Shown in pieces: positions 1-64,000 of a DNA stretch of 64,000 nt. The notes under the pieces were generated by a model that was not told the DNA's origin, made no database searches, and worked only from the letters and a program-made list of their open reading frames with translations. Source of the DNA: Nymphaea colorata. Its lineage: Eukaryota > Streptophyta > Magnoliopsida > Nymphaeales > Nymphaeaceae. The translations under genes and the position numbers were made by a program. The stretch is taken from NCBI RefSeq assembly GCF_008831285.2, contig NC_045146.1, positions 4,226,972 to 4,290,971 on the forward strand. Reading direction: 5' to 3'. Every line of letters begins with the position of its first letter. The first letter of the stretch is position 1.

Positions 1-1819
1 ATAGTGAAAGAAGGATTGATTGTTGAGGCGTTATGTTTTCTTGGAGCAAACGGTTCAATGAACTACATCGAAAGGGGTTGGGTTTCGTGGGTTGGATTCA
101 AGTAGGGCCAAACTGAACCCAAATCCAAACAATACATAAATGCAACAAAAAATTTTCAATTTTTTTAACGTAGACTTTTTTTTTCCAATTAGTTTGAGTG
201 GGACTATGGCTTAGGTGGCCCCCTCTCCCTCCCCCTGATTCTACTTATGATTTGAGCAGATGATCTATTGGCAATGCATACGTAGTACATGTCCATGCTT
301 ATTTCCATGACAGTCATATACAGTACATGTTCATGAAAAATATTGTATTGCTCAATGATGAATTGTTTTGAAATAATTTATTGTTATTTAATTCAAACTA
401 TCTATTTCTCATATATTCAGCTTGTTGGGATGATTCTTTTTTTCTTGAAAGAATAAGGTTATTAAATATGAGACCAATGTAAGGCGAGCTCCCCTAGTTA
501 CCAAAGTTGTCGATGTAAATGTGTATCAATTTCACCAACTTGTATAGTAAGACATGGTCGAAATTCAGGGAGATTGTTTTGTGATTTTGAAAATACATAA
601 ATAAACTTTTCTGAATGATTAGATTGTATAGTTGTGGTTGTGATTGATTGCTATTGTATTTATTATTTATCTATTTTTATAATAGGGAACTACAAAATAT
701 TGTCATTTTTTAATGATATTTGCAAAGGATGACAACATGCAATTTTTTGCTCAATAATCAATTGAAGGACGCATGAAAGTTGAGATTGAATATGAATCAG
801 AAACTCGAAGAGTGTGATAATGAATCTACACATGCTCTAAGAAACTATGAAGAAGTAACGCAAGACATAAATAGTTTGAATATTAATAATATTCTAAATA
901 TGAATATAAAGCTGAGTAACAAGGTGATGATGCTTTTAGGTTTAACGACATTGAGGCATGTAAATCGCTCAATCTCTTTGCATCTGTCTCACATGTTTCT
1001 ATTGTGGGTGTAACAACATTGAGCACCATTGAACCTGATGTATATAGTATTAAGGGCAATATCTTCATTAACGCTCTATCGTATTAATTATATGACTTTG
1101 ACAACTGTTGTAATGTAATGGAAAGCCTACAAACACTTTCCATTCTGCACATACAAACTAGAGAATAATCAATTTATTAATTTTGTGGAAGTCATTATTT
1201 TCTGTTTAAATACAGGTTTTGGATGCAAAAAACATGAATTTTACAAAAGATTCTCCTTACAGAAAAAATAGAACATTAAAAAATAGATCATCAAACCGCA
1301 TGAAAACATGACTTCATCTTTTGTGCTAAAATCAACTTTAAATTTTATTTCTCCCATCTCAAATGTGGGAGAATTCGTCTTACAACCGTTGAGTGTTGAA
1401 TCTTAGGGGCCTTTAGTTGGCCATTCAATGTTGAATCTTAGAGGGGATTTAGATAGACAAACATAACGATATGCAGTACAACTTAGTTGAAAGGTACAAT
1501 CAAATCAAATAGACAAAAGTAACTTTGTTTCGTTTATATCTGCCATTCACAAGCAAAGAATGCTTTAAAGTTAAAAGACAATGATGAGGCAAAAACCATC
1601 AAGACTAGTTGTAGCATGTGCTCTACCAGTTTATCCACAAAAGGAACGGTGAATCAAGAATGAGAAAAATATGTAGCTCATCTACAAATGGCATGGCTAT
1701 GATTAGGAAATCAAAATCCTGTCCTGTCCAGTGACACATGACATCTTGTACATGCAAAAGAAAAAGATAACTGAAGCAATCCTTGAGTTGAGAACAAGAC
1801 TTGAGTTGATAATACACAC
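1..1819. other. gene-free AT-rich stretch
   Basis: No domain or exon structure is recognised. A short open frame at 780-1013 (77 codons) has no family motif and no codon bias and is probably chance. Simple A/T runs are present but no structured repeat is seen. Confidence 0.6.
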
Positions 1820-2006
1820 CAGTGGTGGAGCCACATTTATGTGGGTGTGGGCAGTGGCGCACACCAGCCCCAGAAAATCTCTTTATTTTCATATTGATAT
1901 ATATTTTGAAAAATATGTTCATTTATATATAGCACTACCACTTAAGATGTGAAGGTTTTATATTTAATGTCCCTCGATCAGCCCAAAATTCCTAGCTCCA
2001 CCACTA
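1820..2006. mobile_element. hAT-type MITE
   Basis: The left end CAGTGGTGGAGCCA is matched by an inverted right end (TAGCTCCACCACTA), giving terminal inverted repeats of about 13 bp. The flanks atacacac (1812-1819) and atgcatac (2007-2014) agree at 6 of 8 positions, as expected for an aged 8-bp hAT target duplication. At 187 bp it has no coding capacity. The TIR style and 8-bp flank point to hAT; the family name is inferred. Confidence 0.65.
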
Positions 2007-2976
2007 ATGCATACTTCCATAGTGTGCTCACACACAGACACACTCACGTGAGCTGAGAACAAGACTTGAGTTGATAATACGAGGTGTGATGAAATATGTT
2101 TGCATTTGGCTGAGCGACACACAACTTCCATATTCTCATATTGCTAAATCTTTGCAAGTCTACAAGCAATGAACAGTTGAATACTGCCAAATTTATGATA
2201 AACATATAAATATCCGAGTACAGAAATCTTGCCGATGTTAAATCATTCTATATGACTATCACCAAGTTCGCCTTTCTTCCAAGGGAATGTGAATTCATGT
2301 AAGTCCTTTGGTTGCATTCTTTATAAATCTCATTCCTTAGCACTCTTTCAACAAGAGAATATCTATGATAACAAAAAAAAAAAAAAAGCATGGGCAAGAA
2401 GTCCACGTTTTTCGGGATGTAATCACATCCTAATTGAGATATAAATTAATTCTAGCACCTACATATATCTAGAAACAAATAAAAGGGTAAATTTGGCAGC
2501 ACAAATAATTTGAAAAATACAAAAAAAAATTTTATGATCACTTATGTAGCAATATCAATGCATGGCAAGAGATCAATATCATTGTTAGATGACTTGTCAT
2601 GGAAGACTAGCCATCATTGCACATAGAAACACATTTGTCTTCATTTTGTGGACCAAAACAACTATTTTGTTTGAGTGCGAGAAACATCATGTGTAAAAAT
2701 AAGCCATGTCCCTGGTCATGTCACTAAGAAGAACAGTCAAGTACCTACTTCATATTGGTGATTTGTGTTCAAAACATTTGAAGACACAACATTACATGCA
2801 TATTTCAATTTTGGCACTACCCTGGATTTTAAGGTCACCTACGCTTCTTTCATGTTTTAAATATTGAACTGCAATGCAAAAGCAAGCGTCGATGCGGTGT
2901 TGGTGCAAGTGGTGTCCCTGCCACAGCAGCGACACTTTTTGTATACGCCGTAGCTACAAGCAGCGATGCTCTTGTA
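2007..2976. other. intergenic, nothing recognised
   Basis: AT-rich sequence with a 15-base A run near 2370. No exon or transposon end is visible before the Copia target duplication at 2977. Confidence 0.5.
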
Positions 2977-2981
2977 CATAG

Positions 2982-3248
2982 TGTTAGACTTGTGATATGT
3001 TTGGGTCTGGGTTGGGCTCTCACTGGACCTGTCCAATATGCCTTATTTTGATTGTACGTTAAGAGTGTCGTTGTAAATACCCATTATACCTAAGGGTACT
3101 TCTGTAATGATGGACATTAGGGTGTCTGCCCTAATTATAATTAATTTAACTACCCACATTTATTTTAATTGTGACGTGCAATTCTCTTAGCTCTATTCCC
3201 TTCATTATCTATTATTTTTTGCTATGATCAATTTTGGAGTTTCTTACA
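2982..3248 (+). repeat. 5' LTR of Copia 1
   Basis: The 267-bp repeat begins TGTTAGACTTGTG and ends TTTCTTACA. It is homologous to 15934-17382 once the nested insert is removed. The primer-binding site follows directly. Confidence 0.92.
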
Positions 3249-3261
3249 TGGTATTAGAGCA
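3249..3261 (+). promoter_or_regulatory. primer-binding site of Copia 1
   Basis: TGGTATTAGAGCA lies immediately after the 5' LTR. It matches the initiator-methionine tRNA 3'-end complement used by most plant Copia elements (TGGTATCAGAGC) with one visible change. Confidence 0.88.
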
Positions 3262-4013
3262 CGTCTGACCGTGGACTGAGTTGAATCCAAAAGGTGCGTC
3301 CTTGGATATAGAGAACTCTTCAAATCTCTTATCTCTTTCTTCTGTTTTTTCCTTTTCAATTTTCTGTCATTTTCACCTGTCCCTCGTATTTCTGGTCTCC
3401 CTTTGAACCTAATCTATTCCCAGACCTCTACCACCTTCTTCTTTTCCTCATATTTATGAATGGACTTGCCCTAATTTAGTCCCTCTCTACTTCGCCTGTT
3501 TTCTATCTTTCTTCTTTGTCCAACGGTTATCCACTTCACTGAAGGTTATTTACTTAAGTTGTTTTCTTAGTTGTTGTCTGATTTCTCTTGTCCAATTTTG
3601 TACCAAAGCAACTTAGCATATCAATATACACCAGTTTGTGGGTTTGATATGCTATGGCTAATAGCATTTTTCCTTGTTGTCTTGTCCTCTTCACAATTTA
3701 CTGTCTTGGCCTTTAGTTGGCGGGTGTTATTTTCGCTTTTTCAGTCCTATTCAAAAGGGCAGTTTCTCTATTTAAAGCACAACAGTCAGCAAAAATTTTA
3801 TTGTCCTTCTCGTTAAAAAAAATAAACAACAAAAAACAAAAAGAAAAGCTCAGTTCAGATATTCATTGCTGCATTTCTGCTAGAGGTCTGATATGTTTTC
3901 ACGAAAAAAAATGGTGGAAAGGCAACCTGAACAATTCTGATATTCTAATCCCTTGGCTGTTAGAATTATTTCAGCTGAATAGTTTTGTTGAAGAGAATCT
4001 CTTTCAGATTATA
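3262..4013 (+). other. Copia 1 leader
   Basis: Pyrimidine-rich untranslated stretch between the primer-binding site and the first gag-like ATG. Open frames at 3571-3816 and 3717-4109 overlap each other and have no gag similarity. Confidence 0.5.
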
Positions 4014-4896
4014 ATGGATTCTTATTCTCAATTTCTTATTTCATCTAATTTGTTGTCAACTTATTTCTCAAAAACTCACCAACACCAATTTTCTTGCCTA
4101 GAAACTTGAAATTCCTTCTTTTATTAAGAATCAAGGTCTCTTAGCCGTAGGACACCTAAATAGATCAATTTCAGTCCCTCTAGAATGCATCACTCAAGAA
4201 ACTAAGGGTGGGAATGGAGTTGTTACTAAGGAGATCGTCCTAAATCCAAAATTTGAAGCTCGTGGACATGTGATCAGTCAGCAATTGCATTCATTACTTA
4301 TACTCTTTCCCAAGAAGTATTAGTGCGAGTTCGTGATGAATGTTCAAATAAATAATTATGGAACAGATTTGTCAAAACATATTCACAGATTTCAGATGCT
4401 CAACTTTCCATTTGCAATGGGAGTTTTAGACCTTATCAAAGTAGTCAATGTCTGCTATGTAATATTTGAATGAAGTAGCATCTATTTCTGATAAGCTAAC
4501 TACAGTCAGATGTGATTGTTTGAAAAGGGTAAAATAAGTGGGACACAAGATGGACTTGGGACAAAGTATCATGTGTTGAACACTTTCATTGCAGTGCTTA
4601 CAAGAGCTCCTTCTTTTGCGGACCTACAAGCCAAACTTTTACAGTATGAGATTACTTTAAATGGGTTTTCTAATGAATTAGGTGGGCAAGTATTGGCTAT
4701 TATGGTGTATATTGGACAAGGGGAACAAACTGATGGCCTTGGAAGAGGACATGGACAAGGCAGAGGATATTTTGGAGGGCATAGACTATTACCAGTTCCT
4801 AACACTACACCTACATCATCATTTAAGAGTGTGCCTACGTGTTTTTATTACAACAGGCGTGGTCATATCAAGGTCAATTGTTGGAATAATCCTTAA
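4014..4896 (+). pseudogene. Copia 1 gag remnant
   Basis: A gag-like start (MDSYSQFLISSNLL) is soon stopped. From 4516 a readable frame gives SFADLQAKLLQYE, a standard Copia gag segment, then a Gly/Arg-rich stretch and the zinc knuckle CFYYNRRGHIKVNC. The knuckle should be CX2CX4HX4C, but its second cysteine is tyrosine. The protein would have formed the virus-like particle and bound RNA. It cannot be functional now because of the lost knuckle cysteine and upstream stops. Confidence 0.82.
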
Positions 4897-4980
4897 AACA
4901 AAGGAAAATTCAATAAGGGAGATAGCTCTTGGGAAAAAAATATATGGAGCTTCTAATGAATTTGCACCAAATGTGAAGGA

Positions 4981-6110
4981 TCTATTGTCTGCTATTTTAG
5001 GATCAGACTTAAAGCATGTGGCAGATAGATTATGGGGCTATTGCACATGTTACAGGTAGTGGACATAAGTTTTCATGTTTAATTCATTATGTTGGTAAAA
5101 TTAATATAGTCACAAGAGATAGATATCATCATCCCATTACTCATTCTGAAATGTTTCTATTCCTATGTTCGATTCTTATCTTAAGCTTGTGCATGTCCTT
5201 CATGCACCCAACATTAAAAAAAATATCATCGCTATCATTAAACTTGTTGACTATTTAAATTCTTTTGTTGAATTTACACCTTCTTTCATCTAGGTCAAGG
5301 ATCTTCAAACGAATACGACATTCACTAAAGGGGAGTGCCAGGGGCACATGTACATCTTTATGGGAGATCCTACTACTGTTCATCATAACTTGAAACTCAT
5401 TTTTCACCCCTCATCTAAGAGTCATAATCTTTTTAGTAAGAACAAATATAATCAGCCTTCATGGCAATTTCGTCTTGGTTATTGTAGTTGTGTCCTACAT
5501 TAAAGGCTAGTGTTTGATGGTTTTATTTCAAAGTCTAGTTTAAAATTTCCTTCAAGCAAAAATTTGTGTTCAAATTGTTAGACTTGTAACAGTCATGTTC
5601 ATCCTTTTAATTCAATAAATGAAACAGTTTCATGATCTTCTAAGATAGCATTTTTTTTTAATGTATGGGGCCCAGCTCTTGAGAATTCGAACTCAAGCAA
5701 CAAATATTATGTTATTGTCATTGATCTCTTCTCTCACTTCACATATATTTAGTTGATGAAAAATAAACCAGAGGTTTTCCATATTTTCTATCGTTTTCAT
5801 GCCTTAATTAAGAATAATTTTTCTTTCAATATTATGCACTTCCAGTTTGATGGTGAGGAGAGTACTCTTCCAATGACTTTACTAACTACCTTCAAAATAA
5901 TAGAATTAATTGAAAAATATATTATCTGCACACTCCTCAACGGAATGATATCGCAACGAAAGCATCAATATATTGTCCAAATTGCTATGAGTACGATGCA
6001 TGTTAATGGGTCCTCCATGGGATTGTGGACAGAAGCCTTCCACTCTACCGTATATGTGATAAACCATCTCCCTACATCCATTTTCGAGAATAAATCTCCA
6101 TAGTTTGTCC
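4981..6110 (+). pseudogene. Copia 1 protease and integrase remnant
   Basis: Near 5020 the frame reads IDYGAIAHVTG, the protease active-site region in which the expected DSG/DTG is DYG. Farther on, 5753-6103 contains integrase-type text ending SMGLWTEAFHSTVYVINHLP, matching the Copia consensus of a tryptophan-containing EAF...YLINRLP segment. The catalytic D,D(35)E triad cannot be assembled in one frame. Several stops and shifts lie between the pieces. Confidence 0.78.
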
Positions 6111-6730
6111 TTTTTCATAAGAATATTGATTACTTTGTTTTATGTAATTTTGATTGTGTTTGTTATGCTCATATTGATTTCTCTTAGAGAAACAACTTTC
6201 ATCACAAGGCTCTGAGATGCAGATGATTATAAGGGATATAAGTGTCATAATTCTGTCAGCAGGCAAATTAAAATTTTAAAAAAGTGATTTTCAACTAATA
6301 CAATTTTTATGATGAGGGAGGTAATTTTGTACATCTTGACCTACACATAACTCATTATGATCATTGGCTGAGTGCATGACTTCTTTCTACTAGCAATATT
6401 AATGATTCTTGTTCATTTAATCTGGCTCCAAGTTCATCTCATATAAAGCAGTACTTCAATACATATGATCTAACATCCATTGAGAAGTTTTTTGGGCAAG
6501 TGTATTTTAGGGGTGATATGAGAGTTTTTCCCAAAACCAATGATGAGCAGAATCTATCCATGGATGAACATTCCTCTGCATAGAATGCTCTATTTGCAAG
6601 AAGATCAGATAGGATTCAACATCTCATAGTTCATGATAGGTTTAGCATGGACCTTTAGCTATTTCTCTCACAAATTTAGAAGCAAAATGAGCAAAAGAAA
6701 TCATTTTCTCAGGTTACTGCTTCTATCAGG
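6111..6730 (+). pseudogene. Copia 1 integrase-RT linker, degenerate
   Basis: By position this is the poorly conserved stretch between integrase and reverse transcriptase. No frame stays open for long. The last bases, reading QVTASIR, join in frame across the hAT insertion to WIQTLNEEIKGMH at 8570, the start of the RT domain. Confidence 0.55.
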
Positions 6731-8561
6731 TAGGGGGGTGCACAATGAGTCGAGCTACTCGAGCTCGACTCGTTTAAGCCCGACTCGTAAGCGAGTTCGA
6801 GTTGCTTCATTAGTTAAACGAGTCAAGCTCGAGTTCACGGGTCGACTCGTTTAACTAATCGAGCCGAGTTCGAGTTCACTGAAGTGGACTCGTTAAAGCT
6901 CGACTCGGCTCGATTAGTTAAAATACTGGTTTAAAAAAAACCGGTTCAGCACTTCTCAGGCGGGAAACTCATAACTCCTTTTCAGTTTAGGTTTCCTTTT
7001 TCCTTTTTCCTTTATCCCTCTCTCTGACTCCGACCCTCCCTCTCTCGGTCTCTTCGACTTCTCCTTCTCTTCTCTGTCTCTGTGCTCTCCATTATTTCTC
7101 CAACCATGAAGTTCCTTGACCACCATCACCGGCCTGTGGCAGCGTTTGGTGGCATCCGGTGGTTTCTAGCCACTGGTGAGTCTGTCCATCCAGAAAATCA
7201 AAGATAAGTTATTTGGTTTTTTCTATTTATTTCCACTTTCTTCTTCTCCTTCTTTTTCTTCAAGGGCATGTTTGCTGGACGTAGCCATGGATGACGCAGA
7301 AACAGAAAATGAAGAAGAAGGAATAGAAGAAGAAGAGGCAGAATGGAGAAAATATTAGTGTTATTCTCTTTCCGCTTCTTTCTTTCTCTGGCATGAGACG
7401 TAGCTGCTACGGGTGATGGCGTCCCCTCTTTCCCTCTCTTTCTTCCTCATAGGCAAGGGAGGAGGAAAAAGGGAAGGAGGGAGAAGGAAGGGCCGTAGAG
7501 GAAGAAGGGAAGGTGGGAGGAGGAAAATACCAGGGAGGAGGAAGAATGGAAGTGGAGAGCGAGGGAGGAAGTGGTCGTTCCTCCCTGCATCCCTCCTCTC
7601 TTGAGGTAGAAGAAGGGGAGAAAGGAAGCCAGTGTGAGCATGCTTCTGACAGGCAGATACAGAAGAGGAGAGAGAACTTCCCGTTCTCGCTTTTGATCAT
7701 AGACTCAACTCTTCGGTAGGTAAGCCATCTATGTGTGTCTCTTAAAACTTGGCACAAATCGTGAAACTATAATTTCTTCTCATGGTGGTCTTGTGTTATT
7801 TAGTGCTTTGGTTGTCTAGAAAGTAAAGTTTCTTGCTTTTCTGCTCAATGGATTGGTTGTTTGGGTAAGCAGCGGTCATCAATTTGTCATTTTTATCGTT
7901 TTCTTTCCTTCCTGTCCACTGTAGATTAGGTGCACGAAGCTCCTTTTATAATTTCGCCAGAGCACCATCCACCATCTTCCTCCTTCACCCTTTACGATTA
8001 TGTTCCTCTGTTGAAGAAAACCACAAGTCTTTTTGCCTGTTTACCCCCTTCTTACCCCCTTCTTGTTTGGCGAAGAAGAAGAGGGGAAAAGGAGTTTGAG
8101 TGTCTTCTTTTGATGGTTTGGTTGATTAGGTTTCTTTGCAGGGTAAGAGGGTCACGTATGTGCGGAGGACCAGAGGGCTTGATGCAACAAGCATTGTGTT
8201 GTGGGATGGAGGACGCAGGGTTTTGTGTTGGCGGCAGAAAGATTACCGCCTGCTCTGCTTTTTTGGAGCTCTCGGCCTCCGATGACCTGATTGGGTTCAA
8301 GCAGGCCGTCGAAGAGGATGGCTCCGCCATCGATGAGGCCAGCTTCTGGTACGACGGGTCCTCCAACAGGAAGATGGGCTTCGTCCAGAGGACGCCGTGC
8401 TCTTCAGCAGCATCGACAGAGGAATAAACAAGTTAAACGAGTCGAGCTCGAGCTCGTGTTAGGGAACTCGACTCGAGTTCGAGCTCGAGCTTGAGCTCTT
8501 TGAGTCGAGTCGAGCTCGAGCTGGGCAAGTTCGGGCTCGACTCGGCTTATGTGCAGCCCTA
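6731..8561 (+). mobile_element. non-autonomous hAT element with captured gene pieces
   Basis: The termini TAGGGGGGTGCACA and TGTGCAGCCCTA are inverted repeats of hAT type. A perfect 8-bp target duplication CTATCAGG flanks it (6723-6730 and 8562-8569), and excising it restores the Copia RT frame. Subterminal regions (6745-6930 and 8428-8550) are packed with GAGCTCGAG and CGACTCG(TTTAA) motifs in both orientations, the usual arrangement for transposase binding. No transposase is present. The interior looks like plant gene sequence: a possible short coding start at 7106 (MKFLDHHHRPVAAFGG) followed by a possible GT donor near 7176, purine-rich tracts, and a zinc-finger gene exon (see 8158-8427). 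Confidence 0.92.
8158..8427 (+). pseudogene. captured 5' exon of a plant tandem-CCCH zinc-finger (TZF, ankyrin-type) gene
   Basis: The frame starts MCGGPE, like the MCSG/MCCG start of this family. It goes on through CSAFLELSASDDLIGFKQAV, then DEASFWYD and MGFVQRTP, which match the N-terminal ankyrin-region signature of arginine-rich TZF proteins (FSxLLELAANND...DEAxxWY...QRTPL). A TTTGCAG acceptor just upstream fits the 5'-UTR intron seen in such genes. Homology stops after QRTP, and neither the ankyrin core nor the two CCCH fingers follow, so about 60 informative codons remain. The parent proteins are regulators of mRNA and stress responses; this copy is a fragment carried by the hAT element. 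Identity comes from memory of the family, not from a search. Confidence 0.75.
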
Positions 8562-9010
8562 CTATCAGGTGGATTCAGACGTTGAATGAGGAGATAAAGG
8601 GGATGCATCAATGTCAAACTTGGACTATTGTTTCACATTCTCCTGATAAAAATGTTGTGGATCTCGATGGACACATAAAATCAAATACAAGATAAATGGA
8701 AGCGTGGAATGTTATAAGATGTGTCTTCTTGCTAATGGGTACACCTATAAATTTAGACAAGATTATGATGAGATTTTTAGCTGATTGTGAAGATGGGCAT
8801 GATCCATATTATATTGTCCATGGTAGTCCATCATGGATGAAAAGTGAGTCAACTGCATGTTAATAATACATTTCTTCATGGTGACTTAAAGGAAGAGGTG
8901 TATATGGAGCAGCCCCAGGATATTATGAAAGTGAACACAAAAAAGCATCAGAACAACATAAATATGATTTAAGAGCACGTCCCAAAAATGGCCTAGGACT
9001 CCTTCCCCAG
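8562..9010 (+). pseudogene. Copia 1 reverse transcriptase, N-terminal part
   Basis: Reads WIQTLNEEIKGMHQCQTW and later LHVNNTFLHGDLKEEVYMEQ, clear matches to the Copia RT segments W..AM..E...L...TW and QLDVKNAFLHGDLEEEVYMEQ. Stops and frameshifts interrupt it. Similarity fades near 9010, where the unresolved insert begins. Confidence 0.85.
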
Positions 9011-9150
9011 ATCCACTTTATATTTTTACATCAATTATTTTATCTCTTGACTCATTCCTTCCTCTCAAAACCCTTGTGGACTGTCTTTTTTCCATTGAAC
9101 CCTCTTGGACACTCTTGTCACTCCGGTAGGTCCCATTTGCCCCTCTCGGC

Positions 9151-9415
9151 CTCTCTTGATCTCTAGTTTGTCTCATTCTTGCATTTCGCTCAACATCGCA
9201 TAATTCACTATTCCTCTTCCTCTTTCACTCATTTTGATCTGGGATCTCAATCCCTCTCTCTCTCTCTGTATCTTTCTCTATACCTCTCTTGATCACCAGT
9301 TTGTTTCATTCTTGCATTTCGCTCAACATCGCGTAATTCACTATTCCTCTTCTTCTCTCACTCATTTTTGATCTAGGATCTCTATCCCTCTCTCTGTGTG
9401 TATCTTTCTCTATAC
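9151..9415. repeat. 133-bp tandem duplication
   Basis: Two pyrimidine-rich units start CTCTCTTGAT at 9151 and 9284. They share the phrase TTCTTGCATTTCGCTCAAC followed by AATTCACTATTCCTCTTC, with a few substitutions between copies. Confidence 0.85.
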
Positions 9416-12400
9416 CTCTCTTCTTTCTTCCTCTCTATTAATTTCTGATTCTCCTCTTTTCTCTTTCCCTCTTGATCTTTCAATTGCTTCTTGAAGTAGC
9501 AGTGATTTTGGACAAGTCTCAAGGTAAAGAGGCTTGGTTTCATGTTTCTTTGCTTAAATCTGCTCAAGTTTCTCAGTTTCTTTCTTTGGCTTGAGGAAGC
9601 ATCCTTTATTGCTTGTGGTGCTACACTGCTAACTCTAATGGATTCCACTGTTAGTGCAAACTACTAAGGATGTTGAAACGAATGTGAAGCGCCATTGAGT
9701 TGGCTCATTACTACTAAGCTTAAGGTGGAGGAAATAGCAATGACTCAATTTTCATGAGAGAAATTGCAAAATGGGAGCAAGGTAAAGAATTCAACCAAAG
9801 TCGGGGGAATATCGTCCAAGCACTCTAAAGCATGATCATTAGGAAGGAGAATTTTTAATTGTAATGGAGACTATCGAGCAGCTTATTTACAATAGTGACC
9901 AATCAAGCTAGGGTTTGGGCAACATTTTTTTTGGGTAATTTCCTTCAAATTTCTTTTTTTTTCCATTTTCTTGTCCATTTTCTTACCTTTCTTGTGAGCA
10001 CTCACATTATTGATTTTCTCATTTCCTTGCTAAAATGTAAACCCTATCCTTGTAGTGTTTTTGAGCTGGCAGAAAAATGAGGAAAGCATGTGGGATTAAA
10101 ATATTTTTTCAGCCATAAAAATCTTCTTGAGCTTTTTTTTCTTTTTTTTTTTCATAAAAATATGACCAGCTTCAGGAGATATTTCCTCACTATGGAAATA
10201 AGGGAGGAGTTGGGGAAGAAGAAGAGGATGGTATGGGAACCGATCCAAGTCCTCCATGCCTGTGTGATCTCTCCCTTCCACTCATCCTTACTCTGCAATA
10301 ACTTCATTTGCCAAGAGGACCTCGTCATGTCCCTAACGATTGTGGCTATATTGCGGCAATGGTGCTTAGAGTTGGATCACAACATTACTGGTCTCAATGA
10401 GAGGACATCTGCAATCGTCGTGAGGTACACCTCTCTTTCTAAGAGAATTGATAAGGTGATTGGAGGAATTAGTGTTAAAGTGGGTGACCTCTATTCATTT
10501 CTACCAATCTCGAGGGAGACCTCAGATTCTTCCCTTTGTCTTTCTCCCTTCTTGACATGGTTGTCGTGGGGGTTGAGTCCGCTGTCAGGTGTCACTGCTA
10601 TTGGATAGAGCGGTTTTGAGTTTTTTTATCATCCTTTTGTTTGAGTTTTTGCAGGTTGAAAGGGTTTGTGGCAAATTGTTGGATTGATGTTTCATAGGGA
10701 TAGTTTTGTTTCTTCTCTTTGTTCATTTTCCGCAATTGAAACAATTATTTTGCTTAAGAATAATTTGTACACACAATTTATTGCTTGTATGCTTATGTGG
10801 CTTAGGCTAGGATGATATGTGTACATTAGCATACTGTAAAACTTGTTGATTAAGCTTGCCTAGACATATTTTTGTAGGTGTTACATGCTTTTATAAATCA
10901 GCGTACCTGAAGCCATACTAATTTGAAATATCTAGCATAGGTGTATTATGAATGCATGGTACGTTTGATTCAGATTCGGTGATTTAGTGAACAAGGGGGT
11001 TATTTTTAGTTTCGAATTTTAAATTGTGTTCCACATCCTTAAATTCAAGGACCTAATACTCCATTGTATAAGTCAATCATTTGGATTGGTATCTTTCTAC
11101 TAGTGCAATGGCCTATGTGTGACATTCATTTCCTGACAAATCTTCCTTCTTTATTGCTACCAAAATTTTATCTTGCAACTTTCGAATTATATTTTGTATG
11201 GCTGATCTCCTATAGGAGTTTGTGGAAAATTATTTTTCCCCAAAATATTGATTTAAATCAAATATTGGTGTACCTTAAGGAACACATTGTAATGCTTTCT
11301 TATGCAACTTCTATTGGCTAGTTGTAGGAGCCACTAACTCCTTTGAAGTTCTTGTTGGCCTTCTTGTCCCTTTCATATGCATTTTAGCATTCTCCCTATC
11401 TGCCATCGTATGTTCAGTTGTATAATGCCCAAGGTTCATTAAGGTTCACACTAGTTTTATTTAAATTATGATTTTGACACTATAATTTAAGTGGGCATAA
11501 GTTCCTGGACTTCTTCTCTATCCTTGACATTTTTGAAGCAATTGAATGTTGTAAGGCATCTATCAGATTTTCAGTTTTCTGTTGGTGATAGTTCAGGTGG
11601 AGTTGGCCAGATAATTACCAAATTATATCAACAAAAAGAATATTGAATTTGACAAAAGCATGGTTAGTTTTAAAGGAGTGTAGTGGATGGGACTTTCGTG
11701 TCATGAACCTGACTATGATTCGACTTTCACCGGCAGAAGCAAAGAAAAATTTTTTCAATTTTGATGTGGGGCACATAATGTAGAAAAGGGCTTCAAGCAA
11801 CTATTAACTGGAAAGGCCTTTCAATTTTTTTCTGTTTTTATCTACATTTTCTATTTGTTACCTTTAAAAAAATGAGAAATATTTAACCAATGAGCAGGTT
11901 GATGTTATGCACAATAAAAGGCAAAAGTAACTTTTGGTGAAAGGGTAAATTGAACTTGCTTTCTTGTTTTGAATTAAATGATCATGTAAACATAACTTAC
12001 TTTCAATTGCTAGAAAATAAACAATTAATTAATAAAATATGGCAATGTGTGAGGAGCTCAATTTTTTAGGCTAGATGGATGCAGGTGAAAAGCTATGCCT
12101 TTCAAGCTTTTCTTCCTGAACTTGACAAGTGTTCAGTCACCAAGAAGTTTGTTAGTGCTTGAAGAGGCTTTGGAAATGTTTCCTAAATAATAGTCCCATC
12201 CTGGAGTTATTTTAGCATGGATAAATTTTCTTTAGTATCTAAAGGACAGCTCTTCCAGTGCACTCAGGGATAGGATGGATAGGAATAGGATCATCTGAGA
12301 TATCATGAACATAAGTGACTATTTTCCAACATTTGAGACACATTGTCTTCAAATAATAGGTGTTTTTATTGCACAATTAAGTAATTCAAACGCCATAAAA

Positions 12401-13699
12401 AAATGTTTGATAGTTTCTCCAAGTTTAATGCCTCTAATTATGGATTCTTGAATTTTCAGTGGGTCTTAGAAAGGTCCAACTTATGCATATACATTAATTG
12501 GCTAAAAAATATTTGGGCAGTCAAACTCACCCTTAAAGAAAGGCAAGGTTAGGGAAGAGATTTAGAGCTAAATTGCTTTCTATTTTGCATGATCATATAG
12601 TTTGTACTTTTTAGATTCTTATTATGAAATAGTCAATTATCTCAGAAATTTTTTGCTTTTGTTAAAATTTAAGGTGTGTTTACAACGTATGTGCTTGGCT
12701 GGAAAAGGGGCTACAACATATGTTCTTGTGCTATTCTTGCAAAACTGGTTTTGTTCCTAAGTGGGACATGCTGCCGCTTTAAGAAGCTAGTGGGTAGTCG
12801 TGTAACATAGATAGATAGGGTCTTCTTTGCAGCATGGAGGAATATATGTAGAGAGTTGCCACTAGATCCCTTTTTGTTTTATGAGGGTGACTCGGACTCT
12901 GCTGGAAAAAAAATGGTGACTCTGAACCATATGAAACAGTTCAGTATTGATTAATAACTCAAGTAATGCTTTACTATGATTGCATGAGTCTAGCATGAGA
13001 AATTTCATGCAATCTAATAAATAGAAGTACATAATGTCTCCATTTTACAAATGGCAGGTTGAGATACTAATTTGAAAAAAACTGCACAACATGGTGAGAT
13101 ACTCGTATTTAATTTTATCGTACTAATTTATTCTTTTAAAAATAGATAAAATGAAACAACTTTCTAGTCATTTGTTGCTTTCTTTCAAAATAGGATGATA
13201 TGAAATTTGGTGCAATCTTGACACAATTCAGTTTGTATACAAGAAACCAATTTCAGAATCCTTCATGAGACAGATAGATTCAAAGCATTATTCATCATGG
13301 CTGAGAACAATTTATGATATCCATTTGGTTGCTAGCAATTCTACTTGAAGAAATTGGTGGAAACCAAATGCAGGATTAGTTCTTTATTCATGACTTTGTT
13401 CCATGCTGGGAGATTTGCAAGTACTTTCTACTGCAAGTACTACCACTATGGCTTTTTAGTATAGGTGCAATGACATTTTTATAAATTTATAGCCCACTGA
13501 AGTTTTTTTTATTCTAGTATAGGTGCGGTGATAGTTTTAGGTGCATATCCAGATCTACTGCAAAAAACCAACTAATTTCCTTCTCTCTTTGATAATTGTT
13601 GATAGAATGAACTTATTAAATTGTTAGTTTTTTAGTTGGAGACTATATATATTGTTTTTTTGTCTAGACTGATGACCCTAGCCTTTTCTCTTCTTTTGT

Positions 13700-14092
13700 T
13701 TCAACAAAGAAATTTGGTTGCAGTCTTTGTGAACCCAAAGGACTATGACAAGCCTATTCAGGAGGTACCTTTCCCTAGGCCTTTCAGTTTCTTTCTTTAT
13801 GGATGTAATTCTTTTATAAATAAGGCCCAAAAACAATTATCTTGACATGCTATATCTGCTATTATATCTTGAAAGAACTTGTTTTGAGTTTTCACATATA
13901 TATGAAACATGAGATAATTCACGCATGGACACATTTAGCATAGGGATTAACTAATATAAGCATGGAAATTTCAAACTGTTGAGGATTTGCAGGTGATTGT
14001 TGAGATGAAAACCGGTGGCATTGGTAGGGTCCTTTTTGCATTACAACATTGAACCCATGATCTATTTCTACCTTTGAATGTATTCATGATGT
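13700..14092 (+). pseudogene. alcohol dehydrogenase (ADH1/class III-type) exon remnants
   Basis: The first piece ends at 13764 and reads KKFG, then FVNPKDYDKPIQE, a hallmark of plant zinc-dependent alcohol dehydrogenases, followed by a GTACCT donor. After about 230 bp, a TTTGCAG acceptor opens the next piece at 13993 with VIVEMKTGGIG, which continues the same protein (VIAEMTDGG). In shifted frames it still resembles the family through M-I-x3-FEC-x-HD near 14057-14092. Indels and a stop break the frame. No catalytic zinc region or other exons were found nearby. It looks like a captured intron-containing gene piece that decayed inside the insert. The active gene would encode an NAD-dependent cytosolic enzyme. 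Confidence 0.72.
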
Positions 14093-15049
14093 GAGTTACC
14101 ATTCATCTTCGTCCACCCTGTTTTGCAACTAATTATGAATTTAAATTCAGAAAATAATGGTTTCTTTTTCTCTTTATCAGGATTGTGTATCTGATCATTT
14201 CTCCAACTTTTAAAGTTTGGGAGCCCCTTCAAACATAGAAAGAGAGAACTTCATTAAAAGAATGAATATATTATTTTTTATTCTTCACACTTGCTGTTGG
14301 TTGGCATCATTTCCCTACCCGATGTTGAGTAAGTGAACTACAATTAACCTCATGATGAGATTTTTACGTAACGTTCACATAATTCTTGTTCTTTTATTTT
14401 TATAATACTATGTTTTTTTGTTACTTTCATAAGTGTGTGACCTCCTTCTCCTTCTTGATTATCTTATTGATGGCAATAGCATTTCTCATTGTCATCTGTA
14501 TGCTTTTGTGTATGAAGAAATAGGAGATCTTAATGGATAGCATCCCATTTCTCTCCCATATGCCATTAAGGTATGCAGTCAATCTTTGGATGAACAGATT
14601 GTGTGATAAGGAACCTACTAGAGTCATCACTTATCACTAGCCATTTGATCTACTTCAAATAAAAAGTCTTCTTTTCTGTGACTGTAAAATGGTGAAGTTT
14701 TCACCTAAGTCACATATTTTTTGTTGATTTACTATTAAATTGTTGATTAATGATTGCTTGAGGTAAAATAAAATATGTTCTTTTATTTTTTATAATTAGA
14801 CTTGATGTTCTTCTGCAGGGAGGATTTTTATCTTTAAAAAAACACTACAAAGCAAGCTATATTCAACGAGAAATACTATTGACATGGATGACCTTATTAA
14901 GCATCTAATTAAATATCATTAATCTTTTAAAGGGTTTTTTTTCTTGAACTTGTCACCAGCTTTACTGTTTTAAAGTGCTTTTTTCTTGTTTTAGCTCCTT
15001 GCAATTTCTTGGTACTGGAAACATGATAGCAAATAAAATGTATAAGTGG

Positions 15050-15920
15050 AAGTACATATCTTAGTAGGTGCAGAAATGGAATCACTAACCAAATGTAGAA
15101 CTGTTTTTTCGCAGACGATGAGTCTAATATGGAGAGCCTTCTTAAAAGAAGTATGCCATGGCATAATGAGGAAATTTGCATCAAGGGTTCTTAGATTCAA
15201 AACTCCATCATCCCACCTTAAGACTGGTCCAATGGATGAGCATTAACAGATGATGCCAGTAAACTTTGATCAACAGCATTATTTTGTCAAAACTCCATCA
15301 TCCCACCTTAAGTACCAAAACTCTCAATTTATGCATGCCCTAAAGACAGGTCAAACAAAAGTTGTTAAAAGAATCCTTTGGTACTTAAAAAGGCACCATT
15401 AATGATGGTCTTCTCTACACTCTAGGTATGACCTTGCAATCTTGCCATGATTTATTGATCTTCACAAATGCAGACTAGGCTGGAGATCTGGATGAATGAA
15501 ACTCAATATCAAGATTTTGTGCTTTCATTGCGCCAAATCTGGTATCTTGGACTAGCAAGAAAAAAAGAGTTGTTGCCAAATCAAGTACAAAGGCAAAGTA
15601 CAGGGTCATGTTTGCTGCCACTGAAGAGATAACTTGGGTTAGGCATTTATTGTAAGAGTTACATGAGCATGTAGGACACTATTTGTTACTATGTAGTAGC
15701 CAAAGTGCAATCCAAATTTCTCACAATCCTATTCAGCATAGCAAAACTAAACATATTAAGATTGAAAACATTTTATTTGATATAAGATCAAAGATAAGGA
15801 TGTAGAACCTTGCTTTATCCGTTTGAATGATCAGATTGCTGATATATTCACTAAAGGACTCACAAAACCCAGATTTTGGTTTCTCAAAGACAAGTTGTCC
15901 ATGGTTCAAAACCATGTACT
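15050..15920 (+). pseudogene. Copia 1 RT C-terminus and RNase H remnant
   Basis: Near 15320 the text reads SQFMHALKTGQTKVVKRILW and then YLKRHH, the Copia segment preceding RNase H. The stretch at 15540-15900 gives VVAKSSTKAKYRVMFAATEE, then TKHIKIENILFDIR, DQIADIFTKGLTKPRFWFLK and KLSMVQNH, an almost textbook RNase H C-terminus. Internal stops and a duplicated 26-bp segment (15197-15312) break it. It lies directly upstream of the polypurine tract. Confidence 0.88.
15197..15312. repeat. 26-bp direct repeat with 90-bp period
   Basis: The same 26 bases, starting TCAAAACTCCATCATCCC, occur at 15197-15222 and 15287-15312 inside the RT remnant. Confidence 0.9.
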
Positions 15921-15933
15921 ACTTGAGGGGGAG
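15921..15933 (+). promoter_or_regulatory. polypurine tract of Copia 1
   Basis: ACTTGAGGGGGAG abuts the TGTTAGAC start of the 3' LTR. This is the plus-strand priming site. Confidence 0.9.
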
Positions 15934-16045
15934 TGTTAGACGTGTGATATGTTTGGATATGTATTGGGCAATCACTAGACCCATCCAATATATCTTATTT
16001 AAATTGTACTCTAAGTGTGTTGTTGTAACTACCCATTATAATTAA

Positions 16046-17236
16046 GGCCACGTTTGATGGCCAGGATTTTTTTGAGGGGGAATTTTTTCAAGAAAAATTC
16101 TCCATGGTAAAATGAGAAAGGGGTAAATTTTACTTTTTCTTGTTTCAGGCCATGTTTGATGGCACTGGAATTTTTTTTTTAAGGGTAAAAAATGCATAGT
16201 TTGATAAGTTTGGAAAAAATTTTCACTCAAAATTTTTTTGGCCGTTAAAATTTTTTGGCCGATTCATATCTTCCTGCCTTTTGCTACCTTCCTGCTAGAA
16301 GGTGCGGATCATGCTGTTCCTCGCAATTTCTTCTCAATGAACGATGGTGAGGGTTCGTGTGAAGGAGGTGTTTCAGTTTCTCCTTTGGCATTCTTGCAGC
16401 AAACCTCTGTCTGAGCACAAGTTCTCAAATCCCATGAACTTCCAAGGCTGTTGCTGACCAATCCTTCTCATGCGACCTTCAACTTCCTCTGCCATTTTCT
16501 CTTGTTCTATTCTTGTTGACAACATTTTAAATTGCTTATCTATGGAAGACACAAGCTAATTGCAGGACAGTGAAACACCCTGAACCGCCTGAACCTCAAC
16601 TGATATACTAAAGCCAATAAAGGCCTGCCTTCCAAAACATCAAAGAAGGATGTTGAAAAAGCCTTTGATGAATAAATGGAGCATATGCAATATCCACCTG
16701 TTAATCCAGATTTTTCACATTAGAATTGATACTACAGCATCAGGATCCCTGCATCAACGGCATGAAGAAAGAGGCGCTGGGTCGGTCAGTAGGTCGATCG
16801 AAGGAGGAAGAGGCGGATGGCTTGCTGAGCGAAAGATCCCTGCATCAACGGCATGAAGGAAGAGGCGTTGGGTCGGTCAGTAGGTCGATCGAAGGAGGAA
16901 GAGGCGGATGGCTTGCTGAGCGAAAGAGGCGTTCGGTCGATCGAAGAAGGAAGATGCAGTGGCAAGGGAGAAGGGGAATGCACACGATGGAAGCTGCGAA
17001 TGAAAAGGCAGTGGCGCGGTAGAGGGAGCGCAATGGAAGAGGAACGTGCAAGATGCAAGAAGCCCTAAAGGGCAAAAAAAAATCCTCGAAAAAAAGTCGG
17101 ACCTTTCCAGGGTAAAGTTACCCTGAAACTCGATTTTTTGCGTGGTAAACTTTTCCATGTTTGATGGCGCTGGTTGAAACCGAAAAGGAAAAAACACCCC
17201 GATAAACAGTGTTTTTCCTGGCCATCAAACGTGGCC
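16046..17236. mobile_element. PIF/Harbinger-like non-autonomous element
   Basis: The perfect 21-bp terminal inverted repeats begin GGCCACGTTTGATGGCC. The 3-bp duplication TAA (16043-16045 and 17237-17239) and the GGCC start are typical of PIF/Harbinger, and the uninterrupted 5' LTR shows the empty site. At 1191 bp it has no transposase. Extra direct-orientation copies of the terminus lie at 16148-16168 and 17155-17173, so it may be composite. The interior has a 91-bp tandem duplication and, on the reverse strand near 16.35-16.6 kb, an open stretch (IEQEKMAEEVEGRMRRI) of unknown origin. Confidence 0.88.
16744..16925. repeat. 91-bp tandem duplication
   Basis: Units at 16744-16834 and 16835-16925, each starting GATCCCTGCATCAACGGC, differ at only a few bases. 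They are GC-richer than their surroundings. Short open frames across them in several frames are a by-product of the repeat. Confidence 0.92.
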
Positions 17237-17387
17237 TAAGGGTATTTCTATAATGGCAGACATTAGGGTGTCTGCCCTAATTTATAATTAATTTAGTTAC
17301 CCACGTCTATTATAGTTGTGACATCCATTTCTCTCAGCTCTATTCTCTTCCTATCTTAATTTCTGCAGTGATGTTTCTCACACATAG

Positions 17388-18649
17388 TTGCAGCTCCTTG
17401 CAACAACGCACTCAGTCACGTCTCTACTGTAAGCAACAATGCAATTGTACATTGTTGTATACACCATGGAAGCTATTTCTTACGACACACTGGATCAAGT
17501 TGCTGATGTTATCCAACATGCAATAAGCTCTCTAATGCCACTTATTGTTACTGTTGCAGTTGCCCGCTGTCAATGTGCATGTCCATGTCTAGAAACAGTT
17601 ACGAGCCACTCCAAGAAAAAGAGAGAGAGAGAGAGAGAGCAATAATACAAGAATAATATTTGTTTATATTATTAAATCAAATGTTTACATGTCATCAACA
17701 AAATGTTTACATATTGGATTCTTGTATGTACAACATTGTAAGACTATTAAGTTTTTTGCATCCTCCCAGATAAGATCATATGGTTCCTTCTTCTTACCTC
17801 CAACTTAGTTTGCCACTATCAAATTCAAGAGAGATAGCTTGAATGAAATCCCATATAACCTACATGATTCCTTTCTGGTGAACTAGTCTTCAAGTGAAAC
17901 CAAATAAGAGGGGCATCATCATGAACTCGCAGACCCAGCTCCCTCCGTAAAGTAGCTTTGCATTGTGGCGTACCAGTTTTAGTGTTTCAAGGCAGTAACT
18001 TCTATAACCATCAGATTGCAGTTGATCATCCAACTGTGTGTCCCACTCATTCATGTCAACACCATTCATAATGCCTCTCTTCATTATCTCATGAAGGCCG
18101 TAGGCACCTTACAGATGTTTTCAGTTCCCAAGCATGACCAGAGCTGATACTCACAACTTGATCAACTGTTTTAAGTCCAGCTGCAAAAATGTTAAAATTT
18201 TTACCACCAACTGCATCATAAAGTCTAAAAAAATCAAAATAGTGTTATGGAAATCCTGTAAGAAAAAAATTATCCATTGGACCACATCCTTCAATAGCAG
18301 TAAAAATAATCCCAATTTAAAAAGAAAAATGAATTGACACAATGTCTCGTGGAAATAGAATATGTTTTGCATGTCCATGTCCTTCTAAGAATGGAAACAG
18401 TGAAAGATAAATGAACTGCAGGAACTAAGAGGAAGCAAAACAGAAAAAACAGAACTTTTACGCTTTAGGTTGTCAATTGCAAGCCTTGTCTATGCCTGCA
18501 TGAACTCTTGTGCAATAGTTCATAAATTTTTGTGTATTTTTTTCATGTAAATGCACCGTGGCACACAAAATGGACTGCCATCTAGTTGGCCAATCAGATG
18601 CCACTTAAATGTATGGACTATGGGAGTTCATATCTTAAGTACATAAGAA
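17388..18649. other. intergenic, no gene recognised
   Basis: Contains a short (GA)n tract at about 17617-17639. A reverse frame at 17890-18084 (with EWDTQLDDQLQSDGY) is unlike the AT-rich background and could be a lost exon, but I do not recognise it. Confidence 0.4.
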
Positions 18650-18885
18650 AATTGAATGATGACTTTGATTTTTTAAAAAAACTCAGCCAACTAATCTGAT
18701 TCAACTTGATAGACAAACAGTTAAGAGAAAAACACAAAGAAAAAGATGAAGGACATTTTCATCATCTAATATTAGTTTACATTTTTTTCTCCTTATTTTT
18801 CTCTCGACCATCCATCTGCTTCAGATGGCGGCACTGGTAAGATGGCTGGGTGACTCTAGATTACCAAAGTCATGGTAGACTTACT
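18650..18885 (+). mobile_element. long-TIR MITE, copy A (degenerate)
   Basis: Homologous in opposite orientation to 29838-30060. They share GATTCAACTTGAT, then CATCATCTAATATTAGTTTAC, CTCTC..CCATCCATCTGCTT and GG(C/T)TGGGTGACT. The left end is poorly preserved, so the boundaries are approximate. Confidence 0.6.
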
Positions 18886-19111
18886 CTATATACATATGTA
18901 TATGTATGTTTTCTTTTCGCATTTTTTTTTGTCATGCCTGACTAAGAACATTTGATGTGCATGATTACCAGATCTTCCAAAAAGTTCAAGTCATTGTTGA
19001 GAGTGTCATAATATTGCCAAGAAAATATGTTTGACAGTCATCTAACTAAGATTTTCTAAAACAAAATGAGAACATCGTTTCCGTGTTGACAGCACAACTC
19101 AAAAAGTTGAT

Positions 19112-19835
19112 GGTGCGTTTGGATACCTCCTCAAAACGACCTTTGAGAAGAAAAACAGTGTTGTGATTTCAAATGGTGTTTTGAAAAACCCAGTTTTTCA
19201 AAAACTGATTTTTTCTTCTTGCTTTTGAATAACCTGCTCGGGGGTTTTTTCTCATTCAAAATGACGTTTTGGAGCACATCATATCATGTTCATTATTTAT
19301 ATTGAAATTAAAAGTAAATCATGTTATGGTGATGTTTTCTCATTAATGTATCATGCATGCTTAGTTGTTTTAATGGTATTCTATGCCACATAAAGTTTAA
19401 CGCATTTTAACACACAGTGAACTATAATTCCTTTTTTACTAAATTGATTCACGTCTACGTATGTGTTTTTCTTATCATATGAGTATTTGAGATGGTTTTA
19501 CATATGTCTTACAGCTTCGACTTCTAAACTCTGAGCAGCCTACAAAGCCATTAGGCATCACCATAGCACTCTTCGCCCCGTTTCCATTTCTTTTATTATT
19601 AAACGATAATAATATAGAGATAATATTTAAAAGTTCCATATAGTTTTAAAAGCACCGTCTAAAACTCTTTTTTTGTTATCCAAACAAAAACTAGGTTTTA
19701 GAGAGTGGAAACCTAGTTTTTGTCATCTCATCCAAACACATAAACCAGGTTTTCAAAACTCATTAAAAAAAAATGGTTTTCACAAAACGAAGTTTTCATA
19801 AAACCATTTTTTCAATGTCTCATCCAAACGCAACC
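19112..19835. mobile_element. 724-bp TIR element, class uncertain
   Basis: GGTGCGTTTGGAT at the left is matched by ATCCAAACGCAACC at the right. Inside, runs of AAAACC(C)AGTTTT and its complement give strong fold-back near both ends. No clear target duplication and no coding region. A non-autonomous hAT, Harbinger or Mutator relative are all possible. Confidence 0.6.
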
Positions 19836-19919
19836 TAAGCTCTCGTTATTTGCTCATTAATTTTATGAGTGTTTGTTTGCAAATTTTTATTATATTTTAC
19901 TACTATTAGAAGAAAAGGC

Positions 19920-19920
<1 letters not shown>

Positions 19921-19963
<43 letters not shown>
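19921..19963. repeat. (TA)n microsatellite
   Basis: 43 bases of uninterrupted TA. Confidence 0.97.
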
Positions 19964-19967
<4 letters not shown>

Positions 19968-20126
19968 GAACAATTTTTAGCCATTCATCTTTTACAAATT
20001 GGTCGTTGAGAGAAAAAAAAGTTGAATGGTAATTTTGTCATCTAATATTAATTCACATAAAACAAGTCAATCATGGATTGAAAATGTTTCTTGTCTATAT
20101 AGTATGTATCTATAATACCTACCAAC

Positions 20127-20128
<2 letters not shown>

Positions 20129-20222
<94 letters not shown>
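20129..20222. repeat. (AT)47 microsatellite
   Basis: 94 bases of perfect AT. The reverse-strand reading frame through it (alternating Ile-Tyr) is an artefact. Confidence 0.97.
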
Positions 20223-20224
<2 letters not shown>

Positions 20225-22452
20225 CAAGGTCCAAAATATAATTTTTAAAATTCTAAATGTTTGAAGTTTTAGGGAGGCCCTATCCCTCCCAGCCCTGCCT
20301 CCACCCTTTGTGTATACATTAGCTTCCAATGGTCATATTTCATCATTGTTTATATCAAAAGGGAAAGCAAGTTATTAACATATTTTAAAATTTTGAAAGC
20401 ATATTTTTAACATGTCCTTAACATATTCTTGCGAGGGCCGAAATCTGTGCTTTCCATTGATATAAAGAATACAAAATTGGGCTGGCAGGGATACGGCCTT
20501 CCGTCATACTTCAAAAATTGGAATTTTACATGTTTAAAATTTTTAAAATTATATTTCACCCTCACATGAATTATATATATATATATATATTAAATTCATG
20601 TTTATGAAGCAAACAAGTAAGCAAACCCTGCTCAACTAATCGCCCCTGAGTCTTCCCTTCCTCTCACTCTTGGTCGGTACCTTTATCCTGCAACGTCAAT
20701 TCATGCAAGTTGCCACGAGTTTCTTCTGCCTAATCATTTTTCCTTTTCCTTCTGTCTTTTTGTCCTTTAGTCCTCCCACGTAGCCCTCGAAGACCCCGAT
20801 GTCAATGGACTTTGGTTGGAACAGATGTACATAATTTTTCCTCCGATGTCCATACATTTTTATTTAAATTCAGATTCAAATCATATCTGAATCCAAATGT
20901 TCAACTAAATCCAACTCATTTTCAAAATGTAAGAGTATTAGATATATGAAATTTATTTAAACCTAAATCTAATAAGATATTTATATATATATCTGGATCC
21001 AACCCCAATCAGATATTACTTTTAACATCAATCTGATCCGATTTTTTAGTGGATATTAAGTTTTTTTCATATCCAGTTTGTTTTAAAACAGTTCAATCAA
21101 ATATCAAATCCCTATCTAACAGATCACTGAAAAAGTGCGCGTTTTTCTAAGCGACCCAACCACCATTTCTTTCGATAACGGGGTTGAGAAGACCTTACCT
21201 TAATTTGCAGATCACCTCGTAGCTTCAACTTATTTTCTGGAAGCTAAGAACTTAACCAAACTGGTTAATTGCGCATGAAGTTCAAGGATGTTAACTGTAA
21301 TTCAGATGGATTTTACAATCTGAACGGTGAATCCAACGTAGAAACCCGACTAGAAGCTGAACACATTAACAGATCTATCATGTTAGATCTGATTGCTAAT
21401 GAGATCTGAAATTTCCGATCATAATCTTACTGATTGGGTTTGGTTGGACTCCAAATGTCAGATTCTACGCAAACCATTGGTCATCTCTAAGTGAAATCCT
21501 TGCTGCGGATCCTCCTAGTTCTGATGCAAATCCGACCCGTTCCAGGGTCCATGAGCCACCTATCACTATTCTTAAACAATAACATTTCTTGTTAGGCAAT
21601 TTATTTTGCTTAAGATAATTAATTATTTAATTATATAATTAAATAAATGGTTGGTAGGAAAGTCAAAAAGTCGAACCTCACCTGTTTCATGAGGCCTTTA
21701 AATTAATATCTCCTGTCGGTGTAGTTAACGCATGAAAAATATGAAATATGGACCACCGTGATGGTGAGCTTCACCGACACCAGGCGCTTTCAGGCATGAG
21801 AAAATTATCAGATTATCTTTTATCGATTCATGGTCGAATTGGTTAGACTAGCAAGTCAGCGAAAGCGTAGTTCTTAGTTTTGTTTGATTTGTGTAAGTAC
21901 TAACTATTCTTTTAAACTACAAATGCTGTTCATCCACTCAGTTCCTAAAATAACCCTAAAATCTAAAACAAAAAAAAAAAAAACTTTGGATTTTTTTTAA
22001 TAACCTCTTCCCCACAAATACCTTGTGCTCTCACTCAATATCCAATAACAAATAAATCAACTATATTGGGCTTACGCCTCTTTATTTATCAGGGGCAAAA
22101 ATTCATATTCGTTATGAGCGTTTTAGAGGCATCAAATTTTGAAGGATGATTTTTTTTTCTTTTAATATTGATTTTTTGAAGAAAGAAAGTTAATTTATGC
22201 ACTTGATAGATAAAATTTCTTTTAGGTTTACCTGCCTTCTTTGAGAACTGAAATAAATTCAAAGGTTTGGCCCCTGCCTATTAGGTCAACGCTTAGGGGC
22301 CAAATGACCATATAAAATGCTTTTGAACTGAGGTAACGGGAAAAAGTTATAAGGGCACATTGGGAAAGCAAAAATCGTCTTCTAAAAATGATTACTTCTA
22401 AAAGTATCTTCTTCCCTTACAAACTTTTTTCTCACTGCAAATAATTAAACTT
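20223..22452. other. intergenic with degenerate repeat pieces
   Basis: No gene recognised. Pieces near 20.23-20.33 and 20.43-20.58 kb belong to a degenerate AT-rich family also seen at about 23.9, 31.9 and 33.3 kb (phrases such as TTTTAAAATTATATTTC followed by ACCCTC). A non-coding block at 20.85-21.12 kb repeats short AAATCCAAAT/GATCCGA phrases and may be retrotransposon LTR debris. Confidence 0.4.
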
Positions 22453-22469
22453 TTCTCTCTCTCTCTCTC

Positions 22470-22500
<31 letters not shown>

Positions 22501-22526
22501 TGATATATATATATATATATATATAT
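22453..22526. repeat. compound (CT)n-(AT)n microsatellite
   Basis: CT repeats at 22453-22500 with one interruption, then AT repeats at 22503-22526. Confidence 0.95.
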
Positions 22527-22550
22527 CATTGTCATTATATTGACGTTAAG

Positions 22551-22690
22551 AGCGCATTGGATTATTTTGGATTTGAATTCCACGGATGTGATGTGGATAT
22601 GACGTGACCTGTTTTTGTTGACGTGGCAAAAGTTGTATGGTGAAATCCATAGTTTTATCAACCTAAAGACCCTTACCAAAAACCCATACT
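22551..22690. repeat. dispersed repeat fragment, partner at about 28550-28680
   Basis: Both copies contain GATGTGGATATGACGTGAC (or ATGTGGATATGACATGACAT), AAATCCAT and a tail of CATACTTAA followed by TTTATTTTACTT. This is a degenerate dispersed non-coding repeat with no ends visible. Confidence 0.6.
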
Positions 22691-24194
22691 TAATGTCTTT
22701 ATTTTACTTATTTATATTAAAAAAAGATCAAAAAGAGAGGGCCTAGTCTTAATTAATGGTTTTCAAATATGGACGACTATGAAACCCCTTCTAAGGTTTA
22801 GGACTTTAGCAGCAACTTATAGTTATTTTAAAGATGAGTTTTAAAATTTTAGTCATCTAACAATTGTTTGATATCTGCAGCATTGATTTTTTCATATATA
22901 TATATATTGTATGAGAAGTTGTAATTAATGACGTACGTATTATGGGGTCCATGCTAGATGGACGACGGCGCTAAAAGCGAAGGAATTTGGTGATACAGAA
23001 TTCCTCCCAACCCGTTTTCTCTTTTTGTCTTCCACTCTTCTCAGTTTCTGGCTTCCATCGAATGTCCATCCACAAACAAGTCATGTGCCATTGCTTGGCA
23101 TCGATCGTGATGATAAATGGCTTGTACAATAATCAGGGAACAAGAAATACAGATGACTAAAATCTCATCTCACGAAACACTTCCAGCTATGACTGTTCTT
23201 AGCCTTTTTTTTTCTTTCTTTTTCCCTTTAAAATACGGAGGCAACTTGGAAGTAGCTCTAGCTTCATATGATTCAAACTTATTTCATTTTAGGTCTACGT
23301 GTAAATCGGCATCAAACCAACATTTTTGGACTCCTAAACGAAACCATGATGCCAAATCCGGGGCCAGGAAAGTAATTTTTTCTTTTGTTAAATGTTGCAA
23401 AATAATTAGTTATTTTTTAAATGAAAATATTAATTTTTTTTCATCCAGGCTTATGCGCATGTTTGTTCGATTTATATGAAAAAATTCGTCTACTATGTGA
23501 TCAACTCAAAAGCCTGTGCTGATGATTGTTGCTTCAACACCTTCACGACTTTAGAATAATCTCTAGAGAGAGTAGTTGTTCTGCCCATTATATTTGAGGG
23601 GTACAAAGGGAAAACTTGACTGACCGTCAGATCTCTAAACTCGACGGCCTCGATTGGAAGTTCACTCAATCTATATGGGGAGACACTCATGCTATAACTC
23701 TCGATCCCCGGAGGATAAGACTCGTTGCCCACAAGAAAAGCTCGACCGGCAGCATGCGTGTACCCAAAGCAAGGTGGACTTCCGGGTAACAAAAAGTATT
23801 TTCAAAAAACAGCTTGACTTTTCATGAAATTCAGAATGCCTCGCAACATGCAAGCGATGATTTAGAACAAGCGTTTCAAGATTAACCATGGCCGAGGCGT
23901 GGGGCCAGCGGCCCCAAAATTTACATGTCAATAGTTTTGAAAAATTATATTTAGGCAAGAATTTTCAATATAATATCCCAGAATTTTCACATTTTGAATA
24001 AATTAAAAAAATAATCCCAACTTCAATATTTTAGTTAGGGACTTAGAGAGGTGTGGATGACATGGGTAAGTTGAATATATGAATGACCATGGATCAAGCT
24101 TGGTTTCACTAGCATTTTTGTATAGTTGGTGAGCTGATTCAACTAAAGGGAAAATGACAATTAGAAATTGAACTCCCTTGAGCAAGTTAAAAGG
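22691..24194. other. intergenic, no gene recognised
   Basis: A reverse frame at 23493-23792 (PYRLSELPIEAVEFRDLTVS) has reasonable composition and may be a decayed exon, but I cannot assign a family. Confidence 0.4.
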
Positions 24195-24202
24195 ATCTCA
24201 TG

Positions 24203-24361
24203 CACTAGTGGAGTCATAATTTTTTTTTTTTGTGGGAGCACTCATTCAATTTTTTTAGGACACTTACATGTATAACAATCAAATATATCAAAACATTAAC
24301 ATATATATTAAACTAATTTTATAAGGCTGTTGTGAGCAGCCACCATGTAGCTACGCCACTG
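24203..24361. mobile_element. hAT-type MITE with perfect 8-bp TSD
   Basis: ATCTCATG is duplicated exactly at 24195-24202 and 24362-24369. The left end CACTAGTGGAGTCA and the right end (reverse complement CAGTGGCGTAGCTACA) align if three bases are inserted at left. It is 159 bp, AT-rich and non-coding. Its ends resemble those of the MITE at 1820-2006. Confidence 0.75.
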
Positions 24362-24369
24362 ATCTCATG

Positions 24370-25039
24370 TATGAAAAAATTAATTAAACATTAATTAAGC
24401 AAAATTATGATGATGCAAAATAGTTAGATAAAAGATAAAACCATTTTCGAGTTGTTTGGTAATGTTTCATATAAACTTTTTTTGTTTCATGAATGTTTTT
24501 GGAACAGAGATTGAAGAATAATATATTCAACACATCTCTAACATTGCAGGTGGTAGGAATAAAATGTAATATCGGGATGGTAAAAATAAATCTATGAAAG
24601 ATAAGAAAAAGTGATGAGCTTTGAAGTACAACTTTGAGGGAAATACTTTGGTTCATACAATGCCCGACAAACTTACTTTAATCTTTAACATAATGTAAAA
24701 AAGCAGTGTTACTGCGGCCATTACCAAACTACCCGCTATTAAAAGTTAAAAAAGTTTTGACTTGGTGGTCAACTTTTTTTAATATCCTGATTGAGTCCTC
24801 GGCGTCCAGTGAGAACACAAGCTCTGAGATTTCAAACGTGGCAATTCATCCCACTCGTCTCGGAAACGTTGGCGTTTGCGATTGGCAGGTTCGTTTTTGT
24901 ATTTTTTATTTTTTTTCTGAAGCACGAGCATGTTTGCTAATGGGTTGACCGTTGGCTGCAAAATGTGAGAAAATTCAAACCGTGTTGGGTAATTTCCAGG
25001 AAACAATGGGCGCCAATTTTAATATTCCCTTTGCAGCAC
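24370..25039. other. upstream region of the DUF1685 gene
   Basis: No coding sequence recognised. The last few hundred bases become less AT-rich (CGTCTCGGAAACGTTGGCG near 24860) and probably hold the promoter. Confidence 0.4.
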
Positions 25040-25046
25040 TATAAAA
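25040..25046 (+). promoter_or_regulatory. TATA box of the DUF1685 gene
   Basis: TATAAAA lies 54 bp before the ATG at 25100. Transcription would be expected to start around 25070-25078, giving a short leader. Confidence 0.7.
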
Positions 25047-25099
25047 TGCCTTTTTTTTGGAAGTTTTTTCCCCAGTAAGTCTTCTCTCTGAACAGAAGA

Positions 25100-25903
25100 A
25101 TGGAAAAAGGCGACCATGTCCACCACTCGCCCCGCCGCCACCACCAGGACATCGTGGAGCTTCTTGAGCTCAACTGGTTCGCCGGAAACGTCCTGTACCG
25201 ATCGACCTCGGCCGCCGCCCATCCGACTCAACCGCTTCCCAGCGCCCCTCCTCCTCCAGCTCCACGGGAACGTTCCAAATCCCTCAATCGAGACGTGACG
25301 TTGCTGGCCCTCCCCCTCCGATCTGTCCGGCACAACTCTTTACCGGAGCCCCTGCTTCCGTTTTTGCCGGAGAGTCAGACCCCGTTTTCGCCGGATTCCG
25401 TCCTCCAGACAAGGAAATTGGAGACGATTATCTCCGGGAAGACGTACGACGCCGATGATGAAGAGGGCCTGGGGCCGGCGAGTAGCATCCCAGTGGTGGA
25501 ATCTCCGCCGAGACGGCGGCGGGCAAGAAGGATCATGAGGAGGCGGCGGGTTAGCCGCAGCTTGTCGGAGCTGGAGTTCGAGGAGGTCAAGGGGTTCATG
25601 GACCTTGGGTTCACCTTCCCGAGTAATGACGTCAGCCCGACTCTTGCGAGGGTAGTGCCGGGCTTGCAGAGGCTCGGCATCGGGGCGGATTCAGGGGCCG
25701 CCGACGGCGACGGAAAGCAAGAGGCGGTCGAGGAAGAAGAGGAGGGGAGGAGGAGAAGGCCGTATCTCTCTGAAGCGTGGGATTTCTACGATCGGCTGAA
25801 GTGTCCATTGGAGGGGTGGAAGTTGCCGGACGATGCCGACGGGGTCGAGATGAAGGAGCACCTAAGGACGTGGGCCCACCGGGTGGCCTCAGCCGTTAGA
25901 TGA
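25100..25903 (+). CDS. DUF1685 family protein
   Basis: Intact single-exon frame of 267 residues. It matches the plant-specific DUF1685 family: an N-terminal WFAGNVLY segment (about residues 26-33, family consensus CWFxxxI), an Arg-rich patch PPRRRRARRIMRRRR (about 136-150), the signature RSLSELEFEEVKGFMDLGF (about 152-171), the PGLQRLG block, YLSEAWD (about 222) and a C-terminus of MKEHLRTWAHRVASAVR. The function of this family is not established; the basic patch could serve nuclear import or nucleic-acid binding, which is inference. The start is the first ATG after the TATA box, in a purine-rich context. Codons are GC-rich at position 3, in strong contrast with the flanks. No neighbour suggests a role. 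Confidence 0.93.
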   Translation: MEKGDHVHHSPRRHHQDIVELLELNWFAGNVLYRSTSAAAHPTQPLPSAPPPPAPRERSKSLNRDVTLLALPLRSVRHNSLPEPLLPFLPESQTPFSPDSVLQTRKLETIISGKTYDADDEEGLGPASSIPVVESPPRRRRARRIMRRRRVSRSLSELEFEEVKGFMDLGFTFPSNDVSPTLARVVPGLQRLGIGADSGAADGDGKQEAVEEEEEGRRRRPYLSEAWDFYDRLKCPLEGWKLPDDADGVEMKEHLRTWAHRVASAVR

Positions 25904-27546
25904 CCGCGATGGACGGCGTTGGTAAACAAGATAAATGGAGATCGAGAGGGAGAGAGGCTTATCTTGTCAATTGTAAATTGGACCGCTTGTTAGAGGGAAT
26001 TGCAAATCATACCTTTTTCTGTAAAAAAAAAAATGATATATTTTTTTTTTGTGTTTTTCATTTAAAGGAAATATTGTTTTCACGGATAAGAGCAAATGTC
26101 TTATCAAAATTCTGGCCAAATCTATATTTGTCATCTTTGTGCCTTGAGTTTTTTTTATTCTCTCTTTTCTTTTGTTTTCTTAAAAATACTTCAACAACAA
26201 AGAGTTTTCCTCTTTAAAGATCAATTATGTCTTTATTCGACAAGAAAAATTTTTCAACTTGACCCTTATGCTCTTGCATCGCATGAACACAAAGAAAAAA
26301 AAAATTACACATCCAAACGTGGACTTTCAATGATTCTATTTCACAAATTTGGAAGTTTTTTTTTTTGTGAACAAGAATGAAAAGGTTTGAAGGTCTTATT
26401 TTCCTTGCTTTGGTGCCTTTGGGTTGTATCAGAAGACAACTATCCATGCCTCACCAGACAAATTTGTAAGCTTGTGAGCGCCAGAACTGCAATGGAAAAT
26501 CTTTTAAATCATTTTGTGTGACCATTTAAGCATCACGCATGTTCTTGTCTATCATTGCATATGAACACACAGTTAAAGAAACAGAGCACATTACATAAAA
26601 TATTATTGAAAAATCAATGAAATTAATGGAAGAATGTAGAATCTCCTGTGGGCATAATATATTATTATGTGAACTAATTTATTTCACCTCTCATGACAGG
26701 TACTGGAGTCATCTCACTGAGGGCAAGAATAGGGTAGAGCCAAAAAAATTCTGATTAAAAGGCTCTAGTTATAAATTTTAAATTAAAAAAAAACAATAAC
26801 TAAACATTAAAAATTATTTTGAAATATTAATATGAAAATAATCATTTTTTGTTGGTGTGCGTAGGCAATTGCCCACACGATGACATACCTATCTCCGTGC
26901 CAATACAATCTTGTCCGTTGAATTTGCGATAGAGATGGATTTGTTGATAGCAATAATGGGGAAGTTTGAAATTGTGAAGGTCACGAAAGTTCGGGATAGA
27001 GTTGAATGGAAAAACAAAGCCGCAATAAAAGGCATGGCAAGGAACTTTTCTTCAGAATCTCCAGTAAAATCTCCTAGATGAAATAAAATATGTTGCTAAA
27101 AAAGAAAAGCAAAACGGGGCCACCATGAATAATGATTGCTCAAATATTCAATAAAATAAAAAATAAGGGGATAAAGCGAGTTTTCAATGTGGCCCCCTTC
27201 CGTGCTCGTATTTCAGTTTTTTAGTTTTTATAAATTAATAACAGCTCTTTCCTTAATATACATCGAAAGCCAAACTATCTTGTCCTATTTATACTAGAAG
27301 AACTATTCTTTTTAGTGTGGAATCACTTCATCCAATCACTCGCATAAGCACACGCGGTGTGTCATGAGAGGATGTATAGTTTTTTATCTTTATATATATA
27401 TATAATGTTTTTTTTTTCAATGAAGTTATATTTAAATGTTGAATTAGTATCTATACAAATACTAAAGTATTCATTCGTTGATTAAAATCTTTTTTTAACA
27501 AAAAATTTAAGAGGTCTTGTTTGTTTTCCTCCGGTTTAGAGTCTAC

Positions 27547-27578
<32 letters not shown>

Positions 27579-29837
27579 TTTTTGGTAAATGGTAAAGGTT
27601 GCGTGTAACTCCCACCCGCCTTACATGTAATTTTGTTTAGAAGACACAATTATTGTAAACATATTCAGTTTTTCTTGCAACCAATGGCTATCGAAAATTC
27701 CAGGATTAAAAGAATGAAACATTATACAAAATATTGTTACAATCTACCGTGTGATTCTGAGTAGCTTGATAACTCTCAAAGATCGGATGTGCACGTCAAG
27801 CTGTTGAGCGACAAACGTGATGCAATCAGCCAGACTTGTCAAATTGATGGTGCCTTATCCTCTTCCCAAAAATCCTCCAGCTAATATCGATTTTCATATT
27901 TCTTACGCAGAGCTTATTATCTTTAAAAAATCAGTTTAAGTCACTTTTATTTGTTTTTTATAAAAAAAATGAAAAATAGTTCAATTAACCTTCATTCCAT
28001 CCGGTCAATGGGGTTTTCTTTAGACCAACTTAATTAAATTAATATTATAAAAAAAACCAAGGCAATCTTGAATTACTTATTGACATTCATTTGTATCCTT
28101 AAGCACCAAAAGCTAGTCATGTATGTTTATGAGAACAAAAGGTTAAGTGAAAGCTTCGACTTTTTTGTTGATGATAAAATGAAATACTCTTCCTATTCAC
28201 CAAGAAATGATATTCATCATAAATTCATACATTGTGAAGAAAAGTTTAAAATTGTCCCTATGCTCACTTTGATGGCGAGAGAAAGATAGTAACAACTCTT
28301 GATAAGTACCGTATTCTTATTGTTATCCGTATTCTTATCCAGTTAACCTAACGAATTTTACTTGAAATTGAAGTTAGCAAATGATTGGCCGCTTTTATGA
28401 TTTATCAACAGAAATAAGTATTTATTTCCCCACCTTTTTTGAGAAAAACTGGCTAGAAAACAAGTTGAAAATCTAATGACGCTAGATATGAAGATCAACA
28501 GTTGGGCGTAATGATCTACGTTTTTGAAACCCCTTAAGCACATGAAGGGTCGTTTGATTATTTCATATTTGAAATCCAATGTGGATATGACATGACATAT
28601 TTTTGCTGATCTGATAAAAGATTTACACCTAACTAATGATCTTAGACCAAATCTAAAATCCATACTTAAAATTTTTATTTTACTTTTTTATATTATGAAA
28701 TGTTGGGGTTTAGGATCGGACCGGGAAGAATCGGATCGTAAATCCATGGTTTCGAAAGTATAAAATGTCAAATCCAAAGCTATCAATCGCTCCCTCAATC
28801 AATTATTATTTGATTGCCCCACCATGCTCTTAAAAAGATCCTCGCTTTGTCAAATTGACAAGTTTGCAACAATTTTTGAAAAAAATGAAGAGTGTTTGGT
28901 AAAACCTAAAAAGCCGGAGGCGTGATTGGGGTGCGGCCAATATAAAAGTCGGGAAACATTTCAAAAGAGCCGCAAGAACGGGAAAAGTCCAAATATTAAT
29001 TAGATCGGAGATTCTTATGCCACATTAGATTCCATTCCTGATAAAGACGTCGTCCTCATCCCGTGCCGCCTCAACTGGCACCTAGATCTACTGCACATTA
29101 ATTAAATATGAAATGACTATTAGTATTAAGATCATGATTATTAAAATAATGATCATATGCATTATCAGAATATAATGATATTAGTAGTTTTATAGTTAAT
29201 CATAATGCCCTTTCGGTGTATTTATTTGCAATTTATTATTATTTAAAATAAAGCAAGTGATTGCTCTAGTGGGGATTTGACTTTGGTGTCCGTCATATGA
29301 AAAAATAGCAAATTATTCTGCCCTCCGCGAAGGCATAATTATAAAAATTAGATTTTTGTACCGTCACAGTTTTGCAACTATAAGAGTCGTTCATTTGCTT
29401 AGGCATTATTAAAGTGAAAAAAGACTAACTTAATACATGCTTCTCATTAAATCACCTTTAAAATCAAATCTACAAGGTTAAATTACAAAAAGAAAGTACT
29501 TAGTAATTATTTTTAATGGGTTTCGTTTTTGTCCTTTACTAAGGTGATGTATATATATAGGAAAACGGGTAGCTATTAGACCCTTTGATGCTAAAAATTG
29601 ATTTTCAGAACATTAGAAGAAAGAGATTCAGTTAAAAAAATGAAAATCCAGTTGCATTTCAAGATATTGAAATATTTTTCAAAGGAAGAATGAATGAGTG
29701 TTCTTAATTGAATCCACTCTTGGGTAGTTGAATCTCTTGAAAATTGCAATTAGTTTTCCATTTTTTTTACTCAATTTTTATTACATATATATATAATCAA
29801 TGGTTTAAATAATTTCTTTCGAGCCTAACATATGAGA
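25904..29837. other. intergenic, AT-rich
   Basis: No gene recognised in nearly 4 kb. It holds the 3' flank of the DUF1685 gene, a possible hAT-MITE remnant near 26.74-26.9 kb, (AT)n at 27549-27575, the second copy of the dispersed repeat at about 28550-28680, and an unassigned 73-codon frame at 28068-28289. Confidence 0.5.
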
Positions 29838-30060
29838 CATTGATGGCTACTCTGGTTATCTATAGTCACCCAACCATCCAACCAAGATTGTCTGTCTAAA
29901 GCAGATGAATGATTGAGAGAAAAAAGAAGAAGTGTAAACTAATATTAGATGATAAAAATACCGATCACATTTTTTTTTCTTTGTTTTTTTAATCATTCAT
30001 CATGTTGAATCAAACAGTACATATTAGATGGTTGGATGACTCTAAAAAGCTAGTCACTAT
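29838..30060 (-). mobile_element. long-TIR MITE, copy B
   Basis: Terminal inverted repeats of about 38 bp (imperfect). The left end contains ATAGTCACCCAACCATCC and the right end GGTTGGATGACTCTA. The body is the reverse complement of copy A at 18650-18885. It is about 220 bp with no coding capacity. An AT microsatellite follows at once and hides any target duplication. Confidence 0.72.
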
Positions 30061-30062
30061 TC

Positions 30063-30065
<3 letters not shown>

Positions 30066-30115
<50 letters not shown>
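30066..30115. repeat. compound (TA)n-(GA)n microsatellite
   Basis: TA repeats to 30097, then GA repeats to 30115. Confidence 0.95.
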
Positions 30116-30479
30116 AAAAGAAAACGATATGACATCAAAGTTTTCTAGCCTCCCATTCACCTCGCTGCCTTATTAAATCCTTTTCCTTTTTTCTCCTTCA
30201 ACTTGCGTCTAGGGCTTGTAGTGCACTTGATTTAGCTCGCAAAATAGCCTTAGGAAAAATAGCCTTAGGACAGCTCAATTCTTCAAGAGGCTCTTCATTT
30301 GTTCGCTTATTTTTTAGAAGACTCTTTAGATCCATCAGCCACTCGTACTTATATTTGATATAAAAAGACTTCGTTGATGTGCTTTAATCAAATTAGGTCT
30401 CTGTCACAAAATCCTTAGAACTACTGTAGCACCATACATGAAATTCATTTTTTAAGTCAGCAGTTGGGATATAAGGTGG

Positions 30480-31760
30480 TATATTAAACTAAGTGAGCTT
30501 GGCCAGCTCGAGCTCGGCTCAACTTGTTACCCACTGCAGCCAGAACTTGGCCGCTTAAGCATGAGTCAAACTTTACAAGCCAAGATTGAGCTCGACCCTA
30601 TAGAATACATTAATGCATGGTTCTATGCATGCACAAAGATTTGAAGCAGGCAGGGCTGCCAGACAAAGGTATGACTTGATCGGTTCGGCCTGAGTAAGTC
30701 CTCAGATCGTTGGTTGGTACGTGAGTTCGGAAAAAATCCTTTAGTGTCATATTCATATAGACATAAATGTGTAACACCCCAGAAGTTTAGTCCCGTATCG
30801 AAGATTGTGAGGGATCTTCAAGGACTTATAAAGGGAGGCTTTAAAGAGATGATTGTTCTGATTCCTAGCTTTTTTAGGGTTGGAACTGAAACTGCTAGGG
30901 GGCAGGTTGGGATCTGTCGAACCAGGGGCCCGAGCCCGGGAGTGGGTCGAGTTGTTATAGTGGTATCAGAAACGGTTTCAACACTCGGACCTGGGGTCCC
31001 ACACGCGCGAACGCGTGTGCCTTAAGGGAGGTGGATTGTAACACCCCAGAAGTTTAGTCCCGTATCCAAGATTGTGAGGGATCTTCAAGGACTTATAAAG
31101 GAAGACTTTAATGAGATGATTGTTCTGGTTCATAGCCTTTTTGGGGTTGAAACCGAAACTGCTAGGAGGCAGGTTGGGATCCGTCGAACCAGGAGCCTGA
31201 GTCCGGGAGTGGGTCGGGTTGTTATAGAATGTATGGCCAGCTTGAGTTCGGGGCGAGTCATATATTGCCCAGCTTGAGCTCAAATCTAGCCTGAGCTCAA
31301 GTCCAGCCGTCTAAGGCAAGCTCAAGCCTGACTTGATAAACTAAGCCCGACCTCGAGCTTGACCCGTTTAAACTCATGTAACTTGGTTAATGTATATATT
31401 TTTTCTTTAAATGAAAATAAAAACCACAAAAGTGGAGTTAAAATTCACAAAAAATTATCGGCATGACCCCAAAGATTGAAAAAACATGTAAGAAATGAAC
31501 CGAGTCAAGTTTAAACGACTTGAGCAACTCGAACTTGACTTGTTTATAACTCGAGCTTTACCTCAAGCTTGCGATTGACTAGTTTATTAAAAGGATCAAG
31601 CTCGAGTTGAGCTTATATGAGCAAGTTTGAGACATTGATTCCACTCATGGTAGATCCTAGTTAATTATCAAGCAATACGAGTTGAACTTGACTTCAAGTT
31701 GTACAGCAGCTCGGCTTTAAGTTCAATAACTTGGCAATATCATAAACTGACATTGAAGTA
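30480..31760. mobile_element. GAGCTCGAG-rich degenerate region, possible hAT relative, hosting a TRIM
   Basis: Both flanks of the TRIM are dense in GAGCTCGA, GAGCTTG and CAAGCTC motifs in both orientations (30490-30600 and 31240-31740), the same word family found in the subterminal regions of the hAT element at 6731-8561. Terminal repeats and target duplication are not resolved, so membership is inferred from motif content only. Confidence 0.4.
30770..31226 (+). mobile_element. TRIM retrotransposon, copy 1
   Basis: Two 190-bp LTRs (30770-30959 and 31037-31226) start TGTAACACCCCAGAAG and end GTTGTTATA, and are close in sequence. The first is followed by a primer-binding site TGGTATCAGAA at 30961-30971. 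The second is preceded by a polypurine tract AAGGGAGGTGGA at 31024-31035. The interior is only 77 bp and codes for nothing. Flanks aaatg and gaatg agree at 4 of 5 positions. This is the structure of a terminal-repeat retrotransposon in miniature, which needs proteins from a larger element. Confidence 0.9.
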
Positions 31761-34700
31761 GGTGAGTAGGTGGTGGTTGCATATGTACTCATTTGTGAGT
31801 GCATGTGGGTAGGTCGCTTTATGAACTAGTAATGCTCGTGGGACTGGGGCTTTTCTATTTTTTAGGGACAGACCCAGGGTAGGGCTCACAACGGCCCTGG
31901 CCCCACCTCAAAAAAAAACATGTAAATTTTAAAAATTTTACTTGTCGTATATAAAAATTTTGAAAAATGATATTTCGACCCTCCTCATAAAAAGTTTCTA
32001 CCTCCGCACCTATAAATTTCTTCCTTTGTGTTTATTCATTCTTTTTCTTGCTCTCTTGATATATGATTCCTCTGAACATGGGGATTAATTATGCAAAAAG
32101 AGTTCAAGCTAATTTGCAATGTTATTAAAATTGGCCAAGCCTTTGCTAATGTGGCCAATAAAAGAGTGCTGCGTGTCGATCTCTAAACATTTTCTTATAA
32201 TATTTTAAAATTTTCATAATTTAATCAATTTGCAAATGTGGCCATGAATCCGTTAATGCTAAAAATCTTAATGCTTGTATGCACAACTCAAATTTGCAGC
32301 AAACGTTAGCAAAAGAATACATGCTAAATTAAGAACATACAAATCGAGAGCCCTTATTTTAATGCATAAATTAAAGCAAGATTTTGGTGAACCTTCTAGA
32401 TGCCAAAATCGAGAAAAAAAAAATATAGCGGAATTAAACTTAAACAAGTATAATATAATAAAAAACAAATTAAACTAGTTCCAAAGAAAATGAAGTAATC
32501 GATCAAAATTAACTCGCAAATTCTAAAAATTGATAGATCAATTTTCTGTTAAAAATCAAGACAAAAATTGAATTTCATCTACCAAACTACCTACCGACTA
32601 AGAACAACACAACAAGTATTAAATACTGATAGATATTACTTAATAAAACATAAAATCAATAATAAAGGCCTACAACAAAAGATAAAAGTATGGTGTCAAC
32701 TGTGAAAAACTGAAATCTAGAAGACAAAAACTATTCCAGAACATGTTACTGTAAATAAAACACACAAAAATATTCCAACGGCCCATAAAAAATAAATTAG
32801 ATTATTGATTCCCGATCAGCTAAAGTACAAAGCAAATATGATCAAACAACCTTCTTGCTGGTTCATTAAACTGGAGATAGCATTGGTTTCGAAGCAGGCT
32901 TCATTAGAATGTTTTGGACTTGGTTGCAAATAGAGGGGACACTCCTTTTTCCAGCTTTTAATTTGCTGCACACTTAAAAGTCGGGTTGATGCCAACGCAT
33001 GGACATAGCCACGTGAGAATGAGGGAAGAGAAGGAGGTTCCACCGGCCGCCATTTTCTTCAAGGAAGGATGGTGGGACAACTGGTTTGTGGGAGAAAGAA
33101 ACATGTATAGTTGGCCCAACTGAAGAGAGTGAGTTGTCCACGCCATTTCCTGCACGCAAAACATGTACGCCAAAAAAAAAAAAAAGTTATGAGTGAGAAT
33201 TATTTAGCAAGAAATATTTTTTTAGTTTTTTATTTTTTAATATATATATAATTTTTAAAAAGTTATAATTTCTTTGTGTGTTAAAATTTTAAAACTATAG
33301 TTCGACCCTCTAATAAAAAATTCCCAACTCCACGTGGCCAAGTAAGTTACGTAAACATCACATAGATATATATATATATATAGGAGATGGTACTAAAAAG
33401 TGAGATAAAAGAGGTTAATAGTTCGATTCGCAACAAGCATCAAAAGGGTAGGTCCACTTGGGCTCAGTGAAATGGGTCTATAGCCCTTAAATCCTAACTT
33501 GAACTTGTCTTCAGCTTCGGTTCCATAATACATGGCTTCCATGGATGAAACACAAATAAACTCACCTACAACAAACTTCACTCTACCGTCTTGCTCACAA
33601 CCCTATTAATTAATGATATTACAATATAATACGTAACGTTTATTTATTTTTTTCACACTAATTTTAAGGGCATGCATAAATTGAGTTGATTGTCATTCTG
33701 TGACGCACATGATCTCTGCCTGGCAAGGGCGACAGTGGTGTACGTTACTAATTAAGCTGATGGGATGTCTCGATCGGAAGCAAGTTGTTGTAGTACCAAA
33801 TAGCAATATTGCTTTAACATTAGTATTGCCCATAAGTAACATTAATTTCGATCACAGTAGCCATTACCATATCGGCCAACTAAGTTACTAACCAAATAAT
33901 ATTGCTTACTTTTGGGTCAATTTTGGATCTGAATCGTCCAAAAATGAGAACCATTTCCAGACTTTTACATGCAATTGCATTTCAATGTATTATCTATCCG
34001 AATCAAATACCTGTCGAATTTTGAAAGAAAAAGTTTAGAAAAAAAATCTAAATCTGTTTAATAAATTGGATAAGAGTTTTCTTATCAAATCAAAATACTC
34101 GAATTTGGATGTAGACCTAGAGGCGGAGTCTCAAACTTCTAACTAAGGGGTACTAGTTACATAATCTTAAATTTTTAAGAAACACTTGTATATGAATATT
34201 GAAAAAAAATTGGCATGATGTTTCGTTGGGAAAATAAATGAGTTTTGTGGGCCTGTGTGGGCAATACACCAATGCCCATACCTTCCACTCATGATATATA
34301 TTATAGTCACAAATAATATCTGGGGGTTTTAAACAACGAGGTTTTTCTCATGTATAATACAGTGAATTTGTAAAAAAGGAAAAAAATAAGAACAACATAC
34401 GATAAATTTTTAAAAAACTAAAAATAAAAGGAAAATAAAATATGTGAGAAACTAATAATGTAAATATAACAAGATAAGTAGATTTGCAACAAATAAAAAA
34501 TAGAAAATGAAAAACTGTTTGATATTAAAAAAACTGAAAAAAATAGAAAAAAATTGAGAAATCACAAAAAATGAATTTTTTTCGTTTTTAAAGTTTTTTT
34601 TTCAAAAAATGCATTTTTTAAAGTTTTAAATGGCCATTTAATTTGTCACGTTTTTTTATTTTTTTTTCTGAAAAAAGCGCGTTTTCTATGACTATGATAT

Positions 34701-36623
34701 ATACTAACTAAATGTTAAATATATATCTGACTCATTGAAATCCCTAAAAAAAATATGGGGTACTTCATATGCCGTGTTTGCATCATTAATGACCTTGTGA
34801 GTGAGTGGCATGGACTCTCACATACGTCATCCAAGAAAAAGAAATGCTGTATGCAGGCCCATGTTGCACACACACTAACACTAATAATAAAGTAGACATT
34901 TACATCAAACTGGTTGTGATCTGTAAATATATAGAGCTACTATTTGATTGAGAACTTTGAGTCAATAATGCATCTAGCTAGGAGTGGCGATTGGGATGTC
35001 TGTACAGCACCAAGCATGTCATTTATTGGCCTGGCTTAACATGGCCCAAGTGTCACTGGATCCAAGTTGGTGAAGGAAAAGCGAAAAGGTTTGGATCTGG
35101 AAAGTTGGTGAATACCAGATTTGGGACAAAATCAGGTCCATTAAAACAAATGCACATGGTGGAACAGGTGATTGCACCATGAATACAACCAAATATGTCA
35201 AGGCAATGTATTTCCTACCAATGTATTTCTTAAGTGTTTATGTAACACTGAAGCAATTCCAAGGGCAAAGTGGTGCTCCTATTTAGCAATATAGGAAAAA
35301 TTGCTTTTCCAAGATAAACTTCAGCATTTGGGAGTGCAGCTGGCAAGTAGATGATTGCTATGTGAGTCAGAATCGAATTCACATCTTCTTCACTACTGTG
35401 AAAAGGTAACGTGAAATCTCTTCACTTGTATGACTTAGATGTATCATATTTCTCATAAAAGTGATTGAATTGATGAGATTTGATAGGATACTTATGAGAT
35501 AGATGGTATCAATGAGATTGATATTCAAATCTTTCTTATTACAAGGTATTGATTTGACTCTATAAGTAGGACCACCACTCAATAGCACGTTGCCACAGAA
35601 AACAGAGAGGGGGGGAGAGGGTACTACTACCACTCAAGAAGCTGAAGCCTCCCTTCTATCCCTTGCTCGGGATCTAGTAGCACCCACGAGAATCAAACTG
35701 ATAATGCGCCATTTAAGGATATGGTGAAAGTGAAGGAGATCCAAGTACCAATGAGTTAAAAGATATTGGTTGATGGTCACGCCCACGGTGGTTTGGGCCA
35801 TTTGGAAATGCAGGAATGCTAATCTTCATGATGAAGATGGGCAAGACCAAAAGTTGCTGTGGAACATATTTGGGATAATCTCAGCCATCAATTTTGTAAT
35901 GGCAACTGGGCTAAACAGGAATTAACTCTATGGCTGTCGACTGGCCAGTTGGCGACCAAAAAGCCGTGACCTTCCTTTTTAAGCAAAGGTTTGGAGAATA
36001 GTGACTTTACATGTATGCAGATATGGCTCTCATAAAATTGCGGTCACTATTTTTTGTGCACCTTGTGGTTTTTGGTTTTGTATGTGCTGGGATCTAATGG
36101 TTGAAGGAAATTTGTTATGACGAGGCGGATGATATAGGTGATATACTCAGGGGCTGAGCCAAAGGTAGAGGGGTTCAAAAAGCTGTGGAACATATATGAG
36201 CTTCAAAAGGTTCGAGCAGGAAAGAGTAGCGTTAAGAGTTAGTGATTGTAATCCCAGTTGAGCAAACATTAAGCTGCTTACTGTAATTATCCATTTGAAT
36301 TATGTTTGTGAGTGAGATCGTCCACCTAGGTAAAACAGACATAGATGGAAGATTGTTGTGCCTGTGCCAACATCCGGCACACTTGGACATGGTAGTTTGG
36401 ATTTTTGAGTATTTTTCGTCGAATTTTTGTAGGGTTTTGTGCAATTTTGTATTTTTTTGGTGTTTTGCTTTTTGTGGTATTTTCTATATTTCATGTAGAA
36501 TTGTGCATACTTTTGTGGAATTTTGCATAGAAATGTACATACACCTTACCATTCCTTTGTATCTAGAATTTGTAAAATTACCATATTCATTCTAGTATCC
36601 CATAGTTGTACCCGTTCTTGTAT
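31761..36623. other. intergenic with degenerate transposon pieces
   Basis: No gene recognised. A degenerate hAT-MITE-like piece lies at about 31.86-32.01 kb, another at about 33.2-33.35 kb, and a further one at about 34.11-34.3 kb (GAGGCGGAGTC at left). A possible LINE remnant is at 35.78-36.0 kb. An unusual G/T-rich stretch with recurrent AATTTTGT phrases lies at 36.4-36.55 kb. Confidence 0.45.
35780..36000 (+). pseudogene. possible LINE (non-LTR) ORF2 remnant
   Basis: The frame from 35788 reads VVWAIWKCRNANLHDEDG, which resembles the Trp/Arg-Asn segment (WxIWKARN) after the zinc-finger-like region of plant LINE reverse transcriptases. The match is short and stops follow. It could be chance or a related RNase H-like pseudogene. 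Confidence 0.3.
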
Positions 36624-37054
36624 CCATGTGTAATCACCCCAATTTTTTTTCTATGTTATTTTACCCAAGCACGAAACCCAAATTTAGATGCAAGATTCAA
36701 ATCTGATATCCAACTTTTGGATCCACATTAGATCCAAAACTCAAATTTAGATCCGAATCGAGCATTTGAAACTCAAAATCCAAAATCGAGTTCAAAACGA
36801 CAAAGTCTGATGCTATAAGCATCGCGCACATGTGCATAGACCTCTCCCCATTTTATGCTTCGTCCTCGCACCAAAACATGTTTTGAAACTTGAAATGAAG
36901 CCGACCACTCTTTTATAACAAAAAAAGATATCAGTTTTCTACATATTTTAAATAAAAAAAAAGGTTTTATGGTATTTTATCTTATTTTCATTTTATTTAA
37001 AGTTCTTTTTTTTTAAAAAAAAAGTGAGTACCGGGTGACGATTGCCCTACGCGT

Positions 37055-37075
37055 GGCAGCGCATCGCGCGCTGCC
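37055..37075. repeat. GC-rich perfect hairpin
   Basis: GGCAGCGC and GCGCTGCC pair over 8 bp around the loop ATCGC, in a 100-bp GC-rich island within AT-rich LTR sequence. Confidence 0.85.
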
Positions 37076-37373
37076 GCTTGCGGTTTACCAAAGCACCCGG
37101 GCAGGGGCCTGCGACAATGCAGCCCCCCTCCCCCCTTCTTTTCTTTGCAAAAAAGACCCTTGGCGGTCAGTTTTCAAAAATTTTGGGTGGGCATAACCCT
37201 GCCCATACCTCAAATGAGTATTTGCAGGCCTAATGCCCTATCCCATTTAGTGAAGACCTATTTTTCCAAAAAAAATTTGAAATTAATTCAAAATTCTTTA
37301 AAATTCGGATGAAAATGGGGGTGAAATTAAAAAAAAAAAAAATCAAATTTTGGGTTTTGACTCCAAAATCTTC

Positions 37374-37381
37374 TATAAATA
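37374..37381 (+). promoter_or_regulatory. TATA box in the solo LTR
   Basis: TATAAATA followed by a pyrimidine-rich then purine-rich leader. It is a likely U3/R boundary promoter of the former retrotransposon. Confidence 0.6.
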
Positions 37382-37620
37382 CCCCTTATTGCCCTCCCTC
37401 TTGGGTAAAAGTGGCTCTTGGGAGAAACCCTAAAGTATTCTCACTTGAAGACTTAGAGTTTCTCTTGAGCTCTCTCTCTCTCCCTCTTCATCTTTCAATT
37501 TCTCATCTTTCTCTCCAACTTGGAGCAAACTACAACTCTCTTGGAGATTCTTTCAAGGTAAGTCGAAGATCATTTCAATCACCGATTTTTTCTTTATTTT
37601 TCTATCATCTTCATCTCTCC

Positions 37621-38101
37621 ATGGCCAAAGGAGATAGTACTCAACCTCTTTTTAGAGACAAGAGGCTATGCTCAAATGTACCGGGAGCATGAAAAGATGA
37701 GATGCATTTTATTTTATGATTAAATCATGCTCTTTCAAGTATTATTGTTGTTGTTGTTCTTCTCTTCATTAATATGTTATTATTATTATTGCTATTTTTT
37801 TTCTTGAATATAGTCTTGTTGTTGTTTTCTTTATTTTCTTGTTATTTTCATCTCGCCATGGCCAAAGGAGATAACACTATTCCTTTTAGAGATAAGAGAC
37901 TATGCTCAAGTACACTGGGAGCATGGAAAGATGAGATGATCTTTCATTTCTTGATTGAATCATGTTTTCTCTTTTATTCAATGCAGCATTGTTTTTCTCT
38001 CTTCATTTTCTTCTTATCTTCATCTCCCCATGGCCAAAGGAGATAACATTCAACTCCTTTTTAGATACAAGAGGCTATACTCAAGCGCACCGAGAGCATG
38101 A
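37621..38101 (+). repeat. three tandem copies of a micro-ORF unit (MAKGD...)
   Basis: Units begin ATGGCCAAAGGAGATA at 37621, 37858 and 38030. Copy 1 codes 23 residues starting MAKGDSTQPLFRDKRLCS. Copy 2 lacks one codon (MAKGDNTIPFRDKRLCSS) and reads through the stop because TGA is TGG. Copy 3 (MAKGDNIQLLFRYKRLYS) stops at the same place as copy 1. The frame is preserved in all three, while the spacers between units vary. Whether it is translated is unknown; it may be leader sequence of the parental element's transcript. Confidence 0.8.
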
Positions 38102-38467
38102 GAAGATGAGATTGTAAATCATTTCATAGATAGATCATGCCCTCCCTCCTAGTTGAACTTTTCTCTTTTCATCATCCTCTCTCCATCTCTCTCTCTCTTT
38201 CATTCCTTGAACCTTGTCTATATATTATCTATGCATAGTTACTTGGTTTTTCATTTATATGTAAATGTATGATGGGAATGAGAGTATGATGGGAATAAGA
38301 GTGTGGTTTGATGTTATTTATTTTTATCTTCATATTAATTTTTGAGGTTGGGACTTGTCCAACCCGAAGAAACCATCACGAATATGTACATGTTAAAAGT
38401 GCATTCTTATGTCATTGATAGTTTCCATCTTAATCACCAAATTAGAAACTCTAACGAGTGCTTCGTT

Positions 38468-38545
38468 ATGTTGTTTGATTTTCTTTCATACCCAATGTTG
38501 TTTGATTTTCTTCCATACCCAATGTTTGATTTTCTTCCATACCCA
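38468..38545 (+). repeat. 27/27/24-bp tandem repeat
   Basis: Three units each encode M(L)FDFL(S/P)YP in the same frame. The third lacks exactly one codon. Confidence 0.85.
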
Positions 38546-40000
38546 GCGGTGAAAGATTTTTTCTTGTAACAAACCAAATAATAACATTCTATGTTTATGT
38601 AAATCATATTTTCCATAACATTTTCAAAAAAAAAAAAAAACCTTCTAATACGGTCTTGGAGACTTAAATTAGATTCTTGCATGAGCTCAAGTTCCCCTCC
38701 GGCCTATATAAAAAATCGAGGTCGGATATTTTTAATTTATTTCTTGATTATAATACTCATGAAAACATATGCATATGTACATGTTATATACGTATATGTA
38801 CACATGAATATCTTTATTTGTCATTCTCTCTTTATGATTTAACATACTTTTACAAACTCTCATATACGTATATATGATGAATATATATACGTGTATTCAA
38901 TTCTAAAATCTCTCTCTCTCTCTTTCTAAAGTCATATTCTCTTATCTACTTGATTTAAACCTCCTTTTCACAAGCTTTCATATACATACATATGTATATG
39001 AATATGTATCTTACCTTATTTTAAATATTTGACTTTATGATTTTCAAGATCTCTTTCTCTCTCTTTTTCTCTACATTTTCCTCTATGAAAGTCTTCATCT
39101 TTTCCATTCCTTTAATATTTTTTTCTTATCATTTAAGATTTTAATTTTTCATTTGCCGACTTTACTAAGACTAAAATTCAAATTATGACCCAATATTGAA
39201 TTCATGCTTGAGAGTCTACAACCCCAATCCATTTTCAAAAATTTTTCCTTCTAATATATGATATTTATCAAAACAAAAATCTTAGATGTATGTTGTGGTA
39301 GGAATGTTTTACATGAATATTTTGATAGGAATGAGTCATTTTTCTTTCCAATCATATAGGATCAATGTATTCACGCATTCTCACCCACTTAATTTCATTT
39401 ATGTTCACAAGTATTTCTCCAAAAGAACTTAAGCAAGATTAGATGAAACTCTAACTAAGTGGTAACCAAATTAAAGTAAAATCTCAAATCTACTTAAAGA
39501 CTTAAGAGAACAATAAAATGACTTTAAATGATTTCTCAAGCTTTCTAAGTGATATTTCTCAATTCTAGCTTTCTTCAAAATGTTTCACATTTTCAAGTAA
39601 TTCTACAAGAATCTTTTCAAAAGTTTCAAACATCAAACTTTCAATATTTTTCTACACCACATATAGAATGAAAAAGATGTTTAAGCCAAAACGAAATGCA
39701 TCAAAGATAAACATAGCCCTTGGTTTGATTACTCTTGGTAAAGGCGCCGGAAACGGTTGATCCTCGTACCGACGGGCGAGTCCCTTTCTCTCTCATTTTC
39801 AAAATAAAATCTCATTTTTCTGGAGTACTCCAAAACCAAATACCAAAAATTTGGGGATGCGAACACCATGCGATTTGGTCATCTACCTGAAAATTGAACA
39901 TCGTTCAAGGTTCATATCATTGATGCTTGATTTTTTAAAAAAAAATCAAGTCTGGATCACTCGGATTGTTCGGGATCGCGGAGTCTGGTTGGATCGGGTC

Positions 40001-40298
40001 TGTAGAAACAAAGAAGAGCAAGGAAGATACAAGATTTAATGTGGTTGGGTATGCTGAGACCTACATCAATGGCAAAAGCTCCACACCTCATTGTTGTTTT
40101 TTCATTATTTTTGGGCCAAAGATAATACACATTATATGAGAACTTCCACCAGATGGTGTAACGAACATAAAAGGCTTTCTAACAAGACAATACAATTAAT
40201 AATGGAAGAATGAAGAAAGAAACTATGAGAGAATCTAAAACACACGTACATGGCTGAACAATGGTTAGGAAAAAGAAAGGCAACTCCATCCTTCAACA
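40001..40298 (-). repeat. 3' LTR of Copia 2
   Basis: A 298-bp repeat homologous to 44814-45125, adjoining the polypurine tract. Confidence 0.92.
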
Positions 40299-40334
40299 CT
40301 CCCCCTCAAGTGGGGAGTAAATATTAGTGTAAGC

Positions 40335-41650
40335 CTACTTGATGAGGTTCTTGTAATGTTGATATTGATTTAAGCCTTTAGTAAGACCATCCACTAGTTG
40401 ATCTGAGCTTTTAGTATATGGTGTAGACAGTTCTCCTTTTTGCACTTCCTCATGAATATAATGACAATCAATTTCTATATGTTTGGTCCTTTCATGAAAA
40501 ACATGATTTGCCGCAATGGAAATTGCAGCTTGATTGACACAATGCAATGGAACAGGAATATCAACTTGAAATTCAATTTCTGACACAAGAGTTTTAATGC
40601 ATGTAAGCTCACTTGCTACTGTAGCCATAGCCAGATATTCTGCTGCAGCACTAGATCATGACACTACACTCTGTTTTTACTTTTCTAAGATACAATGTTT
40701 TCTCTAATAAACACACAATAACCGGTTGTGGATTTTTCATTTGAACTACCAACATCTGAACTACCAACCCAATCGGCATCAGTTTTAACCACATACTTAA
40801 TGATGACCATTCATGTTGTACCATATGCCTTGTCCTTGAGCCTTCTTTAGATATTGTAGTATATGATTAACGATTTTCCAATGAGTAGGAGAATGCATGC
40901 ACTGACTAGCAATATTGATTGCATATGTTATGTCATGCCTCATTATAGTCAAATAAATAAGCTTCAATATCTCTACTAGCTTGCACCCGATCTTTCATGC
41001 TGTTTTGAGCAAATCTATTTTGTACTTCCGTTGAGATAGGAAAATACCTTTGCGTGAGTGAGCTATCTCAATTCTCAAAAAATAATAGTCTTTCTAAATT
41101 TTTTTAGGTCGAAAGCATCATGAATGAGCTCTTTAGTCTTCCAAATTCCTTGGTCATGAGTTCCTGTTAGGATAATGTCATGAACATAAACTAAAATAAT
41201 AATAAAATGATCATCATTTCTTTTGACAAACAAAGAATTGTCAGCATTGCTTCTAGCAACATCATGTTGTTCTAGAAAATTACTCAGATGATAGTGTCAT
41301 GCCCTCGAAGATTGTTTCAAACCATAGATAACTTTACACAACCTTCACACAAGGTTACCATTTGCTTCTTTTGGGTGTCATAGAGGAAGTTTCTTCTACA
41401 CTTCTTCTTTCAACTCTCCTTGCAAAAAGACTTTTTTAACATTTAATTGGTACAAAGGCCAATTACAATTACAAGCAATAGCAAGAATTACTCTAACAGT
41501 ATTTTTTTGCTACGAGAGCAAATGTTTCCTCATAATCCACTTTTGTGTTTTATCTTGAATACTCATCGACATCCCACAACCTTTTTTTAGGTGGTAAGGT
41601 GACAATATCCCAAGTCTTATTTTTGTGTAATGCATTAAGCTCTCCGGCTT
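40335..41650 (-). pseudogene. Copia 2 RT and RNase H remnant
   Basis: An open frame at 40335-40628 gives the RNase H C-terminus: NQAAISIAANHVFHERTKHI, EIDCHYIHEEVQKG and SDQLVDGLTKGL, matching the Copia consensus NQAA.HIA.NPVFHERTKHIEIDCH. The RT part at 40.8-41.6 kb is visible only in fragments across several frames. It is not functional. Confidence 0.85.
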
Positions 41651-41678
41651 TTACCTATAACAAGTCTTTTTTGATTCC

Positions 41679-43022
41679 TCATATGTGGACCGCAGAACAG
41701 CTAGAGACCCGAGACAAATAAGCTTTATATGTATTGTTTATTCTTTCATACCTAACATAATTCTCTAAAGGGTAGTTGGTGCAATTGAGCATGACATAAT
41801 AAGATAGATGGGTAGGAGACCTGGTTTGACCTTCAAGTCTTCTCAAAGGAAATTGAATGCCATTTTGATCATCTATATTTTGACTGCCAATCTGGCTCTC
41901 TGATGTGACATTTTCTATGTTAACCTCTTCAAAAGTTTCTAGTGGATTTAAATTTCTTCTTATGATTGTGAACACATCATCTGTATTGGTGCTCGGTAAT
42001 ATAATCTCCCTTTGAAAACAATTCGTCAAACACATTAGAAGTAGATAATGAATTCTCTCCCTGAATATGTTTTTCCAGCATTAGTTGAGAGAAATAGAGT
42101 TTATTTTCATTAAATACCACATCCTTAGATATTATAAGATGCTTTTATTCTAAACTATAGCAATTTTACCTTTTTTTACTATGGAATATCCTAAGAATAT
42201 GCATTTAAGAGCTCGACTACTAAGTTTATCTAAATTTTGTTTTTGTTTAGCAACAAAGACAATATATCCAAAGGTTTGCATGTGGTTTAAATTGAGTTTT
42301 CATCCCTTTAAAATTTCAAGAGGAACACAATCCTGAAGTTGCTTGCGAGGAAGGTGGTTAATAATATGACATGCTTTTAAAAGAGCATCACCCCAATAAA
42401 TTCTAGGAACATTCATTTGGAATAATAAAACTCACGTGACTTCCAGGAGATGTCACTTTTTTCTTTTGGCTACTCCGTTTTGTTGAGGAGTGTTACACAT
42501 GTAAACTGATGATCAATACCATGTTGTTTTTCAAAACACTTGAAGAGAGAATTTTTAAACTCCATGCCTTTATTAGTTCTTAGAGATTTAATTTGTGTCC
42601 TGTTTTTTAATCATATTAAAAAAGATTTGAAATTTATCAAAACCTTCATTTTTAAGCAGATAAATCCAAGTGAAATTTTGAAAAATCATCTATAAATGTA
42701 ATATAATATCTAAAGCCAAAATATGAACTCACTGGGGCTGGTCCCCACACATCAGAATGTATCAAATAAAATAGATGTTCAACAACACTATTAGACTAAA
42801 AAAAAGAGGTCTACTCATCTTTAGCATTACGACACACATCACACGAATGACAATCATAGTGACATGTAGAAAATAAAACATTTAACTTGTAATTAGAAGG
42901 TGGTCGAGTTTTTTATGCCACAAGAACTATCAAATCTAATAGTCAAAGCTTTATTTTCATATTCCAGCACATGCAGTCCATTGGTAATTCTTCCATTACC
43001 AATCATCTTCTTCGTCAACTTG
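41679..43022 (-). pseudogene. Copia 2 integrase and linker remnant
   Basis: The frame at 41679-42035 reads RSPTHLSYYVMLN and YPLENYVRYERINNTYKAYL, the conserved linker before RT (HPLSNYISYHRLSP). Near 42.45-42.55 kb the integrase gives HGIDHQFTC then TPQQNGVAKRK, in a second frame. The TRIM insertion at 43.02-43.48 kb cuts the upstream integrase. Confidence 0.82.
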
Positions 43023-43478
43023 TCTTAAAACTCGACCTACTCCCGGACTCGGGCCCCTGGTTTGGTGGATCCCAACCTGCCCCCTAGCAGTTTCGACTCT
43101 AGCCTCAAAAAGGCTAGGAACCATGACAATCTTCTCATCAATGGCCCCCTTTATAAACCCTTGATGATTCCACACAATCTTCGATACGAGACTATGTTTT
43201 TGGGGCATTACAATCCACCCTCATTAAGGCACACACGTCTGCGCATGTGGGACCCTAGGTCTGAGTGTTGAAACCGGCTCTCATACCACTATAACAACCC
43301 GACCCACTCGCGGGCTCGGGCACTTGGTTCGGCGGATCCCAACCCGCCCCATAACAGTTTCAGCTCTTACCTAAAAAAGGCTAGGAACCAGGATAATCAT
43401 TTCATCAATGACCCCTTTACAAACCCTTGAAGATTCCTCACAATCTTCGATACGAGACTATGCTTTTGGGGTATTACA
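43023..43478 (-). mobile_element. TRIM retrotransposon, copy 2, inside Copia 2
   Basis: The reverse-strand counterpart of the TRIM at 30770-31226. LTRs of about 190 bp lie at 43023-43212 and 43290-43478, separated by 77 bp that include a primer-binding site reading TGGTATGAGA on the reverse strand. The outer end at 43023 is degraded (TTAAAACTCG for TATAACAACTCG), and no target duplication is clear. Its insertion interrupts the integrase region. Confidence 0.87.
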
Positions 43479-44778
43479 AATATAATATCACAGTTCAAAT
43501 CTTTGGTAAGTTTAGAAGCAAACAATAAATTTGTAGATAGCTTAGAAACAACTGAGGTATTAATTTTTTGTCACTATCAAAGAGACACTATTAATACATT
43601 CAACTCTCACCTTGGATCCATCTGCAATAATGACAAAATTGTTTCCATCTACAACCTTAATATTAGAGTGATTTATAATAGATTAACACATATACTCCAT
43701 TGCTTTAGAATCTATAATCCAATCATAGTAAGTAGAGGGAGTACCTAAGAGATTCTGACTAGATGCGGAGGCAACCATGGGAGTCTTCTCCTTTTGTTTT
43801 TATACATTTTGAAGAAGCTTGGTGATAGTCTTCAATTGAGCAACTACATCAATGGTTTCTATGGTAGCAACCTGAGAAGAAGCAGTCGGCTCATTTGGAC
43901 GCCTATCCTGAGTCGCTCCTAGTTTCCCATGCAATGTCCAACACCTATCACAAGTGTGTCCATCCTTCTTACAATAAGTGCAGGTAAACTTTGAGGTTTT
44001 GATTTCTCGATTTATAACCATATGACCCTTGACTATCCCTTTTGTTCATTGTAGCAGCACAGACAGTAGTATTGGCATGAAACACTACTTTGTCGGAACC
44101 CTCGCTTGATGAATTTTCTGGTTGAGTATTTGGGTTCATAACTTGTCGGTGTGTTTCTTCTTTTATAAGAGTAGACAAAACATTATTAACATAAGGTAAT
44201 TCTGCTGAAAGCAATAGTTGACTTTGAATATGTTCAAAATCAATTCCAAGACCTGTTAGGAATTGAAGGCCTTCTTATGTTGTCTGAGTTTTCTTGATGG
44301 AGCATTGTCACTATATGATGCAGTGTATATGTCATATTCATCCCATAACTGCTTCATTTTGCCATAGTAATCAGCAATACACATATTCTCCTTTTTTAAG
44401 CTATGAAGTTTACAAGATAGCTGATATATACATTTCCTTTGCATTGACCCATACATCATGAGCGCTAGTAAGAAACATAAAGTTTGGAGCAATTTTTGGC
44501 TTCATGAATTGAAAAGCCATAACATAACCATGTCATTGATGGATTTCCATTCCTTAAAATGTGCATCCTTCTCATGCTTTAGTAATTTCTCTACCAATAT
44601 AGCCCAATTTTGATCTATCACTGATATATAATGTAGTAGATCTGGACCAAGACAAATAATTTCTTCCATCTAGTAAATTAGAAGTGATTTTAGGATTGGT
44701 ACCTGATCTTGAACAACTACTCTCCATCATAGAGTCTGACCACTGGTTTGGTGTAGGCGAACCATTATTTCCAGCCAT
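43479..44778 (-). pseudogene. Copia 2 gag and protease remnant
   Basis: The reverse frame from 44778 starts MAGNNGSPTPNQWSD and includes LLDGRNYLSWSRS, a standard gag N-terminus. The next piece has YQLSCKLHSLKKENMCIADY then GKMKQLWDEYD. Near 43950 the zinc knuckle CTYCKKDGHTCDRC is intact (CX2CX4HX4C). Frameshifts and stops split gag into three or more pieces. Confidence 0.88.
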
Positions 44779-44813
44779 GAAAACACAGAATCAAAACACC
44801 CACTTTGGTACCA

Positions 44814-45125
44814 TGTAGAAAGAAAGAAGTGCAAGGAAGATACATGATTTAACGTGGTTCGGCCTGCTCAAACCTACATCCATGGTAAAAGCTCCACACA
44901 CCTTGTTGTTGTTTTTTCAATTTTTTTGAGCCAAAGATAATACACATTATATGCGAACTTCCACCAGAATGTTTAACAAACATGGAAGGCTCTCTAACAA
45001 AGCAATACAATTAATAATGGAAGGATAAAGAAGGAAACTATGATAGTTTCTAAAACACACATACAGGGCTGAACGACTATATGCCCAACAAGTGGGAAAA
45101 GGAAAGGCAACTCCATTCTTCAACA
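44814..45125 (-). repeat. 5' LTR of Copia 2
   Basis: 312 bp, followed on the reverse strand by the primer-binding site. It differs from the 3' LTR by several substitutions and small indels. Confidence 0.92.
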
Positions 45126-45248
45126 TGGTCAGAATCACTCGAGTTAGGTTTAAAAAAGAGAGAAAGAGAGAGAAGGAGAGACTATTCCTGGCTTGGTTGG
45201 CTGCCGATCCAAGCCCGATTCACGGGCTTGCCAACTATGGTTTAGCTT

Positions 45249-45980
45249 CACTAAAGAAAAACTATTTTTTACTGACCCTTGAAGATCGTCAGTAAACATT
45301 TTATTGATGTTATGCCTAACGCGAAAGCACGGCCAGGAAAGATGTCTTCGCTGAAACCTTTACTAATGTTTTTTCTGCACATTAGGGGCGGTTTGAATAA
45401 CTGGTACTCCATTTTAGAGGTGACACTAAAATTCTCAGCAAAAGTACTAGCAACAACTAAACGTGGAACTTTTGTTCAGAAAGTTTTTGGGTGGTTATGA
45501 AACTTCAGGTGGAGCTTTATTGATAGGTATAATTATTTTACCGTTAAAAGGACACGTATTTTCCCCTTTTCATTTTTTCTCCTCTCAAGCCTCTCAGCCA
45601 CAACAGCTTGCCCACCGCCATCTCCGTTACTAAATAGCCAGCATTCTAATGCTGGGTATTTAGTTTCAGGTATTCAAACGCAACCTTAGGAAATGTTAAC
45701 CATTGCTGACATTCAAAGTGTTAGCAATTCCTGTCACATGGTTTAAAAACAAGTCTATACTGATGCAGACAATCGTCAGCAAATCCTTCTTACATGTGAT
45801 GCTTTCAATCTCACATCACAACATGCTTAGCTTTTATTGACGTCAGTAAGAGTTGACATTTATTGACAATTCGACATACGTCAATATATGTATATTATAT
45901 CCGAAGATTTACGCTTCGCGTCAGTATATACTCAAACATTTTTCTCTCTTAGAATCACTAAAAATGAGCTCTTTTTAGTG
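45249..45980. mobile_element. non-autonomous CACTA element
   Basis: It begins CACTAAAGAAAAAC and ends TTTTTAGTG, with a 3-bp duplication CTT on both sides (45246-45248 and 45981-45983). Repeated subterminal words CGTCAGTAA/CGTCAGCAA/ACGTCAATA occur near both ends (45283, 45774, 45839, 45880, 45919), as in CACTA subterminal regions. It is 732 bp including a nested MITE and has no transposase. Confidence 0.85.
45385..45685. mobile_element. Tourist-like (PIF/Harbinger) MITE inside the CACTA element
   Basis: GGGGCGGTTTGAATAACTG at the left mirrors CAGGTATTCAAACGCAACC at the right. TTA is duplicated at 45382-45384 and 45686-45688. It is 301 bp and non-coding. Confidence 0.87.
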
Positions 45981-46069
45981 CTTGTATTCTTAGTTATTTG
46001 ATTAAATAAATTTGGGAAAGACCCTCCACATAGGGTTGCATTGTCAAGAAGGGTATCTGACTCTTGATT

Positions 46070-46105
<36 letters not shown>

Positions 46106-46106
46106 A

Positions 46107-46138
<32 letters not shown>

Positions 46139-46793
46139 GTCTACAGAAGGTTTGGATTTTGGAGTTGTTGACAACAAAACCCAACAGCCATCCTACCGAT
46201 CGAACAGCAACATCCTCGCAACTGTGACATTCTCCTGGTTTTCTACTTTAGGGGAGGAAAAAAAAAAAAAAGAGAACCACGAACAGCCTCCCCAACTTCT
46301 TAATTTCAGAAGGCCCAGCACGATTTGCGGTGACCAAAATCAGGAAGTGAGATGCTGTCGATCCAAGTGCAGCCATGTTTCGGAATAGGAAAAATGTTAA
46401 CCTCAACAACCATGTGGAAGTTTTAACAGAGGCCAGGTAGACTCCAAATCATGAATCTTTAGCTATCTAAATATGGAATAATAAGAGAAAAAATGGGGAA
46501 TTGATCATCATCAATGCAAGCCTTCTCTACAATAAAGGAAGTCCATTTTCTCCAAAACTCCGTTTGATCTCCAAACCTTTCTAGAACCATTAGCAACGTC
46601 CCCGTTGATATATTTTTCAGAGAGAGAGAGAGAGAGATTGAGAGAGAGAGGTGGACATGGTTTTCCACCTCCTCCAACTCGGATTTCGAAGAGAGCTTAA
46701 GGGAAGGCCATCTACTTAAGAAAAGACCTGCAGTAAATTAAACTTCTGTTCACCACCTGTTTTGTTCTCTCTCCTCTCCTCAGGGTGGGTGGG

Positions 46794-46795
<2 letters not shown>
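45981..46795. other. upstream region of the ANTH gene
   Basis: Contains a (TA)n-(TG)n-(GA)n compound repeat at 46070-46138, an A run near 46260, and GA tracts near 46619-46650. No coding sequence recognised; the promoter is expected here but no clear TATA box was identified. Confidence 0.5.
46070..46138. repeat. compound (AT)n-(TG)n-(GA)n microsatellite
   Basis: AT to 46105 with one interruption, TG to 46118, GA to 46138. Confidence 0.95.

Positions 46796-46856
<61 letters not shown>
46796..46856 (+). repeat. (GA)30 tract in the probable 5' UTR of the ANTH gene
   Basis: An uninterrupted GA run ends 84 bp before the ATG. Such tracts are common in plant 5' leaders and can bind GAGA-type (BPC) factors. 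A role here is inference. Confidence 0.9.
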
Positions 46857-46858
<2 letters not shown>

Positions 46859-46940
46859 CGTCCTGTTGAGAAGAAACTTCCAATAATTGATAGCAGACAG
46901 AATTCAAGAGAGAGAAACAATTGGGCAATAGCCATACACC

Positions 46941-49710
46941 ATGCCAAGCAAGCTGAGGAAGGCATTGGACGCCGTGAAGGACCAGACGAGCATCGGCCTA
47001 GCGAAGGTGTCGAACGCCAACTATGCGGACCTCGACGTGGCCGTGCTAAAGGCAACCACCCACGAAGAGGTGCCCACCGACGACCGGTACGTGAACGAGG
47101 TGCTGCTGCTGAGCTGCACCTCCAGGGCCTACTCCAGCTACTGCGTCCAGGCGCTCTCTCGCCGCATCGCCCGCACCCGCAACTGGATCGTCGTCCTCAA
47201 GTCCCTCATGCTCGTCCTCCGCCTCCTCCAGGACGGCAGCCCTTCCTTCGCCACCGACATAATTGCCGCCATGAAGCGTCGCGGTTCCAGGATCCTCAAC
47301 CTCTCCAACTTCCGCGACGACTCCACCTCCTCCAGCCCCTGGGACTACACCGCCTTCGTCCGCACCTTCGCCCTCTACCTCCACGAGCGCCTCGACTGCT
47401 CCCTCATGGGCAAGCTCCAGGGAAGGATGGTCACCAGCAGCAGGTGGCGCCGGCCTCCGCCGGCCAGCCTCAAGTCCATCAACGACATGAAGCCCGACGC
47501 TGTGGTCAACCAACTCTTGCATTGGCAGCGATTGCTCGACCGCGTAGTTGCCACCAGGCCCACCGGCCCCGCCAAGAACAACAGGTTGGTTTTGCATTTC
47601 AAATGGATTCCTTTTCGCCATATGTTGGCAGTGTACTTCTCTTCATCTCTTCATCTCTTCATCTGAAGTTTGAATTGCACAACCATTCGAGTAAATGTCC
47701 TTAAGTCATGCCTGTTTGACAATAGAAATAATTTGTTACTGTTTTATAAATTTGGGATAGAGAATAGAGCAGATTCATAAAACACTATAATAAAATGTTT
47801 CTTGAATATATCCTAAATTTTGTAATAGATTTATGGAACAATAAAAACAAACTGTTCCCATTGCCCAACTGCCCCTAAGCAGCTAAAAGGCTCATATTAA
47901 AATACCACATTTCCTACTCTATCCCATAATGCACAAGGCTAAATTGCGTAAGAAAATCAACCTGCAGGATATTTAGATATTGCACCTTGCAAGGACACTA
48001 ATTAGACATGTGAAGTCACTACAACCATGAAATGTCTAGAAAAGGTAAAATGCACTTGAACACGAGATCGAGTTGCATGCACCGGGGTGGTGGTGGGCAC
48101 TCAATTTTCCCCCAAAAATGAAAGGGGAGTTGGGTTACTTTGGTTGTGAACTTTTATGTTTTCACTATCTTTTTTAATCTTCGTAAATCGTAGACTCAAG
48201 AGGTCGCGTTTGTAAGAATTTAAAGACCAACATATTTAGTTTTTCTAATACGTAACCTGTTACATGTGCGCGTAAAGATAGCATGAATCGTGAAAATTTC
48301 TCCACTCATCATGAAGTTTACATACGTTAGCTAGTTAGTTCCACTACTGCATGCATGCATGGACAAACATAGATAGAAATGAAACTAAAACAGAGCAAAC
48401 GATGCGAGTATAAGACCGAATAAAACAGACTTACGATATATATATATATATATATCTATATATATATATATATATCTATATATATATTGAAGACCACATT
48501 ATGTCTTCCTATTACATCAATCTACATTAACTTGTAGCAAAATCAGTTTTTCTTCTTGAATTGTTTCAAACGATCTTCTAATCCTCTAGTACATTGCAGC
48601 TAATAATATGCTAGGAAATTTGCATTTTGGTTTTCATAGAAACAGCCTCGCATCCCATCTGAAGATTACCTTGAACAAGACAGCTTTTTGTTTTCCATCT
48701 TTAGGTTGGTTCAGATCTCACTGTACTCTGTGGTCTCCGAGAGCTTCGCCCTGTACAATGACATATCAGACGCTCTAACCATGCTGCAGAACAGTTATTT
48801 CGAACTGCCTCATCCAGTCTGTCAAGATGCATTTTACATTTTCAACAGGGCAACTCGGCAATTCGACGAGCTTGCTGCCTTCTATCAAATGTGCAAGAGC
48901 ATAGGAGTGGGAAGGACTTCTGAGTACCCATATGTGCAGAAGATCTCAGAAACAACTCTTATGAATTTGAAGGAATTCATAATGGACATAAGCAGCTGGT
49001 CTTCCTTCTCCTCCCCACGAACTCTATCTTCCTCAGAGCAGTCATTACCGGCATCACCAACGGTGACCAAAAAAGGTCAAGAAGGAAGAATGGAGGAAAC
49101 AGTTGGCTGTGAGGCGCAGGTTCTGAAGAATGAAGGGGATGGGAGATTGTCCGGTGCAGGGGACAATGACACATCATGTCAAACGGCTATAGTAGTGCAA
49201 GAACAGCAGCAGCAACAACAACAACACAGTTTTTCACAAGAACACATTGGATGGGAAATAGCTTTGCTAGAGAGTGCTAGCAACATGTCCAAAGATACCA
49301 ACTATAAAATGGCTAACGGGTTCGATGCATTTATTCTCGACAGTCTATATGATCATGCTCTCATGTATAGAGACCAACACCAAAGCCACTACAACTATAA
49401 CTACAACTACAATCCCTTCTTGTGCAGCCATGGAAGTGAAAGCAGCATGCTGATGCAAACAAACTCATCCTTTCTCTCACTGCCTTCTTCTACTCATCCA
49501 CCAACATTTTCAGTACAAAAGGTTAGTAATTACAGTAACCAATCTAATTACACGCTGGGAACAGACCCTTTTGCTGTGTCAGTATCTGTCAGTCCTCCTG
49601 CATATGTGCAAATGTCTGATATGGCGGTGAAGCAGAAGCTCATGGTTCAGGAGCAACAACTTTGGATGCAGTACCAGAATGAGATCATTAGGAGGCACAC
49701 TATCAAGTGA
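46941..49710 (+). CDS. ANTH/CALM-type putative clathrin assembly protein
   Basis: Two coding exons, 46941-47584 and 48705-49710, joined in frame give 549 residues. The protein starts MPSKLRKALDAVKDQTSIGL and has the ANTH hallmark KATTHEEVPTDDRYVNEVL with its lipid-binding K/H residues (about 38-56), then RTRNWIVVLKSLMLVLRLLQ, NFRDDSTS and WDYTAFVRTFALYLHERL. Exon 2 completes the helical domain (to about residue 305). The tail is disordered, with a polyglutamine run (about 380), a Tyr-Asn repeat, an NPF motif (about 451) and a DPF motif (about 501), which in this family bind EH-domain or AP-2 partners. Known relatives bind PIP2 membranes and clathrin in endocytosis; the closest remembered group is Arabidopsis At1g03050/At4g02650 (PICALM5). 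Exon 1 is very GC-rich at third positions, exon 2 much less. ATG choice is supported by the family start. Confidence 0.93.
47585..48704 (+). other. intron of the ANTH gene
   Basis: 1120 bp, GT...AG, phase 2 (splits an Arg codon as AG|G). AT-rich and without genes. It holds a (TA)n-type microsatellite at 48436-48488. The donor and acceptor lie in the same 9-base word AGGTTGGTT. Confidence 0.9.
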
Positions 49711-49980
49711 AAACTGAATAGCTCCAATGGATAAAAAAAAAATTGGCTACCTCATGACTGTACATTTGGTTAGTGGGAAGTGCTATGATTTCAAGTTGAG
49801 TGTTTGAGGAGCTGGATCAATCAGATCAAAGTTCGTTTTTGCAACTGGTGAAGTTTGAACTGTTGGCTATTCGTGTCTTTAGCTGTCCATTGTCATGAAA
49901 ATATTGTCAAGCTCATGGAAATTGCAGCAAGTAGGTAGGGGTCAAATTTGTAACTTGTAGGGTATCTTTTCTCAAGTCAT

Positions 49981-50023
<43 letters not shown>

Positions 50024-51599
50024 GTATTTGGGTAGACAACAATAGCAGCTGTTTTTTAATATAATACTATCACTTTATGCCTCAAGGATATTTAACAGCA
50101 CCGTATATGCCGTATAATGGCATAATTTGAGTTTAGAAAACGTATTGGGAAAGTGTTTAAACTTTCCATGCAATGTTTCTATAATATGTAGTCCTAAAAA
50201 CCATAATTTTGTTGCACATATTTTTTTTCTATGACAATGCAGAGCCCAAACTATCAAGCATTTACGAAGACACTATGAGTAAAGCTCAATGAATATGGAT
50301 TCACAATGCCATTTTTCAAAATAACGTTTGTGTTTGCAAGTTGTGGATGCAGTTTCCGAGATTCAGAATTCTGTGCTTGATCAGTCTGGAAACCTGATGC
50401 CTGAATATGTTTCCTATGTTTAATGGAAACTTGGTCAGAGATGCTGGAACCATTTCAAACCATTGAATAGAAAACTTCTGATAGAATGCATCTCCCTCCC
50501 TTCTCTCTCTATTTATGCGTGACTTGTTGAGAGTGTTCACCTAATAAAACCCTTATCCACCTACGGACCATGGTCATCACGGTTGCGGTAGCAAAATGCA
50601 ATCTGGGCAATGTAGTTCCAGGTGAGCAAGAGGATTATCTCACTATCTGGACAAGAGCCGAAGCCACTCTCCTTTTCCTTGCCCCCCGTGATCCATAATT
50701 GTGACGGTACTAATGATGAGATCACTGTGTGCTTCAATTTGCAAGTAGAACCCACCCCCGTTGCGGTACAAGGAGCATAGCCGGGTTTCAGATAGAGACA
50801 TGCTTCCAGCTAACCTATTTGAGTTATGCCCCATGGGGCTAAGCCAGTCAATGTAATTGTTGTAGGATTTTATAACATGAAATTAAATGCATTATAGAAA
50901 ATTGACTATATACAAAGATATATGTGAAGTATTCAGAATATATATTTCAGTCACTATTAAAGTTCAAGAGACTGTTCTCAAGAGGATGTTAATATTGCCA
51001 AAGGACGCAAATATCCTACACATAACAAAGCTGATCCTGTATTGCATGCTGTCAAAAGGAAAAGATAATCCAAAAAAATCCATTCTATGGGAAACACAAT
51101 GGGTCGAACAGAACATGCAAAAGAAAGTAGAGGCTATTACCAAATTACTGTTGTAAATAATGAAATTCTTCTTGAAGTTGAATCAAAGTCATGTTACTAC
51201 TTGTATTGTGGGGATGAATTAAAGGCCTGCAAGAATTTATGAGAAAAAAGAAAAAACCAATACCAGCCTATTTTTTCTTACCAAAGCAAAAAAAGAGTTC
51301 TAGAATGGCTGTCAGGTTTAGCTAGCTAATAACATGAACATATCATTCTACTTGGTTCTATAGGCAAAAGGATGTTATCTTACTACTTCTATTCAGTACG
51401 AAGAAAAATTCAAATAAACACAATGTTTACTTTGAGGAGACTGTTGGGTTCTTTTCAACTTACTTTGAGGTTTCTACGGCTATTGGTTGTTTAAGAAGTG
51501 TACAAATTGTAAAAATACATGGTTCAATACATCCTTCCATCGTAGAGTTGCTTTTCAACTTTGATTTAGTAAACCCCCATGTTAAAGACTAAGGGCATA
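49711..51599. other. 3' flank of the ANTH gene and intergenic
   Basis: A (CT)n tract at 49984-50017 lies in the probable 3' UTR or just beyond. A reverse-strand stretch at 50561-50834 is less AT-rich and reads ETRLCSLYRNGGGFYLQIE in one frame. It may be a lost exon, but I do not recognise it. Nothing else is seen. Confidence 0.45.
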
Positions 51600-51999
51600 A
51601 AAAAGAAAAAGACCAATCAAAGATTAATGTGATTTGGTGTAAACTCACACCTACATCCATGAGAAAATGATCTATCGATTTGAAGATATCGATGTGCCTT
51701 TCCTTCCTTGACATTAATACTTTTTGTTACAACTATCACCATTCTTTTTTCTTGTTTATAGGATTGGATACATGAGACAAATAATCTTGGAATTGCAGCC
51801 ACTATTTCCATGTTTATCTTTTTCATTTACCGCTGCATCCATCCATTCCTTATATTTTCTACTAACAGATTTAGAATGTGATCTTCTAGCTATGACCAAT
51901 GGATTCTCATCCTGATTTGTAGCTCCTCTGTTACTGCTTTAGTTATCAGCCTCCCCCTTCAAACTAGGCGGTGGTAGTATGGAAAGACTAAGTTTGTTC

Positions 52000-53150
52000 C
52001 TTAGATGTTCAAAGGTAGTATAAAATAGGTGGATCTGTTAAGTAAAGTCCAATACCTTTGAGAATATAACCGATCCGTGTAAGTTCAGCCACAACAGATG
52101 CCATGAATCAATACTCAGCCTCTGTATTTGACCATGCTATAGTGGGCTACCTATTAGAAGTCCAATACAAGTAGAACCCAAAAAAGTAGCAAAACCAATA
52201 GTGGGATGTCTGGAAGCTTGGCGACCAGCCTAGTTGTTCTGAAAAAGTAACATGGAAGTTAAGCTATTATTGAACATATAAATTGCATCCAATCTCAATA
52301 GAGCAATGAACATATTATAAGAAACTTTCTAGAAGCTGAAAATGACTTGTCATTGGGGACCACATATATTGGCTAAAGAAAATAACAGTGAAGGAGGTGC
52401 CTGGTCTTGTAAATGTCAGATATTGTAACCCTCTAATTGAGCTTGATTATAGTGTGGTATCTGTAAATGGAGCGTTGTCTACAAACGTTTTCTAATTTTG
52501 CATCAATGGTGTAATTCCTGGTTTGCAAGAGAGCAAATTAACTTTCTCTGGCAAGTTATATAGATGCCGGTGTTGATTGAGAAAGAGCCTTCTATGTATT
52601 TTAACAAATCCTTGTCAGAAAACCATATTATTGCTAGTTAGAATAATGTCATCAACATATAGGAGAAATTAAGATAGTGCTTTAGTATCATTCAAAATAA
52701 ATAATGATGAATCAGAGACACATGAAAAAAGCTTTTGAAAGTTAATAGTACCAAAGTGATCATACCATGCTTGTAGGGTTTGGTGAAGCCTATCGTGTGC
52801 CTGATGAAGCTTACAAACATGATTTGGGTGAGTATAATCAACAAATCCCAATGGTTGCTCAATGAACACAATTTGATCCAACTCTTCATGTAAGAACATA
52901 TTCTTGACGTCCATTTTTCGAATGTCCCATTTGTGACTAAGAGAAATAGTTAAAGCAATGCAAATGGTCACATGCTTGATGACCAGGGAGAAAGTCTCTA
53001 GAAAATCTGCCTCATGAACTTGACTAAAATCTTGAACCACCAATCTAGCTTTCAAGAGTTCAACAGTTCCACTGCTTTTAAGCTTAGTTTTAAATACCCA
53101 ACATGTAGACACCACATTCGTACATGATGTGCATGGTACTAGAGACCATG
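52000..53150 (-). pseudogene. Copia 3 RT and RNase H
   Basis: The reverse frame at 52669-53115 reads WVFKTKLKSSGTVELLKARL, then WDIRKMDVKNMFLHEELDQ and IEQPLGFVDYTHPNHVCKLH, a long stretch of Copia RT. Beyond it, in another frame, LLYVDDIILTSNN keeps the catalytic YVDD motif, and QYLTFTRPGTSF follows. RNase H text (NTEAEY, AELTRI) appears near 52.1 kb. Stops and frame changes make it inactive. Confidence 0.88.
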
Positions 53151-53999
53151 TTCAGCATTGCTCAAGAGCGTACATTTCTTCTTTCATAGAATCAACCCAA
53201 CCTAGATCCTCAAGAACTTGTTTTACGCTCTTGGGTTCAAGTGGGATGGCAATTCTAAGAAGTACTTTGGATTGGGCATGGAGAATCCATCCATGGCTCG
53301 AGTAACCATAATATGTGTATTTGTGCTAGTGGTGGTAGTTGGGACAGTAAGAGACATAAGTTGTGCAACAACTTGGTGTGTCGACTAAGGGGTTCAGTTA
53401 TCATGTACAAGAGGGGGTTCTACCTAGCTGCGACCAGATCAAGAGTAGTATGATTTCTGAAGGCCATTAATCCCTTACATGTGATCATTAGTCACAAGTG
53501 AGTTTGAGGCCAATCCTCCATCATCATTGTGCATAAGATGAGTACTATCGCTACATAAATCTTCAGCACACCTTAAATCTTCATCATGAACTAAGAAACG
53601 ACAAAGATCAAGTTCCATATCAGTCCAGTCACCAAAAGTAATTTCAGCCTGTTGTGACAAGGTAGGAGAAAATAATGTCCTTGGTTGTTTATAGGGAAAA
53701 TTATTTTTATCAAAGACAACATTTTTGGATATATAAATTCATCCTATAGGAAGATGTAAACATTTGTATCCTTTTTTAACAAAACAATACCCCAAGAAAA
53801 CACACAGCAAGGATCTGGGTTCAAGTTTATTAGGTGCATAGTCATGCAGAGATGAGAAAGACTGAAACCTAAAAATGGTCAAACAAGAGTATGAGGGGTT
53901 TTTCCAAAAACAAGTTCAAAATGGGACTTCAAATGCAGCATTGCAGTTGGCAGGCTATTAATAATCAAGACAACAATGAAGAAAGAATTTACCCAATAG

Positions 54000-55251
54000 C
54001 AAGGTGGAACACTAGCATGAAACATTATTGCTAACACAAGATCGACAATAATTTGATGGTGCTATTGAGACATGCCATTTTGAGGTGGCGTCTTGGGACA
54101 AACTTTTGGATGTTGTATCTCATGATCTTGTAAATAAATAGCCAATTTAATACTATGAAACTCAACATCTTCATCACTTTGAAATTTTTTGTTCATTTCA
54201 TCAAATTGATTTTCAACAAGTTTATGAACTTCACTAAAGACTTGAAAAAAATTCAACTGATGGTGCAACAGGTAGAACCACATAAATGAGTTGCTTCATC
54301 AATAAATATAGCATAAAACTTGAATTTTTTAGTAGAGATAAGTGAGGCTGGTGCCCATAAACCACAATGCACTCTACCAAGTAACTCAACACAATGTTCA
54401 TCAATAGTAAAGATTGGTAAACTACAACTCGTGGCCATTTCACAACTAAAGCATATCATGTTTGGGTATTTATTTCCCTTTATGGCCTTCTTATTAACTA
54501 AAAGGTCAACTATCTCATCATGAATATGGTATAGTTGCCGATGCCATCTCTTTATTAGCAGATTGTAATCTTGATGAAAAACATACTTCATGAAACCTAT
54601 TGCCATTGCCTCTGTGATTGCCGCCTTAATTTCCAACACATAAAGATCTTCATGATGCATCCCCGATATAACCACTTTGCTGGTCATCTTTCCTTTACAA
54701 CAAATTTGTTAAGCCAAAAGCTCAAATAAATATGGAACATCAAAAGTTAATTGATTAACAAAAGCAAGTTTTTCTTTATTTTGGAAACTACATACTCATT
54801 ATCAAGGACAAGCTATAGTTGTCCATTTGTGGTGGTGCCCTTCTCGACATGAGTAACATCTAGTTTTTCTCCATTTTCATCCATTATTTTATCGGAACCA
54901 TGATATTTTGTCCAAGAATTGAGGTTACTTGGATTAGGTGTAACATGGGCTGATGCACCAATGTTTGGGAACCAATGCTGGCCCTGACTGTCGGCCTTGA
55001 AGCTAAAGTCTAAGAGCTAGTGTTGCTTGGAAGGCCTGGTCAAACCTATGGCAACAACTCAAGGCACTATAGTTTTTCTTATTACAAATCTGGCATAAGA
55101 CACATTTTTCTTTTGTTGATCGGTTTTGATTATTTCCCTTCTTACTATCAGCATTCAATATTCCTCCTTGACTAGCTTGAACAAAACCAAACTCCGTTTT
55201 GGGTTTTATTTCCATATTTATTATTTTTGCCTTACAGTTGTGACCATCCAT
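54000..55251 (-). pseudogene. Copia 3 gag end, protease and integrase
   Basis: From 55251 on the reverse strand the frame has CQICNKKNYSALSC, a zinc knuckle whose histidine is tyrosine. The protease site near 54950 is NIGASAHVT, where DTGASxHVT is expected, so the catalytic Asp is lost. The frame at 54253-54687 gives the pre-integrase region (WHRQLYHIHDEIVDLLVNKK) and integrase start (FKFYAIFIDEATHL). It is degenerate but easily recognised. Confidence 0.85.
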
Positions 55252-55352
55252 TCCTTATATTTTCTACTAACAGATTTGGAATGTGTTCTAGTAGCTGTAC
55301 CGAAAGATTCTCATCCTGATTTGTAACTCCTCCTTTACTGCTTCGTTGATCA

Positions 55353-56899
55353 CTTGTTGATCTTGTATTTGTTTAATTTTGCATTTTAGCGACTTGGCAC
55401 ATGCACTTTTTCTCCATGGTTAACTTTGACTTGCAAAGAAACATTATTTGAACATTAAAAAATGTGATAATCATGTGGTAGAAACCAACTTAACCTTCTT
55501 AATGCAACCATCTGTTTCCCAATGAGCTTAACAAGCAGAAAATACGTGAATACAAGCAATCAGTTAATCAATTAGTTGGTCAATGATCTTCCCAATAGTT
55601 CAACTAATAATAATGAAAATTGAAGATTGGATGAGAGTTGGAGCATTGCTTGCTAAATAAAATCAATAGTTCACTTGTGCTCATAATTCAAGGCTTTAAA
55701 AAATCCATGAATGGGTAAACTTTGTGGACAAAATAGGTTGGCTCTATTAACATAAAAGTTTAAAGTCTTATTAAAAGGTGTTTGATTAGAAAAACATTAG
55801 ATTTATAAAACTAATATTCATTATAATACGTTTTATGAGCACCACATCCTTGGTTTAATAAGCATTATGTGATTATAAATGTAGCTAGCCAGATCACTAA
55901 ATGAAAACATAATCACTAGGAAATGAGCATAAAATTGTCTGGTGGATGGAGGCCCTTCTCTCTGACATTCAAATGGACAAAATGGGGACCCATCTAAAAT
56001 GCAACATTCAAAAGAGTTCTTTTTTAATAAAATTAACAGAAGAAAAGAATGACAAAAGTTGTGAACATCATTGCAAGCCAGTTAGGAATATTATAACTTG
56101 CTACACATAAAAAGAAAGAAGAACCAATAGCTTTCATACAAAAAAAAAAAAATCCTCCTAGGCACACTGAAGTTATGGAAACTTTCTCTATGCATTCACT
56201 CTTGTTGTTTGTTTGTCATCATTATGTATCACAATCCTAGTACAAACTATCAACTAGGGATACTAATGTTTAGTGTAAAGAATATTTGTCTATTTAAATA
56301 CTAAGTGAAATACCACCTTTCTCTTAGTTCATCTACATAATCATGTAAGTCCCTTTTAAAGATGAAATGTCATGGCAAACAAATTGATAAATACAAGAAC
56401 ATCGATAAATTCTTTGTATATTGTTTTAAATGAATTATGTTCTAAAATTTATTAATTTGTTAGTAACTCTAAAAAACTGCTGATATCTTGTTTTATGTGG
56501 TAAGAAATATGACCTAAGAATATGGTGCCATAACAAAAAATCCAGTAAATTATTGAATTTAATGCAAATAGAATGTTGGATTTTGGACTCCTTGTATCAC
56601 TCATTGCATCAATCTCATGCTTGATGATCTTGGTGAGATTGATGAGATAAAATCAACTATTAAATATGTCACAAGCACACAAACTACAATTAGAATCATA
56701 CTTACAATTTGCATTTAATGAGAATATATAGAAATGGACATGAACTAATTAGAACTACAAAAGCTATATTTAGTACAGATGCTATGATAGTACAAACTAC
56801 AGTGAACTAAAAAAATACTTTGAGGCAAATGTTTTCATGCAAAGAATAGGTTGTGCATCTACATGCTCATAAGAAAAAAGTAAGGATAAGTTGTTGAGA
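55353..56899. other. intergenic, nothing recognised
   Basis: AT-rich, with many short A runs. No coding or terminal-repeat structure was seen. Confidence 0.5.
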
Positions 56900-57180
56900 T
56901 TGGGCAATCATGTGGGAAATTCTTAAATAATAATATCTCCATGGTTGAAGTTATAAAATTGGCCCACAATGAAGAAAGGCATGCCACAAGGTACCTCTAT
57001 GAATCCATGCACAAAGTGAAAGAAGCTATCGGAGAGCACCTAAAGGGGAAGAAATTATATATGCCTATAAGGAAACTGGAAACATATAAACGAGGGGTAT
57101 ACTATGCAATGCAGCTTTATCTTACTCATCATGCAACAACATGTTGCTTAAATTATATACTGAGATATTTTGTAGCATAA
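56900..57180 (+). pseudogene. hAT/DUF659-type transposase remnant
   Basis: An open frame from 56941 reads MVEVIKLAHNEERHATRYLY, ESMHKVKEAI, then KKLYMPIRKLE and YLTHHATTCCLNYI. The order matches the plant DUF659/hAT transposase segment PLVEVLRLVDGDEKPAMGYL, EAMDxAKEAI, IIDxRW...LHxPLHAAGYFLNP, with heavy decay (the RW and HAAG motifs are altered). No upstream domain or hATC dimerisation segment is visible. Copia text starts immediately downstream. Confidence 0.65.
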
Positions 57181-57189
57181 TAGAGATAT

Positions 57190-58020
57190 GTTTCATGATC
57201 CTAACAATATTTGTAGTATTATAGAAATGCTTCAATATCTTACTTTCACTCCTCCAGGAATTACATATTTAATTAATCAACCTTCTCAAAATATGCATGG
57301 CCAAGAATAGGACATATGGATGCACTGAAAGGATACTGAGGTACTTGAAGAGTACCATTATAGGTGGACTTCTATACACTCCAGAAACCCCATGCATCCT
57401 ATCCATGGTGTCAACATAGAGATGCCACAGATCTGATTCGGATTAGATATCCAACCAAGCCACTTCAACTAAATATGGCCTTCAGAACCAAGCTCTACAG
57501 CTAGTGGAAGAAGAAAAAAATTGACATCTGATTAAGAAATCGTATTTTTTTTCACATTTAAGATGACCATATTTGAATTAAGTTTGATTTTAAATAAATA
57601 TCCAGTCACATTTATATTCAGATTTAGATTTCATGCAGCTTCAAACTTATCATATATCTAATGTTCATGTATTTGCGAAGTTGGTTCTTAACATATCATC
57701 AAAACCAGTTGCTCATTTAAAAAGTTGGATTCAGATTCGCATGTGAAAATAAAAGTTTGATTTGGCTTAAATTGGGTTGTGAAATTAAAAATTGGATAAT
57801 TAGATTACAATTCAAATTTCAGTTAATTGTAACTGTCACTGTGAAACCAACATACAGATATGACTAGCATGTTTAGATAAAAAAATTAAACACAAGGAGA
57901 TTTAGATCTCGTTTTATTCAATCAAATGATCAAATTGTTGATTTGTTCACAAATGTGCTCATAAAACATTTTTTGGTTTCTATAAGGCGAGTTATCCATA
58001 GTTCAAAAACATGCATAACT
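57190..58020 (+). pseudogene. Copia 5 RT-end and RNase H fragments
   Basis: From 57224 the frame gives EMLQYLTFTPPGITYLINQP then SQNMHG, and in shifted frames DALK, RYLKSTIIGGLLY, the Copia segment before RNase H. At about 57.9-58.0 kb comes RFIQSNDQIVDLFTN, the RNase H end. The 500 bp between are unrelated AT-rich sequence. No LTRs were found. Confidence 0.72.
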
Positions 58021-61000
58021 CTTTATTCTGAACCCAGATTTTGATAATCTAGGTGTCTATAGAAAGATTAATCTAGTATGGCCTAAGAAATTTCATTAGA
58101 ATTTGAGTCCGCTTGGTTATCTTTCTACCCAATCTGCGGAACCTATCTTTTGCAATTTAGATTTCTACTTAAGCAGAAACCAAATTTTGTAGAACTTAGA
58201 TGACCAATAACCCGAGTTCTAGGGCACATCTCATCAAGATTTAGGTGTCGTTGGAAAGCTCCAGATGTCTAGTTTTAGGCCTTCAAGTTTCAGCCCATCA
58301 AAATGTTACAAACCACTTTCTGTAAACTGTAGATTTTAGTGTTTCTTAGAATCTAAACCCAATAAGAATTTTATGGTTTACACTCTCTCTAGGACATTGA
58401 TCTGAAATATCATTATACATCTCATCTATGGCATGCCTAGTGCATAATTCCTAATCATTTTCCTAGTCAACCAAGTCTTAAATTAGAAGCAGCCCATCAA
58501 GAATGTGTAGAAATCAAGCTTAATTTTATCCTTTCCGGGCAAAGTTTCATTTGTACATGTGCTTGTGCAACATGAGACGCACACATGGCTGCACCATGCT
58601 ATTGAGGTGATTCCATGAGGTACACATATTTTTCTTTATATGTTTTCTACATAGGTTGTATAATTAGTACTTTATGATATACTAAGTATAGCATGAATTT
58701 CATATAGAATTTGCAAGATGCATGCATACACACACACACGCTAGGGTGAGACATAAATGCAGCACATGCACCTCCCAGAATAAATTAAAGATAAATACAA
58801 TTTGTGTCATCTGGCCAGTGGCATGGCACAAAAGGGTTCTATCTCCTCTCAATCACTCAATGGTAAAAGGACGAGCGTTTCTAAAATCTAACCCATTAGC
58901 TCGAACTTATGCCTTAGTTTAAATATTCATTTCAATTGAAATATAGTAAACTTTTGTGCTCCAATCTGCCCTCTCTTTTCGACACCCTGATTTAGGAATG
59001 ACAATCTAATGATCCTAACCTATCTTACAAGTAGGTTGTCTAGTCAAAATCACATCATCTAATGAATTCATTTTTTCTTCCATCCTAAACTATCTTACAA
59101 GTAGGCTGTCCATTCTAAATCACATAATCTCATGAATTCATTTTTACTTCCCAATTTGATTTTAAATTCTCTCACCAGAACTATACATGTTCAAACCTCA
59201 ACCAATCTGGTTCCAAATGAGGGTGTCCAACGCCAAAATCCTGCAATTCATGTTTTAGATCCCATCTCTCCTAAATCTAGGTTAAACTATACCTTTAAAC
59301 TGATTTCAAATCTAGTATTCAGGCCTGCATTGTTCCAATTAATGCATCATGTAGAACTAGGATGCATGTATACATGGATCTAATGAAGAAAGAGTTTCTT
59401 GATGATATATACTTTACATATTTCCTAAAACTTTGAGAGTCTAGTTATGGTTTTCCAAATTTGTGCATTTCAAAAATTAGACTTTGCATCATATTTTTCC
59501 AAAACAACCATATTTTAAAATTAAGTCATGCATTTATACAGGTACATTATGTTTATATCTAAATACTTACTGATATTAGGCATAAACAGCAATTCTTGGT
59601 TTGGTTACCTCTACTAAAAGTGTTAGCAGCAATCAAACCACGTACTAATAGGTTGGGCCCATCTCTTATTTCTTTTATCCTGCATTTGTAAAATGGATGC
59701 AAACCATTCTTTTCAAACCACTTGTCTTTCAATGAACAAATTCTCACATATAAATAAGGACTGCCCACCTCCGGCCTCTCGATGTCATGTGGCACCCAAC
59801 ACCCAAATAGATGCCAATGGCATTTGGTGGGAGGATGAAGCAAGCTCTTCATCTTTTTTTCTCTCTCTCTCTCCCCTTCATGCAAGGGAGGGCCCAACAG
59901 CCCAGTATGTAGAGTAACCATAGGCTAGGGAGGCCCAAAGGGCCTCCCACCTCTTTATTATCGGCAAGTGAGCTATCTCCCATTATAATGAAGAATGGAA
60001 GGGCTAGACACAAGTCTTTTGTCTAGTTCGAAGAGGGAGGGCTAACAGCCCTTGAATCATGCTTTAATACAAAGGTTGGGGGGTCTAATAGCCCTCCCTT
60101 CCCCACCCCAACACCCCCCCCCAAAAAAAAAAAAGTCCTTTATTTCTTAATGGTTGATACATGTACCTAATGGTGCATGTTTTGTCATTGAGATAGGAGG
60201 ACCACCCTCCTTCTGTCACTACTGCAAGTAGTCGATCACTTTATGGTATTTGCCCTATCTTCATCTTGTAGACATTAGATAATGCCTACTTTGAAATAAA
60301 ATGAGTGAGAGAGAGCCTAAAGAGAGGAATCCCATGTGAGAGAAAGAATCAAATGGATAACTAAAAAAACCTCAAATTTGTCTAGGAATGCATGAAATAT
60401 TCAACTATTCAATAGAAAAAAAATGGCTTCGATAACATATGCTAGATGCAATTTGTCAAACTGTAACCCTCATGCTAAATAGTTGAATCAACCGAAAACA
60501 CACTACAAAATTGTACTTGAATCCATGCTTGAGAGAGGTGTTGACATATGATTTTCCTTGATCAATATGCAAGAGTACTATTCATTTTTTATTTGGAAAA
60601 AAATAAATTACCATTGTTTATGGCATGGGGAACCTGTACCATTTAATAATCTTGTAAATTTCATATTTAGCCCATCATAGATATAAAATAACATGCTAGT
60701 ATATACACATAATGATTGTCTATACCCTATAAAATGACAATTAGGCCCACCCTTATTGGCCACTTTTGCATGCCTATCAATGAGATAGAACATAAGGTCC
60801 AAATTTTTAATGACATTTGCAAGCCCACAACCATATTCTAACACTTGACACACTTTTTTTCTTAGAATTACATGGGATAACGACTTCCGCAAGCTTAAAA
60901 AATGAATCTCTGGCTTCAGTGGTCATTTACTAAACCAAGTAGTATAAAGCCAAAAGAAAAGACAAAATGATAACCACTTTCTCGAACTAGGATGTCTCAA

Positions 61001-61129
61001 AGTATATTTAAAAAAATTACACTCTATTTTCTAGCTCGAGCAATCATGTTAATACCTCATCAATGATGAAGCAGACTTCATATACCTAAAAAATAAGATC
61101 CATCAACAAAAAGAAAGTACCATTAATTT
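58021..61129. other. intergenic, no gene recognised
   Basis: Holds a short CA tract near 58730, two copies of a roughly 40-bp phrase CTATCTTACAAGTAGG(T/C)TGTC with CACAT(C/A)ATCT (near 59020 and 59090), and a G/C-rich stretch at 59.85-60.12 kb with recurrent GAGGG..AACAGCCC words. A reverse frame at 60608-60892 is unassigned. Confidence 0.45.
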
Positions 61130-64000
61130 AGAACTTTCCTGCACAAATGAAGCCAACAAAAGAAAAGCAAAGCACACATCTTGCACCAACTTTTTTTACC
61201 AGTTAGAACAATGTAAAAAGAAGTTGACATAGGTAGTTAGCTTGTTGCATGTTTTCAAATCCAATAGCCTGAGCTATTAAAACATGCTCTTTGAGTGTCC
61301 CATTGAGAAATGCATTGTTTAAGTCTAGCTATTCTAGTCTCCATCCACTAGAAATAACTTTGGATATTAATGTTAGAATGGTGGTTGCTAGAGAGTTTGT
61401 TTACACCCCAAAATTTTTAAAAATTTTTCAAATCGCAATTTGGAAAATTTCCATAAAATATCACAGACCGAAGTTGATGTCTGTGCAACCCAATCCTAGA
61501 CCCAAGTCTAGGAACCACTTGCAAATTCAATTTGCAACAATGAATTGCAAAATTCAAATTTTTGTCAAATTTGAACAGAAATTCGAAATTAAGTTTGAGA
61601 TTGATTCCAAGCAACATCTAAAAGTCAAAATTTCAAGCCAGATTAAAATTCTCATTAGTGAGAATTTAAATCCTCTTTCAATATTATTTTAACACAAAGA
61701 GAGAAAATCAGTCAATGTGACTCCCTCTCTCTATTCTCTTCCTTAGATTTTTTTGAGGAAGACTTAACCTAAGGAAAAATAATCTAGGAACGGTTAGTCT
61801 AGAGTGAAGACTTTCTAAATTTTCCCAAAAATGTTTTAGGAGTTATTTCAAAAATTGACTCGCTCTACGAAACAAGAATTCAAATTTAGAATTGGCATAG
61901 ATCAAACACAATCAAGTTGATCCATTTCAAAATAAAACGAGCCAAAAGCTCTTTCAATCTAATGCACCATGACCAAATATATTTTTGGGTAAATCAATAA
62001 ATCGCTCGAGACTAGATTGACAATGATCTAGGTCAATCAAGCAAAGAGTTGCTCAAGCGAGCTTACTCTTTTCAACATTTTCGAAATGAACTAATTCTAG
62101 AAAGATAATCGATGTTTTCAAAACAAAGGAAAATAGAGAAGGTGACTAAAGATTAGGTGTTTTCTTTGATCTCTTTTGGAATTTCCCAAAAGACTAAAGG
62201 GAGCAGCCTAAAATAGGTGTGCCCCTCCCTTATTTTCAATTTAAAATGAATCAACAAAGATTCAAAAAATAAAAAAATAAAAAATTTTAATGGCAGCCCA
62301 GCTGGGCATGTCATTTAGGTTGGTTTCAAGAATGAAACTAGAATTTTATCCCAAAAACTAGAATTGTTCTCAAATAAATCACCAAAATCTCGAAAACTTC
62401 TGAAATATAGAAATGTTCTCAATCAAATCCAAGTTTTTATTCAACATGAACTTTTTAAAATCCAAAATCCAATTTTTGCACGTGAATGTAGGCAAAATAA
62501 TTTGTCAAGCTTGAGAAATCGTAAACTTTGGGTTGATTACCTCTGTTAATGGCAGTAAAAACAGTCGATTCTCTTACCGATGGACGGGTATCTTTCTCTT
62601 AAGAACTATTTTCAAGCAAAAACCAAAAATTTTCTGCTTCACGCATGACCCCACACTTCTACGAGAAGGACGAGGTGCGAACAAAATTGGATTGTACATT
62701 TTTTAATAGTCCACTCTCTATTATTGATTGCACTCCTTAACAACCAGCCTTGCTTTGTAATAAGCAATTGTCTTATTTGACCTTTTTTTTATTGTAAGAA
62801 ACCATTTGCATCCATGCAAATTCTGTATGTGATTGTGAGCTTCCAATGACAAAGTTCGGTTTTTATGAAGTTTTATTATATCTTCTTGAGTGAGCTTGGA
62901 GCCATTCAAGATTTGAGACAGCTTGGACATGATTACCTGACTCTTTCTTCTCATCAAATTTAAGAAGAGTTATAGCAGAATAGGTTTTTGGAACTCGTGT
63001 GTAGTCTACAGACAAGTCAATAGTTTGATTTGTTCTAGGTGAAATTTGAGAGGAGACCTCATTATTGGAGTTTTCGTTCGAGGAGGGGCCTAAGCTTTGA
63101 TTTAAGCATTACTCTGTGGTTGGGTCTTGATTTGATGATGATGATAACCTGCATTCTTGCTTTTCCCCACTTTGAACACCAATGGAACTTGGAAGAAGAA
63201 TGTCGTGAGGAGACTCATGCTGCACTAGATAGGACATTAAGATTGGACGTTGGCCTTGATTGATGTGTGGGCATTTTCATTGATTTTTATCCAATTAGCA
63301 ATGCCATTTTTTGTAATAGGGCCTTCTGTTTTCCAAACATAAGAAATTGATTTCATTTAATTGAACATGTCTTGAACTAACAATTTTGTCAAAACCATAA
63401 AACAAGAAACTTTTGTGAATCGCTCCATAGCCAAGAAATGTACAATTATGGGATTTTCGTTTAGCATTGTTTTCCTTTTATGGTACTAGAAGTGGATAGC
63501 TAGTACAATTAAAAACAAATCTTAAAACGGGTATATGAAGGCGGATTCTTCAATAACATCTCATATGAGGTTTTTTCTTGAAGATTGATCATGGGAAGCC
63601 TATTTATAAGAAGATTGAAACACGTTGGACCAAAATTGTAAAGGCATACACTTATGAATGATTGGAGGCAACGTCCTATTGACAACCATATTACTAGAGA
63701 TGGCTGACTAGATTCTCCTACATGAAGAAGCTGCCACGAGGTCAACTAAGAGTCCACTAAGAGACAGCCACTGGTACGAGAGAAGACTACGCATGGAGAT
63801 GTTCACATTGAAGCATGCTCTATTCTTCCCCATTTTGTAATTGGGTACAAAAACAATGCACTCCTGCTTACATATAAATTTTGTGGTCTTATGCACAAAC
63901 TAAGAGAAAAGAAAATACTCACATCTATCTAAAGAAATAGCGACAAGACCCAATAAATCGGTATGAGGATTGGATGTTATTAGTACCTGTACTAGGTGTA
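61130..64000 (-). mobile_element. Copia LTR retrotransposon 4 (reverse strand), partial
   Basis: Reverse-strand coding pieces run from the window edge leftward: integrase-type text near 63.5-63.95 kb (INRLPMINLQEKTSYEMLL), RT start at 62721-62957 (WFLTIKKRSNKTIAYYKARL then VVKECNQ) and RT middle at 61.2-61.4 kb (NNAFLNGTLKEHVLIAQAIG). A solo LTR at 61398-62683 splits the RT. Similarity ends near 61.15 kb without RNase H or LTR. The gag end lies beyond the window. Confidence 0.8.
61398..62683 (+). mobile_element. 1.29-kb solo LTR inside Copia 4 RT
   Basis: It begins TGTTTACACCCC and ends GGTGCGAACA. Its terminal 170 bp resemble the end of the solo LTR at 36629-39865 (shared TTGATTAC..., CTTACCGA.GG.CGGGT and GCGAACA). 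Removing it brings the two RT halves together (YNP then LATTI, Copia consensus FNPVVKLATI). Flanks gagtt and aaatt agree at only 3 of 5, as expected for an old duplication. Reading frames inside it have no known domain. Confidence 0.75.

Follow-up and report, generated by a model that had tools for sequence, protein, structure and literature searches.

The element and its insertion site

We analysed a stretch of 64,000 nt of Nymphaea colorata NC_045146.1 (hereafter, the window) together with the 408-Mb genome to which it belongs. At positions 6731-8561 the window holds a complete non-autonomous hAT element of 1831 bp, recognizable by both termini and by a target site duplication (TSD). Features within the element are on the plus strand, except for the right terminal inverted repeat, which is on the minus strand.

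The two copies of the TSD, CTATCAGG at 6723-6730 and at 8562-8569, are identical at 8/8 positions. A T follows directly after both copies, and the border can also be read one base further right. The element begins with TAGGG and ends with CCCTA, a type of terminal inverted repeat that we take to be hAT-like. The left repeat, TAGGGGGGTGCACA (6731-6744), pairs with the right one, TGTGCAGCCCTA (8550-8561), which is read as TAGGGCTGCACA when inverted; the two differ in length by 2 bases. There are 36 TAGGG and 29 CCCTA sites in the window, and among their pairs lying 300-5000 bp apart only 6731/8561 has an exact 8-bp TSD. Subterminal words of the CGAG/CTCG type are concentrated in the element, which holds 33 of the 54 in the window; 500 first-order Markov simulations of the element averaged 1.5 such words and never exceeded 6, the word set having been picked after the element was seen. 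The initial annotation of this locus had described a hAT element with a perfect 8-bp TSD, hAT termini and dense subterminal words, and this description is borne out. No hAT transposase coding sequence was found within 6731-8561.

The element sits in a decayed copia relic, because its flanks, joined through one copy of the TSD, give an uninterrupted copia-type frame over the insertion point. In tblastx, 43 residues of the joined flanks align with a further copia copy at window positions 53110-53238 (E 2e-6). The piece after the joined site has, in the next frame, a weak RVT_2 match (E 0.011, below the cut-off). No gene resembling the donor described below is present at the insertion locus.

Two other features of the window may be mentioned. 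The copia copy with which the joined flanks align belongs to a reverse-transcriptase stretch at 52672-53238 (minus strand; RVT_2 E 1.1e-26 in 52672-53151). An open frame at 48640-49707 matches the ANTH domain (E 2.8e-20); its first exon is presumably the upstream frame at 46932 (MPSKLRKALDAVKDQTSIGLAKV...), and we assume the whole to be a clathrin-assembly-type gene.

The captured gene piece and its donor

A large part of the element, 7573-8418, was taken from a gene with ankyrin and CCCH zinc finger domains (ANK-TZF). Its limits follow from homology to the donor and from the alignment of sibling copies, which bridges a 13-bp deletion and extends the piece to ~8418. The search of the genome with the whole element, proposed initially as a means of finding the donor TZF gene, revealed it intact on C5, along with sibling elements. 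The donor is an uninterrupted ORF of 680 aa at C5:16130675-16132717 (minus strand) with Pfam matches to Ank, zf-CCCH_AtC3H23 and zf-CCCH; the ankyrin matches start at residue 78 and the CCCH matches at residue 219. Its segment C5:16132475-16133306 (minus strand) matches window positions 7575-8397 (element positions 845-1667) with 744 of 854 alignment columns identical (87%) and has no hAT ends. Within the surrounding 8 kb of the donor locus, no match to the element was found apart from the captured piece. The element lacks what lies ahead of the 5'UTR piece in the donor, as the match begins at 7575.

The captured piece opens with a putative part of a donor 5'UTR exon (7573-7719), which ends in TAG before the splice-donor-like GTAAGC. 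Next comes a probable 5'UTR intron of 422 bp (7720-8141; 39% T; GTAAGC...TTTGCAG), recognized by consensus and position. The acceptor ahead of the ATG has its homologue in the donor, and the window copy has lost one base just before it; the initial claim that the upstream acceptor had been retained thus holds. A generic scan for splice sites is weak evidence alone: four donor-like sites against 1.95 expected and four acceptor-like sites against 7.0 expected, with the acceptor at 8141 absent from the list.

Coding sequence follows at 8158-8397, where 80 open codons (MCGGPEG...VQRTP; GC3 0.73) correspond to donor codons 1-81 minus one. The last nine codons and the stop of this 89-codon frame (8398-8427) lie out of the donor frame after the 13-bp deletion near 8394-8397. 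This deletion is private to the window copy and explains both the end of the BLAST match at 8397 and the nine out-of-frame codons. The 89-codon frame shares 73 of 86 aa with the donor protein, so that the genome's own donor confirms its assignment to the N-terminus of plant TZF proteins. The frame at 8158 also aligns with two plant ANK-TZF protein sequences, with 31/86 and 21/55 residues identical; neither score was equalled in 2000 shuffles, and a score of 119 at this frame compares with 46 at the best unrelated place in the window. One of these two sequences was checked by Pfam and has ankyrin and CCCH matches.

The piece contains neither a zinc finger nor a complete ankyrin repeat. Pfam reports no domain in the 89-aa frame, tandem CCCH zinc fingers included, and a PDB search with it returned three chance-level matches (best E 0.3). 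The zinc finger is missing from the window copy because the donor frame stops where the first ankyrin repeat begins. The initial description as a captured tandem-CCCH gene exon is therefore correct as to the gene and incorrect as to the zinc finger, which is not carried. Collections of bacterial and archaeal and of viral contigs gave no confirmed match to the TZF N-terminus, as expected for a plant gene.

The second foreign piece

A second foreign piece (~7081-7570, boundaries from alignments) separates the hAT left end from the ANK-TZF piece and is an internal part of a repeat family that we take to be PIF/Harbinger-like. It includes the ATG at 7106, where a second captured piece had initially been supposed to start; the foreign piece does exist, while its start is near 7081 and its origin is a repeat. 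Among the matches listed are C1:29001028, C2:7467939, C6:25308965 and C2:13499198 at 85-88% identity and C1:11431406 at 77%. All five loci lack hAT ends at the piece and resemble each other beyond it, over ~550-1319 aligned bases. In three of them the TIR-like ends GGGGCYGTTTGATG...CATCAAACRGGCC can be read on both sides, with a TAA/TTA TSD in two of these three. A second host gene at 7106 was considered and set aside, the piece belonging to a repeat family. The 33-aa frame that starts there has no Pfam match.

Some details of the repeat loci (L010-L013 and L019) deserve a record. The family reaches ~1.3 kb and has PIF/Harbinger-like ends. The copy in L011 contains a frame, VKLLDHHHR..., resembling the window frame at 7106. 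In L010 there is a separate short match to subterminal sequence ~3 kb from the repeat piece.

Sibling copies of the element

The genome was searched with 7574-8430, all candidates being scored, and the eight matches are seven element copies and the one donor gene. Besides the window copy there are C8a and C8b, close together on C8, C2a (C2:17401877), and three shortened copies at C2:1057441, C5:15117040 (C5p) and C2:26869979, those on C2 being labelled C2p and C2q. According to the alignment, all seven share the junction of the hAT left end with the PIF-like piece, followed by the TZF piece. The intron region is complete in four copies and partial in the other three. Distinct perfect 8-bp TSDs flank the window copy, C8a, C5p and C2q; the TSD of C2a matches at 7/8 positions, and C2p has lost its left end. 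As seven copies have the same arrangement with the intron kept, and four of them have different perfect TSDs, the gene piece was captured once, as DNA, and then transposed. The initial annotation had named as a contrary outcome that sibling copies lack the TZF piece while a donor-like gene stands at this locus; in fact 7/7 copies carry the piece and there is no such gene here.

C2q retains donor bases that the other six copies have lost (an 11-bp stretch, a 3-bp stretch and ~16 bp at the 3' end), and for this reason it was probably the first to branch. The longer 3' donor sequence of C2q shows that the original capture extended to about donor codon 97. All copies except C2q (6/7) have a deletion and a 5-bp insertion at the very 3' end of the captured piece. 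The copies in L014 and L015 have nearly the same internal deletion of ~395 bp (element ~650-1044), which suggests, from the sequences compared, that the deleted form continued to transpose.

Two observations concern the surroundings of the copies. In C8:12661000-12667000 (L017) two element copies lie close together, both with the right flank GATGTTACATTATGC, and the second has a damaged left end; C8b consequently looks like a local tandem duplicate of the C8a element and its flank. C2a is located 2 bases from the apparent right end (CGTGTTCACCCCTA) of another hAT element (C2:17401840-17401880, at ~840-880 of L018).

Relatives with transposase domains

The search with the whole element scored the best 40 of 1600 candidates, and the count of elements with these ends is therefore a lower bound. 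A search for the hAT dimerisation domain scored the best 150 of 1113 candidates. We took six loci (L062-L067) in which a left end like that of the element lies 4-10 kb from such a domain. The left end (element positions 5-326 to 5-358) is present in all six at 78-82% identity, and the right end in all six at 75-82%. Thus the hAT left end with its CGAG/CTCG words at 6731-7080 is common to longer relatives, and the right end with its subterminal words at 8421-8561 matches theirs; the junctions, near 7081 on the left, are placed from alignments.

Judged by position, the dimerisation domain is between both ends in five of the six loci and beyond the right end in L062. Both loci tested with Pfam have hAT RNase-H and dimerisation domains in their ORFs. 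Perfect 8-bp TSDs, ATTTCAGC, CCTAGGAA and TATAGATG, flank three of the five transposase-bearing relatives, whose lengths by coordinates are 6.5, 8.8 and 7.0 kb, respectively; no matching TSD was seen in the other two. We do not claim an active source, because in the loci read the frames for transposase are broken up into more than one ORF. L062 itself holds a 2.6-kb relative at 563-3162 with both hAT ends and the TSD ATGCTAGC; no transposase domain was found inside it among the matches listed (best 150 of 1113).

Fate of the captured coding sequence

Frame-shifting indels within the captured codons are present in six of the seven copies (C8a, C8b, C2a, C5p, C2q and the window copy). The frameshift of the window copy is in its 80th codon, at the very end of the captured codons, and this copy retains 80 open donor-derived codons and both splice signals. 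C2p has no frameshift in the captured codons; its acceptor AG is changed, with another AG one base on.

Private changes were counted in six copies, C8b being left out as a duplicate of C8a. They comprise 17 synonymous and 30 nonsynonymous changes and no stop, whereas 16.1, 29.4 and 1.5, respectively, are expected when the same mutation spectrum is placed at random; the probability of as few replacement changes is 0.44. The dN/dS values are 0.20-0.48 between copies and donor and 0.30-0.67 between the window copy and its siblings, from small counts. Values below 1 can be explained by the constraint on the donor itself, a C-to-T bias and the small counts. As far as can be judged from these sequences, the captured coding piece appears to be decaying without detectable selection.

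Origin of the element

We are highly confident that the element is of the Pack-TYPE kind (a Pack-hAT), with hAT ends around PIF-like and ANK-RR-TZF pieces, a single capture at the DNA level, later transposition and a neutral frame. Three observations correspond to what defines such elements. A parental copy of the captured coding DNA exists elsewhere, namely the 680-aa ORF on C5; a 422-bp intron-like stretch collinear with the donor points to capture at the DNA level; and the same chimera in four copies with different perfect TSDs indicates transposition after capture.

The history of the element may have been as follows. A hAT family coding for transposase would have given rise to a derivative that kept ~350 bp of the left end and ~140 bp of the right end. 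At the DNA level, a piece of the PIF/Harbinger-like repeat, followed by ~850 bp of the ANK-RR-TZF gene, would have taken the place of its interior, possibly through faulty repair or template switching after excision; the PIF-like and TZF pieces need not have been acquired in the order in which they stand. The Pack-TYPE model in which nearby insertions are mobilised together, as outlined in PMC8903248, may apply, but the 8 kb covered at the donor locus gave no match to the element besides the captured piece. The ancestral ANK-RR-TZF capture probably comprised the tail of 5'UTR exon 1, the intron after it and ~97 codons, and the shared junctions support a single event that preceded the separation of the known copies. 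The chimera would then have spread to several sites, one of them the copia relic, presumably by transposase supplied in trans, after which the coding fragment would have evolved without detectable selection.

Several other explanations were considered. The ATG-led frame and the GTGAGT donor-like site in 7081-7570 would fit an origin of this piece from an exon of a host gene (MKFLDHHHRPVAAFGG...) and not from a transposon; there is a similar frame in L011, and the PIF-like repeat may itself have captured a gene earlier. We regard this origin as unlikely, given that five loci share the piece together with flanking sequence from a common repeat, which reaches ~1.3 kb, and that the 33-aa frame has no Pfam match. 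It is extremely improbable that the TZF piece arrived in the form of processed cDNA or within a retrotransposon. The location of the element in a copia relic could hint at such a route, but the 422-bp probable 5'UTR intron has been kept, in collinear order with the donor, and siblings at other sites hold the piece inside the same hAT chimera. We give virtually no credence to the view that nothing was captured and that the hAT element happened to insert into a segmental duplication or a local TZF gene in decay: the six siblings elsewhere, which have the same content, refute it, and so does the empty site, which reads as continuous copia-type sequence.

The captured piece could also be in use, either through RNA of the element acting on the donor (as siRNA or a decoy transcript) or through translation of the 89-codon frame into a small N-terminal protein. 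The window copy does have an ATG, 80 donor-derived codons, a 5' splice site and an acceptor, and seven copies could supply homologous RNA. Against such a use, the private coding changes fit neutrality, frames are shifted in six of the seven copies, C2p has its acceptor AG changed (with the AG one base further kept), and nothing from farther upstream in the donor is included. On this balance we hold a present use to be very improbable. In a more elaborate form, the element family would be a mobile supplier of RNA from the ANK-TZF 5'UTR and N-terminus, and this RNA would tune the donor, a stress-response gene, in trans, with the window copy still being read; this seems to us very improbable. The Pack-TYPE origin with neutral decay of the coding piece remains our preferred explanation.

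Comparison with known elements and significance

The initial view that gene capture by hAT elements is less well documented than by Mutator elements and Helitrons should be qualified, since hAT elements carrying gene pieces are in print for grapevine (PMC2528002), maize Ds2 and Ds-l4 (PMC3260210) and maize Pack-hAT (PMC8903248).

Like the Pack-hAT and Pack-TYPE elements of Gisby and Catoni (2022, PMC8903248), the element described here is a non-autonomous TIR element with hAT ends and coding DNA of a host gene. It differs from the Pack-hAT elements as presented there in that donor, siblings and transposase-bearing relatives are resolved and in being a chimera of a PIF-like repeat and one gene piece. 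With maize Ds2 and Ds-l4 (Du et al. 2011, PMC3260210), of which two Ds2 and nine Ds-l4 elements have gene fragments, it shares hAT ends, an 8-bp TSD, an intron-containing genomic filler and a donor on another chromosome; its subterminal words are CGAG/CTCG, in contrast to AAACGG in Ds, and its donor gene is different. Hatvine-6 of grapevine (Benjak et al. 2008, PMC2528002) is likewise a hAT family; its variable part frequently corresponds to genic sequence and includes transduplicated exon and intron sequence. Unlike the present element, in which no transposase coding sequence was found, Hatvine-6 shares such sequence. The donor has the ankyrin and CCCH architecture of plant ANK-RR-TZF genes as described in PMC8609832, whereas the piece in the element stops where the ankyrin repeats begin. 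Judged by titles, we found no paper on hAT capture of a TZF gene; one abstract concerned domesticated transposon genes. A text search for TZF peptide words of this piece likewise found no paper.

Capture of genes by hAT elements is a known phenomenon, and this TZF-carrying element is a new and unusually well-resolved case of it. Ends, TSD, donor, transposase-bearing relatives and seven copies are all within one genome, which makes the case unusually complete, and two foreign pieces are joined within one element. The sequences show directly in which order events took place, and that the captured coding piece has apparently evolved neutrally. The element adds to the evidence that gene pieces are shuffled by hAT elements, beyond Pack-MULEs and Helitrons.
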